Below, piece after piece: positions 1-10,000 of a DNA stretch of 10,000 bases (positions are counted from its first letter, which is position 1; each line of letters opens with the position of its first letter). The stretch spans positions 1 to 10,000 of the forward strand of contig NZ_JAIWOI010000361.1 of the NCBI RefSeq assembly GCF_020217005.1. Reading direction: 5' to 3'. The DNA is from Rheinheimera sp. (lineage in GTDB: Bacteria; Pseudomonadota; Gammaproteobacteria; Enterobacterales; Alteromonadaceae). The notes under the pieces were generated by a model that was not told the origin of the DNA, did no database searches, and saw nothing but the letters and a program-made list of their open reading frames with translations. Both the position numbers and the translations under genes were made by a program.

Positions 1-1
1 A

Positions 2-1378
<1,377 letters not shown>

Positions 1379-1403
1379 TCAACTACAGCTTTAGGAGAGC
1401 GAA

Positions 1404-1820
1404 ATGGCAATGACAGTACAACTGGATGTGGTAAGTGCCGAAGAGCGGATTTTTTCTGGTCTGGTGGAATCCATTCAGGTAACAGGTAGTGAAGGTGAAT
1501 TGGGTATTTTACCTGGTCACATTCCGCTTCTTACTGGAATCAAGCCTGGTATGGTTCGTATCGTCAAACAGTTTGGCGAAGAGCATCTGATTTATGTCGC
1601 TGGTGGCGTACTTGAAGTACAGCCGCACAGCGTCACAGTGCTGGCCGACGTAGCGGTACGAGCTGAAGATCTGGATGAGCAAGCTGCTTTAGCTGCTCAG
1701 AAACGTGCTGAAGAAGCAATGCAACACGCAGGTGCTGACTTCAACTATGCAGAAGCTGCAGCTCAATTGGCTGAAGCTATTGCCCAGTTACGTTTAATCC
1801 AGAAACTTCGCAAAAAATAA
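1404..1820 (+). CDS. atpC: F1F0 ATP synthase subunit epsilon
   Basis: Epsilon subunit of the central stalk; it couples rotation to the beta subunits and can inhibit ATP hydrolysis through its C-terminal helices. The 138-residue product has the usual length. The N-terminal beta-sandwich (about residues 1-85) carries the conserved [33 protein letters not shown] and GGVLEVQP segments; the C-terminal part (about 90-138) is the alanine-rich helical hairpin ending [11 protein letters not shown]. The start ATG at 1404 is placed by a Shine-Dalgarno AGGAG at 1393-1397, six bases upstream, and matches the MAMT start of the E. coli protein. It is the last gene of the atp operon: a strong terminator begins about 20 bases after the stop. 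Confidence 0.98.
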
Positions 1821-1837
1821 GCGGATTACTGCATAGT

Positions 1838-1866
1838 AAAAAGCCACCTTAGGGTGGCTTTTTTAT
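1838..1866 (+). terminator. Intrinsic terminator of the atp operon
   Basis: Perfect ten-base-pair stem AAAAGCCACC (1839-1848) / GGTGGCTTTT (1853-1862) with a TTAG tetraloop, followed by a run of six T (1859-1864). It lies 18 bases after the atpC stop and separates the atp operon from glmU. The A-run on the left arm could also support some termination of transcription coming from the right. Confidence 0.93.
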
Positions 1867-1876
1867 TTGCCCATTC

Positions 1877-1906
1877 ACTGTAATTTCAGCTGGTTTCCGT
1901 TAAAAT
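1877..1906 (+). promoter_or_regulatory. Candidate glmU promoter (weak match)
   Basis: A -10-like TAAAAT at 1901-1906 sits 31 bases before the glmU ATG and downstream of the atp terminator, where a separate glmU promoter is needed. No convincing -35 hexamer is found at 16-18 bases upstream (the region reads ACTGTAA), so this is a positional suggestion only. Confidence 0.3.
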
Positions 1907-1937
1907 CGCCGCATAGTAATCAAAAGGATTGGCTGAT

Positions 1938-3302
1938 ATGGCTTTAAACGTTGTGATCCTGGCGGCCGGTAAAGGCACGCGGATGAAATCTGCTTTACCT
2001 AAAGTGCTGCATAAAGTGGCGGAACGCTCTATGGTGCAGCATGTGATCGACACGGCCCGCTCTTTGGGCGCAGCGTCTATTAATCTGGTGTATGGTTATG
2101 GTGCCGATCAGCTGAAAGCTGCTTTAGGCGAACAGGATTTACACTGGGTGTTACAAGCCGAACAATTAGGTACAGGTCATGCTGTGCAGCAGGCTGTGCC
2201 TCATATCGCTGACAACGACACAGTGCTGGTGCTGTATGGTGATGTGCCTTTAACCCGTAAAGAGACCTTAGAAAAGCTTCTCGAAGTCCGTGCTGCTGAT
2301 GGTTTAGCTGTATTGACTGTACATCTGGCCAACCCAACAGGTTATGGTCGTATGGTGCGTGAAAACGGCAAAGTCGTAGGTATAGTTGAGCAAAAAGACG
2401 CTAACGCCGAACAGCTGAAAATCACAGAAGTGAACAGCGGCATTATGGCTGTGCCTGGCAAACAACTGAAAAAATGGTTAAGCCAGTTACAGAACAATAA
2501 TGCTCAGGGCGAGTTTTACCTGACCGATATTATCGCTATGGCGCACAAAGAAGGGGTGGACATCACAACAGCTCATCCTGCTACTGCCATTGAAACTGAA
2601 GGTGCCAATAACCGTGTACAACTGGCTCAGTTAGAGCGGGCTTATCAGGCACGTAAAGCTGAAGAATTAATGTTAAACGGTGCTAACCTGCGTGACCCTG
2701 CCCGTATTGATATACGGGGTGAGGTCACAGTCGGCAACGATGTGATGATCGACGTCAACGTGATTTTTGAAGGCAAAGTGGTGCTGGGCAATGGCGTGGT
2801 GATAGGCCCTAACTGTGTGATCAAAGATGCGGTGATAGGCGATAACACTGAAATTAAAGCCAATAGCATGATTGAAAAATCCAGTGTAGGTGTTGGCTGT
2901 TCTGTTGGTCCTTATGCCCGCATTCGCCCTGATTCAGTGCTGGCAGACGATAGCCATGTCGGCAACTTTGTCGAGCTGAAAAAAGCCACTTTAGGTGTAG
3001 GTTCTAAGGCGAACCATTTAACCTACTTAGGTGATGCGGTCATTGGCAGCAAAGTGAACATTGGTGCCGGTACTATTACCTGTAACTACGATGGTGCTAA
3101 TAAGTTTGTTACCACTATTGAAGATGGCGTTTTTGTCGGCTCCAACAGTTCTTTAGTAGCGCCAATCACTTTAGGCCAAAACTCCACTGTAGGCGCTGGT
3201 TCAGTAGTCACAGCCAGTGTAGCTGCAGATGAGTTAGTGGTAGCGCGCTCTAAGCAGCGCCATATCAGTGGCTGGAAAAGACCGGTGAAAATTAAGAAAT
3301 AA
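1938..3302 (+). CDS. glmU: Bifunctional UDP-N-acetylglucosamine pyrophosphorylase / glucosamine-1-phosphate N-acetyltransferase
   Basis: Cytoplasmic enzyme that acetylates glucosamine-1-phosphate and then couples it to UTP, giving UDP-GlcNAc for peptidoglycan and lipopolysaccharide. The N-terminal Rossmann-type uridyltransferase domain starts with the signature LAAGKGTRM and PKVLH and has the metal-binding Asp102 in LYGDVPL. The C-terminal half is a left-handed beta-helix of hexapeptide repeats, with the acetyltransferase segment [11 protein letters not shown] (catalytic His about residue 360) and [16 protein letters not shown]. The product is 454 residues, close to the 456 of E. coli. The ATG at 1938 is chosen because AAGGA at 1924-1928 lies nine bases upstream and gives the canonical [13 protein letters not shown] start; an in-frame TTG at 1929 would touch the ribosome binding site. 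atpC-glmU adjacency is common in gammaproteobacteria, but the usual partner glmS does not follow here. Confidence 0.98.
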
Positions 3303-3321
3303 TGATCAGATGATCGTCAAT

Positions 3322-3355
3322 ACAACCCGTCCTTAGTGACGGGTTTTTTGTTTTT
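3322..3355 (+). terminator. Intrinsic terminator of glmU
   Basis: Eight-base-pair stem AACCCGTC (3324-3331) / GACGGGTT (3338-3345) with loop CTTAGT, followed by six T (3344-3349) and a second T-run after one G. It starts about 20 bases after the glmU stop. Confidence 0.92.
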
Positions 3356-3437
3356 CAGGCTTATTACTGCGGTAAAAAACGGAATTCCTGCCATAACCTG
3401 AAACAAATCGAAAAAGACTTTTTGTCAGCCGTGATAG

Positions 3438-3453
3438 TGTTTCACGTGAAGCA
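3438..3453. promoter_or_regulatory. parS: parS-like ParB (Spo0J) binding site
   Basis: The sequence TGTTTCACGTGAAGCA matches the classical bacterial chromosomal parS consensus TGTTTCACGTGAAACA at 15 of 16 positions; the core TTCACGTGAA is a perfect ten-base palindrome. The site is intergenic, between the glmU terminator and the convergent small minus-strand gene. Position supports the call: in many gammaproteobacteria parAB lie just upstream of the atp operon near oriC, and chromosomal parS sites cluster in that region. It would nucleate ParB spreading for origin segregation. No second copy was seen in this window. The single mismatch could reduce affinity. Confidence 0.8.
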
Positions 3454-3483
3454 TTTAGCCTTTTTGACTTAATTAATAACAAG

Positions 3484-3666
3484 TCAAAACAAAACCGACA
3501 ACCAGCCCATAGGAAACAATAATTCCGCTGCCAGGGATTGTTGGTGCAAACTGAAGCTAAGCCACTGCAATACAGAATCAAAAGCTAATAACATCAGCAC
3601 CAGCACAATAAAGGCCGTTAAAAGCTGTCGTAAACCCGGTAATTGAATTTGGTCTGGTGTATTCAT
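3484..3666 (-). CDS. Small putative inner-membrane protein, 60 residues, unknown function
   Basis: I do not recognise the family. The start ATG (3664-3666, minus strand) is preceded by a good Shine-Dalgarno GGGAG/GGAGAG about seven bases away, which argues for a real gene. The product has a short polar N-terminus (MNTPDQIQLPG), one clear hydrophobic transmembrane segment at about residues 14-38, a polar SLHQQS turn, and a second hydrophobic stretch at about 45-60 ending at the stop, so it could span the membrane once or twice. It is convergent with glmU and divergent from the DUF1439 gene. No convincing promoter is seen upstream. A longer overlapping minus-strand frame at 3333-3581 lacks these signs and is not annotated. 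Confidence 0.6.
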   Translation of the reverse strand: MNTPDQIQLPGLRQLLTAFIVLVLMLLAFDSVLQWLSFSLHQQSLAAELLFPMGWLSVLF

Positions 3667-3754
3667 CGCTACTCTCCCTGAAGGTCTGCTATTAAGTCGT
3701 ACGCAGAGGCGAAATAGTTGGAATCAATACGAAAAAAATCAGCAAAGGTTCATT

Positions 3755-3772
3755 CGAACTTGCTAAAGTTCG
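3755..3772. promoter_or_regulatory. Perfect 18-bp inverted repeat over an extended -10; candidate operator/promoter of the DUF1439 gene
   Basis: CGAACTT (3755-3761), GCTA, AAGTTCG (3766-3772) form perfect seven-base arms around four bases. The centre contains TGCTAAAGT (3761-3769), which reads as an extended -10 (TGN plus TAAAGT) for the plus strand; no good -35 is present, as is common for extended -10 promoters. Predicted transcription would begin near 3776, about 25 bases before the ATG at 3801. A dimeric repressor bound here would block the promoter. No regulator family could be assigned from the half-site. Confidence 0.5.
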
Positions 3773-3800
3773 CGCCAGACTAGCTTTGAAGGACTATCAC

Positions 3801-4373
3801 ATGCTCACCAAACATATAATTCAGACAATAAGTTTGCTGTTACTTGTATCCTGTACTCAGTTGAATCATCTGGATATTTTCAGCCTGAAGCAGCAGGAAT
3901 TGCAGAGCTTGTTACTCAATCAATTAGAGCAACAGCAAGGAAAGGGGAAAATGTTGGGCTTGCCGCTGACGCTGACCGTACGGCAACTCGAACTGCAATT
4001 AGCGCCGGAAAACAAACAACAGATAGAGCTCAAACTTGCGCTTGGCGCTGAAGTGGATGCTTTATTCAAATCAGTACTGACAGATCTAAATTTACACTTG
4101 TCGGCTTTGCCTTATTTTGACGACGAGAAAAATGCCATTTATCTGAAAAACTTAACCATTCTGGATTCCAGTGTCGGCAGTGGCAGCTCGCAACTCAAAC
4201 TGGCACCTTTAAGCAACGAAGCTAAAGCTATTCTGGCGCAACTGTTGAATCGTCAACCTGTGTATAAGCTTGATTGCAGCAAAGTTACGGAAAAAGTCTT
4301 GTGTGGTATGCCTTTAACTTTAGTGTTGCAACCAGGTGAGTTGTTGTTAAAACCTAATTACTCAGCTCAATAA
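3801..4373 (+). CDS. YceB-like DUF1439 lipoprotein
   Basis: Probable outer- or inner-membrane-anchored lipoprotein of the DUF1439 family, related to E. coli YceB, whose exact function is not established. The 190-residue product begins with a lipoprotein signal (MLTKHIIQTISLLLL) ending in lipobox LVSC, making Cys18 the lipidated residue. The mature part follows the family pattern: an N-terminal helix with a leucine/glutamine-rich stretch (SLKQQELQSLLLNQL), then beta-rich sequence with GLPLTLTVRQLELQL, SALPYFDDEKNAIYLKNL (compare the YceB segment ALPVFDKEKGAIFLKEM), and the closing LVLQPGELLLKP. The ATG at 3801 is preferred over an in-frame TTG at 3786 because AAGGA at 3789-3793 is seven bases upstream of the ATG. 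It appears monocistronic: operator-like palindrome in front, terminator behind. Confidence 0.85.
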   Translation: MLTKHIIQTISLLLLVSCTQLNHLDIFSLKQQELQSLLLNQLEQQQGKGKMLGLPLTLTVRQLELQLAPENKQQIELKLALGAEVDALFKSVLTDLNLHLSALPYFDDEKNAIYLKNLTILDSSVGSGSSQLKLAPLSNEAKAILAQLLNRQPVYKLDCSKVTEKVLCGMPLTLVLQPGELLLKPNYSAQ

Positions 4374-4383
4374 GCATTTATTT

Positions 4384-4416
4384 GCCGTCCAGGCCCGACT
4401 GGCCCCGGCTTTTTTA
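4384..4416 (+). terminator. Imperfect intrinsic terminator after the DUF1439 gene
   Basis: GCCG (4384-4387) pairs with CGGC (4406-4409) and GGCC (4392-4395) pairs with GGCC (4401-4404) around loop CGACT, with a small internal bulge; six T follow (4410-4415). It starts about ten bases after the stop. It is G/C-rich and well placed, but less regular than the other terminators in the window. Confidence 0.7.
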
Positions 4417-4417
4417 T

Positions 4418-4464
4418 GTCCATGGATGGACGGTATGCCGTAATTGCAGGAGCACTGTTACGGC
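4418..4464. repeat. Cluster of palindromes, possible dispersed intergenic repeat
   Basis: Directly after the terminator lie GTCCAT-GG-ATGGAC (4418-4431), ACGG-TATG-CCGT (4430-4441) and GCCGTAA (4437-4443) with TTACGGC (4458-4464), the last enclosing TGC-AGGA-GCA. The first is compatible with the other two, but the last two are mutually exclusive foldings. Three nested or abutting inverted repeats in under 50 bases resemble small palindromic intergenic repeats of proteobacteria, but copy number cannot be judged from one window. Confidence 0.4.
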
Positions 4465-4505
4465 GATGAAAACACCGTTCAAAATGTAAAGATAAAACAC
4501 TCTAG

Positions 4506-4534
4506 TTGCAAATAGTTCTCATTTGATCTAGAGT
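4506..4534 (+). promoter_or_regulatory. Sigma70-type promoter of the DUF4198-EF-hand-DUF2271 operon
   Basis: TTGCAA (4506-4511) and TAGAGT (4529-4534) are separated by exactly 17 bases, and the spacer holds a Fur-like box. Transcription would begin around 4541, giving a leader of about 40 bases. The same layout recurs at 7752-7780 before the receptor gene, which strengthens both calls. Confidence 0.65.
4507..4521. promoter_or_regulatory. Fur box 1 (between -35 and -10)
   Basis: TGCAAAT-A-GTTCTCA fits the 7-1-7 Fur pattern (TGATAAT-A-ATTATCA type) with a well-kept right half, and is nearly identical to the perfect box at 7753-7767. Bound Fur-Fe(II) would occlude the promoter spacer. An eight-base inverted repeat, CACTCTAG (4498-4505) / CTAGAGTG (4528-4535), brackets it. 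Confidence 0.65.
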
Positions 4535-4549
4535 GGCGCTCACTATTTA

Positions 4550-4568
4550 AATGAGATCTATTCTCATT
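4550..4568. promoter_or_regulatory. Fur box 2 in the leader
   Basis: AATGAGA (4550-4556) and TCTCATT (4562-4568) form a perfect seven-base inverted repeat around five bases; in the 7-1-7 reading TGAGATC-T-ATTCTCA it matches the perfect box at 7753-7767 except for two bases of the left half. It sits between the predicted transcription start and the ribosome binding site, so together with box 1 it would give two Fur dimers across the promoter. In RNA the same repeat could form a short hairpin. Confidence 0.55.
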
Positions 4569-4582
4569 AACTGGAGCGCCTT

Positions 4583-5371
4583 ATGTTTAAACTAAAACCC
4601 CTGCTTTGTTCTGCCTCGTTGTTGCTGACTTTTACTGCGACTGCTCACACTCCTTATCTGGCACCAGCCAGTTTTGAACCTTTAGGTGGCTGGGTCACAT
4701 TGGACGCTGCTTTTGCTGAGAAGTTTTTTGTGCCTGAAGTAGCCTTTGACCAAAGCGAATTTAAAGTGCTGCAGCCTGATGGCAAAGCTGTGACACCAAA
4801 AGAGCTGTTTTCAGGTAAAACCCGCACTGCAGTGGCGCACCAGTTGGAGCAAGACGGCACTTATAAATTCAGCACGGGCCAACGTTTCGGTGCTGTATTT
4901 CGTAGCTGGCAACAAGACGGCAAAACCCATAACAGCAGAGATCCAAAGGAACAAATTCCTGCTGGTGCTAAGTTAACGGCGCATTTCCAGTCAGTCACCT
5001 TGGCTGAAACTTATGTCAGCAAAGGCGCACCAAGCCAAACCGCATTAAAAGCAAGCAACAAAGGGCTGGAGCTGGTGTTCCAAAGCCATCCAAACGACCT
5101 GTATATCCAAAGCCCAATCAAAGCCACTGTGCTTTATAACGGCAAAGCTTTGGCCGAACAAAAAGTGCAGGTGTATCCAGCCAATTCAGCCGAAGCTGAA
5201 ACTAAAGCCTCGAAAGAACTGGCCACTGACAAACAAGGCCAACTGACTTTTGAACTGGATAAAGCAGGTACCTATCTGCTGCTGACCCGTTTTCGTACCG
5301 ATGCACCAGCGGGTGCCAAAGCCCCAACCTACAGTTACAGCTATAGCGCTGTAGTTGAAGTCACTGAATAA
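4583..5371 (+). CDS. DUF4198 family periplasmic protein (NikM/CbiM-accessory-like)
   Basis: Exported protein of the DUF4198 family, whose members are often linked to metal uptake systems; the precise role is unproven. The 262-residue product starts with a Sec signal peptide (MFKLKPLLCSASLLLTF) and an ATA cleavage motif, so cleavage after Ala21 would leave histidine as the first mature residue (HTPYLAP). The family-typical opening HTPYLAPASFEP and GGWVTLDAAFAEKFFVPE follow; the rest is beta-rich with two immunoglobulin-like portions, the second (about 165-262) ending TYLLLTRFRTDAPAG. GGAG at 4573-4576 supports the ATG at 4583 with a six-base gap. It is the first gene of a three-gene unit behind a promoter with two Fur-like boxes and is followed nine bases later by the EF-hand gene, suggesting an iron-responsive uptake function. 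Confidence 0.82.
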   Translation: MFKLKPLLCSASLLLTFTATAHTPYLAPASFEPLGGWVTLDAAFAEKFFVPEVAFDQSEFKVLQPDGKAVTPKELFSGKTRTAVAHQLEQDGTYKFSTGQRFGAVFRSWQQDGKTHNSRDPKEQIPAGAKLTAHFQSVTLAETYVSKGAPSQTALKASNKGLELVFQSHPNDLYIQSPIKATVLYNGKALAEQKVQVYPANSAEAETKASKELATDKQGQLTFELDKAGTYLLLTRFRTDAPAGAKAPTYSYSYSAVVEVTE

Positions 5372-5380
5372 CAGGAGTTT

Positions 5381-6292
5381 ATGATGCAACGCAGAAGCAC
5401 TGCCCTTAGTTTGTTTTTAGCCATCACCAGCTGTTATTTAGCTGCCGATGAAAAAGCCCCGAAAAAACCAGCTCATCAGCCTACAGCTCAGGGCAAAGCC
5501 AGTTTTATTCAGGATTATGATCTGAATAAAGACGGCACTGTCAGTGAGGCTGAATTTGCAGAAGTACGCCAGCGGCGTTACAGCGCGATGGACGAGAACA
5601 AAGATGGTCAGGTGTCGGTGGACGAATACGTCAATGAATACGCCGGTCGCTTGGATAAAAAACTCGATACCGAACGTACAGGCCAAATTAAACAAACGCT
5701 GGTGCGTATCGAAGCTCTGGATCAAAACAAAAGCAAAACCATAGGCCATGATGAATACAATGCCTCAGGTGATAAAGCTTTTGCCTATATAGATACCAAT
5801 AAAGATGGTGTGATCAGTAAAGCTGACCCGCTACCAGAGCGCGAGCGTAAACCTGACGCCAAACAGACTGTGCGCGCCCGCCCGGCTTTAGTGATGCCAA
5901 CGACCCACAGCGTGGCCGGTATGCTGGATATGTACGACCAGAATGGCGACGGCAAAGTCGACAAAACAGAGTACCAACAGCAACGCGATGCCGCTTTTGC
6001 CCGTACTGATCTGGACAAAAACGGCGAGCTGAGCAGCGATGAATACCTGAACGAGTTTGTAGACCGTCTGGATCGTCAGATTGCAAAAACCCGTACCGCT
6101 CAGTTAAAGCAGGCTGCAGTACGTTTTAAAGCCCTGGATAAAGACAACAATCAGCAAGTCAGCGTTGCTGAGTTTAATGCTTCAGGCGAGCGTATGTTTA
6201 AACTTTGGGATACAGATCTAAACCAGCAAGTGACTATGGCTGAAGCTTTGCCTGTAATTGAAACTGAAGTAACCAAAGGTACTGCTGAGTAA
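5381..6292 (+). CDS. Exported EF-hand protein with eight loops in an exact tandem duplication
   Basis: Predicted secreted or lipid-anchored calcium-binding protein, 303 residues (from the ATG at 5381). The hydrophobic N-terminus STALSLFLAITSCYLAA could be cut at the lipobox-like ITSC (Cys18) or by signal peptidase I after YLA/YLAA. Eight twelve-residue EF-hand loops begin at residues 47, 71, 114, 138, 186, 210, 253 and 277: the second four repeat the first four with a constant offset of 139 residues. Loops 1, 2, 5 and 6 look canonical (for example DLNKDGTVSEAE, DQNGDGKVDKTE), as does loop 4 apart from Asp at position 12; loops 3, 7 and 8 have lost the position-6 glycine (Lys, Gln, Gln). A linker of about 35 residues (ERERKPDAKQTVRARP and on) joins the halves. 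SD AGGAG at 5373-5377 is only three bases from the first ATG and six from the second (5384), so the second may be the true start. The stop overlaps the next gene's start. Confidence 0.88.
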   Translation: MMQRRSTALSLFLAITSCYLAADEKAPKKPAHQPTAQGKASFIQDYDLNKDGTVSEAEFAEVRQRRYSAMDENKDGQVSVDEYVNEYAGRLDKKLDTERTGQIKQTLVRIEALDQNKSKTIGHDEYNASGDKAFAYIDTNKDGVISKADPLPERERKPDAKQTVRARPALVMPTTHSVAGMLDMYDQNGDGKVDKTEYQQQRDAAFARTDLDKNGELSSDEYLNEFVDRLDRQIAKTRTAQLKQAAVRFKALDKDNNQQVSVAEFNASGERMFKLWDTDLNQQVTMAEALPVIETEVTKGTAE

Positions 6293-7620
6293 TGAAACGT
6301 TTTGTCTGGCCATTGACGCTATTATCGTTCAGTCCTGTGCTGGTGCTGGCTGACTCTGTCAGTTATCAGCAAGATGTTGCAGGGAAGCCGCTGAAACTGC
6401 AGTTGGAAGGCGTCAGCCAAAAGGACTGGCAGGCCAGACTACCTCAGTTTCAGCACTGGTTAACTGAGGCTAAACCAAAACAGCATGAGTTAATTCAGCT
6501 CTGTGAAGAATGGCGTGCTTTAAGCCAACAAAGTTACAGCTGCCGTTTAGGAGCTATAGCACAGCAATGGCAGCACGCCGTAAAAAGCCAGGTGTTGCCG
6601 GATAGAGTGGAGTTACGCCGTCAAACCAGAGCCATTGAGCAGCAAGTCGTTTCAGCAGCTAACTACAATACTGTGGTCTGGCAGTTGGACGGCTTAGCTA
6701 ATGCACGGCTGCTGGATGATACCGCTGTACTGCTAAAAAGCTGGTTCCCAGAGTTAAAGCAAATGGATCTGCAATCTGGTGTCAGCCGATTGGTATGGTC
6801 TGATGCACTTAGCACAAAGCTGAGTCTGGGTACTGAACAGCCGTTGTTACAGCAACTGCAACTGAATTCAGTGGCTTTAGCTCAGACTGAAACTGCTAAT
6901 GCTCAGCAAGGGTACAAAGTGTCGTACCGGACTTTTAGCCCGCTATTGAATCCTGCAGAAGGCTGGCCAGTGGAATACGGCCCAACAGCCACAGTGTTGG
7001 CTAAAGATGCAGTCACAGCCTATTTACTGGCGCAAAGTCTGGCGGTGCTGGACTTGAAGCAGGGCCAGCAGCTGACCGATCAACAGCAGGCCGCAGCTTT
7101 AATCAAAACTGACTCGGCCAACTGGTATGCATCCAACTCCTGGTATGACTATCTGGCGGACAAAAGCCAAAGTCAGCAGCAGGGGCTGCAAATTAGCTAT
7201 CAGTTGCCCAAATTCAGTGATGGAAATTACAAAAGACCTTATGTTTCGGTATGGCTGACCGATCAGCAGAAAAAACCTGTACGCCAATTGAGTTTGGTCG
7301 GCCAGCAAAGCCGCTGGTATCAGGAGCTGAATCACTGGTGGCGCCGGTTGGGTCGGAAAAATCCGGAGCAAATAGATCAGATTGCCGGAGCCACCCAAAA
7401 ACCTGGCACTTATCAGCTGCAGTGGGATGGTCGTGATCAGCAAGGTGCTGTGGTGCCATGGGGTCAGTACCAGTTGCATCTGGAAGTGGCGCGTGAGCAT
7501 GGTGGCCATGAACATTTAACTCTGCCGCTGAATTGGCAAGCCGATCTGAAGCCATTAGAGCTACAAGGTAAAGCTGAACTGGGGCTGGTGCGCCTGCAGC
7601 TTCAGAGCAAAGATGGCTAA
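6292..7620 (+). CDS. DUF2271 protein with N-terminal degenerate ApbE-like domain
   Basis: Predicted periplasmic protein, 442 residues, with signal peptide MKRFVWPLTLLSFSPVLVLA cut before Asp21. Residues about 300-415 fit DUF2271: RPYVSVWLTD, a central LNHWWRRLGR and the closing GTYQLQWDGRD, WGQYQLHLEVAREHGGHEH. Residues about 30-256 look like an ApbE flavin transferase that has lost activity: WQLDGLANA (128-138 region) for LDLGGIAKG, LQSGVSRLVW for LVNAGGD, LLNPAEGWPVEYG (218-230) for IIDPRTGRPV, and TVLAKDAVTAYLLAQSLAVLD (split here only for description) with Tyr244 and Gln248 where active enzymes have the metal-binding Asp and Thr. The ATG overlaps the previous stop by one base (TAATG), indicating translational coupling; no strong ribosome binding site is present. 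The protein is rich in glutamine. DUF2271 proteins are often found near PepSY and ApbE genes, hinting at flavin-dependent redox in metal uptake. Confidence 0.78.
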   Translation: MKRFVWPLTLLSFSPVLVLADSVSYQQDVAGKPLKLQLEGVSQKDWQARLPQFQHWLTEAKPKQHELIQLCEEWRALSQQSYSCRLGAIAQQWQHAVKSQVLPDRVELRRQTRAIEQQVVSAANYNTVVWQLDGLANARLLDDTAVLLKSWFPELKQMDLQSGVSRLVWSDALSTKLSLGTEQPLLQQLQLNSVALAQTETANAQQGYKVSYRTFSPLLNPAEGWPVEYGPTATVLAKDAVTAYLLAQSLAVLDLKQGQQLTDQQQAAALIKTDSANWYASNSWYDYLADKSQSQQQGLQISYQLPKFSDGNYKRPYVSVWLTDQQKKPVRQLSLVGQQSRWYQELNHWWRRLGRKNPEQIDQIAGATQKPGTYQLQWDGRDQQGAVVPWGQYQLHLEVAREHGGHEHLTLPLNWQADLKPLELQGKAELGLVRLQLQSKDG

Positions 7621-7643
7621 TTTTTAAACATAAAATTCCTGTT

Positions 7644-7697
7644 GAGTTGCCTCCCAACTCCTGTTGTTCTCCCTATTCTCTGGATAGGGAGTTTTTT
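7644..7697 (+). terminator. Intrinsic terminator of the three-gene unit, preceded by a second hairpin
   Basis: CTCCCTAT (7669-7676) / ATAGGGAG (7684-7691), a perfect eight-base stem with loop TCTCTGG, is followed by six T (7692-7697). Just upstream GAGTTG (7644-7649) / CAACTC (7655-7660) forms another perfect stem with loop CCTCC, which may protect the 3' end of the transcript. The terminator isolates the receptor gene, which has its own promoter. Confidence 0.9.
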
Positions 7698-7751
7698 GCG
7701 TTCTTAAATTATAACTCATTGATATATATAAAAATAAATTGAACTTTATTG

Positions 7752-7780
7752 TTGAGAATAATTCTCATTTGATCTAGGAT
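7752..7780 (+). promoter_or_regulatory. Sigma70-type promoter of the TonB-dependent receptor gene
   Basis: TTGAGA (7752-7757) and TAGGAT (7775-7780) are 17 bases apart, with a Fur box in the spacer. An A/T-rich stretch (about 7705-7750) immediately upstream could act as an UP element. Bases 7757-7777 match 4511-4531 at 20 of 21 positions. Transcription should begin near 7787. In the leader, TGTGG (7791-7795) / CCACA (7801-7805) can form a small 5' hairpin. Confidence 0.7.
7753..7767. promoter_or_regulatory. Fur box of the receptor gene
   Basis: TGAGAAT-A-ATTCTCA is a perfect 7-1-7 inverted repeat of the Fur type, with a third hexamer-like CATTTG continuing to the right. It overlaps the -35 and spacer of the promoter, the expected place for iron-dependent repression. 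Confidence 0.8.
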
Positions 7781-7832
7781 GACGCCATCCTGTGGACTTA
7801 CCACACCTCTTTAGCTCGTCAAGGAGAGCTTC

Positions 7833-10000
7833 ATGCCCTGTTCTAAAACTTTAATTGCTGTTGCTATCAGCAGCTTATTTTCCACCTCCCTGTTGGCAGA
7901 AGTTGCAGCTGAACAGGCGACAAAAGATTTGTCGCAACTGGATGCAGTGACAGTTACTGCCACTGCGCTTGAAGATAAAAAATCGACCACAGCTAATAGC
8001 ACAGTGATTAAAGCTAAGCAGCTGGAACAGCAGCAGGTGCAACGTTTAGAAGATATGGTGCGTTATATCCCAGGCGTCAGCTTAACTGACCAGGGCCGTT
8101 TTGGTTCTGCTGGCTTTAATATTCGTGGCCTGGAAGGCAATCAGGTGGCTATTACAGTGGACGGTTTGTCTGTAGGTGAAACCTTAAACCCGCCCACTTA
8201 TGCTTTTTATGATTTCTTTGCTGCAGGTCGTGGTGGTATAGACCCTGATGCGGTGAAACAAATTGAAATCGTTAAAGGCGCTGATGCCATAGCTGCGGGC
8301 AGTGGTTCCTTAGGGGGCGCCGTACTTTTTGTCACTAAAGATGCTGCAGATTACTTAGAAGCAGAAGGCAACGATACTTTTGTCCGGTTAAAAGCGGCTT
8401 ACAGTGGTGCTAATGATGAAACTCAGGGCACTGTGACTTTGGCAAACCGCAGCGGCAAGCTGGAAGCTTTGGCCGTGCTGACCAAGCGTGAAGGCCACGA
8501 AATGGAAAACTACGCCGACTCAGCCGAACGTCAGGCCATTACAGGTTCTGGCCGCCCTGTTGCGGATCCGCAGGACAACAGCAGCCACAATCTGCTGACC
8601 AAATTAAAGTACCAACTGACAGAGATTCAGGATATAGGCCTGACCGCTGAGTTATTTAAAGCAGATATCGACACCAACAACTTATCCTGGTTAAGCCGCA
8701 GTTACCTGACCCGTAGCAGTGACGACCAGCAGGAACGTAGCCGTATTGGTTTAAACTACAATTGGTTAGCGGGTCATCAGTGGTTTGACGCTTTTTCTAC
8801 TAGTCTGGATTATCAGAAAACCAATAACGACGCTTTCACCCTGATGTTGGCCCCTGCCAGTGCCGCCCGTTTATGTACCACTGGCCCTTGTTACCGCAGT
8901 GAAGACCGCGATTACCAGCAAGACTTGCTGAAATGGGCTTTTGCTTTGGATAAAGAGCTGCACAGTCAGGGCAGCAGCCATCAACTGGTGTATGGTGGTG
9001 CTCTGGAGCAAAAGTCGGTTGATTTCTCCGCTATAGATACCAGTTATGTTGGCCAGACTATGGAAATTGCAAAGCAGGATATAGACCCTGACTTTGTGCC
9101 AGAGACTGACGCTGACTTATGGCATCTGTACGTACGTGACAGCATTAAATTTAACAACAGTGCTTTTAGTTTAACCAGTGGCCTGCGTTACGATCATGTG
9201 TCTTACAAACCTAAGTTAAATGATGGTTTTACCGATGTCACAGCGTCAGTGCAGGACAGCAGCTTCAGCGCTATGACAGGTCAGTTGGTGGGGAACTATC
9301 AACTGACAGAACAACAAAGTGTAGCGCTGCAGTTGGGCCGTGGTTTCCGTGCGCCAAGTACAGAAGAAATGTATTTTCAGACCTCATCCGTCAGCCGCAC
9401 TGAACAAGCCACTGGCACAGTGGTGACTGGTTTATATGGTTCTTTATCTAACCCCAATTTAGAAGCTGAGTACAGCACTAATCTGGAACTGGCTTACCAG
9501 TGGCAAGGTGATAACAGCAGGATCAAAGTGGCGCTGTTTAAAGATAACTACCGCGACATGATTGAAAATGTCACCAAAGTACAAAACCCGGGCACTGTCT
9601 ATGAAAGCTGCACCAGCTTCGGTTGTACTGTGACACAAGGCAACCCTTATACCATCAACGAAAACGTCGGTGATGTGGATGTGACAGGCGTAGAGCTGCA
9701 AGGGGCATGGCGCTTTAATCAAAGCTGGAGTGCTCAGTTCTCTTATAGCCATCATGAAGGCGAAAAAGACAATGGTGACCCGCTGATCACCATAAGCCCG
9801 GATAAACTGGTGGCTGGGGTCAGTTACCGCGCAACCGACTGGTGGAGTCTGGCGGCGAACCTGAGCTACACCTCAGAAACAAAAGATGAAGATGCCTATG
9901 AAACAGATGAAGATGGCACTCAGACTCCATTAGTGACCTATTTGCCAAAAAGCGCCACAGTGGTGGATTTAGTCAGCAATATGGAATTTGCAGACAGCTG
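7833..10000 (+). CDS. TonB-dependent outer-membrane receptor, heme/hemoglobin-receptor type (3'-truncated by window edge)
   Basis: Outer-membrane beta-barrel receptor that would take up an iron compound using TonB-ExbBD energy. The frame is open from ATG 7833 to the window end (722 codons) and continues beyond. SD AAGGAGAG at 7821-7828 supports the start. Signal peptide MPCSKTLIAVAISSLFSTSLLA is followed by a TonB-box-like DAVTVTA (37-43). The plug (about 55-165) has the heme-receptor pattern FNIRGLEGNQVAITVDG, AGRGGIDPDAVKQIEIVKGAD and GSGSLGGAV. The barrel includes the FRAP motif (505-508) and NPNLEAE (540-546), hallmarks of the heme-receptor group, but the stretch between them has no histidine, nor does the plug. 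Two CX4C pairs, CTTGPC (348-353) and CTSFGC (593-598), probably lie in surface loops. A Fur box in its own promoter and the upstream accessory operon support a role in iron acquisition; the substrate is uncertain. Confidence 0.88.
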   Translation, partial: MPCSKTLIAVAISSLFSTSLLAEVAAEQATKDLSQLDAVTVTATALEDKKSTTANSTVIKAKQLEQQQVQRLEDMVRYIPGVSLTDQGRFGSAGFNIRGLEGNQVAITVDGLSVGETLNPPTYAFYDFFAAGRGGIDPDAVKQIEIVKGADAIAAGSGSLGGAVLFVTKDAADYLEAEGNDTFVRLKAAYSGANDETQGTVTLANRSGKLEALAVLTKREGHEMENYADSAERQAITGSGRPVADPQDNSSHNLLTKLKYQLTEIQDIGLTAELFKADIDTNNLSWLSRSYLTRSSDDQQERSRIGLNYNWLAGHQWFDAFSTSLDYQKTNNDAFTLMLAPASAARLCTTGPCYRSEDRDYQQDLLKWAFALDKELHSQGSSHQLVYGGALEQKSVDFSAIDTSYVGQTMEIAKQDIDPDFVPETDADLWHLYVRDSIKFNNSAFSLTSGLRYDHVSYKPKLNDGFTDVTASVQDSSFSAMTGQLVGNYQLTEQQSVALQLGRGFRAPSTEEMYFQTSSVSRTEQATGTVVTGLYGSLSNPNLEAEYSTNLELAYQWQGDNSRIKVALFKDNYRDMIENVTKVQNPGTVYESCTSFGCTVTQGNPYTINENVGDVDVTGVELQGAWRFNQSWSAQFSYSHHEGEKDNGDPLITISPDKLVAGVSYRATDWWSLAANLSYTSETKDEDAYETDEDGTQTPLVTYLPKSATVVDLVSNMEFADS

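Follow-up and report, generated by a model that had tools for sequence, protein, structure and literature searches.

Does the 16-mer that lies just past glmU in this Rheinheimera DNA serve the chromosome as a parS site, and how is its departure from the parS palindrome to be read? The window (the whole stretch of 10,000 nucleotides analysed here) contains TGTTTCACGTGAAGCA, which, as the first-pass annotation had claimed, is one base off the classical parS consensus TGTTTCACGTGAAACA. Its left half-site TGTTTCAC is perfect, the right half-site carries the single change, and the CACGTG core is intact. We consider it very probable that the 16-mer is a genuine chromosomal parS of an auxiliary kind, a third site in its genome that lies on the parAB-atp-glmU side of oriC. 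What is new here is one more candidate site, an imperfect one, in a known class of chromosomal parS.

The 16-mer and its window

A search of the window for the parS consensus with up to three mismatches returned the 16-mer as its only match, while shuffled versions of the window gave a mean of 0.06 matches and at least one match in 12 of 200 shuffles. The site is flanked by glmU and a small reverse-strand ORF without a Pfam match (Table 1). The description of the site as intergenic holds for the window's genome; in five congeners the 16-mer is inside a gene, and the term therefore does not apply to the site generally. In the literature searched, the 16-mer was not found printed in either orientation. 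Farther on, between glmU and deoR-glmS (window 3786-7620 and L010 1365-4049), there are genes for a DUF1439 lipoprotein, a DUF4198 protein, an EF-hand protein and a DUF2271/ApbE-like protein, in an order that is identical in six congeners compared.

Table 1. Positions of the 16-mer and neighbouring features in the window.
Feature	Position	Strand	Basis or remark
atpD, named from sequence	32..1378	+	true start probably before the window, which begins the contig
atpC, end of the atp operon downstream of parAB	1404..1820	+	Pfam; gene order
glmU	1938..3302	+	Pfam; present in 22 of 22 genomes of the genus
Probable glmU terminator: 8-bp inverted repeat, then T run	3324..3350	+	sequence; inverted repeat 3324-3345
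Possible orfX remnant around the 16-mer	3424..3474	-	local alignment to G010; stops on either side in the old frame
parS-like 16-mer TGTTTCACGTGAAGCA	3438..3453	+	consensus match; T form in 12 genomes, C form in 17 others
60-aa ORF, membrane-like by eye	3484..3666	-	adjoins glmU or orfX in six congeners compared

Partition genes, origin and the recF pair

The window's genome (G000, 3.92 Mb, in pieces, most of those met here being 10 kb long) has three places with at most one mismatch to the parS consensus, all of them near dnaA and parAB, compared to none for a reversed-pattern control. With up to two mismatches there are four places and six in the control; because there is no excess at this level, the signal resides in the one-mismatch class only, and a place on C73 with two mismatches was put down to chance. 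Over the 22 genomes of the genus, the one-mismatch class comprises 28 places versus 5 control places (summed by hand). An even scatter of one-mismatch sites was seen neither in this genus nor in its sister genus, g18.

Besides the window site, the one-mismatch places of G000 are two copies of TGTTCCACGTGAAACA at C362:9605 and C363:244. Both lie in recF (named from sequence), in a 366-aa frame that runs across a piece border, at LFHVEQ and LFHVEH. This recF pair, located on the other side of dnaA from the third site, is genus-wide: its two sites are 636-642 bp apart in 21 of the 22 genomes, all but G004. The 11 genomes of clade A have TGTTTCACGTGGAACA twice, while the 10 genomes of clade B have TGTTCCACGTGGAACA together with either TGTTCCACGTGGAACC (nine genomes) or a second TGTTCCACGTGGAACA (one genome); the location in recF was checked in G000 and G015 and is taken from sequence and spacing in the others.

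The gene order on C364 is mnmG, rsmG, parA, parB, atpI, atpB ... atpA, and on the map of G015 the end of this piece is separated from the window start by about 0.82 kb, the room of atpG, after which the window's atpD is next. Here parAB lie just upstream of the atp operon, an arrangement that the first-pass annotation had described as frequent in gammaproteobacteria. Pfam backs rsmG, parA, parB, atpC, glmU, deoR, glmS and dnaN, and the remaining names come from reading the sequence. Piece order and an estimated gap put the window site of G000 about 8.6 kb beyond parB, 23 kb away from the start of dnaA and 26 kb from the closer of the two recF sites; for G015, which is a single contig, the distances are 12.8 kb (parB) and about 28 kb (dnaA). 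The parAB-atp order, the unscattered one-mismatch sites and the DNA-level conservation in two genera described below all support the claim that the window is origin-proximal and its 16-mer parS-like.

The same annotation had held glmS to be missing and the site to be hosted in the gap left by it. The gene is present, backed by Pfam, at C67:2223-4049, about 8.8 kb past the window site (in relatives, C67 begins next to where C66 ends). What stands of this proposal is that the site has glmU on one side and glmS on the other, both here and in most genomes of the sister genus that show the two genes.

A single ParB gene was found in G000, next to parA, by a search that used the TIGR00180 model alone. 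The protein has 293 residues, of which residues 1-233 align with Caulobacter ParB, and it carries Gly-170, Lys-171, Ser-172, Arg-173, Asn-178, Gly-201 and Arg-204, which are described as parS-contacting or parS-type residues in the available part of PMC7383237. Position 162 has His for Gln, and positions 179 and 184 are Leu and Gln. Arg-173 and Gly-201 are the parS-type residues where, according to the same part of that source, Noc has Gln and Arg; the only TIGR00180 match is thus a chromosomal ParB with parS-type DNA-binding residues and not a Noc-type protein. ParB is found in 21 of the 22 genomes of the genus, and in G004 (91% complete) neither ParB nor a site of the wider pattern was found.

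Conservation of the third site inside and outside orfX

The exact window 16-mer is present in six of the 22 genomes of the genus (G000, G002, G006, G010, G012 and G015), always between glmU and the small reverse ORF, and the third site is missing from the other 16, among them the ten genomes of clade B. In the five congeners other than G000, the 16-mer is located inside a reverse-strand gene of 142-146 aa, here called orfX, which has no Pfam match. A protein search of the genus recovered the genes of these five congeners and elsewhere weak matches only, with no orfX in G000. Aligned locally to orfX of G010, the G000 region around the site scores 60, compared to a maximum of 33 in 100 shuffles, with the site itself contributing about half of the score; when the flanks are taken without the site, the left one is beaten by 67 of 200 shuffles and the right one by 1 of 200. 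In G000 the old orfX frame is broken by stops ahead of the site and beyond it. The window therefore likely holds a decayed orfX with the 16-mer kept, a reading that is helped by position and whose remnant is weak without the site. In the remaining six genomes of clade A, likeness to the orfX region is confined to the glmU terminator, and the site is absent. In a glmU tree, G000 pairs with G008 in a basal position within clade A, by which orfX and the site look ancestral in this clade, with several losses; support is modest (51-90 on nearly all clade A branches), and hence the number of independent losses is an estimate only.

The five orfX genes share 67-94% pairwise identity, and their longest invariant DNA run is the 26 bp of AAATGCTTCACGTGAAACAACATCAG, which extends across the site, while the next longest is 9 bp. 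Of 64 codons whose amino acid is invariant (Met and Trp excluded), the five genes agree in the codon itself at 19: seven of seven within the 26-bp run versus 12 of 57 outside it. By chance, the four codons lying wholly in the site would all fall among the 19 with a probability of 0.006; for the seven codons, chosen after the run was seen, the value is 0.00008. A comparison of the five g1 orfX genes with three g18 orfX genes, which were chosen for having the exact site, gives the same picture, with 0 of 60 comparisons differing at the LHVK codons versus 356 of 562 elsewhere.

Searching 395 genomes of the family with TGCTYCACGTGRAACA gave 31 with a match: six of the window's genus, 23 of the 31 of g18, one of g5 and one of g49. 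The pattern occurs once per genome in both main genera, and the third site of g18 has the T form in six genomes and the C form in 17. The two matches outside these genera are at G416:C190:9830 and G069:C1:1358906. In 30 of the 31 g18 genomes there is one recF-type one-mismatch site (two in G361), and a check of G221 and G202 located it in recF in both; six of those 30 also carry the window 16-mer, and further one-mismatch sites are listed for none of the 31 genomes. All 23 third sites of g18 have glmU on one side, about 1.3 to 17 kb away, and 19 have deoR or glmS on the other, neither being in the fetched stretch of the remaining four. In 24 of the 29 genomes (19 of 23 in g18 and five of six in the window's genus) the recF-type site and the third site could both be placed, on a shared contig, on a single contig taken as circular or, for G000, by the piece order with an estimated gap; the distance between them is 26-71 kb. 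In the other five genomes they are on different contigs.

In an ungapped alignment of the 29 sites with 30 bases on each side, 15 of the 16 site positions are invariant and none of the 60 flanking ones is; the invariance of the site is partly due to selection since the rows were chosen by matching it. The sixteenth position, base 5, is T or C, and the departure from the consensus is kept in 29 of 29. Because the rows were picked in this way, the eight g18 genomes without a third site were inspected by position, and only G362 came within three mismatches in the 19.9-kb stretch. In that genome (L198; L296 12814-13227) orfX retains LHVK over a broken DNA site, CTT CAT GTG; it is the single case of a gene without a site among 11 orfX orthologues. 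The third site is thus conserved as DNA in 29 genomes of two genera, with frozen codons, and absent from 24 of 53.

At E below 1e-30, orfX was found in six g18 genomes, of which three carry the T form of the site, two the C form, and one, G362, the broken site. The search scored up to 10 initial candidates per genome and weaker matches elsewhere were taken as paralogues, so that some orfX may be missed. The other 18 site-bearing g18 genomes gave no orfX genome-wide at E<1e-30, nor by tblastn near the site. Together with G000, 19 genomes therefore have the site without orfX, and these on their own again show 15 of 16 invariant columns within the site against 0 of 60 outside it. Remnants of orfX were sought in three such g18 genomes and were not borne out, the likeness of the flanks being weak without the site; the numbers of 200 shuffles reaching it (left, right) were 6 and 40 in G202, 15 and 69 in G342, and 56 and 3 in G352. 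For the site-only g18 genomes, loss of orfX is suggested by shared gene order.

A general habit of parS beside glmU in gammaproteobacteria was also considered and rejected: a one-mismatch scan of 80 named loci (about 1.59 Mb around glmU) gave one match (L068), with none in the control. With T or C allowed at the variable bases, six of the 80 match (L051-L055, which have the C form, and L082), and R. soli (L063) does not. Four other genera of the family have an extra one-mismatch parS-like site (L133 8190, L134 7973, L132 7543 and L131 8521), which lies inside glmS in G022, about 50 bp past atpC in G023, about 6.6 kb past atpC in G045, and within a long ORF of G070, about 51 kb away from the recF-type site; in the first three of these genomes the mismatch falls in the CACGTG core. 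Outside the family, G094 carries a pair of exact parS sites with about 7 kb between them (L135 2760 and 9882), one of which lies between gyrB and recF.

Proposed role, rival explanations and known systems

The comparative evidence says that the third site should be functional. It is not essential, being absent from eight of 31 g18 genomes and 16 of 22 genomes of the window's genus. From its position, its rarity, its conservation and a ParB with parS-type residues, we infer that dimers of the single chromosomal ParB would load at it, as established ParABS biology suggests. CTP would then switch the loaded ParB into sliding clamps that spread over neighbouring DNA, the spread ParB would become part of the partition complex that nucleates at the recF pair, and ParA would move this complex. 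The third site would in this way widen or back up the complex built at recF. In some members of the two Rheinheimera-like genera the site is within orfX; elsewhere, the window included, it stands without the gene, which would be explained most simply by loss of orfX.

Could the 16-mer instead be the operator of another protein, a transcription factor that binds a palindrome with a CACGTG core and controls a neighbouring gene, with its likeness to parS incidental? Fifteen g18 genomes with the C form and no orfX show a fairly well conserved right flank and, 80-158 bases farther on, the start of a dicarboxylate-symporter-type gene; there may be a promoter element at the site in those genomes. Yet the neighbours change while the 16-mer stays: orfX may enclose it, glmU and the small ORF may flank it, and in other genomes it precedes the symporter gene or adjoins a GntR gene. 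Moreover, its sole variable position, the T or C at base 5, also varies in the recF-type sites (among other positions there), and the pattern occurs once per genome in both genera. We consider an operator improbable. A constraint on the protein, whereby orfX needs LHVKQ and the 16-mer survives by chance where the gene is gone, is less probable still. It would account for LHVK in all 11 orfX orthologues, even in G362 with its broken DNA site, and for the several lineages that lack both gene and site. On the other hand, synonymous positions are frozen in the site, 19 genomes keep it without orfX, and six distant orfX homologues have, in place of LHVKQHQ, LRVGMEQ (four), LQVGLEQ (one) or LLIADHP (one), with HVK kept in none. 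Chance likeness to parS can draw on the lack of excess over control in G000 at two mismatches, but conservation in two genera on the same glmU stretch, where no scattered one-mismatch sites occur, refutes it in practice, and we give it almost no credence.

For an auxiliary parS, then, the departure from the palindrome could reflect a tuned, weaker site or a founder base that was never repaired. A bolder reading is that of a deliberately imperfect centromere, with a selected mismatch and weaker ParB loading on one side of the origin, which shaped the protein code of orfX and outlived the gene in several lineages. Its basis is the mismatch kept in all 29 sites of two genera, 19 of them outside any orfX; a leucine codon would also hold the mismatch base inside orfX, but not in those 19 genomes. 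The weak likeness of the flanks to orfX once the site is left out lowers its odds, and we regard it as possible but rather unlikely. A narrow look at the literature met no account of a parS that had survived the gene around it, although one may exist.

Related genomes with and without the extra parS, with the site in a living gene or without the gene, form a natural series, which makes two questions testable: what parS sites away from the main cluster do, and whether an imperfect half-site is tuned or tolerated. In orfX, a centromere-like site is seen constraining the codons of a gene.

Among known sites, the recF pair of the same genus has the core in common with the window site, and in G000 recF codes LFHVE in the phase of orfX MLHVK; the pair is present in all genomes but one, whereas the window site is optional, with a fixed departure from the palindrome. 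The available parts of the sources on Pseudomonas aeruginosa describe parS1-parS4, which are likewise 16-bp palindromes with a CACGTG core, few in number and near oriC and parAB (PMC4368675, PMC5098823). All four are bound in vivo, two of them being one base off the palindrome, while parS-like sites with two mismatches are not bound (PMC5098823). A one-mismatch form is thus bound there, and base 5 is C versus the T of the classical consensus. One near parS suffices for segregation in that species (PMC4368675), which fits a dispensable third site here. Differences are that the P. aeruginosa sites are within 15 kb of oriC, compared to about 23 kb from dnaA for the third site, and that the window's mismatch, at the third base of the half-site, is absent from the parS variants tabulated in the available part of PMC4368675. 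The P. aeruginosa half-parS (GTTTCAC / GTTCCAC), as far as the accessible text of PMC10419367 describes it, resembles the window site in its one perfect GTTTCAC half but has no second arm, with 971 GTTCCAC motifs, whereas here 15 of 16 positions are kept over both arms. Noc-binding sites are related 16-bp sites of a ParB relative; judged by the portion of PMC7383237 at hand, they differ in their partner, as the ParB encoded here has Arg-173 and Gly-201, the parS type, and not the Gln and Arg of Noc.
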